From Oscillospiraceae bacterium Zagget12 (GTDB taxonomy: Bacteria > Bacillota > Clostridia > UBA1381), in the NCBI GenBank assembly GCA_001941225.1, contig MSHM01000023.1:1-64000 (forward strand): a DNA stretch of 64,000 nt. Direction: 5' to 3'. A program made the translations under genes and the position numbers. Below, piece by piece: positions 1 to 64,000 of the stretch (the first letter of the stretch is position 1; every line of letters starts with the position of its first letter). The notes beneath the pieces were generated by a model, which saw only the letters and a program-made list of their open reading frames with translations, was not told the origin of the DNA and searched no databases.

Positions 1-157
1 AGCACAAGATAATTATTATAAAAAAAGTAGGACAAACTCCGCTTAAATATCCGAGAAAATCCGGTATTGCGGCAAAAAATCCTATCGGAACCTGTTATAA
101 TTTGGCAAAATAAGCAAATAAAGCATATTTGTGTCGAATAAGGTCGCACAAAAATGC

Positions 158-185
158 TTGATAATTGGAAAAAATATGTTATAAT
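158..185 (+). promoter_or_regulatory. Sigma-A promoter of noc
   Basis: TTGATA (158-163) and TATAAT (180-185) are separated by 16 bp. Transcription should start near 192, giving a leader of about 200 nt before the noc start codon. No gene is seen in bases 1-157. Confidence 0.65.
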
Positions 186-192
186 AGTAAAT

Positions 193-360
193 GTAAGACA
201 GAACAGTATCAAAACGGTACATTTCAAACAGGGTTTCCCCAAGGCCCTGTCTACCCCCAAAATGTCTTACACCTTCCACCACCGAGGGTAAATAGCGATA
301 ATGTGTTACATCTTGCGTACTCATCAATGTTTCGCGCATTATCGCTGATTTACTCTTTTT
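193..360 (+). ncRNA. Structured noc leader (three-way junction plus terminator-like hairpin)
   Basis: The arms GTAAGACA (193-200) and TGTCTTAC (263-270) pair perfectly and enclose two smaller helices: GTATC/GGTAC (206-220, with one wobble pair) and ACAGGG/CCCTGT (228-250). Downstream, 288-303 pairs with 337-353 in a 16-bp helix with one bulged base, followed by TCTTTTTG, as in an intrinsic terminator or attenuator. TACCC (252-256) could instead pair with GGGTA (286-290) and disturb the base of that hairpin. This is riboswitch-like architecture, but I match it to no known class. The folds are hand-drawn, not computed. Confidence 0.45.
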
Positions 361-395
361 GTATGATAGGAAATACAGCACAGGAGAAAGCTTTG

Positions 396-1202
396 ATGAT
401 GAACTTTTTAAAGAGGTCAGAGGATAGGGAAAAGCCGCAGGTAGTATCATTGCCGCTTTATATGATTGCGCCCAATCCGAATCAACCGAGAAGATATTTC
501 GACCCGACGGCAATGGAGGAGCTGCGCGATTCAATTCTTGAATACGGTCTTATACAGCCTATCACGGTGCGCCGCCGCGCCGGAGAATATGAGCTTATAG
601 CGGGAGAAAGACGTTTCCGCGCCGCGCAAATGGCGGGCTTGGAGAAAATTCCGGCGGTTATTCTCGAGGCGGACAACGATAAATCCGCGATTCTGGCGCT
701 TTTGGAGAATTTGCAAAGAGAAGATTTATCGTTCTTTGAGATTGCGGAAAGCTATAAAAGCCTTATACGCTCTCAGGGTATGACGCAGACGGAGTTGGCG
801 CTGAAGGTCGGCAAAAGTCAAGCGTCGGTCGCGAATAAGATGCGCCTTTTGCGTCTGCCGCCGCTTGTTAAAAAGCTGATACGCGATTATGACCTGTCCG
901 AGCGTCACGCGAGAGCGCTGCTCTTGCTCACGGACGAGGAAAAGCAGCTTGAGGCGGTAAAAATAATCTGCCGCGATAATCTGAGCGTCACGCAGACGGA
1001 GGAGCTTATACGCGGTATGAACACGCGCAAGGCAAAGCCTATAGACGAGCTTAGAGTAACAACGGCGAATGACGTTAAGGTTTTTAAAAATACTGTGAAC
1101 CGCGCGGTCAATATGATGAAAAAAAGCGGAATTGACGCGTATATTGAGGAAAATTCATTCGATTGGGGAATGGAGTACATAATTAAGATAAAAAAGAATT
1201 GA
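396..1202 (+). CDS. noc: ParB/Noc family DNA-binding protein (nucleoid occlusion type)
   Basis: This is a 268-residue ParB-superfamily protein. It shows box I GLIQPITVR (about 51-59), box II ELIAGERRFRAA (66-77) with the GERR arginines of the CTP-binding ParB fold, box III ENLQRED (104-110) and a helix-turn-helix at about 128-152. The ATG at 396 was chosen over a longer frame because AGGAGAAAG (382-390) sits just before it and homology begins there. ParB-family proteins spread on DNA from parS-like sites; the Noc branch keeps the division septum off the nucleoid. No parA is adjacent and the length is Noc-like, so Noc is preferred to chromosomal ParB, though the two cannot be fully separated by eye. 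Confidence 0.8.
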   Translation: MMNFLKRSEDREKPQVVSLPLYMIAPNPNQPRRYFDPTAMEELRDSILEYGLIQPITVRRRAGEYELIAGERRFRAAQMAGLEKIPAVILEADNDKSAILALLENLQREDLSFFEIAESYKSLIRSQGMTQTELALKVGKSQASVANKMRLLRLPPLVKKLIRDYDLSERHARALLLLTDEEKQLEAVKIICRDNLSVTQTEELIRGMNTRKAKPIDELRVTTANDVKVFKNTVNRAVNMMKKSGIDAYIEENSFDWGMEYIIKIKKN

Positions 1203-1212
1203 TATTTGTAAA

Positions 1213-1248
1213 AACTTCTTAGGTGAAATGAGGCTAAGAAGTTTTTTT
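1213..1248 (+). terminator. Intrinsic terminator of noc
   Basis: AACTTCTTAG (1213-1222) pairs with CTAAGAAGTT (1234-1243), and a run of seven T follows. A TATAAT at 1299-1304 with no good -35 may serve the next gene. Confidence 0.85.
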
Positions 1249-1319
1249 GTTTTAAAATTTGTGCTGTAGCGGTTGTGCAAAACGCAAAAATATGTTATTA
1301 TAATACAGAGGTGTTATAA

Positions 1320-2666
1320 ATGGGGAACAAAAATCGGCTTGAAACGGAGCCGATAGCGAGGCTTATATTCAAGCTGGCGATACCTACGGTGCTGGCGCAG
1401 CTTGTGAATCTTCTGTATAATATAGTAGACAGAATATACATGGGAAGAATACCCGAAACGGGTTCAATGGCGCTTGCGGGACTGGGCGTGACGTTCCCGA
1501 TAATTCTGCTTGTTTCGGCGTTCGCATCGCTTGCGGGTATGGGCGGCGCGTCAAGAGCGGCTGTCAGTATGGGCGCGAAGGACAACGAAACCGCCGAAAA
1601 AATACTCGGTACCTGCACCACGCTGCTTATAATTTTTTCAGCGGTGCTTGCGGCGGTATTTATGCTCACAAAGGACTTCATATTGATGAAATTCGGAGCG
1701 AGTGAGGTAACTCTTCCGTACGCGTCCGATTACATAGCAATTTATCTGATAGGCACGGCGTTTGTGCAGCTGTCGCTGGGACTTAATATGTTTATCACAA
1801 ACCAGGGCTTTACAAAGATAAGTATGCTGACAGTGTGTATAGGCGCGGTTTTAAATATCATACTTGACCCGATTTTTATATACGCTATGGGTATGGGCGT
1901 AAGAGGCGCGGCGCTTGCCACGGTTATTTCGCAGGCTGTTTCGTGTGCGTGGGTGCTGAAATTCCTTACGGGCAAGAAAACGATACTCAAAATAAGAGTA
2001 AAAAATCTGCTGCCACGGAAGAAAATAGTGATTTCCGTGCTGTCGCTCGGAGTATCGCCGTTTATAATGCAGGCAACGGAGTGCCTTATTCAGCTTACGT
2101 TTAACAGCGGTATGCTGAAATACGGAAATGATTTGTATGTGGCGCTTATGTCCATTCTGTTCAGCCTTACGCAGCTTATATGGCTGCCGATTCAGGGATT
2201 CGCGCAGGGCGCGCAGCCTGTTATAGGCTATAATTACGGCGCGAAAAGGTATGACAGGGTCCGCGCCGCGTTTGGGCTGCTTTTTGCGGTAAGCCTTACG
2301 TTCACTGTTGTGATGGTCGGAGTGGCGGAGATGTTTCCGCGCTTTTTCCTCGGACTTTTCACAACCGACGCGCAGCTTATCGATATAGGAACAAACACGA
2401 CAAGGCTCTTTATCGCCGGAATGGCGGTAATGGGAGCGCAGGGCGCCTGTCAGCAGACATTTTTGGCGCTCGGCGAGGCGAAAATATCATTGTTTTTGGC
2501 GTGCCTCAGAAAGGTAATATTACTCTTTCCGCTCGCGCTTATACTTCCGCATATAGCGGGTATGGGAGTTTGGGGATTGCTTTTGGCGGAGCCTGTAAGC
2601 GATGTTATCGCGGCGTCATGCACAACGATAATGTTTAAATTCAGAATTAAGAAACTACTAAATTAA
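1320..2666 (+). CDS. MATE family efflux transporter
   Basis: The 448-residue membrane protein has the MATE layout of two homologous halves with about 12 hydrophobic segments. The N-terminal signature ARLIFKLAIPTVLAQLVNLL is followed by NIVDRIYMGRI, and the second half carries VSPFIMQATECLIQ and GFAQGAQPVIGYNYGA. MATE proteins export cationic drugs or metabolites using Na+ or H+ gradients; the substrate here is unknown. GAGGTG (1308-1313) supports the ATG at 1320. The GH53 gene begins 20 bp after the stop on the same strand, so the two are probably co-transcribed, an odd pairing of exporter and secreted glycosidase. Confidence 0.85.
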   Translation: MGNKNRLETEPIARLIFKLAIPTVLAQLVNLLYNIVDRIYMGRIPETGSMALAGLGVTFPIILLVSAFASLAGMGGASRAAVSMGAKDNETAEKILGTCTTLLIIFSAVLAAVFMLTKDFILMKFGASEVTLPYASDYIAIYLIGTAFVQLSLGLNMFITNQGFTKISMLTVCIGAVLNIILDPIFIYAMGMGVRGAALATVISQAVSCAWVLKFLTGKKTILKIRVKNLLPRKKIVISVLSLGVSPFIMQATECLIQLTFNSGMLKYGNDLYVALMSILFSLTQLIWLPIQGFAQGAQPVIGYNYGAKRYDRVRAAFGLLFAVSLTFTVVMVGVAEMFPRFFLGLFTTDAQLIDIGTNTTRLFIAGMAVMGAQGACQQTFLALGEAKISLFLACLRKVILLFPLALILPHIAGMGVWGLLLAEPVSDVIAASCTTIMFKFRIKKLLN

Positions 2667-2685
2667 AATGAGAGGAGCAAACAAA

Positions 2686-4641
2686 ATGAAAAAAATACTT
2701 ATTGCGGCGGCGGTGATGACGCTTATGTGTTCCACGGCGGCATACGCGCAGAGCGTGGACTTAAACGGGGACGTTTCCTCGGGAAAAACCATCGAGGTTA
2801 CGGGTCTTGAGGACGGCTATTATGACTTGACCGTCACCTGCGTGAACGATGCGGAGTCGATAGACGCGGATACTTATGTATACGGCGTGTCGGCGGATTA
2901 CACAATGGCAAGCACCGTTTTGCCCAAGTCCGAGGACGGAGTAACCGTAACGGTCAGGGGCATAGGCGTGACGGACGGAAAATGTGAAATAGGCGTTGTC
3001 GCTGACGGAGCGAGCACAATCACGTTTTCAGACGCGGATTTGAGCCAATCAACGGCGTGCACGTTTATAACCGGCGGTGATATGACGGAGGTAAATTACA
3101 TAGAGGACCTCGGCGGAGTGTATAAGGACGAGGACGGCAACGAGGTTGACGTGTTTGAATACCTTGCGTCAAAGGGAGTGAATATGGCGCGTATACGTCT
3201 TTCCAACACCACAGGCAAGGGAACGGGCGACGGCACGTATTATCTTCCGGAGGGATACCAGGACGAGGCGGACTGCTTGGATTTGGCTAAGCGCGCAAAG
3301 GACGCGGGTATGCAAATACAGTTTACCTTTAACTATTCCGATTACTGGTCAAACGGCGAAAGACAGATAATCCCGTCGGATTGGGTTCAGCAAATAAAGG
3401 ACGAGCTTGGTTACGACATTCAGGATCCGGAGTTCCTGAACAGTATGTCATCAACCGTTAAAGCTCAAATTCAGGAAAAGCTCGGCGATATTATGTATGA
3501 ATATACATATGACATTATGACAAAGCTTAAGGAGCAAGGCACTGTTCCGGAATATGTTTCGCTCGGCAACGAGATTAACGGCGGTATATTGTTCCCATTC
3601 GCGAACACCTTTGACGCGAAAATGGACAAGGATAATTTTGAATTGATATACAGCAATATAGAAGATGACGATATAACCTGCGAAAAGGATTGGGCGGGAC
3701 TTGCAAGCATACTGAACCGAGGCTATGACGCGGTAAAGGCTGTTTCGCCGGATACTCAGGTGGTTATACATCTTGCGAACGGCTCGAAGGACAGCATATT
3801 CACATGGTTCTTTGACGTGTATAAGAGCGCCGGCGGAAAATTTGACGTTATAGGCGCGTCATATTATCCCGCGTGGTCGGAAAATCCCGTTGAAACCTGC
3901 GTTTCTTTCTGTAATACCATTTCAGCAAGATACGACAAGGATATTCTTATTATGGAAACGGGCTACAACTGGAACGAAACCAAGAAGAACGGCTCTGCGG
4001 GACAGCTTACGGCAAACGCCGACGGATATGATGAAAAATACCCGTTTACCAAAGAGGGACATATGGGATTTATGGCGGATTTGATAAACGGTATGAAGAG
4101 CGTTAATAACGGAAGATGTATAGGTATTCTTTATTGGGACCCGTGTATGATTCACGTAGAGGATCCGAGTAATAAAAACGAGTCGCTTTCCGGCTGGGCG
4201 ATACGCGAAAAGGACAACAAGCCGGACGGAAACGTGGTGGAGAACACGACCCTGTTTGATTTTGACGGCGTGGCGATTCCGACCGTGAACGTGTTCGCAA
4301 ACTCAAAAAACAGCATCTATATAGGAACCGGTGATGAGGATACCGAGGGCGGCGATACCGGCGACGAAGAACCCGAGGGCGAATACATTGTAGGTGAATA
4401 TAAAGAGGAAAACGGAACAATATCTGCTACTGTGACAAGCACCTTACAGGAGGAGAAAAAGGTAAACCTTTATGTGGCGGCATATGATGAAAACAAGACG
4501 CTGCAAAGCGTGAAGATTGATTCAAAAACCGTCGCGGGACAGACCGTTGAGGAGCTTACGGCGGATTTGTCGGAAAGCTATACTTCTTATAAAGTATTCA
4601 TTTGGAACGGCGAAAATATGCAGCCGATAACAATAAAATAA
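2686..4641 (+). CDS. Secreted GH53 endo-beta-1,4-galactanase
   Basis: A 651-residue secreted enzyme, predicted to cut beta-1,4-galactan side chains of pectin outside the cell. Residues 1-21 form a signal peptide ending AYA. About 110 residues of beta-rich, possibly carbohydrate-binding sequence follow. The GH53 barrel starts near YIEDLGG and shows GVNMARIRLSN, FNYSDYW, LGNEING (acid/base Glu about 296), GASYYPAW and IMETGYNW (nucleophile Glu about 424). A Glu/Asp/Gly-rich linker leads to a C-terminal domain ending in KVFIWNGENMQPITIK; the subtilase at 12925 ends in a similar motif. The ATG at 2686 has AGGAGC upstream; an ATG at 2668 lacks a site. Cell-surface location is inferred. Confidence 0.85.
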   Translation: MKKILIAAAVMTLMCSTAAYAQSVDLNGDVSSGKTIEVTGLEDGYYDLTVTCVNDAESIDADTYVYGVSADYTMASTVLPKSEDGVTVTVRGIGVTDGKCEIGVVADGASTITFSDADLSQSTACTFITGGDMTEVNYIEDLGGVYKDEDGNEVDVFEYLASKGVNMARIRLSNTTGKGTGDGTYYLPEGYQDEADCLDLAKRAKDAGMQIQFTFNYSDYWSNGERQIIPSDWVQQIKDELGYDIQDPEFLNSMSSTVKAQIQEKLGDIMYEYTYDIMTKLKEQGTVPEYVSLGNEINGGILFPFANTFDAKMDKDNFELIYSNIEDDDITCEKDWAGLASILNRGYDAVKAVSPDTQVVIHLANGSKDSIFTWFFDVYKSAGGKFDVIGASYYPAWSENPVETCVSFCNTISARYDKDILIMETGYNWNETKKNGSAGQLTANADGYDEKYPFTKEGHMGFMADLINGMKSVNNGRCIGILYWDPCMIHVEDPSNKNESLSGWAIREKDNKPDGNVVENTTLFDFDGVAIPTVNVFANSKNSIYIGTGDEDTEGGDTGDEEPEGEYIVGEYKEENGTISATVTSTLQEEKKVNLYVAAYDENKTLQSVKIDSKTVAGQTVEELTADLSESYTSYKVFIWNGENMQPITIK

Positions 4642-4658
4642 ATAAATAATAGATAAAA

Positions 4659-4695
4659 CAGAGGCTGCCGTTTTCGGCAGCCTCTGAATTTTTTT
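4659..4695. terminator. Bidirectional terminator between convergent genes
   Basis: CAGAGGCTGCCG (4659-4670) pairs with CGGCAGCCTCTG (4675-4686) around a TTTT loop. A T run follows on the plus strand and TTTTATC on the minus strand, so it can serve both the galactanase and the binding-protein gene. Confidence 0.9.
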
Positions 4696-4707
4696 TATTT
4701 GATAATC

Positions 4708-6294
4708 CTATTTAAGAGATGCGTAAACCTCCGCTTTCTCGTCAAGAACCTCTTGGTAACCCGCCGCGAGATATTCCTCGCAAGCCGCCTCGTATTTGGC
4801 GTCAAATTCATCAGGGTTACAGTTAACCAAATCAACCTGGATAACCTCCCATTTACTCTTAAGAGTTTCGGCGTACTGCGAAAGGCTTTCTATAGAGCGG
4901 TCAAACAGGAAGTCGGTATACTGATTGTCCTTGTTCTCCTGGTAGCCGTCGTATGAGTCTTGAATCAGATATTCAAAGCCTGCCGGAGCGTATGTCTTTT
5001 TCTGAACCTCAAGGTTCTTTTCATCGCTGCCGTAGTCCTTGCCCTCGGTAACAAGACACCACATATCCTTGTTTGAGTTGTAGTTAAGTCTTTCCGTGCC
5101 TGTGTAGCCGTCTATAAGAACAGGAATGTCGTCCTCCATATTGTATGTAACGCCTTCAATACCGTTCTGCATTACGAACAGGTTTTCCTCCTGGGAAAGC
5201 CACTCGAAGTACATAAGAACCGCCTCGGGGTGTTCGCAGTCAACGCTGATGCCGCTTACCATACCGAAGGGCCAGTCGGCTCTGCCGGTAACCGTGGTAC
5301 CCTCCGGGAAACCGGCTCCGCCGTCAAGCAGGGCAACCGTCGCGTCCGGGCAGTTTTCCAAAAGCGTCTGCAATACGGGAGGGCTTTGCGACAGATAGAA
5401 ACCGTATACGCCAGCCTTGCCCGATACAAAGTCGGACTGCATCTGAGAGCCGTCCTTGTCAAGATACCATTCGGGACTGATAAGACCCTCGTTATAAAGC
5501 TGATTTAAATACTTAAGCTTTTGCTTTGTCGCGTCATATGTAAGCGCCGCCACCGTTATATCCGAATACATCGCGTTATCTTCTTCGGGAAGAGGATATT
5601 CTCTGTATTCATAGTTGGGGAAGTAAGCGTTGAACAGGCTTTGAGTTGCCGGAATGGTATTCTCGCCGCCAAGCTGCAATTCCTTGAATGTTCTCAGCAC
5701 GTTTATGTATTCCTCTTGATTTGTCGGCATATCGAGTCCCGCCTTTTCAAGCCAGTCCGTGCGGATAAGCGTTACCCAGTTGTATGCCAAGGGACGCGTA
5801 GCGGTCAGGAAGTAAAGCTGATCCTCAACCGTTGCGTATTCCTGCAAGTCCTTTGTCTTTTCGTAGAACGTGGGAGCGTACAGCTGCAATATTTCCTCGT
5901 CAATCGGCTGGAAAGCGCCTCTTGAATAATATGAAATAATAGTCGGGTAGTCATAGCTGAATATTATATCCGGCTGTTCACCCGCCGCAAGCAGCTGGTT
6001 GAATACGGTTACATCGTCCTTACGGGTGATGGGTACAAAGGTCATCTTGATATTGTACTTGTCGCCGAAATTCTCTTGAACGTAATTTGTCCAGTAGTTG
6101 TTGTCAACGTCCGCCTGTCCCTGCATACCTCTGTCATATACAGGAATTTTCAGCTCGATTTGCTCCTCATACGCCTTTGGTCCCGTTAATTCGGCTTTGT
6201 CCATCTGCATATCGCCGCCGCCTCCGCAGGCTGCAAGCAGAGAAACAACTGTTACCGCGCTTAACGCGGCGCATAACGTCTTTTTAAGTTTCAT
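4708..6294 (-). CDS. Sugar ABC transporter solute-binding lipoprotein
   Basis: A 528-residue family-1-type extracellular binding protein of the LplA/YtcQ sort. The signal peptide ends in lipobox LAAC, giving lipidated Cys23 followed by GGGG. Typical features are VFNQLLAAGEQPDIIFSY, an early aromatic-rich face and EHPEAVLMYFEWL near the end. It should capture oligosaccharides at the outer face of the membrane for the two upstream permeases. No ATPase gene is linked, as is usual for this class, which shares a general MsmX-type ATPase. Pectin oligomers are the likely cargo from context (GH53 and PL11 on either side); the sequence alone does not show the substrate. Confidence 0.85.
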   Translation of the reverse strand: MKLKKTLCAALSAVTVVSLLAACGGGGDMQMDKAELTGPKAYEEQIELKIPVYDRGMQGQADVDNNYWTNYVQENFGDKYNIKMTFVPITRKDDVTVFNQLLAAGEQPDIIFSYDYPTIISYYSRGAFQPIDEEILQLYAPTFYEKTKDLQEYATVEDQLYFLTATRPLAYNWVTLIRTDWLEKAGLDMPTNQEEYINVLRTFKELQLGGENTIPATQSLFNAYFPNYEYREYPLPEEDNAMYSDITVAALTYDATKQKLKYLNQLYNEGLISPEWYLDKDGSQMQSDFVSGKAGVYGFYLSQSPPVLQTLLENCPDATVALLDGGAGFPEGTTVTGRADWPFGMVSGISVDCEHPEAVLMYFEWLSQEENLFVMQNGIEGVTYNMEDDIPVLIDGYTGTERLNYNSNKDMWCLVTEGKDYGSDEKNLEVQKKTYAPAGFEYLIQDSYDGYQENKDNQYTDFLFDRSIESLSQYAETLKSKWEVIQVDLVNCNPDEFDAKYEAACEEYLAAGYQEVLDEKAEVYASLK

Positions 6295-6335
6295 TTGAAA
6301 AATCCCCTCTTTCTTATTTTTATAAAATTAATTAT

Positions 6336-7211
6336 TTACTCTTTAACCGCGCCTATCATAACGCCCTTAACGAAATATTTCTGTATAAACGGGTAAACGA
6401 TTACAATAGGAATTGTCGCGAACATAATACATGCGGATTTCAAAACCTCCTCCGCCTGCATATTTTCCGCGCCGACCTCCTGCGATACGGACGCCTGAGA
6501 GCCTGCCGCGTTTACAAGCTCGTACAGCTTTAACTGTAAGGGCTTAAGCGGTGATTTTGTTATGAAATACAGCGCATCCTGGAAGGTGTTCCATCTGCCT
6601 ACCGCGTAAAACAGGGCAAGCGTTGCCAAAACAGGCACCGACAGCGGCAAAACTATACGCACGAGCACGATAAAATCATTACAGCCGTCTATAGCCGCCG
6701 CCTCCTCAAGGCTCTGCGGAACGCTGTTCTGCATAAACGTGCGCAGTATAATCAGATTATACGCGGAAAACGCCAGCGGAAGTATCAGAACCGCGGGTGT
6801 GTTTATAAGGTTAAGCGCGCTCATAAGTATGTAGTCGGGAATGGTACCCGCCGAGAAATACATTGTTACAAGGAACAGCACGCCTACCACGCGTCTGCCC
6901 TTCAGGCGTTTCCTTGAAAGCGCGAAAGCGCCGCATATTGTAAGGAACATACCGAGCGCCGTGAATGCTACGGTAATGAAAACCGAGAACCACAGCGAGC
7001 GCATCATTGAGGAATCGCCCAGTACCGTTTTGTACGCGTCAAGATTTAAATCCTTTGGTATAAGGAATACCTCGTTGGACATTACGGCTCCGTTGCCGCT
7101 TATCGATACCGACAATACGTGTATAAACGGAATAAGACATATAAGCGATAATATTCCTATAAAAAGATATATGAATACATCGGCTAAAATATCGGAAATA
7201 CTTCTTTTCAT
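6336..7211 (-). CDS. Carbohydrate ABC transporter permease (LplC/YtcP type)
   Basis: The 291-residue membrane protein has six hydrophobic segments and the EAA loop LEEAAAIDGCNDF...VLPLSVP that contacts the ATPase. The C-terminal IQKYFVKGVMIGAVKE is typical of the YtcP/LplC group. Its ATG overlaps the stop codon of the upstream permease by one base (TAATG), so translation is coupled. The binding-protein gene starts about 40 bp later. Confidence 0.9.
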   Translation of the reverse strand: MKRSISDILADVFIYLFIGILSLICLIPFIHVLSVSISGNGAVMSNEVFLIPKDLNLDAYKTVLGDSSMMRSLWFSVFITVAFTALGMFLTICGAFALSRKRLKGRRVVGVLFLVTMYFSAGTIPDYILMSALNLINTPAVLILPLAFSAYNLIILRTFMQNSVPQSLEEAAAIDGCNDFIVLVRIVLPLSVPVLATLALFYAVGRWNTFQDALYFITKSPLKPLQLKLYELVNAAGSQASVSQEVGAENMQAEEVLKSACIMFATIPIVIVYPFIQKYFVKGVMIGAVKE

Positions 7212-8161
7212 TATATTATACCGTCCTCTCCCATAAGTTTTGCAAACTTATCCGACGCGAATACGAAGATAAGTCCGACAACGGACTGGAAAAGTCCTAC
7301 AGCGGTGGCAATGTTATATCTGTGAGATTGCAGACCGACGCGGTATACAAAGGTTGATATAACGTCCGAGAAATCTCTTACAAGCGGATTATCGAGCGTG
7401 TACGGACGCTCAAATGAGATTCCGAGTATTCTGCCAAGGCTCATTATAAGCATTACAACTATCGTTGAGCGGATACAGGGCAGTGTTATGTACCATATTT
7501 TTCTCCAGCGTCCGGCGCCGTCAACCGTGGCCGCCTCGTAAAGGTCGGCATTGATGCCGGTAATAGCCGCGAGGTATATGATGGTGCCCCAACCCATACT
7601 CTGCCATACGCCTATAAGGCAGTAGCTTACGAGCCAGTGCCATTTTTCCGTCAGGAACGGAATACTTTCGCCGCCGTAGCGGGTAATCAGTATATTTATG
7701 TATCCCGTTGTGGGCGAAAGCAGCTGATAGAATATTCCCGCGATAATAACCCATGACAGGAAGTGCGGCAGATACAGGACAGTCTGCGTGATGCGCTTGA
7801 AATATTTGTTTCTGATTTCGTTCAGGAATATAGCGAGGATAATCGGCGCGGGGAAACCTATTATAAGGTCAAGTCCGTTAAGAACGATTGTGTTTCGCAG
7901 CGCGATATAAAAATCCTTCATACCGAAGATTTCCTTGAACGCGTCAAGACCGATAAACGACGCCTTTTCAAATCCGCCGACAACGTCGTAATCGAGAAAC
8001 GCCACGGATAATCCGAACAGCGGCAGGAATTTGAATACTATCGCGAAAACAAGAGGGAAGAGGAGCAATACGTATAATTGCCAGTCCCGCTTGAGATAAT
8101 ACTTAAATCCTTTGCTGTCTTTGTGCTTGTCGCTGATTGATTTGTCTTTTTTCTTCAACAT
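7211..8161 (-). CDS. Carbohydrate ABC transporter permease (LplB/YteP type)
   Basis: A 316-residue inner-membrane permease and first gene of the importer operon (LplB, LplC, binding protein). A charged N-terminus precedes the hydrophobic segments beginning WQLYVLLLFPLVFAIVFKF. The EAA loop reads LYEAATVDGAGRWRKIWYITLP. It pairs with the next permease to form the translocation pore. In Bacillus, LplABC-type systems such as YtcQ-YtcP-YteP belong to rhamnogalacturonan utilisation, which fits the neighbours here. A GGGGG site precedes the ATG at 8161. Confidence 0.9.
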   Translation of the reverse strand: MLKKKDKSISDKHKDSKGFKYYLKRDWQLYVLLLFPLVFAIVFKFLPLFGLSVAFLDYDVVGGFEKASFIGLDAFKEIFGMKDFYIALRNTIVLNGLDLIIGFPAPIILAIFLNEIRNKYFKRITQTVLYLPHFLSWVIIAGIFYQLLSPTTGYINILITRYGGESIPFLTEKWHWLVSYCLIGVWQSMGWGTIIYLAAITGINADLYEAATVDGAGRWRKIWYITLPCIRSTIVVMLIMSLGRILGISFERPYTLDNPLVRDFSDVISTFVYRVGLQSHRYNIATAVGLFQSVVGLIFVFASDKFAKLMGEDGII

Positions 8162-8205
8162 TATACCCCCTTTTAATCGGTATATTTAACCATATCATAT
8201 TAAAT

Positions 8206-8234
8206 ATAGTATCATTTTTTATGCAATCTGTCAA
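8206..8234 (-). promoter_or_regulatory. Sigma-A promoter of the sugar importer operon
   Basis: On the minus strand TTGACA (8234-8229) and TACTAT (8211-8206) lie 17 bp apart, and the -10 is extended by an upstream TG. The leader before lplB is about 40 nt. Confidence 0.75.
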
Positions 8235-8245
8235 CAAAATTACGT

Positions 8246-8278
8246 TTTTTATACAAAAAAGCCGACTTTTTATACAAA
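8246..8278 (-). promoter_or_regulatory. Two direct repeats upstream of the importer promoter
   Basis: TTTGTATAAAAA occurs twice on the minus strand (8278-8267 and 8257-8246), 21 bp apart, which is two helical turns, directly upstream of the -35. This geometry suits an AraC-type activator such as the YesN-like regulators that often control LplABC-type importers. No such regulator gene lies in the window, so the binder is unknown. Confidence 0.45.
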
Positions 8279-8280
8279 TA

Positions 8281-8311
8281 AAAGAGCCGTGGAGTTTTTC
8301 CGCGGCTCTTT
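8281..8311 (-). terminator. Intrinsic terminator of the PL11 lyase gene
   Basis: AAAGAGCCG..GG pairs with CC..CGGCTCTTT (8281-8292 with 8300-8311). The minus-strand transcript continues into TATTTG, and T-rich sequence also follows on the plus strand. Confidence 0.75.
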
Positions 8312-8319
8312 TTCTTAAG

Positions 8320-10968
8320 TTAAAGATTTTTTGCCGATTCAATCCATAATTCAGATTGCTCTTCCGATGCGTTTTCAACATCGGAGCCTATTACAACGAG
8401 CTGATTTTCGCCGTTCCAGTAGAGCTGCTTGTCAAAGCTTTCAAGCACCGCTCTGACGGGAACAAGAGTTCTGCTGTTATATATCACGGGCGGCGTAAGG
8501 AGTGTTTTTTCCTCGCCGTTCACCGTGAACACGGTTGAGCCTACTGTCATTTGAACGGTCTTATCTTCGAGAGTGATTGTTATTCCCTGCGTTTCACCGT
8601 TCCATTCGACTGTCGCGCCGAAATTCTCCGAGATGAACCTAAGCGGAACAAGAGTGCTGTCGTTTTCTATAATCGGAACAACGTCCTCGCTTTGGTCGTC
8701 GATGGGCTTTACCGCGCCGCCGGCGATTGCCTTCGATTTGCCTATTTTTAAAATTACCGTGTCGTCTGATTGGCTTGATTCCGTGTCGTAGGATATGGAC
8801 AGGTCAAGATGATTTTCACCCGACGACTGCAAATCCGGATTAACCTTGCCCGAAACAGTCTTTATCTCGGGCGCGGGAACCGCGGTTGTTTCGGCTCCCA
8901 TATAAAAGCTTGTGTTGGTCGGCTGATTGTAGTGGTTGTTTTGCCAAGCCACCGCCTCGCGGTAGGTTATATCGTGCATAAGGGTCGGGATTTTATATTC
9001 CGTTTCGTAAGGAGTAGCGTAAATTCTAAGCTCTGTGTTATCCTCGTCGCGCCAGATAATTTCCTCGCGCCAGTCTCCCATTATATCCGCCGCAAGGCAA
9101 GGCACTGCCTTTGTGCCGTTGTTTGACGCGCAGCCCTCAGCCTCGAAAAGAATGTCAACACATTTGTCCTCCCAGTTGTATTTTGAAACGGTGGTGTCGT
9201 CCACAAGCTCGGAAAGCAAATCGCCGTCCCAGAACGCCTTGAAGTTCATCGGAAGAGTGGTGGATATTACCTGACCCGTTTCGGAGTCTGTTACATAGGT
9301 GCCGTCCGCGTTTCTGTATCTGAAGGTGTTCCAGCCGTCGTAAAGAGTTTCGCCGCTGCCCAGCAAAAGAGTTCCGTCGTCCAGCGAGGCTTGCAGCTCG
9401 TCCGCTATGCCCGTTATAAGCGGAGTACCGTCAAGCGAGAGCAGCGGTGTTCCTGTGGAACCCCATACCTCCCAACCCGGACTTGTCGGGTCAATATCGG
9501 CGGCTCTTGAACGTCCGGTATCCTTAGGCTTGTTAAAGCCGTAAAGCACCTGACCGGTGCGCGCGTCATGCAGGTCTATATTGGCGGGCAGCTCCTTTGT
9601 TTCGTGGCACGCCCACACGTAATATCCGTCATAATCGGGATCCATTTTAGCCACGTCGAAAGCGTCGCCGTGACCGAGCTTGATTTCGCCGTCCTTATCG
9701 GCGTATGTAGCGTACATAAAAGTACCGTCGTCGTCTATCGCGCCCGCGCCGGAAAGGATTTCGTCCTTGCCGTCGAAGTCTATATCGGCAACCGCCATAC
9801 TGTGATAACCGGCGTTAAACAGATTGTCTATGCTCGATGATGAGCCGGAATCATACTGCCACAGCTCCGTAAACTCTCCGTCCTTATAGTCCCAAGCGGC
9901 AAGCTTAACCGCGTCCCAGGCTCCGCGCAGCATTACTATGCTCGGAGTTTCGCCGTTGAGATACGCCGTTGAAAGCAGATAATGGCTCGCGCGCTTTGTA
10001 AGGCGCGAAGTGTCGGTGTAATTTGATGACCAGCTTGAAAGCGGGTCACGCGCGGGCAGCAAATCGGTTCGCGCCACCTCCGCGCCCGTTTCACCGTCGA
10101 ATACGGAAAGGTACTCGTTGCCCTCGGAAAGGTATTGTCTGTCCTTTTGTTTTTGCAGGCTCTGCACATAGTCCGCGTCGGCGATGCCTATCACGTTGCC
10201 GACGCCGTCGGTCATACCGTCATAGGAACGCATAATAACCTCCGCTTTTCCGTCGCCGTCTATGTCGTATACGAGGAAGTTTACGTCAATCTCGTTTGCC
10301 TCGTTTTTGCCTATATCCAGTGTCCACATATACGTGCCGTCCATCTTATACGCCTCTATAAGCGGATATGCGACGCGGCTGTCGGTCACCGTGGTGCCGT
10401 CCGTTTGCAGCTGATCGAAATAGTTGGACGGAGTGCGTCTTACTATAATCTCGTATTCGCCGTCGCCGTCAAGGTCGCCGACGCTTGCGTCGTCAACTAT
10501 GTAATCGCCCTCGTCGTATTGTTTTACGGGTATAGATATGTATTCCTTGTCCCAAGCCGTAGCGGTGTCTTCATCGTCGGTTTCGACGCCGCCGCTTAGC
10601 GCGACAACTCTGTATGTGTCGCCCGAGCTGCCGTTTTCGTCAAGGTAGTTTGTTGTGTCGGAGATTTTGGCGATTTTTTCGCCGTTTCTGTAAAGATTAA
10701 ATGAAATATCCGCGCTGTCGGTACCCAAATAACGCCAGCTTACCAGTATTCCGCCGCCGGACGGAACTGCGGTCAGTCCTCTGCCCAAGTCCTCCGCCTG
10801 CTTGAGCATTGTCGGACGGTTATCGTAGAGCGACTGAGTTTTCGCCTTAGCCGCCGCGTCCTCCGTTTCGCGGTATTCCTCGCCCAAGGTCATATCAGTC
10901 GCCAGAGCGCCCGCCGCGCTCAGGAGCATAGCCGCCGCCAAAACGGCAGCCGTCAGTTTTTTGTTCAT
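8320..10968 (-). CDS. Secreted PL11 rhamnogalacturonan lyase with CuAO-N-like tail
   Basis: This 882-residue protein matches the YesW/YesX rhamnogalacturonan lyase family, which cleaves the rhamnogalacturonan-I backbone by beta-elimination. A signal peptide ending GALA is followed by the family start LGRGLTAVPSGGGILVSWRY, then calcium-site blades such as DLDGDGEYEIIV, DIDGDGKAEVIMRS and DIDFDGKDEILSG. The end of the catalytic part reads ADIMGDWREEIIW. Residues from about 740 on form a copper-amine-oxidase-N-type domain (STLVPLRFISENFGATVEW; RTLVPVRAVLESF), a common accessory domain in clostridial secreted proteins. The start is the ATG at 10968, which has AAGGGG upstream. A second PL11 gene lies at 60523. 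Confidence 0.9.
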   Translation of the reverse strand: MNKKLTAAVLAAAMLLSAAGALATDMTLGEEYRETEDAAAKAKTQSLYDNRPTMLKQAEDLGRGLTAVPSGGGILVSWRYLGTDSADISFNLYRNGEKIAKISDTTNYLDENGSSGDTYRVVALSGGVETDDEDTATAWDKEYISIPVKQYDEGDYIVDDASVGDLDGDGEYEIIVRRTPSNYFDQLQTDGTTVTDSRVAYPLIEAYKMDGTYMWTLDIGKNEANEIDVNFLVYDIDGDGKAEVIMRSYDGMTDGVGNVIGIADADYVQSLQKQKDRQYLSEGNEYLSVFDGETGAEVARTDLLPARDPLSSWSSNYTDTSRLTKRASHYLLSTAYLNGETPSIVMLRGAWDAVKLAAWDYKDGEFTELWQYDSGSSSSIDNLFNAGYHSMAVADIDFDGKDEILSGAGAIDDDGTFMYATYADKDGEIKLGHGDAFDVAKMDPDYDGYYVWACHETKELPANIDLHDARTGQVLYGFNKPKDTGRSRAADIDPTSPGWEVWGSTGTPLLSLDGTPLITGIADELQASLDDGTLLLGSGETLYDGWNTFRYRNADGTYVTDSETGQVISTTLPMNFKAFWDGDLLSELVDDTTVSKYNWEDKCVDILFEAEGCASNNGTKAVPCLAADIMGDWREEIIWRDEDNTELRIYATPYETEYKIPTLMHDITYREAVAWQNNHYNQPTNTSFYMGAETTAVPAPEIKTVSGKVNPDLQSSGENHLDLSISYDTESSQSDDTVILKIGKSKAIAGGAVKPIDDQSEDVVPIIENDSTLVPLRFISENFGATVEWNGETQGITITLEDKTVQMTVGSTVFTVNGEEKTLLTPPVIYNSRTLVPVRAVLESFDKQLYWNGENQLVVIGSDVENASEEQSELWIESAKNL

Positions 10969-11013
10969 GTGATTTTCCCCTTTCATAAATTTATTTAAAC
11001 CGCAACCGGTTGT

Positions 11014-12777
11014 TTACAGTGACGCGTACATACTGTACAGATTATAATACAGACCGCCCTTTTCGATAAGCTCCTTGTGAGTGCCCTGCTCCTCAATGCC
11101 GTTTTCCGTCAGAACCAGTATCATATTCGCGTTTCGTATCGTGGTCAGTCTATGCGCTATTGTGAATACGGTTCTGCCTTTGGCAAGGGATTCCAGGGAA
11201 TCCTGCACAATCTTTTCGCTTTCGTTGTCCAAAGCGGAGGTTGCCTCATCAAGAATGAGTATAGGAGGATTTTTAAGGAAAACTCTCGCTATGCTTATTC
11301 GCTGCTTTTGACCGCCCGAGAGCTTTACGCCGCGTTCGCCCACATAGGTGTCGTATCCGTTTTCGAGAGCCGATATAAACTCGTGCGCGCCGGCTCTTTT
11401 TGCAGCCTCGATTACGTCCTCAAGGCGCGCGCCGGGCATACCGTAGGATATGTTTTCATATACCGTGCCGGAAAAGAGATAAACGTCCTGCTGTACCACG
11501 CCTATCGAATCGCGCAGAGATTTCAGCGTCAAATCCCTTATGTCCTTGCCGTCGATAAGTATTTTTCCCTCCGTAACGTCATAAAAGCGCGGAATAAGAT
11601 TGCACAGAGTCGTTTTTCCGCCGCCGGAGGGCCCCACAAGCGCGACGCTGTCGCCCTTTTTTATATCGAGGTTTATATGTGAAAGAACCTCCGTATTGTC
11701 GTCGCTGTAGTGAAAGCTTACATTCTCAAATTTAATATTTCCCTGCGCGTCTTTAAGCTCGAGCGCGTTTTCCTTTTCGGTTATATCCGCGGGTGAGTCC
11801 ATTATCTCAAGGAAACGCTCTATGCCCGTCATACCGCGCTGGAACTGCTCCGTGAACTGTATTATTGTTCTGAGCGTAGCGAGCAGCGTGCTGACGTACA
11901 GCAAATACGCGGTAAGGTCGGCGGGCGATATTTTGCCGTTTATCATAAACAGAGAACCCGCCACCACAACAATAAGATACATAACGCCCTCAAACGCTCT
12001 GTTTGAGGTCTGAAAGCCCGCCATATAGAAATAGCCGAGCTTTTTGGTGTCAAGAAATTTCCTGTTGCCGTCCTCGAATTTTTCCTTTTCAATATCCTCG
12101 TTGGCAAACGATTTTACAACCCTTATGCCGAGCAGGGAATCCTCCACCTGAGAATTAATCTCGCCGATTTGGTTACGCTGTTTTTTAAACGCTCGGCGCA
12201 TACGCGTGTTAAAGAACTTTACAAACAGGAAAATAAGCGGCAGCGATGCGAATATTATAATTGTGAGCGGAATATTCACTCCGCAAAGGATAATGAACGA
12301 CACGATTATTTTTAATCCGGCTATGAATATTTCCTCCGGACAGTGATGCGCGAATTCCGTAATATCAAACAAATCGCTCGTTATTCTCGCCATTATCTGA
12401 CCGACCTTATGCTCGGAGTAATACGCGTGAGAAAGCGTTTCAAGATGCGCGAACAGGTCGCGGCGCATATCCGTTTCTATCCGCGCGCCCATTATGTGTC
12501 CGGTGTCCGCCATATAAAAATTCGCGGCGGAATCTATAATTCTCAGCACAAGATAAAAAAGTCCGATTTTAAGTATTATTTCCACAGTAAGACCCGCTAT
12601 ATTGTTTATACCCATATTTGTTATGTATCTGACAAGCATAGGGAAGATAAGCTCGCACAGCGTCGTAAGCGACGCGCAGATAAGGTCGAGAATAAGTATG
12701 TGTTTGTATTTTTTAAAATAAGGAACAAATCTTTTTATAAGATAGCCCATTTTCATTTGATTTTCTTCATTCTGCAT
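11014..12777 (-). CDS. ABC exporter, fused permease and ATPase
   Basis: A 587-residue half-transporter: six N-terminal membrane segments (type I exporter) and an ATPase with Walker A GPSGGGKTT, signature LSGGQKQR, Walker B ILILDEATSALD and an intact catalytic Glu, so it can work as a homodimer. The ATG at 12777 is preferred because GGAGG lies 10 bases upstream. Substrate unknown. The PL11 lyase starts only 46 bp after its stop, so the two may share a transcript. The gap holds a 10-bp palindrome, CAACCGGTTG (11003-11012). Confidence 0.85.
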   Translation of the reverse strand: MQNEENQMKMGYLIKRFVPYFKKYKHILILDLICASLTTLCELIFPMLVRYITNMGINNIAGLTVEIILKIGLFYLVLRIIDSAANFYMADTGHIMGARIETDMRRDLFAHLETLSHAYYSEHKVGQIMARITSDLFDITEFAHHCPEEIFIAGLKIIVSFIILCGVNIPLTIIIFASLPLIFLFVKFFNTRMRRAFKKQRNQIGEINSQVEDSLLGIRVVKSFANEDIEKEKFEDGNRKFLDTKKLGYFYMAGFQTSNRAFEGVMYLIVVVAGSLFMINGKISPADLTAYLLYVSTLLATLRTIIQFTEQFQRGMTGIERFLEIMDSPADITEKENALELKDAQGNIKFENVSFHYSDDNTEVLSHINLDIKKGDSVALVGPSGGGKTTLCNLIPRFYDVTEGKILIDGKDIRDLTLKSLRDSIGVVQQDVYLFSGTVYENISYGMPGARLEDVIEAAKRAGAHEFISALENGYDTYVGERGVKLSGGQKQRISIARVFLKNPPILILDEATSALDNESEKIVQDSLESLAKGRTVFTIAHRLTTIRNANMILVLTENGIEEQGTHKELIEKGGLYYNLYSMYASL

Positions 12778-12816
12778 ATAATGCAAACCTCCGTTAATCG
12801 TTAAGTAATAATATAT

Positions 12817-12845
12817 ATTTTATAACGGCAAAAATTTAAAGTCAA
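12817..12845 (-). promoter_or_regulatory. Sigma-A promoter of the ABC exporter
   Basis: Minus-strand TTGACT (12845-12840) and TAAAAT (12822-12817) with a 17-bp spacer. CAATAC/GTATTG arms (about 12843-12864) lie over and upstream of the -35. Confidence 0.7.
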
Positions 12846-12888
12846 TACAAAATACCGAGTATTGTGATAAAAATCGGGACAAAAATAA

Positions 12889-12917
12889 GGCAGACAAAAC
12901 ATAAAATTTTGTCTGCC
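12889..12917 (-). terminator. Intrinsic terminator of the subtilase gene
   Basis: GGCAGACAAAA (12889-12899) pairs with TTTTGTCTGCC (12907-12917). On the minus strand TTATTTTTG follows. Confidence 0.85.
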
Positions 12918-12924
12918 ATAATGT

Positions 12925-15009
12925 TTATTCCTCTTCGTCGGTTGTAAGATTTATCACGTCCGTATACGGTTCGTTATTATCCGCGTTCCAGATATAAACC
13001 CTTATATCATCGTAATCGTCGGTAATATCAAATTCCGCCGGAATGTCGGTTATTTTTATTACTTTCTCAAGCCTATCGCCGTTCCTGAACGCTACATACA
13101 CAACGGGATTTTCAAAATCAAAGCCTAAGGTGATATGATTTCCGTCACGCTCAACCGATACCGGCTCTGCCGTCGGTGACGGCTCCGGTGTTTCCGTCGG
13201 TTCCGCTGTTTGCTCGGGTGTTTCCGTAGGTTCCGCTGTTTGTTCGGGTGTTTCGGTAGGTTCCGCTGTTTGTTCGGGTGTTTCGGTAGGTTCTGCCGTC
13301 TGTTCCGGCGTTTCGGTCGGTTCCGTTGTTTGCTCCGGTGTTTCGGTCGGTTCTGTTGTTTGCTCGGGTGTTTCCGTCGGCTCTGTTGTCTGTTCCGGTG
13401 TTTCGGTTGGTGTAACCGTCGGAGTAGGTGACGGAGTCGGACTCGGTGTCGGAGTAGGTGTGGGTGACGGTTCGGTTACCGTTATTGCGCAAACGGCGCT
13501 GATGTCGCCGCAGGTAAGCGTTATATTCGCACTGCCGCCGCTTACCGCCGTAACCACTCCGCTTTGATCTACCGTGGCAACCTCCGTATTGTCGGAATCC
13601 CACGATGAGGTGTCCGTTGTGTCGGACGGAGATATATCGGCTGATATTGTCAGGGTTTCGCCCTTTTCAAGATTCGCGGAATATGTATCGAGCGTTATAC
13701 TCTCGGCGTGTATCAGCAGCGCCTCATATGCGTTAAGTCTGCCGTTCGCGACCACCTTGCCGTCAAGTGCGGAAACATAGTCCGCGCTCGATATGAGCTT
13801 TGCGATAATTTCTTTCGGGGTCATATCGGGATACTTAGCCTTAACAACCGCCGCCGCGCTCGAAACATACGGACACGCCATGGAGGTGCCCGACATGGAC
13901 GCGTATGCCGTCGCGCTCGTGTAATATGTACTGTAAATAGACGTACCCGGAGCGGCTATATCAACGCTCTCCGCGCCGTAGTTGGAGAAGCTTGACAAAT
14001 TGTCACTCGAATCCGAGGACGCGACCGATATTATATTGCTGCACGAATATGACGCGGGATAAACCGCGGTTTCATCGTTATCGCTTGATTCGTTTCCGGC
14101 GGCAGCCGTGAAAACCGAATCGCTGCACGCGTTAATCGCCCTTTTCAAAAGAGTGTCCGAGGAGCTGTCAAACGTGCCGCCAAAGCTGTTGTTTACAACG
14201 TCAAAGCCCATTGTGCTTACATAATTGTACGCCTTTATAATGTATGAGGTGCTTGTCGAACTGCCCTCAAAAACCTTTAACGGAACGATTTTTACATTCC
14301 GCGCAAGCGACGCGACACCGATTGAATTGTTTGTGACCGCGCTGACGATTCCCGCAACATGAGTGCCGTGACCAAGCGTGTCGGTTATGTCGCCGCTCTC
14401 CTCAACAAAGTCCCAGCCGTTCACGTCGTCAATATAGCCGTTGCCGTCATTGTCTATTCCGTCGCCGGCTATTTCACCGGGATTCGTCCAGAGGTTCCCA
14501 GCCAAATCATTGTGCGTAATGAGCATACCGGAATCAACTATCGCTACCGTAACGTCGGAGCAGTCAATATCCATCTCCCATACGTCCTCCGCGCTGATTT
14601 TTGTAAGCCCGTACTGATTGCCGTTTTTGTAATATTTATCATTTGGCAAATCGCTCAAAGTATAAATATAGTTCGGCTGTGCCAATTCTACTTCGGACAT
14701 TTCATTAAGCTCATCTATAAGTGCGAGAACATTTTCCTCGCCGGGTTCCTCAAGCGTCAGCTTAAGCGTCTGTTCGCCGCTGTTTGACGAGAATAACGAA
14801 AAACCGCTTTGCGCCTGAACAGGGTCAAGATTTTCAATTTCCGATATGCCCAAGCCGTCAAAAACAGACGACACGCTGTATAATCGAATCGGTCCGGTGT
14901 TAAGCACGACAAGAACCGACCCGTCGTCAAATTCCTCCGCTCCCGCGGAAATACAGCCGCATAGGGTGCATAAAATTAAAATCAGAAATGCTGTTATTGG
15001 CTTTTTCAT
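12925..15009 (-). CDS. Subtilisin-family (S8) serine protease, probable lipoprotein with repeat stalk
   Basis: A 694-residue extracellular protease. The signal peptide carries a possible lipobox LCGC (Cys19). A propeptide-like stretch precedes the S8 domain, with catalytic Asp159 (VAIVDSG), His214 (GHGTHVAG), oxyanion Asn306 (AAAGNES) and Ser376 (SGTSMACP). A Big-2-like domain (about 433-512) follows, then a Thr/Pro/Ser stretch and eight copies of a TETPEQ-based 10-residue repeat (about 535-610). The C-terminal domain ends with a VYIWNADN motif like that of the GH53 galactanase. The Thr/Pro repeats probably act as a wall-spanning stalk. GAGG precedes the ATG. Confidence 0.88.
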   Translation of the reverse strand: MKKPITAFLILILCTLCGCISAGAEEFDDGSVLVVLNTGPIRLYSVSSVFDGLGISEIENLDPVQAQSGFSLFSSNSGEQTLKLTLEEPGEENVLALIDELNEMSEVELAQPNYIYTLSDLPNDKYYKNGNQYGLTKISAEDVWEMDIDCSDVTVAIVDSGMLITHNDLAGNLWTNPGEIAGDGIDNDGNGYIDDVNGWDFVEESGDITDTLGHGTHVAGIVSAVTNNSIGVASLARNVKIVPLKVFEGSSTSTSYIIKAYNYVSTMGFDVVNNSFGGTFDSSSDTLLKRAINACSDSVFTAAAGNESSDNDETAVYPASYSCSNIISVASSDSSDNLSSFSNYGAESVDIAAPGTSIYSTYYTSATAYASMSGTSMACPYVSSAAAVVKAKYPDMTPKEIIAKLISSADYVSALDGKVVANGRLNAYEALLIHAESITLDTYSANLEKGETLTISADISPSDTTDTSSWDSDNTEVATVDQSGVVTAVSGGSANITLTCGDISAVCAITVTEPSPTPTPTPSPTPSPTPTVTPTETPEQTTEPTETPEQTTEPTETPEQTTEPTETPEQTAEPTETPEQTAEPTETPEQTAEPTETPEQTAEPTETPEPSPTAEPVSVERDGNHITLGFDFENPVVYVAFRNGDRLEKVIKITDIPAEFDITDDYDDIRVYIWNADNNEPYTDVINLTTDEEE
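13180..13407 (-). repeat. 30-bp coding tandem repeat (TETPEQ array)
   Basis: Eight in-frame copies of a 30-bp unit encode TETPEQTTEP or TETPEQTAEP inside the subtilase. Third-position differences between copies argue against a very recent expansion, but copy number is likely to vary between strains. Confidence 0.9.
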
Positions 15010-15058
15010 AAATTATAACCTCGTTTTCGGTAAATTTCCCCTCAAACTACCTGTTAAC

Positions 15059-15087
15059 AGTATAGCACGTTTAAAAATAAAAGTCAA
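15059..15087 (-). promoter_or_regulatory. Sigma-A promoter of the subtilase
   Basis: Minus-strand TTGACT (15087-15082) and TATACT (15064-15059) with a 17-bp spacer, about 50 bp ahead of the ATG. Confidence 0.75.
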
Positions 15088-15106
15088 ATTTAATAGTTTG
15101 TTTTGC

Positions 15107-15135
15107 TTGACATTTTTTTAATAGTGTGGTAAAAT
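15107..15135 (+). promoter_or_regulatory. Promoter of tRNA-Ser
   Basis: A perfect TTGACA (15107-15112), a 17-bp spacer and TAAAAT (15130-15135), 15 bp upstream of the tRNA. It is divergent from the subtilase promoter 20 bp away. Confidence 0.85.
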
Positions 15136-15150
15136 ATTTAAGCGTAATTC

Positions 15151-15242
15151 GGACAGGTATCGAAGTGGTCATAACGGGGCTGACTCGAAATCAGTTTGTC
15201 GGTAATTCCGGCACGTGGGTTCGAATCCCACCCTGTCCGCCA
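15151..15242 (+). tRNA. tRNA-Ser(CGA)
   Basis: The acceptor arms GGACAGG (15151-15157) and CCTGTCC (15232-15238) pair. The anticodon loop CTCGAAA gives anticodon CGA (15186-15188), which reads UCG serine codons. A long variable arm lies between the anticodon and T arms, as in tRNA-Ser. The T arm contains GTGGGTTCGAATCCCAC. Discriminator G15239 is followed by an encoded CCA. Confidence 0.95.
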
Positions 15243-15251
15243 TAAACGCAA

Positions 15252-15284
15252 AACAAACCGCACAATAATGCGGTTTGTTTTTTT
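15252..15284 (+). terminator. Terminator of tRNA-Ser
   Basis: AACAAACCGCA (15252-15262) pairs with TGCGGTTTGTT (15269-15279), followed by a T run. Confidence 0.9.
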
Positions 15285-15302
15285 ATATATACGTTTTTGA
15301 TG

Positions 15303-16664
15303 CTACAGGCGCATCGGCGCTGATGCTTTTTTCAGTCTTTTTTTATAAAATACGGCGTAGAACGCGCAGGAAAGCACCGACGCGATGGTCCAGCCTATCG
15401 GCCATGACAGCCATATTCCTATTTCTGAGCCGAGCATATACGACAGTATATAGGCGAGGATAACTCTCAGCAGCAAATCCGCGAAGGTTGCCGACATAAA
15501 CTCTTTCATCAATCCGGCGCCTCTCAATATTCCGTCAACGGTGAGCTTTGTCGCCGCGATAAAATAGAACGGCGACGCAATCCTCAAAAACATCTTGCCG
15601 ACCTCTATAATACCGCTTTCGCCGCTGTTTACAAATATCTTCATCATAGCGTTCGGGAAGATAAAATACGCCGCGAAAAACGGCAGCGCGACAATTATCA
15701 GCATAACAACCGCCGCCTTCAAGCCCTGAGGTATGCGGGAAAGCTTTCCCGCGCCGGTATTCTGTGCGGTATAGCTTGACATCGCGTTGCCGAGAGTGCC
15801 AAAGCTGGTTATCGCGAAGGTGTTCAGCTTAATCGCCGCGCTGTAACCCGCTATAACGTCCGAGCCGAAACTGTTTACGCGGCTTTGTATAAACAGATTA
15901 CCCACCGAAACAAAGCTTTGCTGAAGTATACTCGGCACCGCCACGCGGGAGATATTGCCGAGCATACGGAAAGAAAATTTCTTATATTTGCCGGATTTAA
16001 TCCCGCTTATTCTTTTCAGCATTACCGTGAATGCCAAAAGGGAGGATATACCCTGAGCGATAAAGGTCGCCCACGCGACGCCCGCAACGCCCATATCAAA
16101 CACGACAACAAACACAATGTCGAGTATGATATTTCCGACAGACGACGCTATAAGAAAATACAGCGGCGTGCGGCTGTCGCCGAGCGCGGTGAAAACACCC
16201 GTGCATATGTTATACAGGAACAGAAATATAAGTCCGCCTATGTATATATTAAGATAAACCTTTGAATCGGCGAAAATATTATCCGGAGTGTTCAGCATAC
16301 CGAGCATACCGCCGCAGGCAATAATTCCTATAACGGACAGCGCCGCGGCAAGAACCACTATTGAAATTACCGAGGTAAATATAGAGGTTTTCAGCTTTTC
16401 AAAGTTTTTCGCGCCGAACAGCTGCGAAATAATGACCGCCGCACCGACGTTCGCGCCCGTGGCAATCGCCATAAAAATCATCGTAATCGGATAAGAGGCG
16501 CCCACGGCAGCTAATGCCAGGGCGCCTATAAATTTTCCGGCTACGACACTGTCAACTATATTATAGAGCTGCTGAAATACCACGCTCAAAAGCATAGGTA
16601 TCGAAAAGCCCCATAATACCTTGGAGGGCTTGCCCTCCGTCAAATCAGTAATCATAATCCTCAT
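15303..16664 (-). CDS. MATE family efflux transporter (second copy)
   Basis: A 453-residue, 12-segment membrane protein beginning ITDLTEGKPSKVLWGFSIPML, the usual start of the clostridial MATE/NorM-like group, with QLYNIVDSVVAGKFIG and VGGLFIQ-type segments in both halves. It exports unknown compounds. It is only distantly similar to the MATE protein at 1320, so it is not a local duplicate. It starts 24 bp after the PurF-like gene stop, so it may be the last gene of the purine operon transcript. The start codon is uncertain: ATG 16664 has only a weak AGAAAG site, and an ATG nine bases later is possible. Confidence 0.8.
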   Translation of the reverse strand: MRIMITDLTEGKPSKVLWGFSIPMLLSVVFQQLYNIVDSVVAGKFIGALALAAVGASYPITMIFMAIATGANVGAAVIISQLFGAKNFEKLKTSIFTSVISIVVLAAALSVIGIIACGGMLGMLNTPDNIFADSKVYLNIYIGGLIFLFLYNICTGVFTALGDSRTPLYFLIASSVGNIILDIVFVVVFDMGVAGVAWATFIAQGISSLLAFTVMLKRISGIKSGKYKKFSFRMLGNISRVAVPSILQQSFVSVGNLFIQSRVNSFGSDVIAGYSAAIKLNTFAITSFGTLGNAMSSYTAQNTGAGKLSRIPQGLKAAVVMLIIVALPFFAAYFIFPNAMMKIFVNSGESGIIEVGKMFLRIASPFYFIAATKLTVDGILRGAGLMKEFMSATFADLLLRVILAYILSYMLGSEIGIWLSWPIGWTIASVLSCAFYAVFYKKRLKKASAPMRL

Positions 16665-16687
16665 TCTTTCTGTTTATTTTTCAATCT

Positions 16688-18106
16688 TTATTCCTTGCCG
16701 TTCCAGCAGTAGGTGCACAGCTTACACTCGGGCAGTCCCACCGACTCAATCATATCGTCAAGTCTATGGTAGCGTAGCGATGTGAAATTAAGCTCCTTGC
16801 AGATTTCGTCAATCATTTCCTTGTAGTTTTGACTTTCCGGATTTGCGTAATCCGCGAGAACCTCGTCGCTTACATTGTCGCCCTCGCGTTTTTTGATAAC
16901 GCGTCTTGCAATCAGGTCAAGCTCGGAGGAGGAACGCGAGAAATTCAGATATTTGCAGCCGAACATAATCGGCGGGCACGCGGGACGGATATGAACCTCG
17001 TTTGCGCCGCTTTCATACAGGAATTCGGTTGTTTCTCTGAGCTGCGTGCCTCTTACGATTGAATCGTCTATAAGCAGCAGGCTCTTATCGTGGATAAGCT
17101 CCTCGACGGGAATAAGTTTCATCTTTGCAATAAGATTTCTCTGCGTCTGATTCGGCGGCATAAATGAGCGCGGCCAAGTCGGAGTGTATTTGATAAAGGG
17201 TCTTGCGAACGGTATTCCCGACTCGTTCGCGTATCCGACCGCATGAGCGATACCCGAATCCGGCACGCCCGCGACAATGTCCGGGTTTACGTTTCCGGCG
17301 GATATGTCGCGCTTGGCGAGCATTTCGCCGCAGCGGTAACGCATATTTTCCACGTTTATTCCCTCATAGCAGGAGGTGGGATAGCCGTAATAAATCCATA
17401 GGAAGGTGCATATTTTCATTTCCTCGCCCGGAGGTGAAACGGTTTCAACACCGTCCGGCGTTATGAATACGATTTCGCCCGGACCGAGATTTTTATAATC
17501 GCTGTAGCCTAAGTTCAAATACGCAAAGCTCTCGAACGATGCGCAGAACGCGTCCTCTTTATGACCGATAATAATGGGAGTTCTGCCCAATCTGTCGCGC
17601 GCGGCGTACATTCCGTCGGGCGTGAGGACAAGCATACTCATTGAGCCTTTTATAACGCTTTGGGCAAGCCTTATGCCCTTTACTATATCGTCCTCCTGGT
17701 TAATGATTGACGCCACAAGCTCGGTCTGATTGATGTTTCCGCCGCTCATTTCAAGGAAATGCGGATTGCCCTTTTTGTACGCCATATCAAGCAGCTCGTC
17801 CGCGTTGCTTATAAGTCCGACGGTGGTTATCGCGAAATTTCCGAGGTGAGATCGAACAATAAGCGGCTGCGGCTCGTTATCGGAAATACAGCCTATGCCC
17901 GAATTGCCCTCCATTTCATTAACGTCGCGTTCAAATTTTGTTCTGAAAGGCGAGTTCTCGATGTTGTGAATGGCGCGGTTAAAGCCGTTTTCTCCGTACA
18001 CAACCATACCACCTCTTTTTGTTCCCAGATGCGAATGATAGTCGATGCCGAAGAACAAGTCAAATACACAATTTTTCTTTGCTATAACGCCAAATATACC
18101 TCCCAT
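16688..18106 (-). CDS. PurF-like protein with inactivated glutaminase domain
   Basis: A 472-residue homologue of amidophosphoribosyltransferase directly downstream of true purF (28-bp gap). The phosphoribosyltransferase part is intact: VAGVPDSGIAHAVGYA and PRPP loop LLIDDSIVRGTQ. Likely Fe-S cysteines persist (CTFLWIYYGYPTS; ECKLCTYCWNGKE). The N-terminal glutaminase fold is kept, but its active site is gone. The nucleophile Cys is Gly2 (MGGIFG), the LQHRGQES region reads SHLGTKRG, and the RYST and HNGN motifs are missing. It cannot use glutamine as PurF does. Ammonia-dependent transfer, a regulatory partner of PurF or another phosphoribosyl reaction are possible; none is shown. AAGGGG precedes ATG 18106. 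Confidence 0.75.
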   Translation of the reverse strand: MGGIFGVIAKKNCVFDLFFGIDYHSHLGTKRGGMVVYGENGFNRAIHNIENSPFRTKFERDVNEMEGNSGIGCISDNEPQPLIVRSHLGNFAITTVGLISNADELLDMAYKKGNPHFLEMSGGNINQTELVASIINQEDDIVKGIRLAQSVIKGSMSMLVLTPDGMYAARDRLGRTPIIIGHKEDAFCASFESFAYLNLGYSDYKNLGPGEIVFITPDGVETVSPPGEEMKICTFLWIYYGYPTSCYEGINVENMRYRCGEMLAKRDISAGNVNPDIVAGVPDSGIAHAVGYANESGIPFARPFIKYTPTWPRSFMPPNQTQRNLIAKMKLIPVEELIHDKSLLLIDDSIVRGTQLRETTEFLYESGANEVHIRPACPPIMFGCKYLNFSRSSSELDLIARRVIKKREGDNVSDEVLADYANPESQNYKEMIDEICKELNFTSLRYHRLDDMIESVGLPECKLCTYCWNGKE

Positions 18107-18133
18107 AATATCCCCTTTCTTTTCTCTGATGTG

Positions 18134-19513
18134 TTATTTTATTTCTACCGGATATTTGCCGCTGAAACAGCCGTCGCAATATCCGCAGTTTGCGTTAGGA
18201 ATAATTTTTTTCAGCGAGTCTATGCTCAAAAAGCCTAAGCTGTCCGCGCCGATAAGCTCTCTTATGCCGTCCATACTGTAATTGCAGGCGACAAGCTGAT
18301 CTCTTGACGGCACGTCCGTGCCGAAATAGCAGGGCCACATAAACGGCGGCGCCGAGGAACGCACATGAACCTCCTTCGCGCCGAAGTTTCTTAAAAGACT
18401 GACAATTCTCTTTGAGGTGGTGCCTCTTACGATTGAGTCGTCAACCATTACAACCCTTTTGCCCTCTACGGTGCTGCGGAGCACATTAAGCTTTATTCTG
18501 ACGGAGTTTTCACGCATTGCCTGCGAGGGCTGAATGAATGTTCTGCCTATATATTTATTCTTTACAAAGCCTATGCCGTAGGGGATACCGGATTCTTCGG
18601 CATAACCCATAGCGGCGCTCAGACCCGAATCGGGCACGCCGACTACCACGTCCGCGTCAACGGGATATTCCTGCGCGAGATATTTTCCCGCGAGCATACG
18701 TGAGTCGTGCGCGGATTGTCCCTCGATTACGCTGTCCGGACGGGCAAAGTAAAGATATTCGAATATGCACATTGTATGCGGCTTTTTGCCGACGTGAGTT
18801 TTTATGGATTTAATTTCGCCGTCCTGCACAACCACGATTTCGCCCGGCTCCAGGTCGCGGACAAATTCCGCGCCTATGCTGTCAAGCGCGCAGGTTTCGG
18901 ACGCGAATATAATCGCTTTGTCCTTTCTGCCCATACATAGAGGACGAAAGCCCCAAGGGTCGCGCACCGCGATTAATTTCTGCGGACTCATCACTATAAG
19001 CGAAAACGCTCCGACAAGGTGATTTATCGTCTTTTCCACAGCCTCCTCGACGGTTTTTGAGTTAAGACGCTCTTTGGCTATCGTATAGGCAATCATTTCC
19101 GTGTCGGTGGTCGTCTGGAATATGGCGCCGGTGACGCTTAATTCATTCGCCAAATCGTCTTTGTTTACAAGATTTCCGTTATGCGCAAGGGCAATGTTTC
19201 CCTTTATATATCTTAAAACAAGCGGCTGAGCATTTTCCCTCATACTCTCGCCTGTGGTGGAATAACGTACGTGACCTACCGCCATTGTGCCGTTGAGCTT
19301 TGAGAGCATCTCGTCGTTGAACACGTCGCTCACAAGCCCCATATCCTTGTAATGGGTGATGTCGCGGTTGTTGTTCACGGCGATACCGCAGCTTTCCTGA
19401 CCTCTGTGCTGCAACGCGTACAAGCCGTAATATGTACTCCTCGCGCAGTCCCCGTCAGGGTCGTAAATGGCAAACACGCCACATTCTTCACCGATTTTAT
19501 TGTCTTTAAGCAT
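18134..19513 (-). CDS. purF: Amidophosphoribosyltransferase PurF
   Basis: A 459-residue enzyme of the first committed step of purine synthesis: PRPP plus glutamine gives phosphoribosylamine. The start at 19513 has GGAGGAG upstream and leaves a 10-residue propeptide before catalytic Cys11 (EECGVFAIYD). Glutaminase motifs LQHRGQES, HVRYSTTG and AHNGNL are present. The synthase part shows VVGVPDSGLSAAMGYA and the PRPP loop VVMVDDSIVRGTTS. Cysteines at CIFEYLYFARPDS, VACNYSMDG and NCGYCDGC match the Bacillus-type 4Fe-4S site. No other pur genes are adjacent; the following gene is a degenerate paralogue. Confidence 0.95.
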   Translation of the reverse strand: MLKDNKIGEECGVFAIYDPDGDCARSTYYGLYALQHRGQESCGIAVNNNRDITHYKDMGLVSDVFNDEMLSKLNGTMAVGHVRYSTTGESMRENAQPLVLRYIKGNIALAHNGNLVNKDDLANELSVTGAIFQTTTDTEMIAYTIAKERLNSKTVEEAVEKTINHLVGAFSLIVMSPQKLIAVRDPWGFRPLCMGRKDKAIIFASETCALDSIGAEFVRDLEPGEIVVVQDGEIKSIKTHVGKKPHTMCIFEYLYFARPDSVIEGQSAHDSRMLAGKYLAQEYPVDADVVVGVPDSGLSAAMGYAEESGIPYGIGFVKNKYIGRTFIQPSQAMRENSVRIKLNVLRSTVEGKRVVMVDDSIVRGTTSKRIVSLLRNFGAKEVHVRSSAPPFMWPCYFGTDVPSRDQLVACNYSMDGIRELIGADSLGFLSIDSLKKIIPNANCGYCDGCFSGKYPVEIK

Positions 19514-19576
19514 ATTTTTACACTCCTCCAAACAACAAAACGCCTTTGCTTTGTATAAAAATTTTAATGCTATATT

Positions 19577-19605
19577 ATTATATACCGTTTTTATTTAAAA
19601 TTCAA
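19577..19605 (-). promoter_or_regulatory. Sigma-A promoter of purF
   Basis: Minus-strand TTGAAT (19605-19600), a 17-bp spacer and TATAAT (19582-19577). The leader of about 60 nt is A/T rich, and I see neither a purine riboswitch core nor a PurR-box pair. Confidence 0.75.
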
Positions 19606-19644
19606 CACTTTTTGCAACAGAATATTGTGCGCGATGGCGGAATT

Positions 19645-22056
19645 TTATTTCCCGAAAAATTCGTTCGCGTAATGCACCGATGACAACGCGTCCTTGCAGT
19701 ATTTATCCGCGCCTATCATATCGGCGTATTCCTGCGTGAGCACCGCTCCGCCTACCCATACCTTTGCCTTAAGTCCTGCCGCGCGTATCGCCTTTATGGT
19801 TTCCTCCATACTTACCACCGTGGTGGTCATAAGCGCGCTCAGTCCGCATAGGTGTATATCGTTGTCGCGCAGGGCGTTTACTATGGTTTCGGGCGGAACG
19901 TCCTTGCCCAAATCCAATACCTCGTAGCCGTAGTTTTCAAGCAAAACCTTTACGATGTTTTTACCGATGTCGTGTATGTCGCCCTTGACCGTGGCAACGA
20001 CGATTTTGCCCTTGCTTTCCTGCGTTTCGCCGCTTTTTAAAATGTGCGCCTTAATAGCCTCAAACGAATTGCTGACCGTTTCCGCGCTCATCATCAGCTG
20101 CGGCAGAAACATAGTTCCTTTTTCAAATTCGCGTCCGACTACGTTAAGCGCCTCCACAAGCACATTGTTTATTATGTCCATCGGGTCGGCGGTTTCAAGC
20201 TGTCTGACGGTTTCGTCAAAGGATTTGTCCTTAAGTCCCTTTATTATTATATCAAAAAGCGGATTTATATTTTCCGTTTTTTCCTCGGTTTGGCTTTCGC
20301 GCGTTACCGTTGTTTGAGATTTCGTGCCGGCGTATGCGGCGACATAGCTCTTGCAGTCCTCGTCATAGCAGGAGAGAGCCATAAAAGCGCGGTAGGTATT
20401 AATCATAGCATCCGCGCACGGGTTTATTATGCAGGCGTCAAGTCCGCTGTTTAGCGCGAGGGCAAAGAATGTGCCGTTCACTATTTCACGGCGCGGAAGT
20501 CCGAAGGATATGTTCGATACGCCGAGAGTGGTGCATATTCCCAGCTCGTCCTTGATTTTCTTCAATGCCTTGATTGTTTCGGCGGATTCCTTTTGCTGCG
20601 CGGAAATTGTGAGAGTGAGCGCGTCCATTACAAGATTTTTCGGCTTTATGCCGTAGTCGGCGGCTCTGTCCCTGATTTTTTTCGCAATTTCAAAACGCTG
20701 CTCGGCTTTCGCGGGTATACCGTTCTCGTCAAGGCAAAGTCCGACCAGCACTCCGCCGTACTTTTGCACGATGGGCATTATCGCTCTGATGCTTTCCTCT
20801 TTGCCGTTTACCGAGTTTACCATAGGCTTTCCGTTGTAAATTCTGAGCGCGCGCTCGATTGTTGCCGGATCGGAGCTGTCTATTTGCAGCGGCAGATTTA
20901 CAGCCGCGCTTATCGCCTTTACCGCTTTTTCCATGGTGGAGCATTCGTCTATTTCGGGAAGTCCCACGTTCACGTCGAGTATGTGCGCGCCGGCGTCGCG
21001 CTGAGCGAACGCCTCGCCCAAAATATAATCAATATCGTTGTTTCTCAGAGCCTCTTTGAATTTCTTTTTGCCTGTCGGATTGATGCGCTCGCCGACTATT
21101 ACCGGACCTTTTCCGAGCACGACCGTTTTTGAGTACGACGCGACAACGGTAATGTTTTTTTCCTCCACTATAGGCTTATAACCGCCGCATTTTTCTATGA
21201 GGCAGCGTATATGCTCGGGCGTTGTGCCGCAGCAGCCGCCGAGTACGGACGCGCCAATGCGCGCCATTTTTTCGCACTGCTCGCCGAATTGCTCGGGAGA
21301 TACGTTGTATACGGTTTTGCCGTTCACAATTTGAGGAAGTCCGGCGTTAGGCTGCGCCATTATGGGTATTGATGAGATTTCGGCAAGCTCCGTCATCATT
21401 TCGGCGATTTGCTCGGGACCCAGACCGCAGTTTATGCCCACGCAGTCAACTCCGAGTCCCTCCATAACAGCCGACATTACCGAAACATCACCGCCGGTAA
21501 GCGTTTTAAAGCTTTCGTCAAAGGTCATCGTGCAGAAAATCGGCAGGGAGGTGTTTTCCTTTACCGCAAGCACCGCCGCCTTTGCCTCAAGAGTGTCGGA
21601 CATTGTTTCGATTATCACGAGATCCGCGCCGCATTTTTCGGCTGTCACCGCGATTTTTGCGAACGCGTCATAGCAGCCGTCAAAGGAGAGGTCGCCCAAA
21701 GGCTCCAAAAGTCTGCCGCAGGGCCCCATATCAAACGCGACAAAGCGCGGCCTTTCCTCGGATTGGAACGCATTTGCCGCTTTGCGCGCGATGCCTATCG
21801 CGGCGGCGATTATCATATCGAGGCTTTCGCCTATTTCCTCGGATTTCAGCGGGTTAGCGCCGAAGGTGTTGGCGGATATAATGTCCGCGCCCGCCTCAAG
21901 ATATTCGGCGTGTATTTTTTCGATAAGGCTCGCGTTGCTGAGATTTAAAAGCTCCGGAATTTCGCCTGCTCCGAGTCCGTTTTTTTGGAGCATTGTACCC
22001 ATTCCGCCGTCAAAAAACAGCATTTTTTTGCCTAACAGTTGTCGTATATCGTTCAT
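19645..22056 (-). CDS. metH: Cobalamin-dependent methionine synthase without reactivation domain
   Basis: An 803-residue enzyme that moves a methyl group from methyl-THF via cobalamin to homocysteine. The homocysteine domain (about 1-290) ends with zinc ligand motif LGGCCGTTPEHI. The pterin domain starts VIVGERINPTGKKKFKEAL with GAHILDVNVGLP. The cap and B12 domain includes DIHDIGKNIV, whose His is the lower cobalt ligand. The chain stops after the B12 domain. The AdoMet-binding activation module of E. coli MetH is absent, as in several anaerobes that encode it separately; it is not in this window. ATG 22056 has AAAGGA upstream. Next to metF, its methyl-THF supplier. Confidence 0.92.
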   Translation of the reverse strand: MNDIRQLLGKKMLFFDGGMGTMLQKNGLGAGEIPELLNLSNASLIEKIHAEYLEAGADIISANTFGANPLKSEEIGESLDMIIAAAIGIARKAANAFQSEERPRFVAFDMGPCGRLLEPLGDLSFDGCYDAFAKIAVTAEKCGADLVIIETMSDTLEAKAAVLAVKENTSLPIFCTMTFDESFKTLTGGDVSVMSAVMEGLGVDCVGINCGLGPEQIAEMMTELAEISSIPIMAQPNAGLPQIVNGKTVYNVSPEQFGEQCEKMARIGASVLGGCCGTTPEHIRCLIEKCGGYKPIVEEKNITVVASYSKTVVLGKGPVIVGERINPTGKKKFKEALRNNDIDYILGEAFAQRDAGAHILDVNVGLPEIDECSTMEKAVKAISAAVNLPLQIDSSDPATIERALRIYNGKPMVNSVNGKEESIRAIMPIVQKYGGVLVGLCLDENGIPAKAEQRFEIAKKIRDRAADYGIKPKNLVMDALTLTISAQQKESAETIKALKKIKDELGICTTLGVSNISFGLPRREIVNGTFFALALNSGLDACIINPCADAMINTYRAFMALSCYDEDCKSYVAAYAGTKSQTTVTRESQTEEKTENINPLFDIIIKGLKDKSFDETVRQLETADPMDIINNVLVEALNVVGREFEKGTMFLPQLMMSAETVSNSFEAIKAHILKSGETQESKGKIVVATVKGDIHDIGKNIVKVLLENYGYEVLDLGKDVPPETIVNALRDNDIHLCGLSALMTTTVVSMEETIKAIRAAGLKAKVWVGGAVLTQEYADMIGADKYCKDALSSVHYANEFFGK

Positions 22057-22069
22057 TTGTGTGTCCTTT

Positions 22070-22443
22070 CGTTGAATGTATGAATTAAACCGCATTTTCG
22101 GCTGCATTTCGTAGGGGGTCGGCACCGATGGAGGGATTCGGGCGAACACTGTTTGCCGTAAGGTTCCCCTAAAATATTGCGCAAAACCCCTCCGTCACGG
22201 CTTTGCCGTGCCACCTCCCCTAGTAGGGGAGGCTTTCCACTGCATGAAAAATAAAGCCATACTTCCGTCTATGCTCTGCAAGCCTCCCTTGTTAAAGGGA
22301 GGTGGCATTTGCGGAGCAAATGACGGAGGGATTCCTCGCCGCAAATTTACTTTGTAGGGGTCGGCGCCCTCGACGACCCGTTTCGTAGGGGCGACCCTTG
22401 TGGTCGCCCGCAGCACCCGCCGCAAATTCACCTTATCCGCAAT
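22070..22443. repeat. Intergenic repeat island between metF and metH
   Basis: This gene-free stretch holds several hairpin repeats. One (22181-22232) is identical over about 50 bp to 28916-28967 and contains CACGGCtttGCCGTG and CTCCCCTAgTAGGGGAG. An inverted relative lies at about 22275-22340. GTAGGGGCGACC-type units lie near 22361-22411. The combination is REP/MITE-like. No coding sequence is credible here. Confidence 0.75.
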
Positions 22444-23310
22444 TTAAAACAAGCTGTTTATCACGGTAACAATTTTCCTTGCGGTTTCGGGTTTATTCAT
22501 TGTATACAGGTGTATGCCGTTTATATCGTTTGATATAAGGTCGATAATTTGATCCACGGCGTAGGCTATTCCCGCCTGTTTAAGCGCCTCCGGATTATCC
22601 TGGTATTTTGAAATCATACGCACAAATTTCGCGGGCATTGACGCTCCGCCCGAAAGTATCGCCATACGCTGTATCTGATTGGCGTTCGTAAGCGGCATAA
22701 TTCCGGCTGTTATCGGCACATTAATGCCCTTTTTTGCAAGCTTATCGCGGAAATTATAAAATTGGTCGTTATCAAAAAACATCTGCGTCACAAGGAAGTC
22801 AACGCCGGCGTCCACCTTGATTTTTAAATTATTTATGTCCGTGTCTATATTCGGAGAATTCGGGTGGCACTCCGGATAGCAGGCTCCGCCCACGCAAAAA
22901 TCCCCATGCTCCTTTATCGCCGTCACAAGCTCCGAGGCGTATTTATATCCGGGGAACAGCTCGCCCTCATAATCTTTCGGTTTATCTCCGCGCAGAGCGA
23001 GGATATTTTCAATGCCGAGATTTTTGTATTCCGTAATCTTGTTTGAAATATCCTCCTTTGTGTTTGCCGCGCAGGTAAGATGCGCGAGCGAGGGGACGGA
23101 CAGATTATCGTTGAGATATGACGCGATGCGCGCGGTGTTTTTCGCGTTTGAACCGCCCGCGCCGTATGTAACGCTCATATAATCGATCGGCAGGTGAGAC
23201 ATTTCCTCCGCCGCCGAAAATACAGCGTCAAGACCGCTGTCCTGCTTGGGCGGAAACACCTCAAACGATAAAACCGGTTTCTTTGATGAAAATATATCTT
23301 TAATAAACAT
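22444..23310 (-). CDS. metF: Methylenetetrahydrofolate reductase
   Basis: A 288-residue FAD-dependent TIM-barrel enzyme reducing 5,10-methylene-THF to 5-methyl-THF. It starts with the family pattern PVLSFEVFPPK, followed by SVTYGAGGSN, HLTCAANTKEDI, NILALRGDKP and DFLVTQMFFDN. It is full length without an AdoMet regulatory domain, as in most bacteria. AAGGAG precedes ATG 23310. It lies upstream of metH with a 387-bp repeat island between, and is divergent from galU across a symmetric promoter. I see no S-box leader. Confidence 0.95.
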   Translation of the reverse strand: MFIKDIFSSKKPVLSFEVFPPKQDSGLDAVFSAAEEMSHLPIDYMSVTYGAGGSNAKNTARIASYLNDNLSVPSLAHLTCAANTKEDISNKITEYKNLGIENILALRGDKPKDYEGELFPGYKYASELVTAIKEHGDFCVGGACYPECHPNSPNIDTDINNLKIKVDAGVDFLVTQMFFDNDQFYNFRDKLAKKGINVPITAGIMPLTNANQIQRMAILSGGASMPAKFVRMISKYQDNPEALKQAGIAYAVDQIIDLISNDINGIHLYTMNKPETARKIVTVINSLF

Positions 23311-23342
23311 TGTAAAAAACTCCTTGCATATTTTTGTCTTTT

Positions 23343-23382
23343 CTATTGTTATTATACAGTAATTTTAGTATAATAACAATAG
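23343..23382. promoter_or_regulatory. Mirror-symmetric bidirectional promoter of metF and galU
   Basis: Bases 23343-23357 and 23368-23382 are perfect 15-bp inverted repeats around a 10-bp centre. Each strand carries TTGTTA, a 17-bp spacer and TATAAT: plus 23346-23351 and 23369-23374, minus 23379-23374 and 23356-23351. The -35 of each promoter therefore touches the -10 of the other, and the two transcripts diverge about 35 bp before their start codons. Confidence 0.75.
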
Positions 23383-23418
23383 TAAAAATTAAAAAAATAA
23401 TCTAAAAGGAGCAAAACA

Positions 23419-24288
23419 ATGAAAGTTACAAAAGCGGTCATACCCGCCGCAGGATTCGGAACAAGGTTTCTTCCCGCCACAAAATCGGTGCCTAAGGAAA
23501 TGCTGCCGATTGTGGATAAGCCCACCATACAGTACATTGTCGAGGAGGCTGCAAGCGCCGGAATCAAGGATTTGCTTATAATAACCTCGCGCGGCAAGGA
23601 CGCGATTGTGAATCATTTTGACAAGGCGTATGAGCTTGAGGCGGTGCTTGAGCGCGACGGCAAGGACGAGATGCTCAGAGCCGTCAGAGAGGTTTCCGAT
23701 AAAACAAACATTCATTTTACGCGTCAGCGTGAGCAGAAGGGCTTGGGACACGCGGTGCTTTGCGCGAAAAGCTTTGTAGGAAACGAGCCGTTCGCCGTAA
23801 TGCTCGGCGATGATGTGGTTGTGTCCGAAAAGCCGTGCATAGGTCAGCTTACGGAGCAGTATGAAAGGTACGGAGCGACTGTTTTGGGCGTGCAGAGGGT
23901 AGGTATGGAGCACGTTTCAAAGTACGGAATTGTGGACTGCGAAAATGTAGAGGGAAGAATGTACGCTCTAAAGGGAATGGTTGAAAAGCCGAAAAAAGAG
24001 GACGCGCCCTCGGATATTGCCGTGCTCGGAAGATACGTCATAACGCCGGCGATATTTGACTGCCTTGAAAGAACTCCGAAAGGAGCCGGCGGCGAAATAC
24101 AGCTCACCGACGCGCTTGTTATGCTTTCCGAGTACGAAAAAATCTACGCTTACGATTTTGTCGGCAAGCGCTACGATATAGGCAGCAAACAGGGATTTTT
24201 GCGCGCAACGGTGGATTTCGCGCTTGCAAGAGAGGATTTGAAAGACGAATTTTCCGAATATCTTAGGGAAATCGTAAAAACAATGTGA
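23419..24288 (+). CDS. galU: UTP-glucose-1-phosphate uridylyltransferase
   Basis: A 289-residue nucleotidyltransferase making UDP-glucose for cell-wall and surface glycans. Motifs: KAVIPAAGFGTRFLPATK (nucleotide loop), PKEMLPIVDKPTIQYIVEE, FAVMLGDDVV, GMVEKP and YDIGSKQGFLRA. The length is typical. AAAGGAGC precedes the ATG. It is monocistronic: a repeat-rich region follows. It competes with GlgC of the downstream glycogen cluster for glucose-1-phosphate. Confidence 0.95.
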   Translation: MKVTKAVIPAAGFGTRFLPATKSVPKEMLPIVDKPTIQYIVEEAASAGIKDLLIITSRGKDAIVNHFDKAYELEAVLERDGKDEMLRAVREVSDKTNIHFTRQREQKGLGHAVLCAKSFVGNEPFAVMLGDDVVVSEKPCIGQLTEQYERYGATVLGVQRVGMEHVSKYGIVDCENVEGRMYALKGMVEKPKKEDAPSDIAVLGRYVITPAIFDCLERTPKGAGGEIQLTDALVMLSEYEKIYAYDFVGKRYDIGSKQGFLRATVDFALAREDLKDEFSEYLREIVKTM

Positions 24289-24302
24289 GGAATAAAATTA
24301 AA

Positions 24303-24405
24303 GGCGAATAATTCGCGGGCGACCACAAGGGTCGCCCCTACGAGGCGTGTTTGAGGCTTGCGGAGCATAGCCGGAAATACGGTGTTGTTTTTCCCGCGAA
24401 AATAA
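24303..24405. repeat. Repeat unit abutting the first XRE gene (copy 1)
   Basis: About 90 bp from GCGGGCGACCACAAGGGTCG through GAGCATAGCCGGAAATACGG to TTTTTCCCGCGAAAA nearly repeats 24886-24976. It contains the GGCGACC/GGTCGCC hairpin and ends three bases before the stop of the XRE gene. No other gene is seen between galU and that XRE gene. Confidence 0.8.
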
Positions 24406-24408
24406 CTG

Positions 24409-24645
24409 TTAATCTTCATAATTAATCCTGCTTTTCGGATACGGCGCGATTTCGTCCGTTCTGCCTGTCAGGTAATCAAGACTTGTTTCATATAAATCTG
24501 CTAATTTATATAACGCCCAAAGAGGAATGTTTCTTTTTCCGCGCTCGTATTTTGAATAGTCGGATTGGTCGCAGCATAGATATTCCGCGATAAAACTTTG
24601 CGTGTAATCGTTATCCTCGCGCAGGTCTTTTATTCTTAAATACAT
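24409..24645 (-). CDS. XRE-family transcriptional regulator (small)
   Basis: A 78-residue Cro/cI-type protein that is almost wholly a helix-turn-helix domain: RIKDLREDNDYTQSFIAEYLCCDQSDYSKYERGKRNIPLW, then a short acidic tail. GGGGTG precedes ATG 24645. The upstream region carries two 17-bp palindromes starting 25 bp apart, so autoregulation is likely. Its target beyond itself is unknown. Confidence 0.85.
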   Translation of the reverse strand: MYLRIKDLREDNDYTQSFIAEYLCCDQSDYSKYERGKRNIPLWALYKLADLYETSLDYLTGRTDEIAPYPKSRINYED

Positions 24646-24671
24646 ACTATCACCCCAATAACAGTATATAT

Positions 24672-24717
24672 TAGGGTAAAATGACCTATTGACATTTAGG
24701 GCAATTTGCCCTATAAT
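24672..24717 (+). promoter_or_regulatory. Consensus promoter with two palindromic operators
   Basis: TTGACA (24689-24694), a 17-bp spacer and TATAAT (24712-24717) match the sigma-A consensus perfectly on the plus strand. The spacer is a palindrome (24697-24713, TAGGGCA..TGCCCTA). A related one lies at 24672-24688 (TAGGG..ACCTA). The divergent XRE gene starts at 24645. Downstream of this promoter no coding sequence is found, only repeats (24740-24980) running into the 3' end of the second XRE gene. Confidence 0.7.
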
Positions 24718-24734
24718 AGAATATAAGAACAGCA

Positions 24735-24976
24735 GGGGAGCCTTACGGTGAACACTGTTCGCCGCTACAAAAAGGGAGCCTTGCAGAGCATAGCCGAAAA
24801 TGTTGCTTAATTTTGAATATAGCGCAATCCCTCATCCGTCGACTGCGCCGACACCTTCCCCCAGGGGGAAGGCTTAGGGTTTGCGGCGGGCGACCACAAG
24901 GGTCGCCCCTACGAGAGTGTTTGCGGCGTGCAGAGCATAGCCGGAAATACGGTGTTGTTTTTCCCGCGAAAAGAAC
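24735..24976. repeat. Repeat island between the two XRE genes (contains copy 2)
   Basis: Includes a family-A-like unit (about 24830-24875, CCTTCCCCC/GGGGGAAGG hairpin), GAGCATAGCCG units at about 24784 and 24934, and the second copy (24886-24976) of the unit beside the first XRE gene. Copy 2 ends five bases before the stop of the second XRE gene. No gene is visible. Confidence 0.75.
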
Positions 24977-24980
24977 GACC

Positions 24981-25304
24981 CTATTCCATATACGACAGCA
25001 TAGCGTCTATAACGGTAGTCACCTCGGCGAGTCTTTCGGGTGACAGCCTTTTTAATTTTGCCGAAAGCTCGTCCAAAACAATATTCTGCGACGCGGTGAC
25101 GGTACCCGCGAGAAGATAATCGGCGCTGCACTCCAAAACATTAAGCATTTTAACAAAGGTGGTAAAGCTGGGAACGCGTTTGCCGCCCTCTATTTGTCTG
25201 ATGTACGTAACCGACAAATCGGCTTTTTCGGCGAATTGCTCACCTGTAAGGTGCTGTTCCATTCGTACTTGCTGTAAACGTCTGCCAAATCTTTTTCTGT
25301 CCAT
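24981..25304 (-). CDS. XRE-family transcriptional regulator
   Basis: A 107-residue protein with an N-terminal helix-turn-helix (RFGRRLQQVRMEQHLTGEQFAEKADLSVTYIRQIEGGKRVPSF, about 5-65) and a C-terminal helical tail that may dimerise (KLKRLSPERLAEVTTVIDAML). The GERLxxxR-type opening resembles SinR/Xre-like repressors of clostridia. GGGAGG precedes ATG 25304. It is not a copy of the smaller XRE protein; only the repeat beside the stop codon is shared. Target unknown. Confidence 0.85.
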   Translation of the reverse strand: MDRKRFGRRLQQVRMEQHLTGEQFAEKADLSVTYIRQIEGGKRVPSFTTFVKMLNVLECSADYLLAGTVTASQNIVLDELSAKLKRLSPERLAEVTTVIDAMLSYME

Positions 25305-25389
25305 AATTACCTCCCAAAAAATAAACTGATAACTTATTAATATGCAGATAGTTTACATTAACATATAATATTAAAAAAATGAGCCAATA

Positions 25390-25403
25390 GTTCATTAATG
25401 AAC
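25390..25403. promoter_or_regulatory. Perfect 14-bp palindrome upstream of the XRE gene
   Basis: GTTCATTAATGAAC lies 86 bp upstream of the XRE start in A/T-rich DNA. It is a candidate operator for that repressor. Confidence 0.35.
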
Positions 25404-25504
25404 AAATAGCACAAAAACATTTGGTTATTTTTGGTTAATTATAAGTAAAAATTCCTCTTGAAAAATATATGCCCATAGACTATAATGTTGCTATAAGCAT
25501 ACAT

Positions 25505-25574
25505 AAAAACAGGACGGCGTATCCGAATAATCGGATATACCGTCCCGTACCATCTAAAAACCCATTGAGAGGGT
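25505..25574 (-). ncRNA. Candidate 70-nt small RNA
   Basis: A minus-strand promoter, TTGCCC (25609-25604), 17 bp, TATAAT (25586-25581), predicts a start near 25574. The transcript would end in a hairpin pairing 25531-25545 with 25512-25526 (13 of 15 positions pair normally, plus one G-T pair) over an ATAA loop, followed by TGTTTTT (25511-25505). No Shine-Dalgarno site or convincing reading frame is present. Apart from this element and the palindrome at 25390, I see nothing in 25305-25707. Confidence 0.5.
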
Positions 25575-25580
25575 ATAATC

Positions 25581-25609
25581 ATTATAAATAATTTAAAAAC
25601 AGAGGGCAA
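25581..25609 (-). promoter_or_regulatory. Promoter of the candidate small RNA
   Basis: TTGCCC and a perfect TATAAT with a 17-bp spacer on the minus strand. It is about 100 bp beyond the terminator of the phosphodiesterase gene and so independent of it. Confidence 0.5.
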
Positions 25610-25707
25610 TACGGCGCGGAAAATTTCTGCGCGCCACACCGCATTTTTAAGCTTATTGTGTCGCGCGGCGTGTCTGAAAATGGCTTGATGCCTACATTTG
25701 TAAAAAT

Positions 25708-25747
25708 AATGTCACATATTTTCGGTAAGTGCGAAATATGTGACATT
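25708..25747 (-). terminator. Terminator of the phosphodiesterase gene
   Basis: AATGTCACATATTT (25708-25721) pairs with AAATATGTGACATT (25734-25747). The minus strand continues with ATTTTTA. Confidence 0.85.
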
Positions 25748-25772
25748 TTTGTTAATATATAATAATGAAGTT

Positions 25773-26246
25773 TTATGTCAGCTCAATAATTCTTGTTTTA
25801 ACCTTGCCCTTCTCGATTTCCGCAACGGCGTAGGTGCGCGAAAACCGTATACTTCCTGGATTGAGCACAATGGCTTTGCCGTCATATCCCGAATAGGGAA
25901 TATGCGTGTGGCCGAACACAATAAGGTCGGGATTCGCGCTCTGCGCGGCGGCGCAGAGTGTCCTGTAGTTCGATTCGTATTTGACGCGCTGCTCGTGCCC
26001 GTGGGTTATATATATCCTCGCGCCGTCTATGATAACGGTCATATGCGCGGGAGCGCGGGATAAAAGATCATTGTTGCCCTTTACATAATAGACGGGTATA
26101 TTCGGATAAATAAATTCCAAATCCTCCGCGTCGCGCGTGTAATCGCCCGCGTGTATTATCGCGTCAACCTTGTCGGCATCGTTTATTACGCGCAGACAGC
26201 TGTCGGTATATCCGTGCGTGTCGGAAAAAATCAGGATTTTTTTCAT
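25773..26246 (-). CDS. YfcE/MJ0936-type metallophosphoesterase
   Basis: A 157-residue calcineurin-like phosphodiesterase. Metal ligands are seen in ILIFSDTHG (Asp, His), IIHAGDY (Asp), VKGNNDLL (Asn, Asp) and ITHGHEQRV plus VFGHTHIP (His). Family members hydrolyse phosphodiesters in vitro; the natural substrate is generally unknown. AAAGGA precedes the ATG. It is divergent from spoIIE. Confidence 0.9.
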   Translation of the reverse strand: MKKILIFSDTHGYTDSCLRVINDADKVDAIIHAGDYTRDAEDLEFIYPNIPVYYVKGNNDLLSRAPAHMTVIIDGARIYITHGHEQRVKYESNYRTLCAAAQSANPDLIVFGHTHIPYSGYDGKAIVLNPGSIRFSRTYAVAEIEKGKVKTRIIELT

Positions 26247-26308
26247 ATTTGAGTTCCTTTCGGTAGGTATACAATCAATATATAATTATACCATATAAGC
26301 GCGTATTT

Positions 26309-26362
26309 TGTCAAAGTCCGCCGTCGAAAAATTTTAGGATTTTGACAACAGGAAATGACAAA
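26309..26362. promoter_or_regulatory. Cluster of Spo0A-box-like sites upstream of spoIIE
   Basis: Four matches to TGTCGAA-type 0A boxes: TGTCAAA (26309-26315), CGTCGAA (26322-26328), TTTGACA (26341-26347, reverse) and TGACAAA (26356-26362, reverse). All lie directly upstream of or over the -35 of spoIIE, where Spo0A~P binds in Bacillus. Confidence 0.5.
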
Positions 26363-26387
26363 ATATTCCATATATAAGTGGTATAAT
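26355..26387 (+). promoter_or_regulatory. spoIIE promoter with 21-bp spacing
   Basis: ATGACA (26355-26360) and TATAAT (26382-26387) are 21 bp apart, the over-wide spacing known for the Spo0A-activated sigma-A promoter of Bacillus spoIIE. AGGAGG (26395-26400) follows at once, so the leader would be very short. Confidence 0.55.
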
Positions 26388-26409
26388 GCCCTATAGGAGG
26401 AATACGGAT

Positions 26410-28713
26410 ATGAGTCAGCCTAAAATTAAACAACAAAGAAATACCGAAATACTTCGCGCGCCGATGATAAAGGACATCGGCACAGTGATTATGCTTTTGC
26501 TTTCCGGACGAGCCTCCGTGCTCGGAATGTTCCCGTTCGGACTTGCGTTTTTCGCGGCGTGCTTTGATAAAAGCATAGCCTATTTGGGAATAACCGCTCT
26601 GTCGGTCGCGCTTATGACGTCGGCGGGCAGCGCGGCGCTTGTGAAGTACCTTATCGCCGCGCTTATATACTGGATATACACGCGCTTTCGCCGCGCGGAC
26701 AACCTTGTCATAGACGCGTCCTGCTGCGGCGGAGCGATGTTTTTGGGCGGACTTGCGTTCCTTATTTATAATTTCGCGGGTTTTTATGATATTCTTCTGC
26801 TTTTTGCGGAATCTATTGTAGCGGCGATTATGTTTATAATTTTCCATAAGACGCAGGCGCTTATGGAAAACAGAAAAAAACGCTCCCAAACCGCCCAGGA
26901 CGAGCTTATCAGCGTGGCGGTCACGGTCGGAGTTATGATAACGGGACTTTCCGGAATTGTTTTCCCGTATAATATAAGCCTTGCCAATATCGCGTCGGTT
27001 TATGCCGTTATGTGCATCGCGCTGCACGGGTCGGTCGCGGCGGCGGGCAGCGGCGGACTTTGCATAGGCTTTATGGCGTCTATGTCGGCGCCGTCGGCAG
27101 TGGTTATGATGGGTATATTCGGTATGAGCGCTCTGTTCGCCAATCTGCTTAAAGCGTTCGGCAGATTCGGCGTCGCTTTGGGATTTTTGGGCGGCAGCGC
27201 GGTCGCGCTTTTATACGCCGGAAATACATTTTCGCTGCCGGTAACTGTTGTCGAAACCGTAATAGGCGCGGTATTGTTCATTGCCACGCCGAATAAATTG
27301 CAGAAATTTATAAACGCGTTCTTTTCAAGGTCGCTTAAATTGGAAACGCTCAGCAACGATGTGCGCGTAAAGGATTACCTTTCGATGCAGCTTGAAAAGA
27401 CCGCCGAGGCGTTTAAGAGCCTGGAGGAATGCTTTGAAAACGCGTCGGAAAAGCGCCTTAAGGCGTATAATAAAGATGTCGCGTCGCTTTTTGACGAGGT
27501 GGCGGACAGAGTGTGCGAGGGCTGCCCGAACGCGGTTAAATGTTGGCAGTCCGACTTTACGCGTACATACAGAAGTATAATGCTCCTGCTTGACACCATC
27601 GAAACAAAGGGCATACTTACGCTTGACGCCGTACCGGTGAGCTTTAGGGAAAAATGTTTGAGGACAGAGCTGTTTATTGTGGAGTTTAACCATGTGTATG
27701 AATTATACAAGAAAAATCTTGTCCGCACCGGTGAGGCGGTAACGGGGCGCGACCTGGTGGCGAGGCAGTACCGCGAGATGTCCGCGCTTATGGAGAGTAT
27801 GGCGGAGGAGATAACGGCGGGATTCACGTTTCGCGAGGATATGGAGGAGAGTATAGTCAGCGAGCTGGACAAGGAGGGCATAACCGCCTTTGAGGTCAGC
27901 GTTATAGAGAGCGGACACGGGAAATTAGAGGTGTATTTGGGTGTGTCCGGCGGCACCGAGGTCGGGAAAATAGAAACGGTGCTTGAAAATGTTCTCGAAA
28001 CACCGATGGGATATGAGTCGGAAAGCTCGGGCGGACTGATGAAGTTTATTTCGCGCGCCAAATACAGCCTCGATGTGGCGATACGGCAGATAAGTCGGGA
28101 CTACAGCGATGTTTCGGGCGACTGCGCGGACACGTTTAAAACGGACGATTATAAGCAGTACGTGATATTATCGGACGGTATGGGCAGCGGAAAACGCGCT
28201 ATGTTCGAGAGCCGTATAACGCTGAAATTGCTAAAGGAATTTTTGCAGTCGGGATTCGGCGTGAAAACGGCGATAGATATGATAAACTCGGCGCTTTGCC
28301 TGCGCCTTGATTATGAATGTTTTTCAACGGTGGACTTGCTTTGCGTTGACCTTATGACGGGAATATGCGAGTTCTTCAAGATAGGCGGCGCGGAGAGCGT
28401 CGTGCTGCGCGGGGCGAATGTGGAAACGGTGTTTTCCATGTCGCTGCCGGTGGGAATGATAGCGGATATAAAGGCGCAGGGACAGTCCAAAAGGCTGAGC
28501 GAGGGCGATACCGTTATAATGATGACGGACGGCGTGAGCGAGGCGGGATTCGGCACGGTAAGGACGGAATGGCTAAAGAAAGAAATAAAAATGCCGTTTG
28601 ACACAATGGACGAAATGGCGCAGACACTGCTCCAAACCGCCGTGAAGAAAAGCCGCGACAGCGTCGTGGACGATATGACCGTCGCGGCGGTAAGACTTGT
28701 GGAAAATGATTAG
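26410..28713 (+). CDS. spoIIE: Stage II sporulation protein E (membrane PP2C phosphatase)
   Basis: A 767-residue protein. The first roughly 300 residues hold about ten membrane segments (DIGTVIMLLLSGRASVLGMFPFGLAF onward). A central regulatory region with Cys pair CEGCPNAVKCW follows, then a PP2C-type phosphatase domain with metal-binding YVILSDGMGSGKRA and MMTDGVSEAGFG. SpoIIE dephosphorylates SpoIIAA to release sigma-F in the forespore and localises to the polar septum. AGGAGG (26395) supports ATG 26410 over an upstream frame start. Its presence implies the organism can form endospores. Confidence 0.95.
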   Translation: MSQPKIKQQRNTEILRAPMIKDIGTVIMLLLSGRASVLGMFPFGLAFFAACFDKSIAYLGITALSVALMTSAGSAALVKYLIAALIYWIYTRFRRADNLVIDASCCGGAMFLGGLAFLIYNFAGFYDILLLFAESIVAAIMFIIFHKTQALMENRKKRSQTAQDELISVAVTVGVMITGLSGIVFPYNISLANIASVYAVMCIALHGSVAAAGSGGLCIGFMASMSAPSAVVMMGIFGMSALFANLLKAFGRFGVALGFLGGSAVALLYAGNTFSLPVTVVETVIGAVLFIATPNKLQKFINAFFSRSLKLETLSNDVRVKDYLSMQLEKTAEAFKSLEECFENASEKRLKAYNKDVASLFDEVADRVCEGCPNAVKCWQSDFTRTYRSIMLLLDTIETKGILTLDAVPVSFREKCLRTELFIVEFNHVYELYKKNLVRTGEAVTGRDLVARQYREMSALMESMAEEITAGFTFREDMEESIVSELDKEGITAFEVSVIESGHGKLEVYLGVSGGTEVGKIETVLENVLETPMGYESESSGGLMKFISRAKYSLDVAIRQISRDYSDVSGDCADTFKTDDYKQYVILSDGMGSGKRAMFESRITLKLLKEFLQSGFGVKTAIDMINSALCLRLDYECFSTVDLLCVDLMTGICEFFKIGGAESVVLRGANVETVFSMSLPVGMIADIKAQGQSKRLSEGDTVIMMTDGVSEAGFGTVRTEWLKKEIKMPFDTMDEMAQTLLQTAVKKSRDSVVDDMTVAAVRLVEND

Positions 28714-29077
28714 TAGGGGCGCCGCTCGAAACGCTTGCGTTTCAAAGGGCGAAGCGACTGAGGGGTTTTACGGGAATTTAGCGCCTGAATCCCTCCGTCA
28801 TTTGCTTTGCAAATGCCACCTCCCTTTAACAAGGGAGGCTAACGCACGCCACAAATGTACCTCGTAGGAATCTCTCAGTCGCCTTACGGCGCCGGCTCCC
28901 TTTAACAAAGGAGACAAAACCCCTCCGTCACGGCTTTGCCGTGCCACCTCCCCTAGTAGGGGAGGCTAACGCACGCCTCAAACTCACCTTGTAGGGGCGC
29001 CCATTGGGCGCCCGCTCTCGGGCAATGCCCGCCCCTACGAACTGCATTAAGAATTTACCTTGCAGCGGCTTGCACCG
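28714..29077. repeat. Repeat island between spoIIE and typA
   Basis: A gene-free stretch with at least four hairpin repeats: 28790-28843 (CATTTGctttgCAAATG and CTCCCTTtaacAAGGGAG), about 28865-28915, 28916-28967 (nearly identical to 22181-22232), and 28991-29040 (GTAGGGGCGCCC...GGGCGCCC and CGGGCAATGCCCG). They are the same families as at 22.1 and 24.3-24.9 kb. Confidence 0.75.
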
Positions 29078-29108
29078 AAAAAGGGCAGCCTTGGCGGCTG
29101 CCCTTTTT
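29078..29108 (-). terminator. Terminator of typA
   Basis: AAAAAGGGCAGCC (29078-29090) pairs with GGCTGCCCTTTTT (29096-29108). The T run is on either strand. Confidence 0.9.
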
Positions 29109-29120
29109 GCTCAAGCGATA

Positions 29121-30947
29121 TTATTTTTTTCTGTTTACAGCCTTGGCTCTGAGGCTTGTGTTCAAAATTTTCTTTCTCATACGAAGGTTATTCGGAGTAA
29201 CCTCCAAAAGCTCATCGTCCGCGATGAAGTCAAGGCACTGCTCAAGGCTCATTTCTCTCGGAGGAACAAGCTTAAGAGCGTCGTCCGAGCCGGAGGCGCG
29301 CGTGTTTGTGGCGTGCTTTTTCTTGCACACGTTTACAACCACGTCCTCAAGTCTTGCGTTTTCGCCGACAATCATACCCTCGTAAACCTTAACGCCCGCG
29401 CCTATAAAGAGAGTGCCTCTTTCCTGCGCGTTGTAAAGACCGTAGGTAATGGTTGTGCCGTCCTCCCAGGCGATAAGCGTGCCGCGCGTTCTGCCGGTGA
29501 AGTCGCCCTTATACGGCTCGTACTTTTCAAGAATACTGTTTATAATGCCCGTACCCTTTGTAGCGGTCATAAGCTCACTTCTGTAGCCGATAAGACCTCT
29601 TGACGGAATGAGAAATTCAAGGCGCGTATAGCCCTGCGCCGTCGGCGCCATATTCGTCATTTCACCCTTGCGGTTTATAACTCCGTCCATAACCGTACCG
29701 GTATATTCCTCGGGAACGTCAACGGTAAGTCTTTCGATAGGCTCACATTTAACTCCTTCGATTTCCTTATAAATAACAACGGGATTTGAAACCTGAAATT
29801 CATATCCCTCGCGGCGCATATTCTCTATAAGAACGGACAGATGCAGCTCGCCTCGTCCGGAAACGATAAAGCTTTCCGTGGAGTCTGTTTCCTCAACTCT
29901 CAGGCTGACGTTTGAGTCAAGCTCGCGGAAAAGCCTGTCGCGCAGATGACGAGAGGTGACGAATTTGCCGTCCTGTCCGGCAAACGGACTGTCGTTTACG
30001 CTGAACGTCATAGAAAGCACGGGGTCGTCTATTTTTACAAACGGAAGATCCTCCGGAGTGTCTGCATCGCATACCGTTTCGCCGATATTTATATCGGAAA
30101 TACCCGATATTGCCACAACATCGCCTGCGCCGACCTCCTCGGCGGGAGCTTTTTTAAGTCCCTCAAAGGTATACAGCTTTGTGGCTTTGCCCTTTGTTAT
30201 TTTGCCGTCGTGTCTGCATATGGAAAGCGGCATATTGACGCTTATTTTACCTCTTTCGATTTTTCCGACAGCTATTCTGCCGGTATAGTCGTCATAGTCA
30301 ATGTTTGAAACAAGCATTTGGAACGGCGCGTCCTCCTCGCATTTCGGACACGGTATCGAATTTACGATAAGCTCAAACAGCTCCGTCAGGTCGCTGTTCG
30401 GGTGCTCGGGATTATATTCCGCCGTCGCCCAGCCGTCGCGGCCGGACGCGTAGATTACCGGAGAGTCAAGCTGCTCGTCCGTCGCGCCGAGGTCTATGAA
30501 AAGGTCAAGAACCTCGTCAACCACCTCATAGGGTCTTGCGTTGGGACGGTCAACCTTGTTCACAACGATTACGGGTTTTAGGTCAAGCGCAAGCGCCTTT
30601 GAAAGCACGAAACGCGTCTGCGGCATACAGCCCTCAAATGCGTCCACAAGCAAAAGCACACCGTCAACCATTTCAAGTCCGCGCTCCACCTCGCCGCCGA
30701 AATCGGCATGTCCCGGTGTGTCTATAATGTTTATTTTTACGCCCTTGTAGTAAAGAGAGGTGTTCTTGGCGAGAATTGTGATGCCTCTTTCTCTCTCAAG
30801 GTCGTTTGAGTCCATTACGCGCTCGTCCACCTGCTCGTTTTCGCGGAATGTGCCGCTCTGCGCGAGCATAGCGTCAACCAATGTCGTTTTGCCGTGGTCA
30901 ACGTGCGCGATAATAGCTATATTTCTTATATTTTCACGATTTATCAT
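29121..30947 (-). CDS. typA: Translational GTPase TypA/BipA
   Basis: A 608-residue ribosome-binding GTPase involved in 50S assembly and stress or cold growth. G motifs are [10 protein letters not shown] (P-loop), [12 protein letters not shown] and [13 protein letters not shown]-like domains follow, and the C-terminal BipA domain shows [20 protein letters not shown] and [18 protein letters not shown]. The length is standard. The start has AAAGGG about nine bases upstream. A compact structured RNA lies at the predicted 5' end of its mRNA. Confidence 0.95.
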
Positions 30948-30986
30948 AATAATTTTATGCCCTTTCTGCTCACAAACGACAATAAA

Positions 30987-31046
30987 AATCCCGTCCTACC
31001 GTGAGCGTATAGGACTTATCCGTTTTTCACGCGGATTATCGGGATT
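30987..31046 (-). ncRNA. Three-way-junction RNA at the 5' end of typA mRNA
   Basis: Read on the minus strand: P1 AATCCCG/CGGGATT closes P2 ATCCG/CGGAT and P3 GTCCTA/TAGGAC. The P2 loop contains CGTGA and the P3 loop TCACG, which are perfectly complementary and could kiss. The element lies within about 5 nt of the predicted transcription start and about 40 nt before the ATG; the closing helix runs directly into TTTTT. I recognise no riboswitch or ribozyme core in it. The structure is hand-folded. Confidence 0.5.
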
Positions 31047-31057
31047 CTAACCCATAT

Positions 31058-31086
31058 ATTATATACCCGTTTGCGGATTATTACAA
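31058..31086 (-). promoter_or_regulatory. Sigma-A promoter of typA
   Basis: Minus-strand TTGTAA (31086-31081), a 17-bp spacer and TATAAT (31063-31058). The start is predicted near 31051. Confidence 0.7.
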
Positions 31087-31164
31087 TATTTTCACCGAAA
31101 AAACAGAATAATGTACAAATTCGGCTTTTTATACAGGCGTTTTGAATGGTATAATCACAATAAA

Positions 31165-31193
31165 ATAAGGCTTGCTTTTTCGGCAAGCCTTAT
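31165..31193 (-). terminator. Terminator of the L,D-transpeptidase gene
   Basis: ATAAGGCTTGC (31165-31175) pairs with GCAAGCCTTAT (31183-31193), with TTTTATTG after it on the minus strand. Confidence 0.85.
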
Positions 31194-31202
31194 ACCGTGA
31201 GA

Positions 31203-32588
31203 TTATTCCGTTATGTAAATCTTTGTGCGGAGCGGGATTGTGTTTGCAATCCAGTTTATGTCCTGCGGGTGCAGTCTGACGCAGCCGTGCGATATATTGA
31301 CGCCTACGCGTCCGTCGTACTCGGTGCCGTTGTAGTAAAGCAGGGTCGAGTGGAGTGCGTAGCCGTTGTAGAAACGAAGTACGGGTCCCACATAATATCC
31401 GCTGTAATTCCATTGGGTTCTTTCAATATATTCAAATTGTCCCGTTATTGTCGGGGTATTCCACGCGCCGAGCGCGCAGGGGAATTCCTTGAGAAGTTCC
31501 CATTGATATTGTGAACCCTCGTAAACTCTTACCTTGTATTCGCTCTTTGAAACCCATACAAGATAGTTTGTGCTGCTTGATATACCGTTTCTGTTCACGG
31601 GAGTTTGGTTGCGGAATGCCGTCACCATAGGAGATTCGCCTATGAGAATGTCCATATATTCGCCGTAATCCGCCACCTCAAGTGTGGAGCCGAATGCCTC
31701 GGCGAGAGTTCTTATCGGAACAAACAGAGATCCGTCGATATACACCGCGGCGTGCGGAGAATATGTATCGGTTCCGAATACAGTCGTGTAGGCGGAATTG
31801 GCGTTGAATATAACCTGGTCGGAGCCGACAGAGCATACCACGCTGTCATAATTCGGGTCGTATGTAACCTTAAGTCCCATTGCCTCGCCTATGGCGCGCA
31901 CGGGCATCATTGAAACGCCGTCAATCAGTCTTGCGCGCGGAGAAAGATTATTGTGCCATTCTCCTCCGGCATATATGCGCAGCTCCTTGTCGTACTCGGG
32001 ATTTCCCGTCATTATGCAGCCGTTAGCCTGTGCGTAAACGCCGTTTTCATCGAGGTAGCCGTAGGTCTGAACGTCAAGCGTTCCGCCAGGCTCGACATAG
32101 CTGTCGTAATATTTCAGAGAACGAAGTCCCGAAACAAGCTTGACCTTGAAGTTTGTTCCCATTCTGTACTCGGGCACTTCAAATACCATAGTTACCGACG
32201 GAGTGTCATAGCCGACATATCTGTGCTGTGAGCCGAGAAGTTCGCCGTCCTCGCTGTACAGCTCCACAAAGGCGTTGTTGGCTATTATGTGCTTATGCGA
32301 TGTTACGTCTATTGTCAGATTAAACTCTGTTGACAGCTCCCGCTCCGGCACGGCGGGCGTCGGCGATAAAGTCGGCTGCACAGTCGCCACCAAGGTCGGC
32401 TCGGGCGATTCGGACGGCTGCGCCGTTTCCTCGGGCGATTCCGTTTCCTCCGGCTGTGTTGTTTCTTCGATTTGTGCCGTGACATCTGATTGCGCCGCCG
32501 GCTCGGGAGTCGGAGCGGCGCTTGCCGTAAACGCGCCGGCGGTGCAGAGTGTTGATACCGTGATTAAAAATGGCAATATTTTTTTCAT
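31203..32588 (-). CDS. Secreted L,D-transpeptidase (YkuD) with CuAO-N-like domain
   Basis: A 461-residue exported peptidoglycan enzyme, likely making 3-3 cross-links or attaching proteins to the wall. A signal peptide (MKKILPFLITVSTLC...) leads to a Pro/Glu/Thr-rich linker. A copper-amine-oxidase-N-type repeat domain follows (DGVSMMPVRAIGEAMGL; GSLFVPIRTLAEAFGS), then a C-terminal YkuD domain with catalytic motif ISHGCVRL (Cys436). The ATG at 32588 has GGGGGA upstream. The same accessory domain occurs on both PL11 lyases, so it may be a shared surface-retention module in this organism; that is inference. Confidence 0.9.
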   Translation of the reverse strand: MKKILPFLITVSTLCTAGAFTASAAPTPEPAAQSDVTAQIEETTQPEETESPEETAQPSESPEPTLVATVQPTLSPTPAVPERELSTEFNLTIDVTSHKHIIANNAFVELYSEDGELLGSQHRYVGYDTPSVTMVFEVPEYRMGTNFKVKLVSGLRSLKYYDSYVEPGGTLDVQTYGYLDENGVYAQANGCIMTGNPEYDKELRIYAGGEWHNNLSPRARLIDGVSMMPVRAIGEAMGLKVTYDPNYDSVVCSVGSDQVIFNANSAYTTVFGTDTYSPHAAVYIDGSLFVPIRTLAEAFGSTLEVADYGEYMDILIGESPMVTAFRNQTPVNRNGISSSTNYLVWVSKSEYKVRVYEGSQYQWELLKEFPCALGAWNTPTITGQFEYIERTQWNYSGYYVGPVLRFYNGYALHSTLLYYNGTEYDGRVGVNISHGCVRLHPQDINWIANTIPLRTKIYITE

Positions 32589-32618
32589 TAAAAATTCCCC
32601 CATTGTTGTGATAGAATA

Positions 32619-32647
32619 ATCATACCACATAGAAATATCAAAGTCAA
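32619..32647 (-). promoter_or_regulatory. Sigma-A promoter of the L,D-transpeptidase
   Basis: Minus-strand TTGACT (32647-32642), 17 bp, TATGAT (32624-32619). Confidence 0.75.
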
Positions 32648-32656
32648 TAAATCAAT

Positions 32657-32685
32657 TTGACGGCGGGGCGTTTTTGGTATATAAT
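32657..32685 (+). promoter_or_regulatory. Sigma-A promoter of the TauE/SafE gene
   Basis: TTGACG (32657-32662), 17 bp, TATAAT (32680-32685), back to back with the L,D-transpeptidase promoter. Confidence 0.8.
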
Positions 32686-32709
32686 TTATTTATACGGAGG
32701 GTGAGGAAT

Positions 32710-33441
32710 ATGAAATTCGGAATAATTGCGTTTTTGTCAACGGTTGTGGGAGCGATTGTGGGCGTGGGCGGCGGACTGATAATACGTCCGATGCTCGGAT
32801 TTTTTGACGTGACAAAAGGACTCGCGTCGTTTTCGTCCGCGGCGTGCGTGTTTTGTATGGGAATTGTCAGCCTGATAACGACTGTGAAAAAAGGCGCGAA
32901 AATACAGCTTAGGGAAACCGTTGTGCTTGCGGCGGGAAGTATCTGCGGAGCGTTTGCCGGCGGCGCGTGTATACGGTTTGTAAGCGGCGAATTTATAAAA
33001 ATAGGGTACATATTCGCGATGGTATTCGTGCTTGCCTGTATGGCGGCAAGGAGCCGTTTGCCGAGAATAAAATTAAAAAATCCTCTGCTGCAATTCCTTA
33101 CGGGAACAGTAACGGGAGGATTATCGGGATTTTTCGGCATCGGCGGCGGACCGTTCCAGATGACGGCGCTGCTTTTGCTCTTTGATTTGCCGCCAAAGGA
33201 GGCGGCTGTTCAGAGTATATTTATAACTCTGCTCACCACCGCAAGCTCGCTTATTCAGTACGCCGTAAGCGGGTACTGGGATTTTTCGCTTGCGGTATAT
33301 ATGATACCTATGGCTGTGATAGGCGGATTTATCGGCGGACTTTTAAACAGAAAATTCAACAATAAATATGTTTCGATTTTGTTCAATGCGACGGTTTTGT
33401 TTATAATAATTATGCAAATATATTCGATTATTCACGGATAA
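32710..33441 (+). CDS. TauE/SafE family anion permease
   Basis: A 243-residue integral membrane protein with about eight hydrophobic segments and the internal duplication typical of the family, marked by GVGGGLIIRPML and GIGGGPFQMTALL. Family members carry sulfite, sulfoacetate or other small organic anions; the substrate is not shown. GGAGGGTG precedes ATG 32710. Its last 14 bases overlap the convergent ymdB gene. Confidence 0.85.
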   Translation: MKFGIIAFLSTVVGAIVGVGGGLIIRPMLGFFDVTKGLASFSSAACVFCMGIVSLITTVKKGAKIQLRETVVLAAGSICGAFAGGACIRFVSGEFIKIGYIFAMVFVLACMAARSRLPRIKLKNPLLQFLTGTVTGGLSGFFGIGGGPFQMTALLLLFDLPPKEAAVQSIFITLLTTASSLIQYAVSGYWDFSLAVYMIPMAVIGGFIGGLLNRKFNNKYVSILFNATVLFIIIMQIYSIIHG

Positions 33442-34207
33442 AAAGCCGTTCAATACCGGTGCATTTGCCGTTTTCGGGATTAATCTCGAAAATACAGCCG
33501 CAAAATTGTCCCTTTCCGCCCGCGACCTCGAATTTTTGAGGCATACCGGTGCGGAATCGGTTTATGATAGGCGTACATTCTCTGCCGAGTATTGAAATTT
33601 GCGGACCGGTCATTCCCAAATCGGTTATCGCGCCGGTGCCGTTTTCCATAATTACCTCGTCGGCGGTCTGTACGTGGGTGTGCGTGCCGAATACCGCGGA
33701 AACTCTGCCGTCGAGAAAATACGCCATCGCGAGCTTTTCGCTTGTCGCCTCCGCGTGGAAATCTACCAATATTATATCGGTGGATTTTTTTATTTTAGCT
33801 ATTTCGCGCTCGGCGGCGTCAAACGGTGAATCCGAAGGCTCAAGATACGTTCTTCCGATAAGGTTTATAATTCCGACCTTTTCGCCGTTTTTCGCGGTGA
33901 AAACGCTGCTGCCCTCGCCGGGACAGCCCTTGCTGTAATTCGCGGGGCGCAAAACATTGCCCTCGTTTTTCATAATGATTGCAACCTCCTTGCAGTCCCA
34001 GGTGTGGTTGCCCATTGTTACGGCGTCTATTCCGGCGCGCATAAGCTCGTCATAAGCGTTTCTCGCAAGTCCTCTGCCGTGAGTGGCGTTTTCGCCGTTG
34101 GCAATGACAAAATCTATATTTTTTTTATATTTCAACTCGTCGATATACTTGAAAAGCATATCGCGTCCCACACGGCTTACAACATCGCCGATACATAAAA
34201 TTTTCAT
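33428..34207 (-). CDS. ymdB: YmdB-type metallophosphoesterase
   Basis: A 259-residue calcineurin-like phosphodiesterase (TIGR00282 type): MKILCIGDVVSRVGRD, ANGENATHGRG, DAVTMGNHTWD, DFHAEATSEK and GTHTHVQTADE supply the metal ligands. In Bacillus, YmdB has 2',3'-cyclic nucleotide phosphodiesterase activity, affects biofilm and motility decisions, and is encoded directly after rny, the same order as here. GGAGAT precedes ATG 34207. Between rny and ymdB lies a structured, U-tailed RNA element, so most rny transcripts may end before ymdB. Confidence 0.92.
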   Translation of the reverse strand: MKILCIGDVVSRVGRDMLFKYIDELKYKKNIDFVIANGENATHGRGLARNAYDELMRAGIDAVTMGNHTWDCKEVAIIMKNEGNVLRPANYSKGCPGEGSSVFTAKNGEKVGIINLIGRTYLEPSDSPFDAAEREIAKIKKSTDIILVDFHAEATSEKLAMAYFLDGRVSAVFGTHTHVQTADEVIMENGTGAITDLGMTGPQISILGRECTPIINRFRTGMPQKFEVAGGKGQFCGCIFEINPENGKCTGIERLFIRE

Positions 34208-34292
34208 ATAAATCTCCATTCTGCCGCGCAGCGCGGCGCAAACGGCAACGTGAAAAGGCACTGCGGCGAATTTTGCGTTGACCGTTATTAAT

Positions 34293-34403
34293 AAAAAAAA
34301 GGAGCATTACAGAACGGGTAGAAGCTAAACGGCAGACCGCTTATACAGTGCCTTTATCGCAAAGTATCAAAGCGGAATCCGTTTACGCCCTGTAACAGCT
34401 CCC
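34293..34403 (-). ncRNA. Structured U-tailed RNA element downstream of rny
   Basis: On the minus strand about 111 nt fold into one interrupted helix: GGAGC with GCTCC, TTACAG with CTGTAA, AAACGG with CCGTTT, CCGCTT with AAGCGG, ATAC with GTAT, and apical CTTT with AAAG. Eight T (34300-34293) follow. This is far larger than the simple terminators elsewhere in the window. It could be the rny terminator, a stable 3'-end-derived RNA, or a control element for ymdB. It does not look like SRP, 6S or 5S RNA. Confidence 0.55.
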
Positions 34404-34424
34404 AATTTTCATATTTTTGAAAGC

Positions 34425-36005
34425 TTATTTAGCGTAATCAATCGCTCTTGTTTCGCGTATCAGACTAACCTTAATCTGACCGGGATATTCAAGTTCGCTT
34501 TCTATGCGTTTAACAATGTTCTTTGCCACGAGAATCATACTTTCGTCCGAAACGGATTCCGGCTTAACCATAATTCTGATTTCGCGTCCCGCCTGTATGG
34601 CGAAGGATTTTTCAACGCCGTCAAAATCATTGGCGATTTCTTCAAGTCTTTGTAAACGCTTAATATAGGTTTCAAGATTTTCGCGTCTGGCTCCCGGACG
34701 CACCGCGGATATTGCATCGGCTGCTTGTACAAGCGAGGCAACAATGGTCTGTGCCTCCACATCGCCGTGGTGCGCCATAATGGCGTGTACAACATCTTTG
34801 TTTTCACGGTACTTCTTCGCGATGTCCGCGCCGATAGTAACGTGAGAGCCTTCGACTTCATGGTCAACCGCTTTGCCGATGTCGTGCAGCAGACCTGCGC
34901 GTTTCGCTTGCGAAACATCGACTCCCAGTTCACCTGCCATAACGCCCGCAAGGTGCGAAACCTCAACACTGTGCTTTAAGACGTTCTGACCGTAGCTTGT
35001 TCTGAATTTAAGTTTACCAAGCAGCTTGATAAGCTCCGGATGAAGTCCGTGTACGCCTGTTTCAAAGGTGGCGCTTTCGCCCTCCTGCTTGATAATAGCC
35101 TCAACCTCTTTGCGAGATTTTTCAACTGTTTCCTCAATGCGTGCCGGGTGGATACGTCCGTCCACGATGAGCTTTTCGAGCGCGAGCCGCGCGATTTCAC
35201 GTCTGATAGGATCAAAACCTGAAACGATAACAGCCTCCGGAGTATCGTCTATTATAAGGTCAACACCCGTGAGAGTTTCAAGAGTTCTGATATTCCTGCC
35301 TTCGCGTCCTATTATGCGGCCCTTCATTTCGTCGCTCGGAAGATTTACGACGGAAACAGTGGTTTCGGCAACGTGGTCGGCGGCAACCTTTTGGATTGAA
35401 AGAGCAACGATGTTCTTTGCTCTCTTTTCCGCGTTCTCCTTTGCCTCTTGCTCAATTTCTTTAACCATTATGGCTGCCTCATGCTTTGTCTGATTTTCAA
35501 TGTCCTTAAGCAGAATGGCTTTAGCCTCTTCTGTTGTAAGACCCGAAATCTTCTCTATAAGAGCCATTTGTTCTTTTTTTATTTCTGCTATTTCTTTTTC
35601 TTTAGAATCAAGAGCCTTTAATTTCTGATTGTAGGATTGCTCTTTTCTTTCTAAATTATCTGTCTTTTTGTCTAAATTTTCCTCTTTTTGATTAATTCTG
35701 CGTTCCTGGCGGTTAAGCTCGTTTCTGTGTTCCTTAATCTCTGCGTCCAAAGCGCTGCGCAGCTTTTGGTTCTCCTCCTTTGCCTCAAGAAGGAGCTCGC
35801 GTTTTTTGGCGCTTGCGCTTTTTTCCGCGTCGGAAATTATAGACTTAGCCTTTTCTTCAGCGCTGCCGAATTCAGCCTCGGCGATTTTCTTGCGGTGAGC
35901 GACGCCCATATTGAAACCGACAATAACGCCTGCCGCGCACAAAACAATCGCTATGGCTATTATAACAATCAATAATGTTGTATTAATAATTAGTAACACC
36001 CCCAT
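34425..36005 (-). CDS. rny: Ribonuclease Y
   Basis: A 526-residue membrane-anchored endoribonuclease that starts mRNA decay in Bacillota. The N-terminal membrane helix [19 protein letters not shown] is followed by a long charged coiled coil (about 30-200), a KH domain ([19 protein letters not shown]) and an HD domain with [12 protein letters not shown]. The ATG at 36005 was chosen because GGAG sits at the right distance and the length fits the family; the frame extends upstream but through structured leader sequence. The start codon and site lie in a hairpin (35999-36036). Confidence 0.95.
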
Positions 36006-36036
36006 AAAAGTATTTCTCCAAGACCTGCAATGGGGG
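35999..36036 (-). promoter_or_regulatory. Hairpin over the rny start codon
   Basis: On the minus strand CCCCCAT (36036-36030) is perfectly complementary to ATGGGGG (36005-35999), the start codon and next four bases of rny. The 24-nt loop holds the Shine-Dalgarno GGAG. Closing this 7-bp, mostly G-C helix would hinder initiation. Confidence 0.6.
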
Positions 36037-36040
36037 ACTT

Positions 36041-36152
36041 TCTTAAAATGACTGCTTCCTATAAAACACCGGCAAAACCGGAACCGCGCGGCGCGTGTGC
36101 AGGTAAAACGCCTATGGCGGCTTGTAATCATACAGAGCAGTCTGTTTTAAGA
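36041..36152 (-). ncRNA. Branched structured leader of rny
   Basis: TCTTAAAA and GACTGC (36041-36055) pair with GCAGTC and TTTTAAGA (36137-36152), giving 14 base pairs with a small internal loop. Inside are CCGG/CCGG and CGCC/GGCG hairpins and a GC-rich arm. It occupies the middle of a roughly 225-nt rny leader. No known riboswitch core is recognised. Confidence 0.5.
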
Positions 36153-36235
36153 CGGCTCCATTTTAAGTATTGGGATTACATATAGATATATTATTTACAG
36201 AAAACTTTATCCTTAAAGAATATTAAGCATTATAT

Positions 36236-36264
36236 ATTGTATACTATTTTTTTGATTGTGTCAA
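36236..36264 (-). promoter_or_regulatory. Sigma-A promoter of rny
   Basis: Minus-strand TTGACA (36264-36259), 17 bp, TACAAT (36241-36236). The start near 36229 leaves a leader of about 225 nt. The rest of 36265-36412 is A/T rich, with nothing else recognised. Confidence 0.8.
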
Positions 36265-36412
36265 GAATTTATTACAAATGTTACATTATATATATAATTA
36301 TGCAACAATAATTTAATGTAAAAATATAATACAAAGCCGCGTAAAGCGTCGGAATATAAAAGTTGTTGTCAAGTTGCACAAAAAAACAATTAAAATTTAT
36401 TTACATATGGTC

Positions 36413-36441
36413 TTTACTGACAAAAAAAATTGTGATATAAT
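36413..36441 (+). promoter_or_regulatory. Sigma-A promoter of the glycogen cluster
   Basis: TTTACT (36413-36418), 17 bp, TATAAT (36436-36441). The leader to glgB is about 65 nt. Confidence 0.65.
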
Positions 36442-36512
36442 AGTACCAAGTAAGTGCAAAACACATAAAAAATCATTGTTTTCATTGCGGAAATAAAAAG
36501 GGAGGGGATTAT

Positions 36513-38498
36513 ATGACCGAAGAGAAAACCTGGGCAAATATAAGTCGTTTTCAGACGTATTTGTTTAATTCAGGGGATAATTTCAAGTCATATGAGATGC
36601 TCGGCGCTCATAAAGTCAAAGTGGACGGAAAAACAGGCTGGCGGTTTGCCGTCTGGGCGCCCAATGCGGTGAGCGTCAGAGTTGTAGGAGATTTTAATGA
36701 CTGGAACGGCTTTGACAAGACGCTTGAAAAAATAGAAACAAGCGGTGTCTGGTACGGGTTCTTCACGGATATAAAAGAAGGAATGCTGTATAAATACGCC
36801 ATAGAGGCGCATGACGGCGAAACCTATTACAAGGCGGATCCGTATGCCGTTAAAAGCGAGCTGCGGCCCGGAACGGCGTCCGTGGTAAAGGATATATCGG
36901 GTTATAAATGGGGCGATAAAACGTGGCTTAACGCGCGCGGCAAGGAAAGCACCATGAATAAGCCGATGAATATTTATGAAATGCACGTAGGCTCGTGGCG
37001 TATTCACGATGACGGAAGTTTTTATACCTACCGCGAGCTGGCGGACGAGCTTGTTCCGTATATAAAGGATATGGGTTACACGCATATAGAAATTATGCCC
37101 GTTACGGAATATCCGTTTGACGGCTCCTGGGGATACCAGGTGACCGGATTTTTCTCCGCGACGACGAGATACGGCGAGGGAGAGGATTTAAAATATCTGA
37201 TAGACAAATGCCATAAAAATAAAATAGGCGTTATTATGGACTGGGTTCCGGCGCATTTCCCGCGCGACGCGCACGGACTGAGAATGTTCGACGGCACCCC
37301 CACATATGAGTATGCCGACCCGAGAATGGGCGAGCATAAGGATTGGGGAACAATGGTGTTCGACTATTCAAAGAGCGAGGTGGTATCATTCCTTACTTCG
37401 TCGGCGTATTTTTGGGCGGAGGAATACCATATGGACGGCATACGCGTTGACGCGGTTTCGTCGATGCTTTACCGCGATTATTCCAGAAACGACGGCGAGT
37501 GGATTCCGAACAAGTACGGCGGAAACGGCAATCTTGAGGCTGTCGACTTCCTGAAAAAGCTCAACAAGATACTCGGCACGGAATTCCCGAATTTTATGAT
37601 GATAGCGGAGGAGTCAACCGCGTGGCCGCTTGTAACGGCTCCGCCGGAAAACGACGGACTCGGATTTAATTACAAGTGGAATATGGGTTGGATGAACGAT
37701 ACTCTTCGTTATGTGTCGATGGATCCGTATTTCAGAAAGGACAATCACAGCCTGCTTACGTTTGTTATGATGTACGCGTACAGCGAGAATTTCATACTGC
37801 CGCTGTCGCACGACGAGGTTGTTCACGGCAAGCACTCTCTTATAGATAAGATGTACGGCACATACGATGAAAAATTCGATTCCTATAAAACCTTGCTGGG
37901 ATATTATATGACTATGCCCGGAAAGAAACTGCTGTTTATGGGAAGTGAGTTCGGACAGTTCCTCGAGTGGCGCTATGACGACCAGCTTGAATGGAATTTG
38001 CTTGATATTGAAAAGCATAAAAAGCTGCATCAATTTGTGAAAGACCTTAATAAATTTTACCTTGAAAACAAAGCGTTATGGGAGCTTGAGGGCAGCTGGG
38101 ACGGTTTCAGATGGGTAAATGAGGCGGACGCCGAAAATTCCGTTCTTTCATATATAAGACGCGGCAAGAGGGCTGCGGATAATGTGGTTGTAATCGCCAA
38201 CTTCACGCCCGTTGACAGACCTATATACAAAATAGGCGTTCCGTCGGCGGGAGAATATGAGGTGGTTCTGCATTCCAACTCCACGAAATACGGCGGCACA
38301 AGACGCATATCAAAGAGAACATACAAGGCGAAACGTATGCAGTTCTCCGATATGATGTACACCATAGAGGTGTCAATAGACGGCTCGTCGGTAATGTTCC
38401 TTAAGAAAAAGCCGGCGGCAAGAAAAAAGCCGTCCGCGTCAAAAACAAAAGCCGCTCCGGCGGCGAAACCCGCGAAAATAGCGGCGAAAACAAAATAA
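36513..38498 (+). CDS. glgB: 1,4-alpha-glucan branching enzyme with H1-like tail
   Basis: A 661-residue enzyme that makes alpha-1,6 branches in glycogen. A CBM48-type N-domain (GWRFAVWAPNAVSVRVVGDFN) precedes the GH13 barrel with PVTEYPFDGSWGYQ, nucleophile Asp in DGIRVDAVSSMLY, acid/base Glu in MMIAEESTAWP and LPLSHDEVVHG. After the C-terminal beta domain the chain carries about 32 extra residues rich in Lys, Ala and Pro (from 38400), resembling histone H1 tails. GlgA has a similar tail. GGGAGGGG precedes the ATG. First gene of the cluster; glgC follows after 56 bp. Confidence 0.95.
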   Translation: MTEEKTWANISRFQTYLFNSGDNFKSYEMLGAHKVKVDGKTGWRFAVWAPNAVSVRVVGDFNDWNGFDKTLEKIETSGVWYGFFTDIKEGMLYKYAIEAHDGETYYKADPYAVKSELRPGTASVVKDISGYKWGDKTWLNARGKESTMNKPMNIYEMHVGSWRIHDDGSFYTYRELADELVPYIKDMGYTHIEIMPVTEYPFDGSWGYQVTGFFSATTRYGEGEDLKYLIDKCHKNKIGVIMDWVPAHFPRDAHGLRMFDGTPTYEYADPRMGEHKDWGTMVFDYSKSEVVSFLTSSAYFWAEEYHMDGIRVDAVSSMLYRDYSRNDGEWIPNKYGGNGNLEAVDFLKKLNKILGTEFPNFMMIAEESTAWPLVTAPPENDGLGFNYKWNMGWMNDTLRYVSMDPYFRKDNHSLLTFVMMYAYSENFILPLSHDEVVHGKHSLIDKMYGTYDEKFDSYKTLLGYYMTMPGKKLLFMGSEFGQFLEWRYDDQLEWNLLDIEKHKKLHQFVKDLNKFYLENKALWELEGSWDGFRWVNEADAENSVLSYIRRGKRAADNVVVIANFTPVDRPIYKIGVPSAGEYEVVLHSNSTKYGGTRRISKRTYKAKRMQFSDMMYTIEVSIDGSSVMFLKKKPAARKKPSASKTKAAPAAKPAKIAAKTK

Positions 38499-38554
38499 AA
38501 AATAAGCCAAATATCGGCTGAAAATATAAACAAAAAATATAGGGAGATGATTTT

Positions 38555-39760
38555 ATGGTATCAAAAGATTGCGTTGCAATGATACTTGCAGGCGGTCAGG
38601 GATCGAGGCTCGGCGCGTTGACAAAAAATGTCGCAAAGCCGGCGGTTCCGTTCGGCGGTAAATACAGAATAATTGATTTTCCGCTGTCAAACTGCGTTCA
38701 TTCCGGTATAGACACTGTCGGAGTTTTAACGCAGTATCAGCCATTGGAGCTGAATAGGTATATAGGTAACGGTAATCCGTGGGATTTGGACAGGAGCCAC
38801 GGCGGCATTTATGTTCTGCCCCCGTATCAGAGCGCACAAACGGGCGAATGGTATAAGGGCACGGCAAACGCTATTTATCAGAACATAAGCTTTCTTGAGG
38901 GATTTAAGCCCGAGAATGTTTTGATACTTTCGGGCGACCATATCTATAAGATGCACTATGGCGAAATGCTTAAGGCTCACAAGCAGTCGGGCGCTGCCGC
39001 TACGATAGCGGTAATGCCTGTTCCTTGGGAGGAGGCAAGCAGATTCGGTATAATGAACGTCGATGAAAACGGCACAATTACCGAGTTTGAGGAAAAGCCG
39101 GCGGAGCCGAAGAGCAACCTCGCGTCTATGGGTATATACATATTCAGATATGACGTTCTTAAGAAGTATCTTGAGGCTGACGAGCGCGATCCCGCGTCCT
39201 CGAACGACTTCGGAAAGAACATAATCCCCACAATGCTTGCGGACGGAGAAAAAATGGTTTCGTTCAGATTTGAGGGATATTGGAAGGACGTCGGAACAAT
39301 CCAGAGCCTTTGGGAGGCAAATATGGATCTTATCGACAATCCTCCGAAATTCGACCTTAACGACAGACACTGGAGCATTTATTCAAGAAATATGGCTCTT
39401 GCTCCTCATTATGTCGGCAATAATGCGAAAATAACAAATTCAACCGTAACAGAGGGCTGCTATATTGACGGCAGTATCGACCATTCGGTGGTATTCGGCG
39501 CTGTTGAGCTTGGCGAGGGCAGTGTTGTGAAGGATTCGGTGGTTATGCCGGGAGCCAAAATCGGTAAGAATGTTGTTATAGAAAAAGCCGTTATAGGCGC
39601 CGATGCCGTTATAGGCGACGGAGCAAAGGTTGGCGTCAATGCATCGGACGACAACAAATATGCGTCAAAATTATGTACCAATGACCTTGTGCTTGTCGAG
39701 GGCGGAGCCGAAATCGCCGCCGAAGAGGACATCTATAAGGGCAGTATGGTAGAAGCGTAA
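38555..39760 (+). CDS. glgC: Glucose-1-phosphate adenylyltransferase, catalytic subunit
   Basis: A 401-residue ADP-glucose synthase subunit, the control step of glycogen synthesis. Catalytic signatures are intact: [48 protein letters not shown] (catalytic Asp), FEEKPAEP and [14 protein letters not shown] left-handed beta-helix C-domain follows. AGGGAG precedes the ATG. With adjacent GlgD it should form the heterotetramer typical of Bacillota, where GlgD modulates GlgC. Confidence 0.95.
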
Positions 39761-39777
39761 GAAAGGAGAGAGAGCCA

Positions 39778-40896
39778 ATGAGAAGAGATACTATGGGTAT
39801 TATTCTGACAAATGATGACAGAATACCTCCTATTACAGATATAAGAGCGAACAGCGCACTTCCCATCGCGGGAAGATACAGAATAATCGACTTTGTGCTT
39901 TCAAATATGGCAAATGCCGGAATTACAAATATCGGTGTTGCGACGGAGTCGAATTATTCATCACTTATGGACCACATTAAATCGGGTAAGCCGTGGGATT
40001 TGGACAGAAAGAACTGGGGACTTAACATACTTCCTCCGAGTCTTGAGAAAATGACATACGGCGCTATAAAGGGCAATATAGATATGCTTGCCGGCATAAG
40101 CGACTTCCTACAGAGAAGTCCGCAGACATATGTTATCCTTTCACTCGGAAACAACATATACAATATTAATTTTGCCGATGTTATCGAGCAGCACATAGAA
40201 AGCCAGGCGGACGTCACAATCCTCTATAAGGATATGCACGGCGTTGAGGAAAGAGAGCTTTCGAGATTTACAATGCTTGAGCTTGACGAGAATAAGCGCG
40301 TTACCGATATTGAGGTACAGCCGTATTACCCGAAAACCGCAATCGCGGGTATGGACGTATATGTTATGGAAAAGGCACTTTTGGAGAGCATTGTTGACGA
40401 ATGCAGCGCGAGAGGCGACAGGGATTTCGTTAAGGACGCTCTTGTAAAGAAGATGCAGGGACTTCGCATATACGGCTACGAGCATACCGGATATACCGAT
40501 AAGATTGACTCGCTTAAGGCGTATTACAGAAATAATATGAATTTCCTTGACAAGGACATCAGAAATGAGCTTTTCAACCCGAAAAATCCGATTTACACAA
40601 AGACCAAGGACCAGTCGCCCACAAAGTACGGAGAAGAGGCGTCTGTTTCCAACAGCTTTATTTCGGACGGTTGTATTATCGAGGGTACCGTTATTAACTG
40701 CGTTCTTTCGAGAGGCGTTAAGGTAAAGAAGGGTGCCGTGATTAAAAATTCAATCATTATGCAAGATTCCATTATCGAAGAGGACGTTGACCTGAGCCAC
40801 GTTGTATTCGATAAGGAGGTATATATAACTAAAGGCAGAAAGCTTATCGGTCAGGAAAGTTACCCTCTGGCAATTTCAAAGGGCACAAAGATTTGA
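39778..40896 (+). CDS. glgD: GlgD, regulatory subunit of ADP-glucose pyrophosphorylase
   Basis: A 372-residue GlgC homologue beginning MGIILTNDDRIPPITDIRAN, so the GGxGxRL nucleotide loop of GlgC is missing. RIIDFVLSNMANAGI, ILSLGNNIYNI (in place of the SGDH catalytic motif) and the C-terminal beta-helix remain. It is probably catalytically weak or inactive and modulates GlgC. AGAAAGGAG precedes the ATG, 17 bp after glgC. Confidence 0.95.
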   Translation: MRRDTMGIILTNDDRIPPITDIRANSALPIAGRYRIIDFVLSNMANAGITNIGVATESNYSSLMDHIKSGKPWDLDRKNWGLNILPPSLEKMTYGAIKGNIDMLAGISDFLQRSPQTYVILSLGNNIYNINFADVIEQHIESQADVTILYKDMHGVEERELSRFTMLELDENKRVTDIEVQPYYPKTAIAGMDVYVMEKALLESIVDECSARGDRDFVKDALVKKMQGLRIYGYEHTGYTDKIDSLKAYYRNNMNFLDKDIRNELFNPKNPIYTKTKDQSPTKYGEEASVSNSFISDGCIIEGTVINCVLSRGVKVKKGAVIKNSIIMQDSIIEEDVDLSHVVFDKEVYITKGRKLIGQESYPLAISKGTKI

Positions 40897-40913
40897 TAAT
40901 AATTACATAATAG

Positions 40914-40947
40914 GACTGCCCCGCTATGCGGGCAGCCCTGTTCAATT
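40914..40947 (+). terminator. Likely terminator after glgD
   Basis: CTGCCCCGC and GCGGGCAG pair with one bulge around TAT, followed by CCTGTTCAATTT. The poor T run suggests partial termination, with glgA also having its own promoter. Confidence 0.55.
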
Positions 40948-40970
40948 TATACGTATTTTGGGCGTATACA

Positions 40971-41000
40971 TTGACAAATGACGGGGTTTGGTATTATAAT
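40971..41000 (+). promoter_or_regulatory. Sigma-A promoter of glgA
   Basis: TTGACA (40971-40976), 18 bp, TATAAT (40995-41000), about 150 bp before the family start of glgA. Confidence 0.75.
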
Positions 41001-41013
41001 ATGTTAAATTAAA

Positions 41014-41149
41014 GAAAGGAATAAGTTTGAATAAAATCGCCCATCTCACCATTTTTCAAGGCTCGGAGTATAACATATACGCTGTCGCCTTTCAAAACGG
41101 CAATCTGAACGATTTTATTGCAAACTTAAGTATTGAGAAAGGAATAAGT
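41014..41149 (+). repeat. 13-bp direct repeats spanning 123 bp ahead of glgA
   Basis: GAAAGGAATAAGT occurs at 41014-41026 and again at 41137-41149. Each copy contains the AAGGA of a ribosome-binding site. The 123-bp period is a multiple of three and the frame is open from a TTG at 41027 into glgA, so the segment adds 44 possible residues. It looks like a small insertion or a duplicated leader. Confidence 0.55.
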
Positions 41150-41158
41150 GGTCAAATT

Positions 41159-42943
41159 ATGAAAGTTTTATTTGCTACTTCAGAGGCGGCTCCTTTTGTA
41201 AAAACAGGCGGTCTCGGCGATGTTGCCGGTTCTTTGCCTGCAACGCTGTGCGAAAAGGGCGTTGACGCGAGAGTTATTCTCCCGCTTTATAACTGTATAC
41301 CGCAGGAATATAAGGACAAAATGAGATATATAAACCATATATATATCGATATGGCTTGGAGAAAGCAGTACGTGGGCGTATTCGAGCTGGAGCATAACGG
41401 CTGTAAGTTCTATTTTATAGACAATAAGTTCTATTTCAACGGAGATAAGCCGTATGACTATATCCACCTTGACTGCGAGAAGTTTATATTCTTCTCAAAG
41501 GCGGTATTGTCTATACTTCCGACGATAGATTTCAGACCCGACGTTATCAACTGTAACGACTGGCAGACGGGCCCGATTCCCGTGTTCCTTGACACGTTCC
41601 TTGACAATCCGTTCTACAGAGGAATTAAAACGGTTATGACAATTCATAACCTGAAATTCCAGGGAAGATGGGATTTCAAGAAGATAAAGGACGCTATGGG
41701 CATAAGCGATTACTACTTCACGCCGGATAAGCTGGAATTTTACCGTGACGCGAATCTTTTAAAGGGCGGTATGGTATACGCTAATAAGATTTCCACCGTA
41801 AGCTCCACATACGCGGGCGAAATAACCACGGAGGAATACGGCGAGGGTCTGCATAATCTTCTGCGCGCAAGACAGAATGACCTTACCGGAATCGTGAACG
41901 GAATATCATACACCGATTGGAATCCGCAGACCGATAATATGATTTATCAGAAGTACACCGCGAAAACGGTACACAAGAAAAAGATTGAGAACAAAAAGAA
42001 ATTGCAGGCTGAGCTTGGCTTGCCTGTGGACGAAAACAAGATGATGGTCGGCATTGTTTCCCGTCTTACGGACCAAAAGGGCTTTGACCTTGTGGCGTAT
42101 AAGATGGAGGAGCTGTGCGCGGGCGGCTTGCAGGTCGTTGTTCTCGGAACGGGCGATGAGAAATATGAGAACCTGTTCAGACATTACGCGTGGAAATATC
42201 CCGATCGTTTTTCGGCTCAGATTTATTTCTCAAACGAGATGTCGCATAAAATATACGCGGCAAGCGACGCGTTCCTTATGCCGTCGCGCTTTGAGCCGTG
42301 CGGATTGTCTCAGCTTATCAGCCTGAGATACGGAACCGTTCCGATTGTTCGCGAAACGGGCGGACTTAAGGACACCGTATGGCCGTATAACGAATATACC
42401 GGCGAGGGTACGGGATTCTCGTTTGCAAATTACAACGCGGATGAGATGATGAATATTATATGGTATGCTATGAATGTCTATTACGACAGAAAAGACGAGT
42501 GGAATAACATAATAGACAACGGTATGGCTGTTGATTATTCATGGAACGTATCCGCCGATAAGTATATAAAAATGTACCAGGAGCTGACGGGCATATATGA
42601 TTTGCCTGAAAAAAAAACTCCTGAAGTGAAGGAACCCAAAGCGAAAAAGGAGGATTTTGCAAAAAAACTTCGCGAGGATGCCGATGTTTCGGCTGACGCC
42701 GCGGCGGAAAAAGCAAAGGAACCTGAAATAGTAAAGGTTGAAAATCCTTTCGCCGAGGACGAAACGCCGAAGGAGGAGGCAAAGCCGGCTAAAAAGACCG
42801 CCGCAAAGACAGGCACAAGGAAAGCTCCGGCTAAGAAAACCGCCGCAAAAACGGCTCCGGCTAAAAAGACCGCCGCAAGGAAAACCGCGGCAAAAACAAC
42901 GAAGAATTCCGAAACAACAACGGACGACAAGAAAACTTCGTAA
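41159..42943 (+). CDS. glgA: Glycogen synthase (GT5) with long H1-like tail
   Basis: From ATG 41159 the 594-residue protein starts MKVLFATSEAAPFVKTGGLGDVAGSLP, the GT5 ADP-glucose-binding start. It continues through TIHNLKFQG and SRFEPCGLSQL with the catalytic part ending near residue 483. About 111 residues follow (from 42608): an acidic helical stretch, then KKTAAKT, APAKKTAAK and ARKTAAKTT repeats typical of histone H1 tails. Usual GlgA stops near 480. The start is ambiguous: the nearest AAGGA lies 16 bases away, whereas a TTG at 41027 has well-spaced AAAGGA and would add 44 residues in frame. It elongates alpha-1,4-glucan from ADP-glucose. Confidence 0.9.
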   Translation: MKVLFATSEAAPFVKTGGLGDVAGSLPATLCEKGVDARVILPLYNCIPQEYKDKMRYINHIYIDMAWRKQYVGVFELEHNGCKFYFIDNKFYFNGDKPYDYIHLDCEKFIFFSKAVLSILPTIDFRPDVINCNDWQTGPIPVFLDTFLDNPFYRGIKTVMTIHNLKFQGRWDFKKIKDAMGISDYYFTPDKLEFYRDANLLKGGMVYANKISTVSSTYAGEITTEEYGEGLHNLLRARQNDLTGIVNGISYTDWNPQTDNMIYQKYTAKTVHKKKIENKKKLQAELGLPVDENKMMVGIVSRLTDQKGFDLVAYKMEELCAGGLQVVVLGTGDEKYENLFRHYAWKYPDRFSAQIYFSNEMSHKIYAASDAFLMPSRFEPCGLSQLISLRYGTVPIVRETGGLKDTVWPYNEYTGEGTGFSFANYNADEMMNIIWYAMNVYYDRKDEWNNIIDNGMAVDYSWNVSADKYIKMYQELTGIYDLPEKKTPEVKEPKAKKEDFAKKLREDADVSADAAAEKAKEPEIVKVENPFAEDETPKEEAKPAKKTAAKTGTRKAPAKKTAAKTAPAKKTAARKTAAKTTKNSETTTDDKKTS

Positions 42944-42976
42944 AATCAGAAGAAAACAAAAGGGGATGTAGAGAAT

Positions 42977-45448
42977 ATGGCACAAGCTAAAACAGTAAAG
43001 CTGACAGCATCGGAGGAAACTCTGAAAAAAGAAATCATAGGCAAGATAGGCAGACACTTCGGTAAGGTTATGGAGGAGGCAACTCCGCATATGGTCTATA
43101 CCGCGTGCGCGCTTACCGTTCGTGACCAGATTATGGAAAAATGGGCAAAGTCGCATCAGATTGTAAAGAAAACAGGAGCGAAAAAGCTTTATTACCTTTC
43201 ATTTGAATTCCTTATGGGCAGACTTTTATGCACAAATATCCTTAATTTGATGCAGACGGACGAATATAAGCACGTCCTTGAGGATTTGGGATATACACTT
43301 CCCGAAATCGCCGAGCTTGAAAATGACGCGGGTCTTGGAAACGGCGGCTTGGGACGTCTTGCGGCTTGCTTTATCGATTCGCTTACAACAATGGATTTAC
43401 CCGCTTACGGCTGCTCTATTCGTTATGAGCACGGTCTTTTCAGACAGAAGATTGTGGAGGGCTATCAGACGGAACTTCCCGACGAATGGCTTGAACACGG
43501 AAACGCTTGGGAAATATCAAGACCCGAGGAGGCTGTTAAGGTTGTATTCGGCGGTCAGATAGAGTCCGAATGGGTTGACGGCAAAATGGTATTCAAGAAT
43601 AAGAACGAGTATACTGTATTGGCTATGCCGTATGATGTTCCGCTTGTCGGATATGACTCAAAGATTGTCAATAAGCTCAGACTTTGGAGCGCGACAATTC
43701 CGACCGATGTCGATATGACAAGATATGACAAGGGCACGTTTGATAAGATGATGGAGGCAAAGAATCTCGCGAAACAGATTTCCGGTATTCTTTATCCCGA
43801 TGATACCACCGACGACGGTAAAAAGCTGAGATTAAGACAGCAGTATTTCCTTGTATCTGCGACATTGCAGTGGATTTTAAAGGAATTTGAGGAAAGAAAC
43901 GGCGATGATTGGGCATCTCTTCCGGAGAAAATCGTTATTCATATAAACGATACTCACCCGACTCTTGCCATTCCCGAAATGATGCGTCTTTTGATGGACG
44001 AAAAGGGACTCGGCTGGGACGAGGCATGGGATATAGTAACTCATGTTTTCGCTTACACAAATCATACCGTAATGAGCGAGGCGCTTGAAAAGTGGAATGT
44101 GAATATGTTCCGCGAAATTGTGCCGAGAATATATATGATTGTTGAGGAAATAAACAGACGTCTTATGGAAAATCTCGAGAAAGTATACCCGGGCGATACG
44201 GGTAAGCATAAGTGGATGGCTGTAATTTCCGATAATCAGGTAAATATGGCAAATCTTTGCCTTGCAAGCTGCTTTGCCGTAAACGGCGTGTCTAAGCTGC
44301 ACACCGAGGTTCTTAAGGACGACATCTTCCATGATTACTATGTTTTGGATAAGGAGCGTTTCCATGCCATCACAAACGGTATCACATTCAGAAGATGGAT
44401 TGCCAACTGTAATCCGGAGCTTACGGAGCTTATCGATTCAAAAATCGGAAAGGGCTGGCTGAAGGATTCCGAAAAGCTTGCCGACCTTGCCAAATTCGCA
44501 AAGGATAAGACGTTCCAGAAGAAGTTTGACGATATAAAGAAGAAAAATAAGATTGCCCTTGCCGAATATATCAAGGAGCATAACGGCGTTGAGGTAAATC
44601 CCGATTCCATATTCGACGTACAGTGTAAGAGATTGCACGAGTATAAGCGTCAGATGATGAATGTTCTTCACATTATCGCGGAGTACAACAGAATTCTTGC
44701 GGATCCGGCGTATGCCAAGAGCTATTATCCCAAGACATATATCTTCGGCGCCAAGGCGGCTCCGGGATATGTAAGAGCAAAGAATATCATTAAGCTTATA
44801 AACTCCGTAGCCGATATGATTAATAACGACGTGAGAATCGAGAATAAGATAAAGGTTATATTCATCGAAAACTACGGCGTTTCCATCGCGGAGAAGATTG
44901 TTGTTGCGGCAGACGTGTCGGAGCAGATTTCCACCGCGGGCAAGGAGGCATCCGGTACCGGTAATATGAAGTTTATGCTTAACGGCGCTGTTACGATAGG
45001 TACTCTTGACGGAGCAAATGTTGAAATGCTTGAGCAGGTTGGCGAGGATAATATTTATATCTTCGGTCTTAAGGCTGACGAGGTTGCGGCGAGATTAAAA
45101 TATGCCGGCAGCGACGAGGTTAAAACAATTTACTCAACCAATAAGGGCTTGAGACACGCGCTTGAAATGCTTATTGACGGTAGCATTATAGCCGGAAATA
45201 CAAATATTTTCAGAGATTTGTATCAAACGCTGCTCTTCGGTGATTACGGTTATCCCGACACATATATGGTGCTGAGAGATTTTGAGGAATATATGCAGAC
45301 TCAGGAGAAGATTTCTGTTGATTATCAGAACAGAGAAAAGTGGATTGAAATGGCTATAATGAATACAGCTAAGGCGGGATTCTTCTCAAGCGACAGAACC
45401 ATAGATGATTACAATAAGAATATTTGGCATCTTACACCGATAAAATAA
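42977..45448 (+). CDS. glgP: Glycogen/starch phosphorylase
   Basis: An 823-residue GT35 enzyme releasing glucose-1-phosphate from glycogen with phosphate and PLP. Signatures: YYLSFEFLMGRLL, ENDAGLGNGGLGRLAACF, HINDTHPTLAIPE and the PLP site EASGTGNMKFMLNGAVTIGTLDGANVE. It is full length without an extra tail. AGGGGATG precedes the ATG, 33 bp after glgA. Synthesis and breakdown genes are co-oriented in one cluster. Confidence 0.95.
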   Translation: MAQAKTVKLTASEETLKKEIIGKIGRHFGKVMEEATPHMVYTACALTVRDQIMEKWAKSHQIVKKTGAKKLYYLSFEFLMGRLLCTNILNLMQTDEYKHVLEDLGYTLPEIAELENDAGLGNGGLGRLAACFIDSLTTMDLPAYGCSIRYEHGLFRQKIVEGYQTELPDEWLEHGNAWEISRPEEAVKVVFGGQIESEWVDGKMVFKNKNEYTVLAMPYDVPLVGYDSKIVNKLRLWSATIPTDVDMTRYDKGTFDKMMEAKNLAKQISGILYPDDTTDDGKKLRLRQQYFLVSATLQWILKEFEERNGDDWASLPEKIVIHINDTHPTLAIPEMMRLLMDEKGLGWDEAWDIVTHVFAYTNHTVMSEALEKWNVNMFREIVPRIYMIVEEINRRLMENLEKVYPGDTGKHKWMAVISDNQVNMANLCLASCFAVNGVSKLHTEVLKDDIFHDYYVLDKERFHAITNGITFRRWIANCNPELTELIDSKIGKGWLKDSEKLADLAKFAKDKTFQKKFDDIKKKNKIALAEYIKEHNGVEVNPDSIFDVQCKRLHEYKRQMMNVLHIIAEYNRILADPAYAKSYYPKTYIFGAKAAPGYVRAKNIIKLINSVADMINNDVRIENKIKVIFIENYGVSIAEKIVVAADVSEQISTAGKEASGTGNMKFMLNGAVTIGTLDGANVEMLEQVGEDNIYIFGLKADEVAARLKYAGSDEVKTIYSTNKGLRHALEMLIDGSIIAGNTNIFRDLYQTLLFGDYGYPDTYMVLRDFEEYMQTQEKISVDYQNREKWIEMAIMNTAKAGFFSSDRTIDDYNKNIWHLTPIK

Positions 45449-45491
45449 CAGATAGAATAAATACCCAAAAGAAATGACCTGTTACCTTTCG

Positions 45492-45547
45492 GCGCGCGGC
45501 TTTGTCCGCGCGTCCGGTCCGCGAACCGAAGTGACAAAGGTCACTTC
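45492..45547 (+). other. Three small hairpins between glgP and the GH13 gene
   Basis: CGCGCGG/CCGCGCG (45493-45512), CGGT/ACCG (about 45514-45527) and GAAGTGAC/GTCACTTC (45528-45547) are consecutive. The last is followed by only TTTAGG, so pausing, mRNA protection or partial termination is likelier than a full stop. Confidence 0.5.
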
Positions 45548-45568
45548 TTTAGGTATAGGGGGATTTAA

Positions 45569-47500
45569 ATGGATATAGAGCATAATTCCAGAGAGAGCTT
45601 TTACAGATTTCCGTTCGGAGCCGTTGTATGCGGAACCGAGATAAGATTCAGACTTGCCGTTTCGGGCGCGGGAATACCGTCCGCGGTGCGTATTGTATAC
45701 AAGGAGGACGGCAAAGAGGAAAACCGCAGAGATATGCCGTATCAATTTGACGTCAGCGACCACTGCGTTTATTCCGTAAATATTAAAATGCCGGATAAAG
45801 CCGGTCTTATTTGGTATTATTTCGAGCTTGAAACGGACAGAGGTATGGTTTATTACGGCAACAATTCCAAAAATCTCGGAGGAGTGGGCGAGATGTCCTT
45901 TAATCTTCCGCATAATTCGTTTCAAATAACGATTTACAACGAGGATTACAAAACTCCGGATTGGTTTAAGACGGGTGTCGCGTATCAGATTTTTGTCGAT
46001 AGATTTTGTAACGGAAATGAGGACGGCTCGTTTTTGGGAAATCGCGACGATATTATAAAGCGCGAATGGAACGAGCAGCCGTTTTATAAGGCGGAGCAGT
46101 TCGGAGGCGAATATAAGGCTAACGACTTTTTCGGCGGAAATTTGAAGGGCGTAATTAAAAAGCTGCCGTATCTTAAGGATTTGGGAATATCGGTGATTTA
46201 TCTGAACCCGATTTTCAAGGCGTATACAAACCATAAGTACGATACGGGCGATTATGAGCAGATTGACCCGATGTTCGGCGACGAGGAAACCTTTAAGGAG
46301 CTTTGCGCCGAGGCGAAGAAAATGGGTATACGCATAATCCTTGACGGAGTGTTCAATCATACCGGCAGCAACAGCAAGTACTTCAATAAAAACGGCGAAT
46401 ATGACAGCGTCGGCGCGTATCAGTCCAAGGACTCGCCGTATTATACGTGGTTTAGGTTTATGGAATGGCCCGATATATACGAATCGTGGTGGGGAATGAC
46501 CACTCTTCCGCAGATTGAGGAGCAAAGCGAGGAATGTAGGAAATATTTGCTTTCCGATAAGGACGCTATTGTTAAAAAATGGATAAAAAACGGCGCGTCG
46601 GGCTGGCGTCTTGACGTGGTTGACGAGCTGCCGGGATTTTTTGTTAAGGAGCTGCGCGAGAACGTCAAGAAAACCGATAAGGACGCGGTTATAATCGGCG
46701 AGGTATGGGAGGACGCGTCAAATAAGACCGCTTACGGAGAAAGACGCGAGTATTTCCTCGGAAATGAGCTTGATTCCGTAATGAATTATCCTATGCGCAG
46801 AGCGCTTATAGACGCTGTGAGCGGCAAGATTGATGCGGAGGAATTTAATGAGCGCCTTATGAGCATCAAGGAAAATTATCCCGCGCCCGCGTATTACTCG
46901 CTGCTGAATATGGTTACGAGCCACGACGTGGAGCGCATTATGACGCGTATGGGCGACGCGCCGTCAAGGCACGACGTTTCAAAGGATTACCAAGCCAAAT
47001 TCAAGCTCGACGGCTATGCGCTCGAGCTTGCAAAGGAACGCGCGACTCTTGTGCTTGCGCTGCAAATGACACTTCCGGGCGTGCCGTGTATATTCTACGG
47101 CGATGAAATAGGTATGCAGGGCTACGGCGATCCGTTTTGCCGTCAGACATTCCCGTGGGATAAGGTTGAGGAAATAGACGAGGACGGACGCGTAAGAGAA
47201 CGCTACAAGAATATGATAAGTCTTAGGAATAAGTCAAAGGCGTTTTCAATCGGAGGCTTTGACTGCGTTTATAAGATAGGCAAGATTTACGGCTTTGTGA
47301 GATATTATCGTGATGAGAAATATCTTGTATTGGTGAATATGGGTACCCGCGAGGAAAAAGCGCGTATCGACGTTGCAAGATACGGTATTAAGAAAATTAA
47401 ATGCGTCACTATGGACGTAGAAACAAAGGAATCCAAGGACGGTATTTTCTTTATTGATATGCCGAGATTGTGGATAAAGGTTTACGAAACGGAAAAGTAA
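45569..47500 (+). CDS. GH13 alpha-glucan hydrolase (neopullulanase/maltodextrinase-like)
   Basis: A 643-residue enzyme with a beta-sandwich N-domain (about 1-125, CBM34-like) and a GH13 barrel beginning WFKTGVAYQIFVDRFCNG. Region I is ILDGVFNHTG, nucleophile Asp in GWRLDVVDE, acid/base Glu in IIGEVWED and the third acid in VTSHDVERI. No signal peptide is present, so it acts inside the cell, most likely on maltodextrins or cyclodextrin-like products of glycogen phosphorolysis. The exact linkage preference cannot be told. GGGGGA precedes the ATG. Last gene of the glycogen cluster. Confidence 0.88.
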   Translation: MDIEHNSRESFYRFPFGAVVCGTEIRFRLAVSGAGIPSAVRIVYKEDGKEENRRDMPYQFDVSDHCVYSVNIKMPDKAGLIWYYFELETDRGMVYYGNNSKNLGGVGEMSFNLPHNSFQITIYNEDYKTPDWFKTGVAYQIFVDRFCNGNEDGSFLGNRDDIIKREWNEQPFYKAEQFGGEYKANDFFGGNLKGVIKKLPYLKDLGISVIYLNPIFKAYTNHKYDTGDYEQIDPMFGDEETFKELCAEAKKMGIRIILDGVFNHTGSNSKYFNKNGEYDSVGAYQSKDSPYYTWFRFMEWPDIYESWWGMTTLPQIEEQSEECRKYLLSDKDAIVKKWIKNGASGWRLDVVDELPGFFVKELRENVKKTDKDAVIIGEVWEDASNKTAYGERREYFLGNELDSVMNYPMRRALIDAVSGKIDAEEFNERLMSIKENYPAPAYYSLLNMVTSHDVERIMTRMGDAPSRHDVSKDYQAKFKLDGYALELAKERATLVLALQMTLPGVPCIFYGDEIGMQGYGDPFCRQTFPWDKVEEIDEDGRVRERYKNMISLRNKSKAFSIGGFDCVYKIGKIYGFVRYYRDEKYLVLVNMGTREEKARIDVARYGIKKIKCVTMDVETKESKDGIFFIDMPRLWIKVYETEK

Positions 47501-47502
47501 TA

Positions 47503-47537
47503 GAAAAGCTGCCGACATAAATGCCGGCAGCTTTTTG
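47503..47537. terminator. Bidirectional terminator after the glycogen cluster
   Basis: AAAAGCTGCCG and CGGCAGCTTTT arms with a short loop lie between convergent genes, with T runs on both strands. Confidence 0.9.
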
Positions 47538-47545
47538 TATACCTA

Positions 47546-48184
47546 TTAATCTACGATTGTCTTAACGTATTCGGCAATCTTGTCGCACTTGCAGTTTGCG
47601 AAGAACATATCCTTGAAATTCTCGCCCGCTACAGCACCCTTGACAAGGTCGGCGTCAAGCTGCGGGAGTATATCAAGCAAATCCTTGTGAGTAATCTTTT
47701 TAACCTCGTTAAGGATTTTCGCGTTTCTCTGTTCCGGAACGGCTCTTTCTTTTGGATAGCCGCCGCCCCATTCTTCAACGAACAGCTTTTCAAATACATA
47801 TTGGAGGTTAAGCTCCGCGCCCCAGCCCCAGCCTTTGGCGAAAGGCATAGCGATACAGTTGCCGTTGTTTACCTGCGTGAACTGATAAGCGTCCGTTGGG
47901 TCAACAACGTGTCCGCAAAGCACTCCGGGGAACGCGTTGCAGGCAAGGCAAGCGCCCTCGCCGGTGCCGCAGCCGGTGATAACAAGATCCGCCGCGCCCG
48001 AGTTAAGAAGAATCGCGGCAAGAATACCGATTTGAACATATGTAAGCTGAGCCTCGTCCTCCACTGTATACATACCGTAATTGAATACCTCGTGACCCAA
48101 AGGCTCAACAACCTTTTTTGAGGTTTCGGCGATAATGCCGTTTTTTGCAGCCTGGCTGTTTTCGTTAATTAAAGCAATTTTCAT
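47546..48184 (-). CDS. RpiB/LacAB-family isomerase, possibly DhuI-like
   Basis: A 212-residue cytosolic isomerase. The RpiB core MKIALINENSQAAKN...VFNYG and Cys loop GCGTGEGACLACNAFPGV are present. The chain is some 60 residues longer than ribose-5-phosphate isomerase B, and its aromatic segment GWGWGAELN is not in RpiB. Longer RpiB relatives such as streptococcal DhuI isomerise 4-deoxy-L-threo-5-hexulose-uronate, the same substrate as KduI, whose gene is divergently linked here. That role is inference. ATG 48184 has AGAGGG upstream. Confidence 0.75.
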   Translation of the reverse strand: MKIALINENSQAAKNGIIAETSKKVVEPLGHEVFNYGMYTVEDEAQLTYVQIGILAAILLNSGAADLVITGCGTGEGACLACNAFPGVLCGHVVDPTDAYQFTQVNNGNCIAMPFAKGWGWGAELNLQYVFEKLFVEEWGGGYPKERAVPEQRNAKILNEVKKITHKDLLDILPQLDADLVKGAVAGENFKDMFFANCKCDKIAEYVKTIVD

Positions 48185-48318
48185 TTGGAAAAACCCTCTT
48201 TCATTTATATTTATCAATATTATAACAAAATAAAAACCGCTTTGCAACAGCTGAATTGAAATTTAATTTGTCTTTTGCCGCAAACGGCGCGTTTGACCCA
48301 AATTTTTCATATTTGCTA

Positions 48319-48347
48319 TTGCATTTTCGCGGCGGTTAAGGTATAAT
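48319..48347 (+). promoter_or_regulatory. Promoter of the uronate genes
   Basis: TTGCAT (48319-48324), 17 bp, TATAAT (48342-48347), about 48 bp before the first ATG. Confidence 0.6.
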
Positions 48348-48394
48348 TATAACAAGAAATTGATTTGACGTAATAAGTAAGAGAGGTAGTAAAA

Positions 48395-49213
48395 ATGCAA
48401 ATTGGAATCAGAGCACACGATTGCAAAAAAGCGCCGTTTGACGAGCTTATTAAAAATGTAAACGAGCAGGAATTTAAATGTATTCAGCTTGCGCTGCGCT
48501 TTGCGATAGATGAATTTCCGACCGATAAATGCGCTATGACGCCCGGAATGGCGCTGTATTTAAAGCGCATACTTGCTAAAAATGATGTTGATGTGGCTGT
48601 GCTCGGATGCTATTTGAATCTCGGCACGAACGACAAGGAGCAGCTTGCGCAGATAAGCGAGGTTTATAAGGCGCATATTCGTTTTGCGAGCCTTTTGGGC
48701 TGCGGAGTTGTCGGAACGGAGACATACGGCTTTGACGGCGACGCATCGTCGGACGAGGCTCTCGATACGCTTATAGAGAATTTAAGACCGATAGTCGGTT
48801 ACGCGGAAAAAATGGGCGTAATAATCGGACTTGAATGTGTGCATTACCACACAATATGCAATATGAAACGTATGAAAAAGGTGCTTGACGCGATTGATTC
48901 GCCCAACCTTCAGGTCATATATGACCCGATAAACACATTCTCACCCGAAACCTATGAAAATCAAGCCGAGATGATGACGGAGGCGTTTGAAATTCTGGGC
49001 GACGATATAGCGGTAATTCACGCAAAGGATTTTGTGGTTGAGGACGGAAAGATTGTGCCGGCGCAAATCGGCGAGGGCATATTCAGATTTGACGTTCTGA
49101 TGAAGTTTTTGAAGGAAAAGAAACCGTATATTCATGTACTGCTCGAGGAAACAACTCCCGATACGGCAATCCGTTCAAGGAAGTATGTAGAGGAGCAGTA
49201 CAATAAAGCATAA
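48395..49213 (+). CDS. Sugar phosphate isomerase/epimerase family TIM-barrel protein
   Basis: A 272-residue AP-endonuclease-2-type barrel. Metal and substrate residues appear in IIGLECVHYHT (Glu, His), VIYDPINTF (Asp), AVIHAKDF (His, Asp) and HVLLEET (Glu). Such proteins isomerise or epimerise keto-sugars or inositols. Placed 32 bp before kduI and under the same promoter, it probably acts in uronate or rhamnose breakdown, but the reaction is not known. AGAGAGG precedes the ATG. Confidence 0.8.
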   Translation: MQIGIRAHDCKKAPFDELIKNVNEQEFKCIQLALRFAIDEFPTDKCAMTPGMALYLKRILAKNDVDVAVLGCYLNLGTNDKEQLAQISEVYKAHIRFASLLGCGVVGTETYGFDGDASSDEALDTLIENLRPIVGYAEKMGVIIGLECVHYHTICNMKRMKKVLDAIDSPNLQVIYDPINTFSPETYENQAEMMTEAFEILGDDIAVIHAKDFVVEDGKIVPAQIGEGIFRFDVLMKFLKEKKPYIHVLLEETTPDTAIRSRKYVEEQYNKA

Positions 49214-49245
49214 AAATTTTAATAATATTAGGAGGATTTACAAAA

Positions 49246-50088
49246 ATGGATATTCGTTATTCGGCAAACCAAAGGGATTTTAAGCGTTACACAACGCAGG
49301 AAACAAGAGATGAATTTTTAATCGAGAATTTGTATGTCGCAAATGAGATTGTCGCGGTTTATTCGCACGTTGACAGAATGGTAACATTGGGTTGTATGCC
49401 GACAACCGAGGAAGTGTCGATTGACAAGGGCATTGACGTGTGGGCAAATTTCGGAACAAGCTATTTCCTTGAAAGACGTGAAATCGGTATTTTCAATATC
49501 GGCGGAAACGGCACAATTAAGGTTGACGGCACAGAATACAAAATGGGATATAAGGACTGCATTTATATCACAATGGGTACAAAGGAAGTTTTGTTCAGCA
49601 GCGATGATGCCTCCGCACCCGCAAAATATTATATGGTAAGCGCTCCGGCTCATAAGCCGTGCAAAACAACCTTTATTTCAATAAAGGACGCCGCAAAGAG
49701 AAATGTCGGCGATGCAAGCACCGCGAATAAGAGAGTTATTAACCAGTTCATTCACCCCGATGTTCTTGAAACCTGTCAGCTGTCAATGGGTATGACCGTG
49801 CTTGAGGAGGGCAGCGTTTGGAATACAATGCCGTGCCACACACATGAAAGACGTATGGAGATATATATGTATTTTGAGGTTCCCGAGGATAATGTGGTAT
49901 TCCATATGATGGGCGAGGGCAAGGAAACAAGACATATTGTTATGCAGAATGAACAGGCGGTTATCAGTCCGTCATGGAGTATCCACTCCGGCTGCGGCAC
50001 AAGCAATTATACCTTTATATGGGCAATGGGCGGAGAAAACCAGGCATTTGACGATATGGATAATATTCCGACAACGGAGCTTAGATAA
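49246..50088 (+). CDS. kduI: 5-keto-4-deoxyuronate isomerase (4-deoxy-L-threo-5-hexosulose-uronate ketol-isomerase)
   Basis: A 280-residue cupin enzyme converting 5-keto-4-deoxyuronate, the product of pectin lyase action, to 2,5-diketo-3-deoxygluconate. The zinc motif HTHERRMEIY (His, His, Glu) and WSIHSGCGT (His) match the known metal site, and the family start MDIRYSANQRDFKRY is clear. AGGAGG precedes the ATG. The next enzymes (KduD, KdgK, KdgA) are not in the window. Confidence 0.95.
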   Translation: MDIRYSANQRDFKRYTTQETRDEFLIENLYVANEIVAVYSHVDRMVTLGCMPTTEEVSIDKGIDVWANFGTSYFLERREIGIFNIGGNGTIKVDGTEYKMGYKDCIYITMGTKEVLFSSDDASAPAKYYMVSAPAHKPCKTTFISIKDAAKRNVGDASTANKRVINQFIHPDVLETCQLSMGMTVLEEGSVWNTMPCHTHERRMEIYMYFEVPEDNVVFHMMGEGKETRHIVMQNEQAVISPSWSIHSGCGTSNYTFIWAMGGENQAFDDMDNIPTTELR

Positions 50089-50103
50089 AAGAAGGTACGT
50101 AAA

Positions 50104-50128
50104 TAAAAGGGCGGGATTTCCGCCCTTT
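50104..50128 (+). terminator. Terminator of kduI
   Basis: AAGGGCGG and CCGCCCTT around GATTT, followed by a T run. Confidence 0.9.
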
Positions 50129-50181
50129 TTGTGTGCCATTTTCAAAAAAACGCATATTATTTGCCTGCGGCTTTTTTGTGG

Positions 50182-50210
50182 TTGCAAAAAAGGATATTAT
50201 TTGATATAAT
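50182..50210 (+). promoter_or_regulatory. Sigma-A promoter of putP
   Basis: TTGCAA (50182-50187), 17 bp, TATAAT (50205-50210), 34 bp before the ATG. Confidence 0.75.
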
Positions 50211-50243
50211 AGATAATATTATAAAAAAGAGAGGTATCACAAA

Positions 50244-51782
50244 ATGACAACACAAAGCATAATTGAAGGCATAGTATTGCTGCTGTATTTCATTGCGATG
50301 ATAATGGTCGGATTTATTTTCTACAAGAGAAATTCGTCACATTCCGATTATTTTCTGGGCAACAGGCAAATGAACGTATGGGTAACGTCAATGAGCGCGC
50401 AGGCATCGGATATGAGCGGCTGGCTGCTTATGGGACTTCCCGGAACGGCGTACCTTTTGGGTGCGGGAACAACCGAGGCGGCTTGGACGGCGATAGGTCT
50501 GGCGTTGGGAACATATCTCAACTGGCTGATTGTGGCAAAGCCGCTGAGAAAATACACTCAAATAGCCGGAAATTCAATCACAATTCCGGATTTTCTCAAA
50601 AATCGTTTTCATTCAAAGTCAAACGTGTTAAGCGTGTTTTCCGCGCTGTTCATTTTGATATTCTTTACGGTTTACACCTCGTCGATGTTCGCGGCGGGAG
50701 CAAAGCTCTTTGATTACATATTCGGAATAGGCTATTTGCCCGCGCTTGTGCTGAGCGTTATTGTGGTTGCGGCATATACGTTCCTCGGCGGATTTAAGGC
50801 GGTATGCTGGACGGACCTTTTCCAGGGCACCTTGATGTTCCTGGCGCTTATAATAGTGCCCGCGTTTATGTATAAGGGACTTACCTCGGGCGGATTTGAA
50901 TGGTCGCAGCTCGGCGAGATTTCACTCGGAGTTACAAAGGGCTTTGGAGCGATGAGCATAGTCAGCGCAATAGCTTGGGGTCTCGGATATTTCGGACAGC
51001 CTCATATACTTACAAGATTTATGGCTATTAAATCCTCAAAGGACATCAAGCCGGCAAGAAGAATCGCTATGGTATGGGTTATTATAACTCTCGGTATGGC
51101 GGTTATCGTGGGTGTTCTCGCGAATCCGTATCTTCAGCAGCTTTTGGCGTCGGGCAATCTTGCGGAGGGCGTTTTGGACGCTAACGGTATGCTTGCGGAC
51201 GGCGAAAAGGTGTTTATGGTGCTTGTTCAAAATATGTTCCCGACCGTTATTGCCGGCATATTCCTCGCGGCGGTGCTTGCGGCTATTATGTCAACGGCGG
51301 ATTCGCAGCTGCTTGTGGCATCGTCATCGTTCGCGTCGGATATTTACAATACGGTTATAAACAAGAAAGCGACGGAAAAGCATTTGCTCGGAGTAAGCCG
51401 TGTTACGATACTTGTGATTGCGATTATCGCGTGTCTGCTTGCGCTCGATAAGGATTCGTCGGTATTTGAGATAGTATCTCACGCGTGGGCAGGTTTCGGA
51501 GCGGCATTCGGACCGATTATTTTGTGCAGCCTGTTCTGGAAACGCTGTAACGAAAAGGGCGCTCTTGCCGGAGTTATTTCCGGCGGCGCGGTCACGCTTT
51601 TGTGGGCGTATGTTCCGACTGCAATATGGGGCGAAAATTTACCCGGAATATTCACTACATATGAGATTATTCCCGGATTTATCATATCGCTCGCGCTTAT
51701 CTTTATAGTTTCGCTTGCGACAAAGGCGCCCTCCGAGGAGGTTGTCAAGGAGTTTGAATCTGTAAAGACGGCGGATATTTAA
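50244..51782 (+). CDS. putP: Sodium/proline symporter (PutP-like)
   Basis: A 512-residue sodium:solute symporter with about 13 membrane helices. The N-terminal YFLGNRQMNVWVTSMSAQASDMSGWLLMGLPG and later AIAWGLGYFGQPHILTRFMAIKS and AIMSTADSQLLVASSSFASD are PutP hallmarks, including the Ser/Asp residues of the sodium site. It imports proline with Na+. AGAGAGG precedes the ATG. It is monocistronic with its own promoter and terminator. Confidence 0.92.
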   Translation: MTTQSIIEGIVLLLYFIAMIMVGFIFYKRNSSHSDYFLGNRQMNVWVTSMSAQASDMSGWLLMGLPGTAYLLGAGTTEAAWTAIGLALGTYLNWLIVAKPLRKYTQIAGNSITIPDFLKNRFHSKSNVLSVFSALFILIFFTVYTSSMFAAGAKLFDYIFGIGYLPALVLSVIVVAAYTFLGGFKAVCWTDLFQGTLMFLALIIVPAFMYKGLTSGGFEWSQLGEISLGVTKGFGAMSIVSAIAWGLGYFGQPHILTRFMAIKSSKDIKPARRIAMVWVIITLGMAVIVGVLANPYLQQLLASGNLAEGVLDANGMLADGEKVFMVLVQNMFPTVIAGIFLAAVLAAIMSTADSQLLVASSSFASDIYNTVINKKATEKHLLGVSRVTILVIAIIACLLALDKDSSVFEIVSHAWAGFGAAFGPIILCSLFWKRCNEKGALAGVISGGAVTLLWAYVPTAIWGENLPGIFTTYEIIPGFIISLALIFIVSLATKAPSEEVVKEFESVKTADI

Positions 51783-51856
51783 CGCGTATTAAGTAAAATT
51801 TGAACCGTATCACCTATAGGAAAGAATAACCCGAGCGGTTTTTTGCCTGTATTTCA

Positions 51857-51886
51857 AGGGCTGACCTTTGTGCCGGCCCTTTTTCA
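51857..51886 (+). terminator. Terminator of putP
   Basis: AAGGGC and GCCCTT arms with a 14-nt loop, followed by TTTTTC, ending shortly before the next ribosome-binding site. Confidence 0.75.
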
Positions 51887-51903
51887 ATGATAAAGGAGAA
51901 ACT

Positions 51904-52611
51904 ATGGAGCTTAAACGAGATTCCTGGACAAGCATGGATTATACGGAGCTTGTTGAATATTTAAAAACGCTCGCGGACGGCGAATACAAAAAATTCACCG
52001 ACTCGCTTGTGCCGGACTGCAAGTATTCGCTCGGCGTGCGCGTGCCGATACTGCGCGCGGCGGCAAAGGAAATTGTAAAGGGAAATTACGCGGAATTTTT
52101 GAAATGCGATAAGGGGATATACCGCGAGGAAATTATGCTTGATGGTATGGTGATGTCGCTGATAAAATGCGATTATCCGCAAATGCTAAGGTATATAAAG
52201 GAGTACGCAGATAAGATTACGAGTTGGGAAACCTGCGACATAGTATCGTTTAAGGGCTTGAAAAAATATCTGCCGGAATTTTGGGGCGATACAGAATATT
52301 TCATATATAACGAAAATCCTTGGATTGTGCGTTTCGGCTTTAAGTGCCTGCTCGACTTTTATCTTACCGATGAATATATCGATGCCGTGCTTGACCGCGT
52401 AAATTCGGTCAATTCGGATTTTTATTACGTGCAGATGATGCAGGCTTGGCTTATCGCCACGGCGGCGGCAAAATGCCGCGATAAGGCTATGGCGTTTCTC
52501 GCGGACAACCGCTTAAACGCGGTCACGCAGAATATGGCGGTGAGAAAAATCCGCGAATCGAACAGGATTTCAAAGGAGGACAAGGAAACGGCAGCGAGGT
52601 TAAAAAAATGA
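51904..52611 (+). CDS. AlkD-like DNA alkylation repair protein
   Basis: A 235-residue HEAT-like all-helical protein of the DNA alkylation repair family: GVRVPILRAAAKEI, EEIMLDGMVM, WETCDIVSFKGLK and NPWIVRFGFKCLLDFYL. Family members excise N3- and N7-alkylpurines by trapping flipped or extruded bases. The catalytic Asp and aromatic residues cannot be placed with confidence by eye. AAAGGAG precedes ATG 51904. The gene stands alone. Confidence 0.82.
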   Translation: MELKRDSWTSMDYTELVEYLKTLADGEYKKFTDSLVPDCKYSLGVRVPILRAAAKEIVKGNYAEFLKCDKGIYREEIMLDGMVMSLIKCDYPQMLRYIKEYADKITSWETCDIVSFKGLKKYLPEFWGDTEYFIYNENPWIVRFGFKCLLDFYLTDEYIDAVLDRVNSVNSDFYYVQMMQAWLIATAAAKCRDKAMAFLADNRLNAVTQNMAVRKIRESNRISKEDKETAARLKK

Positions 52612-52700
52612 CCGTTCGCGCGGAAAACGCATTGTTATGTGACAGCAAAAAAAATATTCCATATTATATAATGTAACTTATTTTGAAGGGAATGATATTT

Positions 52701-53186
52701 ATGGAATATAACAGAGCGGCGGCAGTCGCTTACGCAAAGAGATGGGCATACGGCAGAAATCCCGCCTATTATGATTTTTCGGATATAGGCGGCGACTGTA
52801 CCAATTTCGCGTCGCAGTGCATTTATGCCGGCAGCGGCGTTATGAACTACACGCCGACATACGGCTGGTATTATATTTCGGTGAATGACCGCGCTCCGGC
52901 GTGGACCGGAGTTGACGAGCTGTATAGATTTCTGACGACAAACCGCGGCGCGGGACCGCGCGCCGTTGAAACCGACCTGGCACAGATTAGGGACGGAGAT
53001 ATAATTCAGCTGAAATTTAGGGAGCAGGAGCGCTTTGACCATACGCCGGTTGTGGTGGACGCAGGAAACGGAACACCCGGCAGTATTATGGTTGCGGCAC
53101 ATTCCAATGATTCGGACTGCCGCCCGCTGTCCACTTACAGATATATCGAAATACGTCCTTTGCATATAACTGATGTCGGAGAGTGA
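52701..53186 (+). CDS. Amidase-domain (Amidase_6) protein
   Basis: A 161-residue protein with the YNRxxAVxYAxxWA start, DIGGDCTNFASQC catalytic Cys motif, FDHTPVVV His region and HSNDS near the end. This is the NlpC/CHAP-like papain fold of Amidase_6, seen in clostridial and sporulation-associated wall proteins. No signal peptide is evident, so it may act in the mother cell or be released late; this is inference. AAGGGA precedes ATG 52701. TATAAT lies upstream (about 52666), but I cannot assign a sigma factor. Confidence 0.8.
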   Translation: MEYNRAAAVAYAKRWAYGRNPAYYDFSDIGGDCTNFASQCIYAGSGVMNYTPTYGWYYISVNDRAPAWTGVDELYRFLTTNRGAGPRAVETDLAQIRDGDIIQLKFREQERFDHTPVVVDAGNGTPGSIMVAAHSNDSDCRPLSTYRYIEIRPLHITDVGE

Positions 53187-53201
53187 AATTAAAGATTTCG
53201 G

Positions 53202-53230
53202 TTGAATAATTTTCATATTGGTGGTAAAAT
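53202..53230 (+). promoter_or_regulatory. Promoter of the ABC exporter pair
   Basis: TTGAAT (53202-53207), 17 bp, TAAAAT (53225-53230). Confidence 0.7.
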
Positions 53231-53274
53231 AAATAAAGCAAAATTTTTCACAAAAGAGGTGTTACAATTTAATT

Positions 53275-55014
53275 ATGAAACGATTATTTCCGTTTTTAAA
53301 GCCGTACCGCTTGCAGCTTACAATAGGACCGTTTTTTAAGCTGTCTGAGGCGGTACTGGAGCTACTTATTCCCACGCTTATGGCGCTTTTAATCGATAAC
53401 GGCGTAAACGCGGGCAATAAAGATTATATTATAAAAATGGGCATAGTGATGCTTGTAATCGCCACATTCGGCGTTATGTTCGCGTATATATGCCAATACA
53501 GCGCGTCCATAGCCTCGCAGGGATTCGGCACGGACGTGCGAAACGCAATGTTTAAAAAAATAGAAACATTGTCCTTTACTCAGCTTGATAAATTCGGCAC
53601 GCCGTCGCTGATAAACCGTATAACGGGCGATGTGAACCAGCTGCAGTCTGCGGTGGCGATGCTTATACGGCTTGTAATTCGCGCGCCGTTTTTGTGTGTC
53701 GGCGGACTTATTATGGCTATGATGATTGATTTGAAATTATCGATTATTTTTATGATTGTTATACCGCTGTTTATTTTGGTGCTGTTTCTTGTAATGTTCA
53801 AGGCGGTGCCGCTGTATAAATCGGTGCAGAAAAAGCTCGACTCTCTCACTCTTGTATTGCGTGAAAATCTGTCGGGCGTGCGCGTAATACGCGCTTTCGC
53901 GGGCGGACACCGCGAAAAGGAACGCTTTAACGATAAAAATAAGGATTACGCCGATACCGCAATACGCGTGGGAAAAATCGCTGCGCTTACGAATCCGCTC
54001 ACTTCGATAATTATGAATCTTGCGGCAATCGCGGTTATTTATTTCGGCGGAATACGCGTAAATACGGGTAATTTGTCGCAGGGCGAGGTTATAGCGTTTA
54101 TAAACTACATCACACAGATTTTAAACGCTATGATAATTGTTGCGAACCTTGTTATTTTATATACAAAGGCATACGCCTCGGCACTCAGAGTAAGCGAGGT
54201 TCTTGCCGCCGAGCCCGCTATTAAATACGGAACGACAGCCGCGGCGGACAAATCGGACAACGCGGTTGAATTTAAAAATGTTTCGCTGACCTACGGCACA
54301 AGTAAAATTCCCGCGGTGGACGATATAAATTTAACCGTTAAAAAAGGCGAAACTCTCGGCATTATCGGCGGTACAGGCTCCGGCAAGACAACCCTTATAA
54401 GCCTTATTCCGCGCTTTTATGACGCGACGCGCGGCGAGGTGCTTATAAACGGCGTAAGCATAGCCGATTACAGTGAGGAGGCTTTGCGCTCCTTGGTGGC
54501 GGTGGTACAGCAGAGGGCGGCACTGTTTTCGGGAACTATTGCCGATAATATGCGTATGGCAAAGGCGGACGCGACGATAGAGGAAATGCGCGAGGCGGCA
54601 TCTGTCGCTCAGGCAACGGAATTTATAGACCGTCTGGAGGACGGCTTTGAAACTTACGTTTCGCAGGGAGGAAACAATCTTTCCGGCGGACAGAAACAGC
54701 GTCTTACTATAGCGCGGGCGCTTGTTAAAAAATCGCCGATACTTATTCTTGACGACAGCGCCAGCGCGCTTGACTACGCGACCGACGCGGCTTTGCGCCG
54801 AGCCATAAAGGAAAGCACGGATAATCAAACTGTGATAATCGTGTCGCAGCGCGTCAATTCCGTAAAGAACGCCGACAGAATAGCCGTTATGGACGACGGT
54901 GAAATCGTAGGAGTAGGCACGCACAAAGAGCTTGTGAAGAATTGTGAAATTTACAGAGAAATATGCAGCTCACAGGAGCAGTTGGAGGAGGGTGATGAAA
55001 ATGAAGAAGGATAA
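53275..55014 (+). CDS. Heterodimeric ABC exporter subunit with degenerate ATPase
   Basis: A 579-residue type I ABC half-exporter: six membrane helices and an ATPase with Walker A GGTGSGKTT and signature LSGGQKQR. The Walker B end reads ILILDDSASALD, so the catalytic Glu is Asp, and the switch His is replaced (VSQRVNS). This is the degenerate-site half of heterodimeric exporters such as TM287/288. The next gene overlaps it and has the intact site. GAGGTG is about 14 bases from the ATG, a long spacing. Substrate unknown (drug or lipid). Confidence 0.88.
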   Translation: MKRLFPFLKPYRLQLTIGPFFKLSEAVLELLIPTLMALLIDNGVNAGNKDYIIKMGIVMLVIATFGVMFAYICQYSASIASQGFGTDVRNAMFKKIETLSFTQLDKFGTPSLINRITGDVNQLQSAVAMLIRLVIRAPFLCVGGLIMAMMIDLKLSIIFMIVIPLFILVLFLVMFKAVPLYKSVQKKLDSLTLVLRENLSGVRVIRAFAGGHREKERFNDKNKDYADTAIRVGKIAALTNPLTSIIMNLAAIAVIYFGGIRVNTGNLSQGEVIAFINYITQILNAMIIVANLVILYTKAYASALRVSEVLAAEPAIKYGTTAAADKSDNAVEFKNVSLTYGTSKIPAVDDINLTVKKGETLGIIGGTGSGKTTLISLIPRFYDATRGEVLINGVSIADYSEEALRSLVAVVQQRAALFSGTIADNMRMAKADATIEEMREAASVAQATEFIDRLEDGFETYVSQGGNNLSGGQKQRLTIARALVKKSPILILDDSASALDYATDAALRRAIKESTDNQTVIIVSQRVNSVKNADRIAVMDDGEIVGVGTHKELVKNCEIYREICSSQEQLEEGDENEEG

Positions 55015-56722
55015 CACCTTATCCAGGCTTTACTCGTATGTGGCGGAGCATAAAAAATACTTTGTGCTGGTTATAATATCGGCGCTTTTGGCGAATGTGT
55101 TTATGCTTGCCGCGCCGTATATTTCAGGACTTGCCATAGATTATATCAAGGGCGAGAACAATGTGGATTTTCCGATGGTGATAAAATTCATAGGAATACT
55201 TTTCGCGGTGTATGTGCTTAACGCGCTGTTCACCTGGGGTATGACCGTTTTCACCAACGCGCTTTCAAACAGAACAATAGAAAAAATGCGCAAGGACGCG
55301 TTCGGAAAAATCTCAAAGCTGCCGCTGAGGTTCTTTGACGGACATTCGCACGGCGATATTATAAGCCGTCTTACAAACGATATTGACGCGGTGTCCGAGG
55401 GACTTTTGCAGGGAATAACTCAGCTTTTTTCGGGTCTGGTGACTGTTATCGGCTCGCTTGCACTGATGTTTATGCTGAATTGGAAGATTACGCTGTGCGT
55501 TATTGTGATAACGATAATATGTATTTTCGTTTCAAAGTTTATCGCCACAAATTCGGGCAAGATGTTCCGCTTGCAGGCGCAGACTGTCGGCGAGCTTAAC
55601 GGATACGTTTCCGAAACGGTGGGAAATCTTAAGGTTGTGAAGGCGTTCGGCTATGAGGACAGGAGCGCGGAGGTTTTCGGCGAAATAAACAGCCGCTTGT
55701 ATGACTGCGGGCAGAAGGCGCAGTTTTATTCGTCGCTTGTAAATCCGACCACAAGATATATAAATAATTTGGCGTATATTTCCGTCGGAGTTTTGGGCGG
55801 ACTTGCCGCGCTTGCGGGTCATTTGAGCGTCGGTATAATTTCGAGCTTTCTTATATATGCGACGCAGTTTGCGCGCCCGATAAACGATATGACGAGTATA
55901 CTCACTCAGCTGCAGTCCGCACAGGCGGCGGCGGCAAGAATATTCGCTCTCGGCGATATTGAGCCGGAAAAGCCGGACGACAATCTCCCCGAGCTTGACG
56001 TCAAGGGCGGCGAGGTTGTGTTTAAGGACGTGGATTTTTCATACGATAAGGACCGCGAACTGATAAAGAATTTGAGCATAACGGCAAAGCCGGGTATGCG
56101 CGTGGCGATAGTCGGACCTACGGGCGCGGGCAAAACCACGATAGTAAATTTGCTTATGAATTTCTACGGCGTGGACAGAGGCGCGATTTTTGTTGACGGT
56201 CAGAATATAGATAACGTAACGCGCGACAGCCTGAGGAAAAATTTCGGTATGGTACTTCAGGATACGTGGCTGTTTTCGGGCACGGTAAAGGAAAATATAG
56301 CCTACGGCAAGGAGGGCGCGACCGACGAGGAAATCATCGCCGCGGCAAAGGCGGCGTCCGCGCACGGATTTATAAGACGTCTGCCGGACGGCTATGACAC
56401 AATGATAACCGAGGACGGCGGCAATCTTTCGGGCGGTCAAAAGCAGCTGCTTACAATAGCGCGCGCAATGCTTTCCGACCCGAGGGTGCTTATTTTGGAC
56501 GAGGCCACCTCAAATGTCGATACAATGACCGAGCAGAGAATCCAAAAGGCGTTTCTGAAGATGATGGAGGGAAGAACAAGCTTTATTATCGCTCACCGTC
56601 TTTCAACGATACGCGGAGCTGATTTGATATTGGTTATGGATAAGGGACGAATTATAGAGCAGGGAACCCACGAGGAGCTGCTCGCAAAGAACGGATTTTA
56701 TACAAAGCTGTATAACAGTTAA
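55001..56722 (+). CDS. Heterodimeric ABC exporter subunit with intact ATPase
   Basis: A 573-residue partner of the preceding gene, overlapping it by 14 bases. It has six membrane helices, Walker A GPTGAGKTT, signature LSGGQKQL, Walker B VLILDEATSNVD with catalytic Glu, and switch His in IIAHRLSTIR. GGAGGAGG (54984-54991) lies nine bases before ATG 55001; an ATG at 54995 is possible but too close. Together the two genes make one exporter with one consensus and one degenerate ATP site. Confidence 0.88.
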   Translation: MKKDNTLSRLYSYVAEHKKYFVLVIISALLANVFMLAAPYISGLAIDYIKGENNVDFPMVIKFIGILFAVYVLNALFTWGMTVFTNALSNRTIEKMRKDAFGKISKLPLRFFDGHSHGDIISRLTNDIDAVSEGLLQGITQLFSGLVTVIGSLALMFMLNWKITLCVIVITIICIFVSKFIATNSGKMFRLQAQTVGELNGYVSETVGNLKVVKAFGYEDRSAEVFGEINSRLYDCGQKAQFYSSLVNPTTRYINNLAYISVGVLGGLAALAGHLSVGIISSFLIYATQFARPINDMTSILTQLQSAQAAAARIFALGDIEPEKPDDNLPELDVKGGEVVFKDVDFSYDKDRELIKNLSITAKPGMRVAIVGPTGAGKTTIVNLLMNFYGVDRGAIFVDGQNIDNVTRDSLRKNFGMVLQDTWLFSGTVKENIAYGKEGATDEEIIAAAKAASAHGFIRRLPDGYDTMITEDGGNLSGGQKQLLTIARAMLSDPRVLILDEATSNVDTMTEQRIQKAFLKMMEGRTSFIIAHRLSTIRGADLILVMDKGRIIEQGTHEELLAKNGFYTKLYNS

Positions 56723-56740
56723 ATTTGGGCGAAATACAAA

Positions 56741-56771
56741 AGCGAAAAAGCGCGGTGCTTTTTCGCTTTTT
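56741..56771. terminator. Terminator after the ABC exporter pair
   Basis: AGCGAAAAAGC (56741-56751) pairs with GCTTTTTCGCT (56757-56767), then a T run. It is shared with the convergent amidotransferase gene. Confidence 0.85.
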
Positions 56772-56776
56772 GTTTG

Positions 56777-57481
56777 TTATCGGCAAGCGTCTACAAATGC
56801 CTTGAAAATTTTCAGACTGTTTTTGTTTATATGAAAATCAAATTCGGGGTGCCATTGTAATCCCCAAACAAAATCCTTTCCGGTATGCGCCGCCGCCTCG
56901 ATGAGCCCGTCCTCCGACTCGGCGAGTATTTCCAGATTATCGCCCAATTTTTTTATCGCCTGATGGTGGTAGCTGTTTACGCCGAGTCTTTCCGTGCAGA
57001 GTAAATCATACAGCGGAGAGGGCTTTTTAATATTCACATAATGCGCGGTATCGGTGTAGGGAGGGCTCATATGATGCTCGATACCGCTCGGATACTCCGT
57101 CGGTAAATCCTGATATAATGTTCCGCCCTGCAAAACGTTAATAAGCTGTACGCCTCGGCAAATTCCCAATACGGGTTTATTCTCTTCCAATGCTTTCGCA
57201 TACAACGCGCTTTCGAGAGAATCCCTTGCCGCGCAGGAAATGCCGCAGCCTTCTCTCTCAACCTCTCCGTAAAGTGCCGGCGACACATCATGCCCGCCGG
57301 TCATAAGCAGACCGCCGCAAAGGTCAAATATTTTGAGAGCGTCCCGCACGCCGCAGTTAAGCGGAAGAATGAGCGGTATGCCGCCGGCGGCTTCAATGCC
57401 GTTCATATAACCCGGGAGCATCCAAATGCTTTCCCTGCCGTCGTCCCACAAGGGCACAACGGCGATAATTTTTTTAGCCAT
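56777..57481 (-). CDS. PuuD-type gamma-glutamyl hydrolase (class I amidotransferase)
   Basis: A 234-residue cytosolic hydrolase. The nucleophile Cys lies in LGICRGVQLINVLQGG and the His/Glu pair in GLQWHPEFDF. GLLMTGGHDVSPALYGE is typical of peptidase C26 proteins such as PuuD, which cleave gamma-glutamyl-GABA. The natural substrate may differ. ATG 57481 is preferred (AGG nine bases before). It is divergent from the ABC-F operon. Confidence 0.85.
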   Translation of the reverse strand: MAKKIIAVVPLWDDGRESIWMLPGYMNGIEAAGGIPLILPLNCGVRDALKIFDLCGGLLMTGGHDVSPALYGEVEREGCGISCAARDSLESALYAKALEENKPVLGICRGVQLINVLQGGTLYQDLPTEYPSGIEHHMSPPYTDTAHYVNIKKPSPLYDLLCTERLGVNSYHHQAIKKLGDNLEILAESEDGLIEAAAHTGKDFVWGLQWHPEFDFHINKNSLKIFKAFVDACR

Positions 57482-57535
57482 ATTCATCACCTACGAAAAT
57501 GTATTTTGCGTTTTTTCCCGCAAATTAGATTTAGC

Positions 57536-57564
57536 TTGCAATTATATCATTATTATAGTATAAT
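57536..57564 (+). promoter_or_regulatory. Promoter of the ABC-F / thyX-like / folA operon
   Basis: TTGCAA (57536-57541), 17 bp, TATAAT (57559-57564), 39 bp before the first ATG. Confidence 0.75.
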
Positions 57565-57603
57565 TTAGAAATAAAATCAACAAATTTAACAGGAGAATAA
57601 TAA

Positions 57604-59223
57604 ATGATAACGGTAACGAATGTAAGTCTGAATTTCAGCGGGCAAAATCTGTTTTCGGACGTCAATTTAAAATTCACGCCGGGCAACTGCTACGGCGTAA
57701 TAGGCGCGAACGGCGCGGGAAAATCCACGTTTTTGCGTATACTTTCGGGCGACCTTGACTCGACAACGGGCGAGGTTTCGATTGACCCGAATTTCCGTAT
57801 GTCGGTGCTGAAACAGGACCATTTCGCCTTTGACGAATACACCGTGCTTGACACGATTATTATGGGCAATAAAAAGCTCTACGACATAATGAAGGAAAAG
57901 GACGCTCTGTATGAAAAGGAGGACTTTTCCGATGAGGACGGAATAAGAGCGGCGGAGCTTGAGGCGGAGTTCGCGGAGATGGACGGCTGGGAGGCTGATT
58001 CAAACGCGTCAAAGCTGATGCAGGGACTCGGACTCGACGAGAGCATATTGTATTCCGTGATGGCGGATTTGGGCGGCAATGAAAAGGTCAAGGTGCTGCT
58101 TGCTCAGGCGCTTTTCGGCGATCCCGACATAATACTTCTGGACGAGCCGACAAACCACCTTGATTTGCAGGCGATTGAATGGCTTGAGGATTTTCTGCTC
58201 GATTATGAGGGCACTGTGATAGTTGTGTCCCACGACAGATATTTTCTGAACGTGGTATGCACGCATATTGTGGATATAGATTACTCAAAGGTAAAAATGT
58301 ATGTGGGCAATTATGAGTTTTGGTACGAGTCAAGCCAGATGATGGAGAGGCTTATTAAGCAGCAGAACAAAAAGGCTGAGGAAAAAATCAAGGAATTGCA
58401 GACCTTTATTCAGCGCTTTTCGGCAAACAAATCAAAGTCAAAGCAAGCGACAAGCCGTAAAAAGATGCTTGACAAGCTCACCGTCGAGGAGCTGCCCGCG
58501 TCGTCAAGACGCTACCCGTTTGTCGGATTTGAAATGGACCGCGAGGCGGGACGCGATTTGCTGACGGTGGACGGCGTTTCAAAGACCGTGAACGGAGAAA
58601 AGCTCATCAACAATATATCCTTTACAATGAATCATGACGACAAGATTGCCGTCATAGGCGAGAGCGAAATTGCCATAACCGCGCTTATGCAGATACTTGC
58701 CGGTGAAAGCGAGTCGGACGCGGGAACGGTTAAATGGGGCGTAAGCACGTCGAGGAGCTATTTCCCGAAGGACAATTCAAAATATTTCGACGGCTGCGAG
58801 CTAAACCTTGTTGACTGGCTGCGCCAATACAGCGCGGCGGGATTTGAAACTCAGAATGAGTCGTATATACGCGGATTTTTGGGCAGAATGTTGTTTTCCG
58901 GCGACGATGTGTTCAAAAAGGTAAATGTGCTGTCGGGCGGCGAAAAGGTAAGGTGTATGCTTTCGCGAATGATGCTGTACGGCTCAAACGTGCTGATACT
59001 CGATCAGCCTACCAATCATCTCGACCTTGAGTCGATAACGGCTGTCAACAACGGTCTTAAGGCATTCAAGGGCAATGTGATATTCGCGTCGCATGACCAT
59101 GAGTTTGTGAACACGGTGGCAAACAGAATTATAGATATTCAGGCGGACGGAAGTATTGTTGACAGAATGTGTACCTTTGACGAGTATATTGAAATGAGGA
59201 GGGCGAAGAAAGGTGAAATTTGA
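57604..59223 (+). CDS. ABC-F family ATPase
   Basis: A 539-residue soluble protein with two ATPase domains and no membrane part, a ribosome-associated ABC-F type. Domain 1 has Walker A GANGAGKST, an unusual signature region DLGGNEKVKVLLAQ and Walker B IILLDEPTNHLD. A charged linker (about 245-290) links to domain 2, where Walker A is degenerate (GESEIAITAL), the signature is LSGGEKVRCML and Walker B reads LILDQPTNHLD with Gln for the catalytic Glu. Only one ATP site may turn over. CAGGAG precedes the ATG. Two genes overlap or closely follow it. Confidence 0.88.
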   Translation: MITVTNVSLNFSGQNLFSDVNLKFTPGNCYGVIGANGAGKSTFLRILSGDLDSTTGEVSIDPNFRMSVLKQDHFAFDEYTVLDTIIMGNKKLYDIMKEKDALYEKEDFSDEDGIRAAELEAEFAEMDGWEADSNASKLMQGLGLDESILYSVMADLGGNEKVKVLLAQALFGDPDIILLDEPTNHLDLQAIEWLEDFLLDYEGTVIVVSHDRYFLNVVCTHIVDIDYSKVKMYVGNYEFWYESSQMMERLIKQQNKKAEEKIKELQTFIQRFSANKSKSKQATSRKKMLDKLTVEELPASSRRYPFVGFEMDREAGRDLLTVDGVSKTVNGEKLINNISFTMNHDDKIAVIGESEIAITALMQILAGESESDAGTVKWGVSTSRSYFPKDNSKYFDGCELNLVDWLRQYSAAGFETQNESYIRGFLGRMLFSGDDVFKKVNVLSGGEKVRCMLSRMMLYGSNVLILDQPTNHLDLESITAVNNGLKAFKGNVIFASHDHEFVNTVANRIIDIQADGSIVDRMCTFDEYIEMRRAKKGEI

Positions 59224-59863
59224 GAATACGGAGGTTTACGGATTTAAAAGAGCGCTGCGCGGTATGAGAAATCCGTTGGAGTCGTGGGCGAAAAACGATA
59301 CCGTTGAGGAAAACGGCACGGTGACTATAGGTGAAAACGATTTGGGACTCGCGCAAAGACTTATAAAATCAGGCAGCGAGCACAGAAAGTTTATGCGTCA
59401 GATTATGGTGTCGGTGGATATTACCGCGCCGCTGTACTGGTGGAAGGAATTTGACACGTACAAGGTCGGCACAGTGGCAAACAGCACCTCAACAATGCAC
59501 AAGTTAGCGTCCACGCCGATAACGGCAGACTGCTTTGAAATTGACGATTACAATGCCGATTTGGACTATGACGGCGTTAGATTGGGCGATGTGATTGACG
59601 GACATATTGAATTTCTGGAAAGTATGCGCCAAAAGTATCTTGAAACAAAGGACAAGGCGTATTGGAAAGAGCTTATTCGCTGGCTGCCCGAATCATGGCA
59701 GCAGACAAGAACCGTTACAATGACATACGAAAATCTCCTTGCGATGTGCTCCGCGGGGCAGCGCCGTTTTCATAAGCTCACGGAGTGGTCGAAATCGTTC
59801 ATTGCCTGGGCTAGAACACTTCCCTACGCGCAGGAATTGATTTTCCTTGACGAGCTGTTATGA
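59213..59863 (+). CDS. ThyX-like protein coupled to folA
   Basis: A 216-residue protein starting at GTG 59213 (overlapping the ABC-F stop by 11 bases, GGAGG upstream) and ending in a 4-base overlap with folA. The core GSEHRKFMRQI followed by YWWKEFDTYKVGTVANSTSTMHK has the placement of the flavin-dependent thymidylate synthase motif (RHRxxSxNxxSxR). Thr-Tyr-Lys takes the place of Arg-His-Arg, while the Asn and Ser are roughly kept. Coupling to dihydrofolate reductase supports a thymidylate role. It could be a phage-type or inactive relative; a hypothetical function must be allowed. Confidence 0.5.
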   Translation: MKFENTEVYGFKRALRGMRNPLESWAKNDTVEENGTVTIGENDLGLAQRLIKSGSEHRKFMRQIMVSVDITAPLYWWKEFDTYKVGTVANSTSTMHKLASTPITADCFEIDDYNADLDYDGVRLGDVIDGHIEFLESMRQKYLETKDKAYWKELIRWLPESWQQTRTVTMTYENLLAMCSAGQRRFHKLTEWSKSFIAWARTLPYAQELIFLDELL

Positions 59864-60372
59864 AGATAATAGCCGCGGTTGACGAAAGGTGGGGAATAGG
59901 CAAAAACGGCGGTCTGCTGTTTTCTCTCCCGTCGGATATGAGGTTTTTTAAGGAAAAGACAATGGGCAAAACGGTGATTATGGGGCGAAAGACCTTTGAA
60001 TCGCTCCCGGGCGGCAAGCCGCTTTGTGGCAGAGAAAATATCGTGCTTAGCGCGGACAGAGGCTTTACGGCGCGCGGAGCAAGGGTTTTTCACACGGCGG
60101 AGGATTTGCTTTGCGAGTACGCGAAGTCCGGCGCGTTCGTTATAGGCGGCGGAAGAGTATATGAGCTGCTTTTACCCTATTGCTCCGAGGCGTATATAAC
60201 GCATATATGCGCCGACGGCGGCGCGGACGTTTTTTTCCCGAATTTGGACGCGTCCGAGGAGTGGCGCGCGGCTGAAATATCGGAGCCGGTTACGGAGAAC
60301 GGCGTAAAATTTCGGTTTTACAAATATGAGCGCATAAAGCCGCGCCTTTTAGGGTCGGCAATCGCATTTTGA
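59860..60372 (+). CDS. folA: Dihydrofolate reductase
   Basis: A 170-residue enzyme reducing dihydrofolate with NADPH. Features: IIAAVDERWGIGKNGGLLFSLPSDMRFFK with the active-site acid at Asp (PSDM), VIMGRKTFESLPG, NIVLS and FVIGGGRVYELLLPYC. Its ATG overlaps the upstream stop (ATGA), so translation is coupled. It has about ten extra C-terminal residues beyond the usual end. Usually needed where thymidylate synthesis oxidises folate (ThyA), which is not in the window. Confidence 0.95.
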   Translation: MKIIAAVDERWGIGKNGGLLFSLPSDMRFFKEKTMGKTVIMGRKTFESLPGGKPLCGRENIVLSADRGFTARGARVFHTAEDLLCEYAKSGAFVIGGGRVYELLLPYCSEAYITHICADGGADVFFPNLDASEEWRAAEISEPVTENGVKFRFYKYERIKPRLLGSAIAF

Positions 60373-60416
60373 ACAAAAAACACTGTAATTTATACATTAA
60401 ATTTATGAAAAACACT

Positions 60417-60444
60417 TTGAAATTTTTAAAAAATATGTTATTAT
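60417..60444 (+). promoter_or_regulatory. Promoter of the second PL11 lyase
   Basis: TTGAAA (60417-60422), 16 bp, TATTAT (60439-60444). An inverted repeat TTTTAC..GTAAAA (60469-60484) lies in the leader and may be an operator. Confidence 0.55.
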
Positions 60445-60522
60445 ATAGATAATAAATACTATGCGTAATTTTACTTACGTAAAAATATGTTGTATGTTAT
60501 ATATCAGAGGGAGGATAATGAA

Positions 60523-63120
60523 ATGTTCAAAAATTCAAAGAAAAATTTGAAAAAATTAGGCGTATTTTCTTTGGTTCTTGCACAGGTTGCCGCTGTAGGC
60601 ATTGTTGCTCCGGCTACAAGCGCGAGCGCGTTTGCGGGTAGCGCAATCACAAGAAACATGGAAAATCTTGACAGAGGCGTTGTTGCCACAAAAACAGACG
60701 ACGGCGTGCTGGTTTCATGGAGAAGACTCGGCACAGAGCCGGCTGACACCACATTTACTCTTTACAGAAACAAAGAGAAAATCGCGGAGGGTGCAATAAC
60801 AAACTATCTTGACGCATCGGGCACCGTCAACGACAACTATACGGTAGTTGCGGACGGAAAAATGTCTGACAGCGTAGGCGTTTGGGAAAACGGTTATCTT
60901 GATATTCCTCTTGCGGAATCTCCGGAGAGTGATGTTGTTCAGATGGACAGAAACGGTGTTTATATCGGTTCGTATGCGCCCGGCGACTCATCATACGGCG
61001 ACCTTGACGGCGACGGTCAATATGAAATCGTTATGATGTGGAACCCGTCAGACGCTAAGGACGCTGCCACAACAGGTCAGACAGGTAAGGTTTATATCGA
61101 CGCATATAAGCTTGACGGTACATTCCTTTGGAGAATTGACATGGGTTACAATATCCGTGCCGGTCAACACGATACAATGCTTAACGTAGCCGACTTCAAT
61201 AACGACGGTAAGGCTGAGGTTATGCTTAGAACTGCCGACGGTACAACCGACGGTCAGGGCAATGTTATAGGCGACGCGTCAAGAGGCGAAACCTATGAAA
61301 GCAGCTGGGCTGCTCTTAACGCTGGTAAAAACCTACAGGGTCCTCTTTATGTAACGGTATTTGAGGGCGAAACAGGTAAGGCGCTTGACACTATTGACTA
61401 CTATCCGAATAACCAGTCGGGTTCACAGGCTGTTTCTCTTACATTCGGTGATGACTTCGGTAACCGTTCGGAAAGATATAACTCAACAATAGCTTATCTT
61501 GACGGACAGACACCGTCTGTTGTATTCGCGAGAGGTTATTACTACGGTAAAAATATCTCCACTCCTAACGGACGTAGTGCGGCTGCCGCTTACAGCTTTA
61601 AGAACAACAAGCTGACAATGGATTGGTCATTTGATACATCTGAGTCGAAGTATAACGACTATATCGGTCAAGGTAACCACCAGATTGAGGCGGGCGACGT
61701 TGACGGCGACGGCAAGGACGAGGTTATCTACGGTGCTTTGGCTTGGGACAATGACGGTTCTATTTTGTGGTGTACTTTCCAGGAGCACGGCGACGCTATG
61801 CACCTCGGCGACTTTGACCCGACTAAGGAAGGCCTTGAGTTCATGAAGGCTTACGAGGATTATACCGAGGGCGGAGAACAGTTCTCTTATACAGGCGCAA
61901 AGCTTTCACCGTTCATCACATCTGATACAATTATAAAGAATTCGGCTGCGGCATCTGCAATGAGCGAAACCGAGCATGCTTGGGGTATTACTCTTCAGAA
62001 CGCGGCTACAGGCGAATACTATCAGATTCATAACGGCGTTAAGGATACAGGCCGTGCTATGATTGCAAACATCGGTTATGAAGATACCTACTATGTAATG
62101 TGGGGTGCAGGTTCATCGGGTTACTGGGATAACGAAGGTAACGAGCTTTCCGATTTGGGCGCGTCTATGAACGGCAGAATCTACTGGACAGGCGACCTTC
62201 AGGATGAACTTCAGGACCACAACGGAGAAGGTCAGGAAATCACTATCACAAAGTGGAATGACACAACAAAGAAACTTGAAACAATATTTGAGGGTGAGGG
62301 TTCACACTCAATCAACAGCACAAAGGGTAACCCGAACTTACAGGCAGACCTTCTCGGTGACTGGAGAGAAGAAATCGTTTCCTATACTATCATAGGCACA
62401 AACGAGGAAAAGGAAACTATGACCATCAAGGGTGACTGGGATAAGGACGTAGAAGTTGAAATGGATAAGACGACATATCAGTATGCGCTCAGAATCTATG
62501 AGACTCCGTACCCGACAGATTATAACTTCTATACGCTTGCTCACGACGATATTTACAGAAACTCGTCAGCGGCGGATACAAACTGCTATAACCAGCCGCC
62601 TCATATCAGCTGGTATATGAATGACGCTATAGAGAATTCAGAGTACACAACTCAGCCCGATGCTAATATCAAGCTTGTTTCAAACAACTATAAGGCTAAG
62701 GACTTTAACGAGGCAGACCTTCCTGAGGCAGGTTCATCTTCAAGCGCAGGTACAATTACCTTGCAGATTGGCAGCAACATTCTTACAGCTGACGGCGTTG
62801 CAACAACTCTTGATGTACCCGCTCAGATTATCGGCGACAGAACAATGGTTCCGCTCCGCGCGATATTCGAGGCACTTGGTGCAAGCGTTGATTGGGACGG
62901 CGATACTCGCACAGTTACATCCGTAAAGGGTGACATAACAGTTAAGCTCACCATAGGCGAAAACGCTATCTATAAGAACGGCGAGGCTAAAGAGCTTGAT
63001 GTTGCAGGTCAGATTGTTGACGACAGAACACTTGTTCCTGTACGTGCAATAGCTGAAAGCTTTGATTCAGATGTTGCTTGGGACGCTGATACTCAGACCG
63101 TAACAATAACAGCTAAATAA
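60523..63120 (+). CDS. Secreted PL11 rhamnogalacturonan lyase with CuAO-N-like tail (second copy)
   Basis: An 865-residue relative of the lyase at 8320, with signal peptide ending SAFA, NLDRGVVATKTDDGVLVSWRRLG, Ca-site blades (DLDGDGQYEIVM, DFNNDGKAEVMLR, DVDGDGKDEVIYG) and ADLLGDWREEIV. The C-terminal CuAO-N-like domain (about 745-865) has RTMVPLRAIFEALGASVDWD and RTLVPVRAIAESFDSDV. Many GAC/GGT codons and fewer rare ones than the neighbours suggest high expression. The start at 60523 has GGGAGG upstream. The two lyases are diverged paralogues, not a recent duplicate. Confidence 0.92.
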   Translation: MFKNSKKNLKKLGVFSLVLAQVAAVGIVAPATSASAFAGSAITRNMENLDRGVVATKTDDGVLVSWRRLGTEPADTTFTLYRNKEKIAEGAITNYLDASGTVNDNYTVVADGKMSDSVGVWENGYLDIPLAESPESDVVQMDRNGVYIGSYAPGDSSYGDLDGDGQYEIVMMWNPSDAKDAATTGQTGKVYIDAYKLDGTFLWRIDMGYNIRAGQHDTMLNVADFNNDGKAEVMLRTADGTTDGQGNVIGDASRGETYESSWAALNAGKNLQGPLYVTVFEGETGKALDTIDYYPNNQSGSQAVSLTFGDDFGNRSERYNSTIAYLDGQTPSVVFARGYYYGKNISTPNGRSAAAAYSFKNNKLTMDWSFDTSESKYNDYIGQGNHQIEAGDVDGDGKDEVIYGALAWDNDGSILWCTFQEHGDAMHLGDFDPTKEGLEFMKAYEDYTEGGEQFSYTGAKLSPFITSDTIIKNSAAASAMSETEHAWGITLQNAATGEYYQIHNGVKDTGRAMIANIGYEDTYYVMWGAGSSGYWDNEGNELSDLGASMNGRIYWTGDLQDELQDHNGEGQEITITKWNDTTKKLETIFEGEGSHSINSTKGNPNLQADLLGDWREEIVSYTIIGTNEEKETMTIKGDWDKDVEVEMDKTTYQYALRIYETPYPTDYNFYTLAHDDIYRNSSAADTNCYNQPPHISWYMNDAIENSEYTTQPDANIKLVSNNYKAKDFNEADLPEAGSSSSAGTITLQIGSNILTADGVATTLDVPAQIIGDRTMVPLRAIFEALGASVDWDGDTRTVTSVKGDITVKLTIGENAIYKNGEAKELDVAGQIVDDRTLVPVRAIAESFDSDVAWDADTQTVTITAK

Positions 63121-63133
63121 TCTATGCAAATTT

Positions 63134-63163
63134 AAAGAGGACGCTTGGGCGTCCTCTTTTTCT
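63134..63163 (+). terminator. Terminator of the second PL11 gene
   Basis: AAAGAGGACGC (63134-63144) and GCGTCCTCTTT (63149-63159) around TTGG, then a T run. Confidence 0.9.
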
Positions 63164-63235
63164 GCGTACAAAGCCGACAGGCTTTGTATGCCTTGCTATA
63201 GGAAAGAGCGTTTTACCGCCTCTAAAACCGCATAC

Positions 63236-63268
63236 AAAAAGGAACCGCTGAAATTGCGGTTCCTTTTT
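63236..63268. terminator. Bidirectional hairpin terminator
   Basis: AAAAAGGAACCGC and GCGGTTCCTTTTT arms (63236-63247 and 63256-63268). It probably ends the minus-strand Cys-rich gene. Confidence 0.75.
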
Positions 63269-63302
63269 GCCTTAACGGCAATCGAGTGCCGTTCTTTTTG
63301 GT

Positions 63303-63491
63303 TTAGCAGCAATCGTCGCGGCTGCGCTCGCACGGGTCGCAGCAGGGTTCGCAACAGCAATTATTATTGTTGTTGCCTCCGAAAATGTTGCCGTCACAGC
63401 ATAGCAATACAAGAACGACAATTATAATTATCCAAATCCACTGGTCGCCTCCGCTGCCGTTGCATCCTCCGAATAGTCCCATAATACTCAC
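63303..63491 (-). CDS. Small membrane protein with Cys-rich tail
   Basis: A 62-residue protein: Gly-rich start (MGLFGGCNGSGGDQ), one hydrophobic helix WIWIIIIVVLVLL, an Asn run and a tail with clustered cysteines (CCCEPCCDPC...CC). GGAAAGG precedes a GTG at 63491; the ATG at 63482 is an alternative. Small Gly/Cys proteins of this kind occur in spore formers and may be coat or envelope proteins or bind metal. I do not recognise the family. Confidence 0.6.
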   Translation of the reverse strand: MSIMGLFGGCNGSGGDQWIWIIIIVVLVLLCCDGNIFGGNNNNNCCCEPCCDPCERSRDDCC

Positions 63492-63631
63492 ATAACCTTT
63501 CCGCCCGCAATACTCATAAATTCCCGCGCCTTACTGCGGGCAGGCAAGGCGAAAGGGGAATTTTACATATGCGTTGCCGCCGCGAAAATGGCGAAACACA
63601 AATCGGATTATTCAGCGTAATGACACTAAAA

Positions 63632-63668
63632 AACCTCCTTTTAGCATATATTATGCCGCAGGGAGGTT
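63632..63668 (-). terminator. Terminator of the 94-residue gene
   Basis: AACCTCC (63632-63638) pairs with GGAGGTT (63662-63668) with an inner GCATA/TATGC; six T follow on the minus strand. Confidence 0.75.
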
Positions 63669-63673
63669 AAAGG

Positions 63674-63958
63674 TTACGAAACCGACGACTCCGTAAAGAT
63701 ATAATTTCCGAAGTCATCGCGGGTGACGTATAGAATTATTTTAGGCTGCGAAAATCTTTTTATGACGGTTACCCAGCCTTTTTCGGTCGCCTCTATGGGA
63801 GTGTAAAGAGCGTTGGGATAATGCGTTTCGACATAATGCGATATTCTTTCGTGCTGTTCCTTAAAGCGCATTTTGTTGAACGGTCCCTTGCCGGCAACCG
63901 CGCCGTAAACTCCCGCCGCCGCTGCCGCGCCTATGAGAAATATGGTTTTCTTTTTCAT
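63674..63958 (-). CDS. Small exported or membrane-anchored protein of unknown function
   Basis: A 94-residue protein with a positively charged start and one hydrophobic segment (MKKKTIFLIGAAAAAGVYGAVAG), then a soluble part rich in aromatic and charged residues. I recognise no family. CGGAGG precedes the ATG. The upstream neighbour lies beyond the window. Confidence 0.65.
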   Translation of the reverse strand: MKKKTIFLIGAAAAAGVYGAVAGKGPFNKMRFKEQHERISHYVETHYPNALYTPIEATEKGWVTVIKRFSQPKIILYVTRDDFGNYIFTESSVS

Positions 63959-64000
63959 TTTAATTCCTCCGTTTCGCCGTTTTGCGACGGCATAAATTGC

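Follow-up and report, generated by a model that had tools for sequence, protein, structure and literature searches.

The question raised by this locus is what a large, structured RNA does behind the gene of a ribonuclease. In the window, the whole stretch of 64,000 nucleotides that was analysed, the coding sequence of rny (RNase Y, with the Pfam domains RNase_Y_N, KH_1 and HD) lies on the minus strand at 34425-36005. The next gene downstream here is ymdB (33428-34207, minus strand, Pfam YmdB), although ymdB is not adjacent in all relatives. Between the two, about 20 nt behind the rny stop, an element of 111 nt is read on the minus strand from 34403 down to 34293 and ends with a run of eight uridines (34300-34293). 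The minus strand folds with -46.0 kcal/mol, whereas its shuffles reached -27.0 +/- 2.9 kcal/mol (z = -6.5, 0 of 200). The plus strand folds too (z = -4.7), but the alignment of the element contains 131 G-U pairs against 31 A-C cells, and therefore the minus strand is the functional RNA. A large, discrete and U-tailed RNA had been proposed for this gap in the sequence-only reading, and the fold, the U8 tail, conservation and covariation all bear it out, with the strand now fixed as minus.

The element forms a single long rod in which helical segments are stacked on one another, interrupted by small internal loops and by a one-sided bulge of 9 nt and capped by an apical loop of 7 nt. The basal helices are built from the 5' strand GGGAGC U GUUACAGGGCG (34386-34403) and the 3' strand CGUUCUGUAAUGCUCC (34301-34316), as seen in the fold and in the covariation of 16 out of 16 helix pairs. 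The 5' strand of the middle helix, UAAACGG (34379-34385), is directly stacked on the basal helix opposite the bulge, and six of its six modelled pairs covary. The apical loop G(A/C)UAAAG (GAUAAAG here, 34352-34358) is near-invariant in the alignments and is closed by an invariant C-G pair. Near-invariant as well is the bulge GCUUCUACC (34317-34325), which lies on the 3' side of the rod and has no unpaired base opposite to it. The base stem GGGAGC/GCUCC is followed directly by the U8 tail (34293-34300), and a U-run after the stem is present in all aligned relatives. This is the anatomy of an intrinsic terminator and, by its sequence, the element is predicted to serve as the rny terminator as well.

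When Rfam 15 was searched, as the sequence-only reading had suggested, the element region gave no match, neither at the gathering score nor at E <= 10. No paralogue of the element was detected in its own genome, and a scan by consensus, inspected by eye, gave no clear promoter of its own. A stretch of 24 nt in the 5' strand (34379-34402) is identical at 23 positions to G000:C43:58179-58202 (L002:1501-1524). This second site is inside a Sua5/YrdC-type coding sequence, and a similar weak match was observed in G022, a genome that has no element; as a paralogue it was rejected and taken as probably due to chance.

The distribution of the element was analysed in draft genomes that are uncultured as far as their names show (L029 and L030 are from uncultured Clostridia MAGs). 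With BLAST, it was found in 16 of the 16 genomes of the genus and gave weak matches in other genera. With two covariance models, 42 genomes from seven genera of the host family f1 gave one strong match each, and in every inspected case the match was located directly 3' of rny. A covariance-model search of 391 genomes of the class gave no convincing match outside family f1. A search of viral contigs for the pattern of loop and bulge gave 61 matches, which is about the chance level estimated for 17 fixed bases and a 31-wide gap, and these were rejected as candidates. In an alignment of 40 sequences 92.4% of the cells pair, and both sides have changed in 28 out of 29 pairs; with a value of 0.65, the covariation score exceeds that of shuffles (0.28) and of slid controls (at most 0.13). 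The helices vary freely, whereas C-G(A/C)UAAAG-G and UUCUAC are fixed across the relatives. Judged by these matches, the element is a conserved RNA family with one copy per genome in seven genera of the host family.

Relatives in f1 that have no element carry an ordinary terminator, a simple hairpin, behind rny. The sequence-only reading had asked for a comparison of the rny-ymdB gaps and held that its proposal would fall if there were no discrete RNA and relatives had only a simple hairpin there. The comparison gave a divided answer, with the full structure in seven genera and the simple terminator in the other genera of the family. In G036 (L223), a very long and perfect-looking hairpin of about 28 bp (TGATGGTGGCTGTTGCAAATGAGCA) is found just 3' of rny in place of the usual terminator.

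Partners were also sought for the apical loop. The complement of GAUAAAG was not enriched over controls with the reversed pattern. The conserved CUUUA of the rny leader was rejected as a partner; it is also present in relatives that have no element and is therefore not specific. A pairing of apical loop and bulge within one molecule (GAUAAAG with CUU[C]UAC) is possible on paper with a bulged C, and showed no covariation.

That the element meters ymdB, as the sequence-only reading had considered, could be imagined at this locus, since a strong terminator-like structure here separates rny from ymdB, and the roughly 85 nt 3' of it contain no obvious ymdB promoter. An attenuator or aptamer that acts mainly on read-through into ymdB would have an obligatory position upstream of the regulated gene, and this is not what was found. 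In g10 and in two g11 genomes the element is still behind rny and the next gene is another one, for example ruvX with its own promoter; ymdB is not adjacent to the element in L030/L189 and L190. Since the element is kept behind rny where ymdB is not adjacent, metering of ymdB is not its general role. The same retention, together with the ordinary terminator at the same place in relatives that lack the element, shows that the element goes with rny and not with ymdB. Moreover, no alternative antiterminator pairing was evident, and the outermost helix is the terminator stem, with the covariation of such a stem. We regard a main function in metering ymdB as very unlikely. In one g10 genome (L030:4811-6253, the same sequence as in L189), the region behind rny and the element has genes with their own promoter in place of ymdB; judged by eye, a small DUF4160-like ORF comes with a short ORF after it and a gene for a GIY-YIG-like protein.

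The exact complement of the bulge (GGGTAGAAGC) occurs at two sites in its own genome, in the element itself and in the leader of a gene for an SLH protein at G000:C20:49860-49869. Most genomes of the genus have the same 10-mer within the same conserved non-coding sequence. It is located about 230 nt upstream of a 980-residue protein with an N-terminal SLH domain, in a hairpin loop behind a conserved TTGACA..TAnnAT promoter. The transcript is predicted to open with this hairpin, which would begin within a few nucleotides of the transcription start. In 24 of the 24 genomes inspected, the downstream ORF starts with the same SLH-type N-terminus, M(N)KNLKKVIS...FPDV...Y. With BLAST and a third covariance model, this S-layer leader was found once per genome in all seven genera that have the element, and also in g7 and g16, two genera whose MAGs have no detected rny. 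The genera of f1 that have rny but no element gave no strong match to the leader. It was not found in G003, G044, G049 and G068, which are incomplete MAGs with the element present. Four S-layer leader loci were searched against Rfam at the gathering score, with no match.

The bulge, written as (G/A/U)CUUCUACC(C), is complementary over about 10 nt to the leader loop (U)GGGUAGAAG(C/U/G). In the window, the contact would be formed by GCUUCUACCC (34316-34325, minus strand) with the loop GGGUAGAAGC. Both sites are predicted to be mostly unpaired, and the calculated energy of the duplex is -16.9 kcal/mol. Among the 38 genomes in which both sites were found, 375 of 380 core positions pair (367 as Watson-Crick pairs), leaving five mismatched cells, e.g. 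in G024, G027 and G054. Seven of the ten core positions are invariant and therefore uninformative either way, so the covariation comes mainly from position 1, together with one double change at positions 9-10.

At position 1, bulge and leader are paired in 38 of the 38 genomes, with G/C in 30, A/U in four (G051, G062, G063 and G065), U/G in three (G029, G046 and G067) and G/U in one (G054). When the partners were shuffled, a mean of 29.3 was paired. Within genus g15 alone the figures are 14 of 14 and a shuffled mean of 7.6 (p = 6e-5). For G029, G046, G051, G054 and G067, the bulge sequence was already known when the model located the leader, and each of the five is paired at position 1. Parsimony on the rny tree gave five changes for the bulge, five for the leader and five for the joint state, which means that the changes in bulge and leader fall on the same branches. 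Among 44,622 simulated cases in which the two sites evolved independently and each had five or more variant tips, none reached full pairing, a figure that depends on assumed rates and is a guide only. The double change is in G053 (positions 9-10), where UU has replaced CC at the end of the bulge and AA has replaced GG in the leader; taken alone, these two positions are not significant (within g15 p = 0.67). The bulge of G068 is AUUUCUACCC, which predicts GGGUAGAAAU as the leader loop of this genome.

Two complementary RNA sites are the same DNA motif on opposite strands, and for this reason an operator had to be considered that is bound by one protein at both loci without any pairing of RNA. 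The two motifs are identical as double-stranded DNA, and a drift of the protein specificity could give rise to the joint changes at position 1. The pairs at this position that are not Watson-Crick point the other way: four of four are G-U (G054 with G/U; G029, G046 and G067 with U/G), and this argues against an operator because the RNA pairing is kept while the DNA identity is broken. In addition, each site occupies a loop in a conserved RNA structure whose orientation is fixed, one of them is at the terminator behind rny, and the excess of G-U over A-C in the element (131 v 31) is strand-specific. We judge the operator highly improbable. Extremely unlikely is that the element is merely an unusually elaborate intrinsic terminator with no function in trans. 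Its anatomy is that of a terminator, and simple hairpins occupy the same position in other genera of the family, but neither the near-invariant bulge and loop amid fast-changing helices nor the trans-covariation with an unlinked leader would be expected from it.

Structure, conservation, complementarity and co-variation of the two unlinked sites were computed, and from them we infer that the rny and S-layer RNAs meet and pair directly in the cell. The rny 3' element is thus very probably a structured 3'UTR and terminator for which the leader of the S-layer mRNA is the base-pairing partner in trans. Its bulge would pair over about 10 nt with the loop of the 5'-terminal hairpin of a large SLH-domain, S-layer-type mRNA that is encoded elsewhere. 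By analogy with the hly 3'UTR of Listeria, which shields the prsA2 5'UTR, the rny 3'UTR would act on this 5'-terminal hairpin, and the most likely effect would be to control how stable the S-layer mRNA is or how it is used. The element may do so while still attached to the complete rny mRNA, or after release as a free RNA of about 110 nt.

The other end of the rny mRNA is structured as well. A promoter (TTGACA at 36264 .. TACAAT at 36236) and a long conserved leader precede rny at 36006-36264 on the minus strand, and the earlier suggestion that the gene is flanked by structured RNA at both ends held, the leader being conserved too. In one hairpin loop the leader carries ACCUGC (36099-36104), a candidate for a second contact with GCAGGU in loop 2 of the S-layer leader. 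In every genus tested, the predictions place ACCUGC and GCAGG(U) in hairpin loops and leave both mostly unpaired. An alternative partner for ACCUGC in many genomes is UGCAGGU (36029-36023) near the rny ribosome-binding site. G013, G014 and the majority of the examined g15 genomes do not have this inner UGCAGGU. Of these, G014 and several from g15 retain ACCUGC together with the S-layer GCAGGU, whereas G013 has neither. These patterns suggest a pairing of ACCUGC with the S-layer GCAGGU on weaker evidence than for the bulge; the second contact is only suggested because no compensatory change was found there.

If both contacts were formed, the loops of the S-layer leader would match the rny 3' element (10 nt) and the ACCUGC loop of the rny 5' leader, and the S-layer mRNA could bridge both ends of the rny mRNA. 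We propose this two-point clasp tentatively, as somewhat less probable than an even chance. The second, weaker contact points to a pairing of the whole mRNA and to a possible feedback on rny. Were the clasp true, the production of RNase Y, the main enzyme of mRNA decay, and the breakdown of an mRNA that is presumably very abundant would be under mutual control. The control could also run in the reverse direction: rny would be the target of the S-layer leader, and RNase Y would be made according to the load of S-layer message. The two loops would then contact the rny 3' element and ACCUGC and displace UGCAGGU near the ribosome-binding site. The exposure of both motifs in loops, the retention of ACCUGC where the inner UGCAGGU is missing and the absence of both ACCUGC and GCAGGU in G013 are consistent with this, as is the complementarity between CCCCCAU (36036-36030) of the rny leader and AUGGGGG (36005-35999), where rny starts; most genomes of the genus conserve CCCCCAU and the adjoining UGCAGGU. 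On the other hand, the second contact shows no covariation beyond the joint loss, its complementarity is limited to GCAGG (5 bp) in G024 and several g1 genomes, and in other genera the motif is explained by a pairing inside the rny leader (for example AUCCUGC with GCAGGAU in G024 and G049). We consider the reverse direction rather unlikely, and a trans action of the rny element on the S-layer mRNA stays the preferred reading.

The rny 5' leader (36229-36006, minus strand; L248-L282 and L218-L242) is itself a conserved structured RNA that had no match at the Rfam gathering score. Its pairings are CUUAAAAUG with CAUUUUAAG, GACUGC with GCAGUC, ACCUGCA with UGCAGGU and CCCCCAU with AUGGGGG at the rny start codon. 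The rny leader differs in genera that lack the 3' element, where a pairing of the type GGGAAUGUUGAAU with AUUCAGCAUCCCC is found; the 5' motif GCUUNAUAUUUCUUUAA is common to both leaders.

Hairpins at the 5' terminus can stabilise an mRNA. The S-layer leader resembles them in its predicted position near the transcription start, but differs in having a nearly fixed loop that matches the rny 3'UTR. To our knowledge, sequence hardly ever allows RNA-RNA interactions in trans to be predicted in uncultured bacteria. The present case offers a directly testable pairing partner, since two unlinked untranslated regions co-vary across genera. The rny 3' element, the S-layer leader and the rny leader are new relative to Rfam; they are conserved structured RNAs of a kind comparable to the families of Rfam 15, but gave no match to them in the searches described above.

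The nearest precedent is the mRNA-mRNA interaction of Listeria monocytogenes, where the hly 3'UTR pairs with the prsA2 5'UTR and protects its target from RNase J1 (Ignatov et al. 2020, as reviewed in PMC7821165). Here, too, a conserved complementarity between a 3'UTR and a 5'UTR was found, with both sites predicted to be mostly unpaired and with compensatory changes (position 1 on five branches, UU/AA in G053). Compared with hly-prsA2 as portrayed in that review, the 3'UTR here belongs to a ribonuclease gene and is a conserved rod ending in a terminator. A one-sided bulge would contact the loop of a 5'-terminal hairpin, and this predicted contact covaries across genera. It would extend the precedent to a deeply conserved, structured contact of bulge and loop. 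With the type II sRNAs derived from 3'UTRs (RsaC, s-SodF; PMC7821165), the element shares a structured mRNA 3' end that closes with a terminator, and in it a conserved, unpaired run of bases that is complementary to the leader of a target, whereas here the rny 5' leader may also take part. In Bacillus subtilis, rny is autoregulated post-transcriptionally by RNase Y cleavage in the 5'UTR and the early ORF (PMC10303841). A post-transcriptional control through its own mRNA and a long 5'UTR would be common to both, and for B. subtilis rny that paper describes neither a 3' element nor a partner mRNA in trans (PMC10303841). Our literature search found no paper that links RNase Y with the S-layer and a structured RNA, and none on kissing mRNA-mRNA contacts of 3'UTRs.

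A second sigma-70-like promoter (TTGACT..TATAAT) was observed in g1 at L284:1614-1645, between the rny-complementary hairpins of the leader and the SLH gene. Equivalents are present in g4, g6, g11 and g16, and g15, g10 and g13 seem to be without it. Since this promoter is located 3' of the leader hairpins, a shorter mRNA without the contact to rny could be made.
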